DNA of 11,294 nt from Flavobacterium psychrophilum (GTDB lineage Bacteria > Bacteroidota > Bacteroidia > Flavobacteriales > Flavobacteriaceae), in NCBI GenBank assembly GCA_945897545.1, contig CAMDGJ010000080.1, forward strand, positions 1-11,294, read 5' to 3'. Of the stretch, positions 1-11,294 are shown in pieces. The position numbers and the translations under genes were made by a program. Within the stretch, counting starts at the first letter, position 1; each line of letters begins with the position of its first letter. The notes below the pieces were generated by a model. That model saw only the letters and a list, made by a program, of their open reading frames with translations, searched no databases and was not told the DNA's origin.

Positions 1-1
1 A

Positions 2-283
2 AAAATTGACAAGAAAAAACTACCTCTTCCTGAGTATGTTCGCCCTAATTCAGCACCTCTTCTTAAATTAGCAAGTTCTGTAATTGAAAAAAACATCTCA
101 AAAGTATGGAGCGAATTATTACAAATGCCTTTAATTGGTATAAATGACAACTTTTTTGAAATGGGAGGCACTTCGCTTTTAGCTCAAAGAGTATCAACTA
201 GACTAAGACAACATTTTAATTTAGAAATACCTGTAACCAAAATATATCAATTTCCTACAATAGCTGAATTGTCTGATTATTTA
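2..283 (+). other. Adenylation-domain tail and peptidyl carrier protein domain
   Basis: The first codons read K-I-D-K-K-K-L-P-L-P-E, matching the A10 core (NGK(V/I)D-K) at the end of an NRPS adenylation domain. About 40 residues later comes the carrier motif D-N-F-F-E-M-G-G-T-S-L (residues 8-18). Ser17 (codon 173-175) is the expected phosphopantetheine attachment site. The substrate-selecting part of the adenylation domain lies outside the window, so the loaded amino acid cannot be predicted. Confidence 0.92.
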
Positions 284-3200
284 GAAATAGGCGTTAGAGA
301 AATTGATTATTTAAAATTTTCAAAACCCAAACGAAATAATTCATCAGGTGATGTGGCTGTTATTGGTATGGCTGGAAGGTTCCCTGGAGCAAAATCCATA
401 AATGAATTATGGGACGTTTTGAAGGAAGGCAAAGAAACCATTTCCTTTTTTAGAGCCGATGAAATCGATCTAAGTATTCCAGAATCGTTGCGTAATGACC
501 CACTTTATGTTGGTGCTCGAGGTATTTTACCTGAAGCAAACACCTTTGACGCAGCCTTCTTTGGAATAAACCCAAAGCTAGCCGAAGTAATGGATCCTCA
601 ACAACGCTTATTTTTGGAAATTGCTTGGGAAGCACTTGAACAAGCTGGCTATTTACCCAAATATTATAATGGCAGTATAGGTGTTTATGCAGGTACTGGA
701 ACAAATACCTATTACAAAAAGAACATACTTCCTAACAAAGAAATGGTAGATGAAATAGGATATCTCCTAGCAGAAACTGTCAATGAGAAAGATTATATTG
801 CTACAAGAACAGCTTACCATTTGAACTTAAGAGGCCCTGCGACGAGTATTCATTCTGGATGCTCTACTTCACTCCTAGCTATTGCTGGAGCTGTAGAAGC
901 CATTAGGAGTGGACAATGTGATATTGCATTGGCTGGAGGCGCTAGTGTGACTGCTCCTATATTTAGCGGACATCTTTATCAAGAGGGTTCAATGTTAAGT
1001 CCAGACGGACATTGCAACTCTTTTGATGAGGACGGCAAGGGAACTGTTTTTAGTGATGGAGCTGGCGTTGTACTGCTAAAAAGTTTAGATGCTGCCCAGA
1101 ATGATGGTGACAAAATTTATGGAATCATCAAAGGTATAGGTATTTCTAATGATGGCGGTAACAAAGGTAGTTTTACAGCTCCTAGCACAGAAGGACAAGC
1201 TGTTGCTATTAGGAAAGCTATTCAAGATGCGCAAGTTACGCCTGATTCAATTAGTTATATAGAAACTAGTGGAACCGCAACACCAATGGGTGATCCTATT
1301 GAGATTGAAGGACTAAAAATGGGTTTTGGTAAACAACTAAATAATGGATATTGTGCAATTGGATCCATCAAAAGTAATATGGGGAATCTCACTGCCGCTT
1401 CTGGCGTAGCTGGGTTGATTAAAACAATCTTGGCAATGAATAATAAGCTTATACCGCCATCGATAGGTTTTAACAAACCTAACCCAGCAATAGATTTTGA
1501 AAATAGTCCGTTTTTTGTAAATTCTAAATTGCGCAACTGGCAAGCAGATGAACCATTAAGAGCTGGTGTAAGTTCGTTCGGTGTTGGCGGAACCAATGTG
1601 CATGTTGTTTTAGAAGAATATCCCTTAGAGCAAAGAGTTTCTGATTCAGGTCGACCCCTCCAATTACTGATGTGGTCCGCCAAATCTGAAAATAGCTTAA
1701 AAGGATATGAAACTGAATTGGGTAATTTTCTTAAATCATCACCTGATTTGCCATTGGCAGATGTTGCGTTTTCATTAAACAAAACACGCGATAGTTTTAT
1801 TTATAGAAGTTTTCTTTTATCAAACAGTAGCGCTGATGCAAGTCAAGAACTACTTTCTGCCGAAAAAAGAATAACCAAAAATGCTATTTTAAAAGTAGCT
1901 CCTAGAGAACTTATTTTCCTTTTTCCTGGACAAGGATCTCAATTTTCTCAAATGGGTTTAAATCTTTATAAAAACGAAATTGTTTATAAAGAAGCAGTAG
2001 ATCAATGTGCTGAATTTTTATTAGACGAATTAAAATTAGACATTCGAGAAATTTTATATCCAGAAATAGTAACGCCAGAAACTGAAGCACAACTAAAAAA
2101 TACTCGCTACACTCAACCCGCTTTATTTGTAACTGAATATGCCTTATCTCAACTTTGGTTAAGCTGGGGAATTAAACCAACTGCATTCTGTGGACACAGT
2201 ATTGGCGAATTTGTAGCAGCTCATCTAGCGGGAATTTTTAATTTACAAGATGCATTGCATTTAATTGCAGTTGGAGGTCGATTAGTAAGTGAACTTCCTG
2301 GGGGAAGTATGTTATCAGTAAGACTTTCGGAAGACAAATTAAAAGAAATCCTTCCAAAAACGCTTTCAATTGCAGCTATAAACTCAAATGTTTTATGCGT
2401 TGTTTCAGGTGAAGCTGATACCGTAAAAGAATTTGCCAAATCTATAGAGGCACAGGAAATTGCAAATAAATTATTATTTACTAGTCATGCATTTCACTCC
2501 AATATGATGGATCCTGTTTTGGGAACTTTTGAAGCTGAAGTAAAAAAAATTCAACTTAATAAACCAAATTTACCTATAGTTTCTACAGTTACAGGAACTT
2601 GGTTAAAGGATGACGAAGCTATAAATTCAAAATACTGGACAAACCATTTGCGTAATACTGTACGATTTGCAGATGCGGCAAATACATTATTAAAATTAGA
2701 AGACCCTGTTTTCTTAGAAATGGGCCCAGGTCAGACATTAACCTCTTTGACAAAACAACAAGGAGTAGGTAAAATAATTTCTGCATTTGCAAGTTTGCTT
2801 TTACCTAAAAATCAAGAAAACGAATACAATCCCTTATTAAATTCTTTAGGGGAGTTGTGGCTTAGAGGAATTGATCCTGATTGGAATACCTTTTTTGGAC
2901 ACCAAAAAAGGCAAAAAGTTAACTTACCTAGCTACGTTTTCGATCGTAAATATTGCTGGATTGACCCTCCAAGTTTGCAAATACAAAATTTAAACCCAAA
3001 TATAATTAAAGCGCAAAATTCGATTAGCAATCTTATTGAAAATAAACCTATGAGAAAAAATACTATCCTTAGCAATATTTCTGCAATTGTACGCCAAACA
3101 TCAGGGATAGACTATCCCAACGATGCTCATTCTGAAAGTTTTTTAGACCTTGGATTAGATTCTTTGACTCTTACTCAGCTTGCAATTAGATTAAAGAAAG

Positions 3201-5185
3201 ATTTTAAACTTCCTATTACTTTTCGTCAACTCAACGAAGAATTTGGTTCACCATCTCTATTAGCAGATTACCTTGATCAAAATCTTCCAAAAGAGGAATA
3301 CAACGACAGCAATCCTTTGCAACCAGTTTCAAATACTGTAGCAATACTTTCGCCAATTGCATACGGACAAGTTCCTCAAACAAACAATCAAAACAGCACA
3401 GCTTTAGAATTGCTAGCACAACAATTCCAGTTGTTAGGAAAGCAAATGGAGCTTCTTCAAGGTATTAATGTAATACCTCAAAATGGATTTGTACAAGAAA
3501 CAGTTCAACAATCAGAGCCAATTGTATTTACAAAAAACACTCAAGGAGACCTAAGAACACTCGAAGAAATTGCAGAACATCAAAAACCATTTGGAGCGTC
3601 TCCAAGAATTGAAAAACAGGCACATGAAATGAGCAATTCTCAAAAAGAATTTCTAAATGGACTAATAGCTAGCTATACTAATAAAACTGCTGCAAGTAAA
3701 TCTTATACTCAAAAAAATAGAAGTATTATGGCGGATCCAAGAGTTGTTTCTGGATTTAAACCATTAACTAAAGAAATTGTTTACCCAATCGTCATTGAAA
3801 AATCAAAAGGAAATCGTCTGTGGGATTTTGATGGAAATGAATATATTGATGCTCTTAATGGTTTTGGTTCATGCTTTTTTGGCCATCAACCTGATTTTAT
3901 AAAAGAAGCCCTTCATCAACAAATAGAGAGTGGATTTGAAGTAGGCCCTCAACACCCGCTTGCAGCGGAGGTTTGTGAGCTCCTCTGTGAATTTACAAAA
4001 CACGATCGCGCCGCTCTCTGTAACACTGGTTCCGAAGCTATATTAGGGGCTATGCGTATTGCTAGAACCGTAACTGGTCGGTCGTTGATTGTAGCATTTT
4101 CTGGTTCCTACCATGGTATTATGGATGAAGTAATTGTCGGAGGGTCAAAAAAACTTTTAACATTTCCAGCTGCTGCTGGAATAATGCCAGAAACTTTTCA
4201 AAACATGTTAATTTTAGACTACGGCACAGAGGAAAGTCTTCGTATAATTAGTGAACGAGCAGATGAATTAGCAGCAGTGCTTGTAGAACCGGTACAAAGC
4301 AGAAGACCTGAATTTCAACCCATATCTTTTTTAAAAGAACTTAGAGAAATTACCGCTAAATCTGGTGTAGCACTTATTTTTGATGAGGTAATTAGTGGCT
4401 TCCGAATGCACCCAGGAGGAGTTCAAGCGCTTTTTAATATTAAAGCTGATATAGCTACTTACGGAAAAGTTTTTGGTGGAGGTCTTCCAGTTGGTGCCAT
4501 AACTGGTAAACGAAAATTTATGGATGCTATAGATGGTGGGTCATGGCAATATGGTGATGATTCTATTCCCGAAATTGGAGTTACTTATTTTGCCGGAACC
4601 TTCGTAAGACAGCCATTGGCGCTCGCCTCTTCTAAAGCTTCGCTTATTCACCTTAAAACCCAAGGACCTGCTTTACAAGAAAGAATTAGTGGTATGACTA
4701 ATCGTTTAGCTCATGAATTAAATACCGAATTTAAGAAAAGAGATTTACCTATAATTATCAATCATTTCGGCTCTTTGTGGAGAATTAAATTTAATGATGA
4801 CGTACTTTACGGTGAATTATTATTTACTTTATTACGACAAAATGGTGTACATATCTGGGATGGATTTTCTTGTTTTTTGACAGAAGCATTTATAGAAGAA
4901 GATGTAACTCGAATTATTAATACTATAATTAAATGCACTGAAGAAATGGTTGCAGCTGGCTTCTTTTTAGATAACACAGAATCTAACATTCTAAAACAAT
5001 CAGATTCGTCCAGCTTTTTAAATAAACAACCTCCTATATCTGGTGCGAAATTAGGAAAGGATAAAGAGGGCAATCCCGCATGGTTTGTAGCCGATTCAAA
5101 TAAAAATGGAGCGTATATTAAAATTGATTTATTAAAAAAGGACAACGAAACGAAGAGCATTTTCGATTTAAACAAACGTAAATAG
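2..5185 (+). CDS. Hybrid NRPS/PKS megasynthase, 5' end outside window, 3' end truncated
   Basis: The frame is open from the window edge. It begins with an adenylation-domain A10-like tail (K-I-D-K-K-K-L-P at 2-25), so the start lies upstream. Residues are numbered from the Met at 125. The order is PCP (Ser17), KS (76-498), AT (596-890), ACP (Ser1013) and class III aminotransferase (1200-1615). No ketoreductase, dehydratase or methyltransferase is visible. This resembles the beta-aminating modules of MycA (mycosubtilin) and McyE (microcystin), but here it follows an amino-acid-loading module. Inferred job: malonyl extension of an aminoacyl-PCP, then transamination of the beta-keto thioester. 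The KS lacks both catalytic histidines, so extension is doubtful. After the aminotransferase, the linker GNPAWFV (1649-1655) normally leads into a condensation domain, but the protein ends at 1686 in IS630-derived DNA. The architecture is certain; function and product are inferred. Confidence 0.93.
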   Translation, partial: KIDKKKLPLPEYVRPNSAPLLKLASSVIEKNISKVWSELLQMPLIGINDNFFEMGGTSLLAQRVSTRLRQHFNLEIPVTKIYQFPTIAELSDYLEIGVREIDYLKFSKPKRNNSSGDVAVIGMAGRFPGAKSINELWDVLKEGKETISFFRADEIDLSIPESLRNDPLYVGARGILPEANTFDAAFFGINPKLAEVMDPQQRLFLEIAWEALEQAGYLPKYYNGSIGVYAGTGTNTYYKKNILPNKEMVDEIGYLLAETVNEKDYIATRTAYHLNLRGPATSIHSGCSTSLLAIAGAVEAIRSGQCDIALAGGASVTAPIFSGHLYQEGSMLSPDGHCNSFDEDGKGTVFSDGAGVVLLKSLDAAQNDGDKIYGIIKGIGISNDGGNKGSFTAPSTEGQAVAIRKAIQDAQVTPDSISYIETSGTATPMGDPIEIEGLKMGFGKQLNNGYCAIGSIKSNMGNLTAASGVAGLIKTILAMNNKLIPPSIGFNKPNPAIDFENSPFFVNSKLRNWQADEPLRAGVSSFGVGGTNVHVVLEEYPLEQRVSDSGRPLQLLMWSAKSENSLKGYETELGNFLKSSPDLPLADVAFSLNKTRDSFIYRSFLLSNSSADASQELLSAEKRITKNAILKVAPRELIFLFPGQGSQFSQMGLNLYKNEIVYKEAVDQCAEFLLDELKLDIREILYPEIVTPETEAQLKNTRYTQPALFVTEYALSQLWLSWGIKPTAFCGHSIGEFVAAHLAGIFNLQDALHLIAVGGRLVSELPGGSMLSVRLSEDKLKEILPKTLSIAAINSNVLCVVSGEADTVKEFAKSIEAQEIANKLLFTSHAFHSNMMDPVLGTFEAEVKKIQLNKPNLPIVSTVTGTWLKDDEAINSKYWTNHLRNTVRFADAANTLLKLEDPVFLEMGPGQTLTSLTKQQGVGKIISAFASLLLPKNQENEYNPLLNSLGELWLRGIDPDWNTFFGHQKRQKVNLPSYVFDRKYCWIDPPSLQIQNLNPNIIKAQNSISNLIENKPMRKNTILSNISAIVRQTSGIDYPNDAHSESFLDLGLDSLTLTQLAIRLKKDFKLPITFRQLNEEFGSPSLLADYLDQNLPKEEYNDSNPLQPVSNTVAILSPIAYGQVPQTNNQNSTALELLAQQFQLLGKQMELLQGINVIPQNGFVQETVQQSEPIVFTKNTQGDLRTLEEIAEHQKPFGASPRIEKQAHEMSNSQKEFLNGLIASYTNKTAASKSYTQKNRSIMADPRVVSGFKPLTKEIVYPIVIEKSKGNRLWDFDGNEYIDALNGFGSCFFGHQPDFIKEALHQQIESGFEVGPQHPLAAEVCELLCEFTKHDRAALCNTGSEAILGAMRIARTVTGRSLIVAFSGSYHGIMDEVIVGGSKKLLTFPAAAGIMPETFQNMLILDYGTEESLRIISERADELAAVLVEPVQSRRPEFQPISFLKELREITAKSGVALIFDEVISGFRMHPGGVQALFNIKADIATYGKVFGGGLPVGAITGKRKFMDAIDGGSWQYGDDSIPEIGVTYFAGTFVRQPLALASSKASLIHLKTQGPALQERISGMTNRLAHELNTEFKKRDLPIIINHFGSLWRIKFNDDVLYGELLFTLLRQNGVHIWDGFSCFLTEAFIEEDVTRIINTIIKCTEEMVAAGFFLDNTESNILKQSDSSSFLNKQPPISGAKLGKDKEGNPAWFVADSNKNGAYIKIDLLKKDNETKSIFDLNKRK
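350..1618 (+). other. Ketosynthase domain with Cys retained and both catalytic His replaced
   Basis: The domain opens with DVAVIGMAGRFPG (residues 76-88). The nucleophile is present in HSGCSTSL, Cys246. The HGTGT-type motif reads ETSGTATP, so the first catalytic His is Ser382 (AGT, 1268-1270). The KSNxGH motif reads KSNMGN, so the second His is Asn421 (AAT, 1385-1387). Other hallmarks are normal: MDPQQR (157-162), GDPIEIEG (389-396) and GVSSFGVGGTNVH (481-493). In known ketosynthases both histidines support decarboxylation and condensation, so the domain is predicted to transfer or gate acyl chains, or to be dead. Confidence 0.9.
1910..2794 (+). other. Acyltransferase domain, malonyl-type
   Basis: Starts at LIFLFPGQGSQ (residues 596-606). 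The catalytic serine is in GHSIGE (Ser692), and the distal motif is SHAFHS (787-792). HAFH is the signature usually associated with malonyl-CoA rather than methylmalonyl-CoA selection. No active-site loss was noticed, unlike the adjacent KS. Confidence 0.9.
3062..3280 (+). other. Acyl carrier protein domain of the PKS module
   Basis: The motif F-L-D-L-G-L-D-S-L (residues 1006-1014) carries the phosphopantetheine serine at 1013 (codon 3161-3163). It is followed by a Gln/Leu-rich stretch around 1093-1113 (LELLAQQ, LLGKQMELL) that is probably a short coiled-coil linker to the aminotransferase, as seen in mycosubtilin-type modules. Confidence 0.9.
3722..4969 (+). other. Class III (glutamate-1-semialdehyde-like) aminotransferase domain
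   Basis: Fold-type I, PLP-dependent domain embedded in the megasynthase. Visible motifs are the cofactor-phosphate loop NTGSEA (residues 1300-1305), SYHG (1328-1331), the PLP-ring aspartate in FDEVISGFR (Asp1420) and the Schiff-base lysine in TYGKVFGGGLP (Lys1448). The preceding segment, ADPRVVSGFKPL (1203-1214), resembles the entry into the beta-aminotransferase of MycA/McyE. All catalytic residues are intact. It is expected to convert a beta-ketoacyl-ACP to a beta-aminoacyl-ACP, if such a substrate is made. Confidence 0.92.
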
Positions 5186-5710
5186 AAACACTAAAGGGTT
5201 TGGAAGATGGCGGGTATATTGATTTATATTTTGGAGACCAAAGTCATTTTGGTCTCACTCCCAATGTACCTTATGCTTGGCAAACAAAAGAGAATCCAAT
5301 ATTGTTACCCGCTTCTAAAGGCAAATATTAAAATGTAGTTGGATTAATGACACGTAAAAAAAAGCTTTATTTTGAAATACTTGAAACAACCTTTAATTCA
5401 GATAGAATCATCTGTTTTATGAATCGTTTTGAGGAACAAACCGTTAAAAAAAAAGATTGTGATTCTTGACAATTCGCCAATCCATAAATCTAAAAAGTTT
5501 ATGGCTAAAATAGAAGAATGGAAAGAAAAAGATGTTTTGATTTACTTTTTGCCACCGTATTCTCCAGAGTTAAATCTGATAAAAATTCTATGGTGAAGAA
5601 TAAAATATCAATGGTTGGGTTTCGATGCTTATAAAGACTTTGAAAATCTCAAAGAACAATTAAATTCTGTACTGAATAATTTTGGAACAAAATACGACAT
5701 TAAATATTAA
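5140..5710 (+). pseudogene. Degenerate IS630-family transposase remnant
   Basis: Spliced across frames, the reading is a DDE transposase lacking its N-terminal half. It includes YFGDQSHFGL with the first Asp, LTPNVPYAWQ, ILDNSPIH with the second Asp, and YFLPPYSPELNL. Lesions are in-frame stops at 5179-5181, 5329-5331 and 5594-5596, plus a one-base frameshift consistent with an extra A in the nine-A run 5446-5454. The catalytic glutamate expected after PELNL-I is Lys (codon 5582-5584). The natural-looking terminus ends at the stop 5708-5710. The left boundary is uncertain: GQRNEEHFRFKQT can be read in this frame from 5140, overlapping the end of the megasynthase frame. No terminal inverted repeats were recognised. 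The element cannot encode its own transposase. Confidence 0.85.
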
Positions 5711-5798
5711 CCATTACTTACTAGTGTAGAAGAAAAAACAAAATGCAAAAAAAACAGCAAAAGTTGTTGTTCCAAAAAAGCATAACATGCAACTATAA
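5711..5798. other. Spacer between transposase remnant and terminator
   Basis: AT-rich spacer with no recognisable gene. One frame (about 5744-5797) reads a lysine-rich tail, KTAKVVVPKKHNMQL then a stop. This could be the end of a vanished gene or chance in A-rich DNA. No assignment is made. Confidence 0.4.
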
Positions 5799-5839
5799 AA
5801 ACAAAAATGCTTCGAAAATTTTTCGAAGCATTTTTGTTT
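5799..5839. terminator. Bidirectional intrinsic terminator
   Basis: Perfect inverted repeat with 20-base arms (5799-5818 and 5820-5839) around position 5819. The core is ATGCTTCGAAAA against TTTTCGAAGCAT. T-rich tracts follow the stem on both strands, so it can act in either direction. It begins 17 nt past the hisS stop and most clearly terminates hisS on the - strand. On the + strand it would stop transcription leaving the transposase remnant. Confidence 0.85.
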
Positions 5840-5855
5840 ACGCAAAATTATAATT

Positions 5856-7226
5856 TTATACCAAAGTCATTTTCAACCCTTCAAAATCAAGCAAAACTTG
5901 TTCGCCAGAAATTAAATTCTTCAAGGCAAATTTCTCTTCGCTCATTTCAGATTCTCCAACGATTACAGCATAAGGAATGCCACGTTTGTCAGCGTGTTGA
6001 AACTGTTTTCCCACCTTAACATTATCAGGATACAATTCTACTTTTATTCCATAACTGCGTAATTTCGTGATAGCTTGCAACGAGTAAAATGCTTCCTTTT
6101 GTCCATAATTAATAAACAAGGCTTTTGATGTAGAGGTTACAGTTTCTGGAAATAAATTCATTTCTTCGATTACTAAGTAAATCCGGTCTAAACCAAAAGA
6201 AATCCCTACTCCACTCACATTTTGCAAACCAAAAATCCCAGTTAAGTCATCGTATCTTCCGCCACCACCAATAGATCCCATTGAAACCGTTTTTGGCGGA
6301 GCGACTTCAAATATGGCACCGGTATAATAATTTAATCCGCGAGCCAAGGTCACATCTAAATCTAAAACCGCTTCGTTTAATCCTAGATTTGCGACATTAT
6401 CACAAATAAATCGCAACTCTTCAACACCTTTCATTCCTTCTTGAGACTCGGCTAATAAGGACGAAAGTTTATCTATTTTTTCCGAGATGGTTCCTGAAAA
6501 ACGGAATAACGGCTGCACTTTTTCTATAGCCGATTCTGAAATTCCTTTCTCCATCATTTCTTTTTTGACACCGTCCTCGCCTATTTTGTCGAGTTTGTCC
6601 AAAGCAACGGTAAAATCAATCAATTTATCTTTTGCTCCAATTACCTCAGCAATTCCCGAAAGGATTTTTCGGTTATTGATTTTTATGGTCACGCCTTCCA
6701 AACCTAATTCCGTGAAAACCGAATCGTACAATTGCACTAATTCTACTTCTTGCCACAAGGATTTTGAACCCACAACATCAGCATCACATTTAAAAAATTC
6801 TCTAAATCGACCCTTTTGCGGACGATCAGCTCGCCAAACCGGTTGGATTTGGTATCGCTTAAATGGAAATTCAATCTCGCTTTGATGTTGTACAACATAT
6901 CTCGCAAAAGGCACTGTTAAATCGTAGCGTAAGGCCTTCTCAGAGATGCTTGCAGTCAATTTATTGCTTTCTTTGTTTTGCAATGATACAGCATCTGCTT
7001 TAGCCAAATAATCTCCAGAATTCAATATCTTAAAAATCAATCGGTCGCCTTCTTCCCCATATTTCCCCATCAGGGTTTCCGAGTTTTCAAACGAAGGAGT
7101 TTCTATGGGTTGGAAACCAAATTTCTCGAAATTGCTTTTTATAATTTGGATAATGTATTGCCGTTTTGCCACCTCAGCGGGTGAAAAATCTCTGGTTCCT
7201 TTTGGTATACTTGGTTTTTGAGCCAT
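5856..7226 (-). CDS. hisS: Histidyl-tRNA synthetase
   Basis: Class II aminoacyl-tRNA synthetase that charges tRNA-His with histidine in the cytoplasm. The 456 residues agree with the flavobacterial form. Motif 1 region: [10 protein letters not shown] (7-16). Histidine/ATP pocket: [11 protein letters not shown] (101-111). Motif 2: [14 protein letters not shown] (131-144). HisA motif: [10 protein letters not shown] (294-303). Glycine-rich [12 protein letters not shown] (317-328). Motif 3: [11 protein letters not shown] (339-349). The C-terminal anticodon-binding domain begins near 365. The ATG at 7226 gives the conventional N-terminus [14 protein letters not shown]. It appears monocistronic, between a -33/-7-like promoter at 7311-7340 and a terminator at 5799-5839. 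No lesions are visible. The leader contains heptamer repeats. Confidence 0.98.
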
Positions 7227-7232
7227 TTTTTA

Positions 7233-7303
7233 AAGTTAGAAGTTGGAAGTTAAAAGTTAGAAGTTAAAAATTCCTAGTATTTCTAACTTCGTACTTCGTA
7301 TTT
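7233..7303. repeat. Two opposing heptamer arrays in the hisS leader
   Basis: Five strict 7-nt units of the form AAGTTRR lie at 7233-7267 on the + strand. Three units (AAATACG, AAGTACG, AAGTTAG) lie on the - strand at 7283-7303. The opposed arrays allow a perfect 9-bp stem, AAGTTAGAA (7254-7262) with TTCTAACTT (7281-7289), with an 18-nt loop. Both would sit in the hisS 5' leader if the promoter assignment is right. Confidence 0.85.
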
Positions 7304-7310
7304 TGCTATG

Positions 7311-7340
7311 CAAATATCTTGTTTTTAAAATAAATATCAA
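7311..7340 (-). promoter_or_regulatory. Predicted hisS promoter, Bacteroidota type
   Basis: Read on the - strand: TTG (7338-7340), exactly 19 bases, then GATATTTG (7311-7318). This matches the Bacteroidota primary sigma consensus TTG-N19-TAnnTTTG with one mismatch in the -7 box. Transcription would begin near 7304 and give a leader of about 75-80 nt. Confidence 0.6.
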
Positions 7341-7371
7341 CTCTTCTAAAACAAACTTGTAACATAAATTG

Positions 7372-7379
7372 TATTTTCG
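7372..7379 (+). promoter_or_regulatory. Possible -7 box for the ABC permease
   Basis: TATTTTCG differs from the Bacteroidota -7 consensus TAnnTTTG at one position and lies 15 nt before the permease ATG. No TTG sits at the expected spacing upstream, so support is weak. Confidence 0.3.
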
Positions 7380-7394
7380 TGTCAAATTAGCACT

Positions 7395-8636
7395 ATGTTT
7401 AAATTATTTAGAGAAAACGTCCGAATTGCTTTTGGTTCTATCAAAACCCAATTGTTACGAACCATACTTACCGTATTGATTATCGCGATTGGAATCACCG
7501 CCTTGGTCGGGATTTTGACAGTTGTTTCTGCTTTAGAAAACACTTTGTCCTCAGATTTTGCCTCGATGGGTTCGAACACTTTCAACATTAATCAGTACGA
7601 AAACATCTCCCGAAGACGCGGAGGTGACGAAAGAGCAATAATAAACCCTATTTTTTCCTATCCGGAAGCAATGGCTTTCAAAAACAAATATAAATATCCT
7701 CTTACCGAAACTTCGATTTCCTTTACGGCAACTTCCACAGCCGAAATAAAGTTCGAATCAACCGAAACGGATCCTGAAAATATAATTGTTGGTGTCGATG
7801 AGTTTTTTATGGTAAACTCGGGTTTGAAGACAAGTTTAGGCAGAAATTTTACTGGCTTCGATATCCAAAACAATACTTATAATTGCATCGTAGGTTCTGA
7901 TTTTCAAAAAGGATTACTGAAGGATGTGAATCCAATAGATAAAGTAATTTCGATTCGTGGCGCCAAATTTAAAGTGATCGGAGTATTAAAAGAAAAAGGC
8001 TCAACCTTTGGCAACAGCCAAGATTTAAGAGTATTAATCCCTATTCAAGTAGCGCGTTCCTTATTTACTGCTCCCAGAATAAATTATACGATGAGTGTAA
8101 TGGTGGGCAAAAAAGAACTGCTTGACGAAGCCATTGACAATGCCAATAGCACTATGCGAAGAGTCCGTAAATTAAGTCCCGTAAAAGACAATAATTTTGC
8201 GATTGTGCGAAGCGATGATTTAATAAATAGAATCCTTAGCATTACACAATATCTTGGTATTGCGTCATGGGTTATCAGTATTATTACCATCTTGGGATCC
8301 TCAATTGCCTTAATGAATATTATGATTGTTTCGGTTACCGAACGCACTCGAGAAATTGGAGTTCGAAAAGCGCTAGGTGCTAAAAAAAGCACTATTGCAT
8401 TTCAGTTTTTTATAGAAACTTTACTTATTGGTCAAATGGGCGGATTAGTTGGAATAATTTTTGGTATTTCTATAGGTTATGCTATTGCAACGGCAATCGA
8501 TTTTGCCTTTGTAATTCCTTGGGGAGCCATCATTTCGGCTTTTGTTACTAGTTTTGCTGTGGCTATTGTTTCGGGCTTATATCCTGCCATAAAAGCTTCA
8601 AAATTAGATCCAATTGAAGCGTTGCGTTATGAGTAA
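7395..8636 (+). CDS. ABC transporter permease, MacB/FtsX type
   Basis: A 413-residue inner-membrane permease. It has one transmembrane helix near 22-45, a large periplasmic MacB_PCD-like domain (about 46-280), and three C-terminal helices (about 286-312, 338-366, 375-397) forming the FtsX domain. Family signatures are SVTERTREIGVRKALGAK (313-330), the ATPase-coupling segment, and the C-terminal YPAIKASKLDPIEALRYE (396-413). Such permeases pair with a LolD/MacB-like ATPase and often act in mechanotransmission or efflux of lipids, peptides or antibiotics. No ATPase gene or membrane-fusion protein is beside it here, so the substrate is unknown. It is divergent from hisS, and a heptamer array begins 5 nt after its stop. 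No lesions seen. Confidence 0.93.
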   Translation: MFKLFRENVRIAFGSIKTQLLRTILTVLIIAIGITALVGILTVVSALENTLSSDFASMGSNTFNINQYENISRRRGGDERAIINPIFSYPEAMAFKNKYKYPLTETSISFTATSTAEIKFESTETDPENIIVGVDEFFMVNSGLKTSLGRNFTGFDIQNNTYNCIVGSDFQKGLLKDVNPIDKVISIRGAKFKVIGVLKEKGSTFGNSQDLRVLIPIQVARSLFTAPRINYTMSVMVGKKELLDEAIDNANSTMRRVRKLSPVKDNNFAIVRSDDLINRILSITQYLGIASWVISIITILGSSIALMNIMIVSVTERTREIGVRKALGAKKSTIAFQFFIETLLIGQMGGLVGIIFGISIGYAIATAIDFAFVIPWGAIISAFVTSFAVAIVSGLYPAIKASKLDPIEALRYE

Positions 8637-8641
8637 GCACA

Positions 8642-8690
8642 AGGTACGAGGTACGAAGTTAAAAGTACGAGGTGCAAACTATGGAGTTAA
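8642..8690 (+). repeat. Heptamer array, left arm of the four-helix-bundle element
   Basis: Seven 7-nt units on the + strand, the first five close to ARGTWMR (AGGTACG, AGGTACG, AAGTTAA, AAGTACG, AGGTGCA) and the last two degraded. Positions 8642-8676 match the - strand at 8978-8944 with 3 mismatches in 35, forming an inverted repeat around the enclosed gene. It starts 5 nt after the permease stop. Confidence 0.9.
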
Positions 8691-8939
8691 GAAATAGTAT
8701 AATTTTATTTTTAATTTATTAATGAAATCCGCTGTGGATTTTGCTCTTTGTGATGCTCTATAGTTGGCTCCAACAGAACTCGAACATCTTATAAGTTGAT
8801 TTATATAAGCATTAAATTCTCTGGTAGTTGGTAATTTTGAACATAAATGAGAACTATCAATAGTAAATTTCTTAGTTCTTGCTTTCATATCTATTATAAC
8901 TAAATTTTTAAAATTTCTAACTTTAACCTCATAACTCAC
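8679..8939 (-). pseudogene. Truncated four-helix-bundle protein (S23 / 23S rRNA intervening-sequence family)
   Basis: The core TKKFTIDSSHLCSKLP (residues 22-37) followed by NQLIRCSSSVGANYRASQR (47-65) is the signature of the small four-helix-bundle family encoded in 23S rRNA intervening sequences. Family members are usually about 115-125 residues. This one has 86 and diverges straight after DFINKLKI, where family members usually continue with an E-rich helix, so the last one to two helices are missing. The GTG start at 8939 and residues 1-9 (MSYEVKVRN) come from heptamer repeat DNA. The ATG at 8888 (MKARTKK) is a plausible older start. The tail KLYYFLTP runs into the left array. Molecular function is unknown for the family. 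Probably non-functional, but an intact short frame remains. Confidence 0.75.
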
Positions 8940-8978
8940 ATTTCGTACCTCGTACTTTTAACTTCTTACCTCGTACCT
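8916..8978 (-). repeat. Heptamer array, right arm, overlapping prmC end and four-helix-bundle start
   Basis: Nine consecutive 7-nt units on the - strand. The best conserved five are 8944-8978 (AGGTACG, AGGTAAG, AAGTTAA, AAGTACG, AGGTACG), with drift towards 8916. The unit AGGTAAG contains the TAA stop of prmC (8966-8968). The units at 8916-8943 encode the start of the four-helix-bundle frame. This arm is the inverted partner of 8642-8676. Confidence 0.9.
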
Positions 8979-9847
8979 CTTATCATTCTATCATTCCCGT
9001 AAATATCTTTGCGCAATTCAATATTTTTGAAACCCGTCTTTTCGAGTAAATCAATCATTTCTTTTCCTAAATATTCATTAATTTCGAAGAATAGTTGACC
9101 GTTTTGAGATAGGCTTTTCTGGGCTAATTCGGCTATTTTTTTATAAAAAAGCAACGCGTCATTATCATCTACGAAAAGTGCCAAATGCGGTTCATTGTCC
9201 AAAACGTTTTTCTTGATTTCCTGTTTTTCCAACTCTCGAACGTAGGGAGGATTCGAAACGATGATGTCAAATTGTTGTTCTAAATCATCTGTTTCAAGAA
9301 TGTTTTTTTCAACAAAAGTAACTTTCACGGCATTGATTTCTGCATTTTTCTGGGCTGTAGCCAATGCTTTTTCCGAAACATCTATTGCAAAAACTTGAGC
9401 ATTTGGAATATTTTTTGCCAATGAAATCGCAATGCACCCGCTACCTGTTCCTATGTCTAGAATTTTGATTACTCTTCTCACATCGTCCGACTTCGTACCT
9501 CGTACTTCGCACCTTGTACTTTGAATAATCCACTCTACCAATTCTTCGGTTTCTGGTCTTGGAATCAAAACAGCTGGATTTACCTCAAAATCCAATCCAT
9601 AAAAACTAGTTTTACCCAATAGATATTGAATCGGGATTTCTTGCTTCAATTGTTCTAAAATCAAATTCCAACGTTGAATTTCTTCATTAGAAAATGTAAG
9701 GTCATAATTCAAAGCCAAATCAATTCTTTTCAATTGCTGCCTTTCTTCTAAAATTAAATAAAAAAAGCTTTCCGCTTCAACCGAATCGTAAATTGGCAAA
9801 AGTTCTTGAATAAATTGGGCTCTATAATCTCTGATTTCTACCTTCAT
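8966..9847 (-). CDS. prmC: Peptide chain release factor N5-glutamine methyltransferase
   Basis: SAM-dependent enzyme that methylates the glutamine of the GGQ motif in release factors RF1/RF2. It has 293 residues with an N-terminal helical domain. Motifs are PIQYLLGKTSFYGL (72-85), LIPRPETEELV (94-104), the SAM loop DIGTGSGCIAI (131-141), acidic AIDVSEKAL (154-162) and the catalytic NPPY (199-202). Two oddities come from heptamer DNA. Residues about 110-126 (STRCEVRGTKSDDVRRV) are an in-frame insert between the PRPETEELVEWII helix and the SAM loop, and the last residues RGTR plus stop lie in the array at 8916-8978. All catalytic motifs are intact, so activity is likely. It starts 9 nt downstream of the GNAT remnant, probably in one transcript. 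Confidence 0.96.
   Translation of the reverse strand: MKVEIRDYRAQFIQELLPIYDSVEAESFFYLILEERQQLKRIDLALNYDLTFSNEEIQRWNLILEQLKQEIPIQYLLGKTSFYGLDFEVNPAVLIPRPETEELVEWIIQSTRCEVRGTKSDDVRRVIKILDIGTGSGCIAISLAKNIPNAQVFAIDVSEKALATAQKNAEINAVKVTFVEKNILETDDLEQQFDIIVSNPPYVRELEKQEIKKNVLDNEPHLALFVDDNDALLFYKKIAELAQKSLSQNGQLFFEINEYLGKEMIDLLEKTGFKNIELRKDIYGNDRMIRGTR
9487..9521 (-). repeat. Heptamer array inside prmC coding sequence
   Basis: Five 7-nt units on the - strand (AAGTACA, AGGTGCG, AAGTACG, AGGTACG, AAGTCGG), in the coding orientation. It encodes most of the STRCEVRGTKS segment of PrmC (residues 110-120). The flank to about 9471 also looks non-native. The array keeps the prmC frame open. Confidence 0.88.
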
Positions 9848-9856
9848 AATCTAACT

Positions 9857-10322
9857 TTAATCCTTCAATATCCATATCGGACAAGAAACGTGACCCGTAC
9901 TTCCCATTGGTGAACAAATATAGTCAAAACCTACTTTTTTATAGAGTTTTTGTGCGTCGTGCATAAAAGGCATTGTTTCGAGATAACATTTTTCGAAGCC
10001 AAAATCTTTAGCATTTTGAAAACATAATTCCATTATTTGTCTCCCGATTCCTTGACCGCGAGCTTCTACTAAGAAATACATTTTTTGCAATTCGCAAATG
10101 GTTTCCGCTTCATTTTCAAGTGGTGTGACTCCAGCAGAACCAATGATTTTGCCATTATGTTCAACTACAAAATAAACTGATTTTGGTTTGTTGTATTCCT
10201 CAAACATTAAATCTAAATAAGGATCTGTTAGGGATATTCAATTCTTCAACTATATCCCTGATAAATTGCGCAACTGCTGGATTGTCTTTCTTTTCAATTT
10301 TACGAATATGCCAGTTTTCCAT
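9857..10322 (-). pseudogene. GNAT-family N-acetyltransferase, frameshifted
   Basis: The 5' part starts at ATG 10322 (MENWHIRKIEKKDN) and reads through FIRDIVEELNIP before losing frame and stopping at 10202-10200. The 3' part, in another frame, continues as DPYLDLMFEEYN from about 10225, with an ATG at 10207, and runs 116 residues to 9857. It contains VVEHNGKIIGSAGV, the acetyl-CoA loop ARGQGIGRQIMEL (residues 49-61 from that ATG) and LYKKVGFDYI. Around the junction, a segment found in relatives between NIP and DPYLDL is missing; a deletion not divisible by three explains the shift. The acetyl-CoA site survives, but the N-terminal strand and helix are disconnected. It could be a pseudogene, or a short protein could start at 10207. 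Substrate unknown. Confidence 0.8.
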
Positions 10323-10348
10323 TTTTTAAAATACTTATTTTTAGATCC

Positions 10349-10356
10349 CAAAAATA
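10349..10356 (-). promoter_or_regulatory. Predicted -7 box for the GNAT/prmC transcript
   Basis: TATTTTTG on the - strand is a full match to the Bacteroidota -7 consensus TAnnTTTG, 27 nt upstream of the GNAT ATG. No TTG is present 19 nt further upstream, so the promoter may depend on the -7 box alone. Confidence 0.45.
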
Positions 10357-10415
10357 GGTATTGTTTGCCGTAATAATCTAAAGATTCAAAACTAAATCAT
10401 AAACTCAAAAATCAT

Positions 10416-10423
10416 TACTTTTG
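10416..10423 (+). promoter_or_regulatory. Predicted ribD -7 box giving a leaderless transcript
   Basis: TACTTTTG matches TAnnTTTG exactly and ends 5 nt before the GTG start of ribD. With the usual distance from this box, transcription would start at or very near the GTG. No TTG at the 19-nt spacing is seen. Confidence 0.5.
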
Positions 10424-10428
10424 TAGCT

Positions 10429-11294
10429 GTGGAAAATCAAGAAAAATATATTGAACGTTGCATTGAATTAGCCAAAAATGGTTTGGGAACGACTTATCCC
10501 AATCCCATGGTGGGAAGTGTAATTGTATATCAAGATAAAGTCATTGGCGAAGGCTGGCATCAAAAATCGGGAGAACCGCACGCCGAGGTCAACGCAATAA
10601 ACTCAGTACAAGACAAATCATTGTTAAAAAAAGCAACTATTTATGTAAGTTTAGAACCTTGCAGTCATTTTGGAAAAACACCTCCTTGTTGCGATTTAAT
10701 TATTGCAAATGCGATTCCAAATGTTGTTATTGGAACAATAGATTCTAATATAAAAGTCGCTGGAAACGGCATTAAAAAATTAATCGAAGCTGGAATAAAT
10801 GTTACTGTTGGCGTTCTTGAATCAGAATGTAAAGAATTAAATAAACGCTTTTTTACTTTTCACGAAAAGAAAAGACCGTATGTGATTTTGAAATGGGCCG
10901 AAAGCCAAGACGGATTTATTGCTCCAATCCTTCGACCTTTCGACAAGCTCAAGGCAAGCTTAGCTCGGGATGAGAAAACAAAAAGAAAACCAGTTTGGAT
11001 TACCAATGAATTTTCACGCCAATTGGTGCATAAATGGCGAAGCGAAGAACAAGCAATTCTCGTAGGAACGAATACTGTTGTTGATGACAACCCAAAATTA
11101 GACGTAAGGGATTGGACTGGAAATAATCCTATTAGAATTGTTTTAGACCAAAATGATCGCATCAGTAAAGACAGTCATATATATGACAATCATATCAAGA
11201 CTATAATTTTTTCACAAATGCCAAATGCTATTATTGGAGAAAACATTACCTTTGAGGCAATCGATTTTAAACAAAATCTGGCACAACAAATACT
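10429..11294 (+). CDS. ribD: Riboflavin biosynthesis bifunctional deaminase/reductase, 3' end outside window
   Basis: Converts the first riboflavin intermediate by deaminating the pyrimidine and reducing the ribose side chain. The N-terminal deaminase domain (about 1-145) has TYPNPMVGSVIV (22-33), zinc ligand His51 in HAEVNAI, and the Cys pair Cys78/Cys87 in EPCSHFGKTPPC (76-87). The NADPH-dependent reductase domain begins near RPYVILKWAESQDGFIAP (149-166) and includes AILVGTNTVVDDNP (209-222). The start is the GTG at 10429: the only upstream in-frame codons before a TAA at 10393-10395 contain no ATG, and the deaminase motif needs this N-terminus. Residues about 167-186 (ILRPFDKLKASLARDEKTKR) are an in-frame repeat insert just before KPVWITN. 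It is divergent from the GNAT/prmC unit. Likely functional. Confidence 0.96.
   Translation, partial: MENQEKYIERCIELAKNGLGTTYPNPMVGSVIVYQDKVIGEGWHQKSGEPHAEVNAINSVQDKSLLKKATIYVSLEPCSHFGKTPPCCDLIIANAIPNVVIGTIDSNIKVAGNGIKKLIEAGINVTVGVLESECKELNKRFFTFHEKKRPYVILKWAESQDGFIAPILRPFDKLKASLARDEKTKRKPVWITNEFSRQLVHKWRSEEQAILVGTNTVVDDNPKLDVRDWTGNNPIRIVLDQNDRISKDSHIYDNHIKTIIFSQMPNAIIGENITFEAIDFKQNLAQQI
10929..10973 (+). repeat. Second repeat family inserted in frame in ribD
   Basis: The stretch contains CTTTCGACAAGCTCAAGG (10937-10954) and then GCAAGCTTAGCTCGGG (10955-10970). It resembles a dispersed bacterial repeat of the type CTTCGACAAGCTCAGGG, which on its other strand encodes LSLSKG-like peptides; that resemblance is from memory. 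It interrupts the DGFIAP...KPVWITN segment of RibD without breaking the frame. It shares nothing with the heptamer family. Confidence 0.65.

Follow-up and report, generated by a model that had tools for sequence, protein, structure and literature searches.

Inverted heptamer arrays flank a four-helix-bundle (4HB) gene of the S23/IVP family between prmC and macB of Flavobacterium psychrophilum, and the same arrangement is found around many other genes of this family. The cassette consists of a potential hairpin with a 4HB gene in its loop; the arms are inverted arrays with units of mostly 7 nt and in a few cases 8 nt. On balance, we take the copy in the window (the whole 11,294 nt stretch of DNA that was analysed) to be a decayed representative of a widespread cassette that resembles the intervening sequences (IVSs) of 23S rRNA and is located at gene junctions rather than in rRNA. 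This seems to be a widespread kind of genetic element that was not described before: in the full-text literature, with most subscription journals and bioRxiv preprints outside its coverage, no paper could be recognized as a description of 4HB genes flanked by heptamer arms. The observation recorded in the initial annotation of this DNA is real and general.

The element between prmC and macB

The element and its surroundings comprise the following features.

7232–7273 (plus strand) and 7277–7304 (minus strand): facing heptamer arrays without a gene, between hisS and macB, upstream of macB
7395–8636, plus strand: macB, a MacB/FtsX-like permease, the convergent neighbour
8642–8683, plus strand: downstream arm (in the sense of the 4HB gene), an inverted copy of the upstream arm (37/42) that ends just before the macB stop (8636)
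8679–8939, minus strand: truncated 4HB ORF (S23/IVP family), 86 aa
8937–8978, minus strand: upstream arm (in the sense of the 4HB gene), an inverted heptamer array with units GAGGTAC/GAAGTTA/AAAGTAC
8966–9847, minus strand: prmC, the co-directional upstream neighbour, with its last codons inside the arm
9488–9508 (9485–9523 by a looser count), minus strand: single heptamer array within prmC, in the part that encodes the variable linker preceding the LDIGTG motif

The initial annotation described 35 nt inverted arrays around an S23/IVS-type gene, and this description holds. Nucleotides 8642–8676 and the reverse complement of 8944–8978 are identical at 32 of 35 positions, and the arms extend to 8642–8683 and 8937–8978, with 37 of 42 positions matching. 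At 88% identity they are the first among the 25 listed of 107 inverted pairs in the window. The best ungapped inverted repeat score in the window is 29.5 (span up to 600 nt), compared with a maximum of 17.0 and a mean of 13.5 in 20 dinucleotide shuffles of the whole window. The upstream arm, which was aligned with those of loci L001, L005, L008 and L009, overlaps the end of prmC such that the last codons of that gene (..RGTR and the stop) are array sequence.

The ORF matches TIGR02436 ('four helix bundle protein') with 41.9 bits (cut-off 24) over positions 3–60 of the 109 in the profile, while its match to PF05635 (23S_rRNA_IVP) has 29.8 bits, under the cut-off of 33.8. Homology begins near MKARTK and stops at ..NKLKI. 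As the full relatives have about 120 residues and the part after ..NKLKI is gone, the gene is C-terminally truncated; this stretch is absent relative to both the intact copies L001, L005 and L008 and the early-stop copy L009. Judged by the predicted structure of P0027, a full-length relative (mean pLDDT 95.2), the truncation removes the C-terminal half of helix 3 and all of helix 4. The window ORF is very likely a pseudogene, with arms that are still well matched. Early stops are also present in L006, L009, L010 and L013.

The repeat also occurs alone nearby, as had been noted initially, in the arrays at 7232–7273, 7277–7304 and 9488–9508. The facing pair upstream of macB reaches an ungapped inverted match of only 10.5. 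The PrmC linker before LDIGTG varies between species (L188–L217 and L001–L013), and by eye several of these linkers read as translated 7 nt repeats, for example KSKVKSQ. Elsewhere in the window, positions 5186–5710 follow a large PKS/aminotransferase ORF, contain many stops and by eye resemble a decayed transposase gene.

Inverted arms across the 4HB family

A first set of 80 loci was retrieved from named genomes with a full-length relative as the query and with the flanks ignored (the best 80 of 360 confirmed); 79 could be scored, one having too little flank. The best ungapped inverted match between a gene's own two flanks averages 16.2. Flanks taken from different loci average 11.0, and the means are 9.1 for matches in direct orientation, 8.3 for shuffled flanks and 7.8 for flanks 1.2 kb away. 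A score of at least 15 is reached by 46/79 own pairs, 951/6162 swapped pairs, 6/79 direct pairs, 0/395 shuffled pairs and 0/76 pairs 1.2 kb away, and 12/79 loci score below 12. These are not 80 independent cases, since one subfamily recurs at a few junctions: lepA/folD (22), prmC/macB (11), hisA/hisF (11), hisH/hisA (10), mraY/murD (6) and others (20), with neighbours other than prmC and macB named by eye. In a scan with a fixed motif, which misses other units, 60 of the 80 loci have an upstream array, 57 a downstream array and 49 both. RNA duplex energy was tried as a flank measure and gave means of −43.9 for own flanks, −37.1 at 1.2 kb and −34.0 for swapped flanks; it did not separate them and was replaced by ungapped inverted matching.

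Three broader sets were scored with a threshold of at least 13. A search with PF05635 in seven genomes returned 64 places, which correspond to 62 genes after two split pairs were merged, and all were included. Own flanks pass in 46/62 of these, swapped flanks in 2.4% (12/490) and far flanks in 0/62, with means of 16.0, 9.1 and 8.5, respectively. Among 61 Bacteroidota genomes drawn, 44 contain the family above the PF05635 cut-off, often in several copies. The best copies of 29 of these genomes (L164 and L171 being cut by contig ends) pass with their own flanks in 17/29 cases and with swapped flanks in 17/812, and the own pair is the best of 29 in 16. From 23 plasmid records with a relative, 16 were taken (12 cyanobacterial, two from Chloroflexota, one from Spirochaetota and one from Bacteroidota). 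In this four-phylum set 14/16 own pairs pass, with a mean of 25.1 against 9.7 for swapped pairs; the swapped rate of 32/240 is high because related copies have units in common. The first scoring had left minus-strand loci unturned, which hardly affects an inverted score, and a rerun with every locus in gene orientation gives 46/62, 16/27 (without L164 and L171) and 15/16.

Other ORFs of the same loci pass in 14/235 cases, eight of them with a 7 nt period. Four of these eight are themselves further 4HB genes (L002, L004, L138 and, by eye, L053); the first three represent a single gene found in two related genomes, L004 and L138 being the same copy. An earlier control with ORFs of at least 100 aa gave 13/195. 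A scan of viral contigs matched a pattern in 88 stretches, none of which was confirmed.

These numbers bear on one alternative, a coincidence of abundant intergenic heptamer arrays with intergenic 4HB genes. Arrays are indeed common at the prmC/macB and hisA/hisF junctions of Flavobacterium. Against this, own flanks beat swapped flanks of the same class, far flanks and the flanks of other genes, and even swaps between occupants of the same site lose at three of five sites (see below), which makes coincidence highly improbable. Genes without heptamer flanks, named at the outset as a point against the element, do occur in part: 16/62, 12/29 and 2/16 genes in the three sets are under the threshold, and by eye some of those in the first two sets still have arrays while others do not.

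The repeat unit and its period

Although the arms were picked for complementarity and not for period, those of the seven-genome set have an identity of 0.67 at lag 7 and 0.66 at lag 14, compared with 0.32 after shuffling, and 37 of 46 have their highest identity at lag 7. The corresponding values in the Bacteroidota set are 0.61 at lag 7 and 0.67 at lag 14. Among arms of at least 18 nt the best period is 7 in 61/62, 37/44, 10/14 and 13/14 cases in the four sets. A few arms have a period of 8, and octamer arrays adjoin 4HB genes in G029 and G060 (L218 and L219).

As a rule a locus has a private unit, which its two arms share. Within one genome units differ between genes (AGTGATC, GTTGATG, AGGCAAT, CAAATAA and GAGTTAC), while the two arms of one gene agree. 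Two 7 nt units were used to compare genomes, with kinship not corrected for: AGTNNNC arrays occur in 24/44 genomes with the family and 2/16 without it (p = 0.007), and the reversed pattern in 24/44 and 3/16 (p = 0.019). An 8 nt pattern tried as a control is no commoner with the family (4/44 against 3/16 genomes, p = 0.37); it has 71 matches in G029 and revealed real octamer arrays in two genomes. G036 has one 4HB gene with AGTNNNC-type arms (L272), and a dozen other stretches examined in this genome have AGTNNNC-type arrays with no family gene listed at them.

Placement at gene junctions

Most 4HB genes lie in sense at gene junctions. According to mechanical ORF calls, the upstream neighbour is co-directional in 79/79 loci with a call in the first set, in 59/62 of the seven-genome set, in 20/24 with a call (of 27) of the Bacteroidota set and in 11/16 plasmid loci; both neighbours are in sense in 64/80, 55/62, 18/27 and 10/16, respectively. 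In the sense direction the upstream arm contains more G than C in 125 loci, less in 11 and equal amounts in eight, with the plasmid copies splitting only 8 to 6.

In four examined cases (L178, L176, L175 and prmC in the window) the array supplies the last codons or the stop of the upstream gene. The upstream CDS of L176 ends in ..LQPGVIRNS, compared with ..LQPGRK and ..LQPGQRKKS in empty relatives, and that of L175 ends in ..KLEF.

Several plasmid 4HB genes belong to operons with the annotation DISARM drmD or other helicases together with methylases or Swt1 (L172, L267, L174, L175, L176 and L184). L187 has its 4HB gene between cas2 and cas1, and L182 between csx2 and cas1. In L174 a long hairpin-like sequence is present as a direct repeat upstream and downstream of the 4HB gene. 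L223 (G061:C14:220000-228000) contains four 4HB genes in about 6 kb, each with different flanks, and similar runs are seen in G033 and G045.

RNA or DNA pairing

A true mRNA intervening sequence would have a stem that is cut in the operon transcript, for example by RNase III, separating the messages, and its RNA pairing would be under selection. The sense orientation with the upstream gene (79/79, 59/62, 20/24 and 11/16) is in agreement with this, as is the strong predicted fold of the window element: the minus strand of 8630–8990 folds with −100.8 kcal/mol (z = −7.46), which none of 100 shuffles equals. According to the accessible part of its description, the Coxiella 23S rRNA IVS has the same layout and is cut by RNase III (PMC4990558). 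On the other hand, G-U compatible arm mismatches in the sense transcript are not in excess (115 against 131 in 144 loci, p = 0.34) and selection for RNA pairing is therefore not supported. As copying between the arms could mask such a signal, this result only weakens the RNA model, which we nevertheless regard as quite unlikely. A scan of the window against Rfam at gathering thresholds gave no match.

Filled alleles, empty alleles and gene-less hairpins

In the filled and empty alleles the arms and the gene are present or absent together. One comparison is offered by Nostoc plasmids, where filled L178 aligns with five empty alleles (L260–L264); one of these is on a different plasmid of the strain that contains L178 and matches 74% of the query at 95.6% identity. 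Within the flanks that all alleles share, L178 has 432 nt in place of the 198 nt that each of the five empty alleles has. The upstream CDS ends in ..LGYQNNS in the filled allele, the last codons and the stop being array sequence, and in ..LGYPDN or ..LGYTDD in the empty alleles. By eye, none of the five empty alleles has such a hairpin at the site, and no target-site duplication is seen in this one allele set. Together with the fractions of family members that pass (46/62, 17/29 and 14/16), the joint presence and absence supports the proposal that the arrays are the ends of the element. Between closely related alleles the arrays vary in length in steps of whole heptamers; in two Planktothrix alleles the differences are 7, 21 and 10 nt.

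The prmC/macB junction was surveyed in Flavobacterium at the 30 loci with the highest PrmC scores among 61 genomes. A 4HB gene is present in 2/30: L196 is of the window type and L197 is of another type, in the opposite direction and with its own arms. Gaps of 7–33 nt without a hairpin are found in 5/30, the 45 nt gap of L217 contains one array, made of the unit found in the window, and by eye L204, L205, L207, L211 and L214 have gene-less, short-loop hairpins with units near 7 nt. At hisA/hisF, where one further locus had no hisA in reach, a 4HB gene is present in 2/29 loci, again of two types and one of them in the query's genome, and many of the remaining loci have gene-less hairpins (for example L233, L253 and L257). 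Two unrelated 4HB genes at one junction have therefore been seen twice.

In L192 (prmC/macB) AGTNNNC-type arms surround about 1.3 kb with, by eye, transposase-like ORFs and no 4HB gene. In L254 (hisA/hisF) a gene-less hairpin is present twice, once on either side of an additional ORF (about 100 aa, by eye NIPSNAP-like); it looks as though the gene had arrived with a copied hairpin.

Such hairpins are common without a gene, so the arms do not currently depend on it. The hairpins might even have come first, with slippage making arrays and hairpins at junctions, the 4HB gene settling in their loops as IVSs do in rRNA helices, and the unit being a property of the site. The gene-less short-loop hairpins at prmC/macB and hisA/hisF fit this order of events, as do the different units of paralogues within a genome, and slippage as a source of 7 nt repeats has been published (accessible text of PMC4679880). 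It is at odds with the five empty alleles of L178 that by eye have no hairpin, with the shortest prmC/macB gaps (7–33 nt, 5/30), which have none either, and with the finding that, at different sites, units are shared more among related 4HB genes than among unrelated genes. We consider hairpins that precede the gene to be rather unlikely.

Under the preferred reading, a decayed cassette, the solo arrays could be scars, as the initial annotation proposed. The gene-less hairpins and the single array of the window's unit (L217) at the same junctions in other species argue for this, as do the two 7 nt patterns that are commoner in genomes with the family. Arrays are also present in the coding linker of PrmC and need not derive from a gene-bearing copy, so the proposal stands in part. 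The further suggestion of an active mobile or repeat-spreading system exceeds the evidence, since copies within one genome are at most 68% identical in protein sequence (128 pairs in seven genomes, none of which has nearly identical copies at different sites); nor does the one allele set show a target duplication.

Correspondence between arms and protein

The unit tracks the protein only weakly, and units change faster than proteins. For genes at different sites, the similarity of the units and that of the proteins are correlated with a Spearman coefficient of 0.087 (2878 pairs among 77 loci from the three broader sets, 0/500 permutations as high); inside one genome the coefficient is 0.175 (4/500 as high). 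The mean unit score is 7.9 in the 50 closest protein pairs and 4.5 in the 1592 most distant. When arms are swapped between species at the same site, own arms are better at lepA/folD (one of 5000 permutations as high), hisH/hisA (two) and hisA/hisF (55), but no better at prmC/macB, the site in the window (1098/5000), and mraY/murD (3795/5000). The 4HB protein appears to be under purifying selection, although few unsaturated pairs are behind the estimate: the median dN/dS is 0.03 (three pairs), 0.09 (18 pairs) and 0.15 (one pair), and two sites have no such pairs.

We suggest that the 4HB oligomer may bind its own arms, either as DNA or as an RNA hairpin, and that protein and unit would as a consequence travel together. 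Slippage and template switching from arm to arm would remodel the arrays and keep the arms matched. Loss or truncation of the gene would leave hairpins and single arrays, such as those in the window.

A bolder proposal is that the 4HB protein generates or preserves the paired arrays and sets their register. Each protein lineage would keep its own unit, with a recognition code between protein and repeat and with the rRNA IVSs as a special case that landed in ribosomal RNA. The 7 nt register across four phyla with unrelated units is consistent with such a code, as are the covariation of unit and protein, the rarity of the 7 nt patterns in genomes without the family and the octamer arrays that adjoin 4HB genes in G029 and G060. 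We nevertheless hold it to be rather doubtful. The PF05635 family gains a second shared and directly testable feature, as each protein stands beside its own paired repeat. The result also joins three questions, namely the role of S23/IVP proteins, the abundance of bacterial heptamer arrays and the arrival of IVSs in rRNA.

Comparison with known systems

REP elements with RAYT transposases also combine a small protein gene, hairpin ends and gene-less hairpins elsewhere. Unlike these, the 4HB protein is not a Y1 (HUH) transposase, since PF05635 is its only Pfam match at E values up to 0.01.

The IVS-like anatomy outside rRNA was correctly recognized initially: complementary ends surround an S23/IVP gene between prmC and macB. 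As far as the accessible text of PMC4990558 describes it, the 23S rRNA IVS of Coxiella shares with the cassette the S23/IVP family, a sense ORF inside complementary ends and decay of this ORF, and has three tandem heptamers (GACAGAT) ahead of the ORF. The cassette differs in its location outside rRNA, in its mostly long arms of 7 nt arrays with a locus-private unit and in having no RNA-pairing signal.

Heptamer arrays as such have been reported before. Those of Xanthomonas (GGGAATC) and Nostoc (GGGGA(T/C)T) are mostly intergenic and variable in length, with 70 and 75 inverted array pairs in two Xanthomonas genomes (accessible part of PMC4692102). They have one unit per genome and are treated as quadruplex repeats, and a search of the paper for 'four-helix' gives no hit. 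TAACTGA arrays occur in Beggiatoaceae, Cyanobacteria and some Bacteroidetes, near start codons and with a patchy distribution. They likewise have 7 nt units and occur in the same phyla, but are direct with nearly no inverted pairs, and neither 'four helix' nor 'S23' appears in the text of the report (PMC4679880). According to the same source, the most frequent long simple repeats in many genomes are heptamer arrays, which it ascribes to polymerase slippage.

No reverse transcriptase was found among the five window ORFs that were scanned against Pfam. The Avd protein of diversity-generating retroelements (PDB entries 4dwl and 8ub7) has a similar fold, with a TM-score of about 0.6–0.7 and a Foldseek E value of only about 0.1. 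The closest solved structures are the S23-family proteins 2rld and 2gsc.
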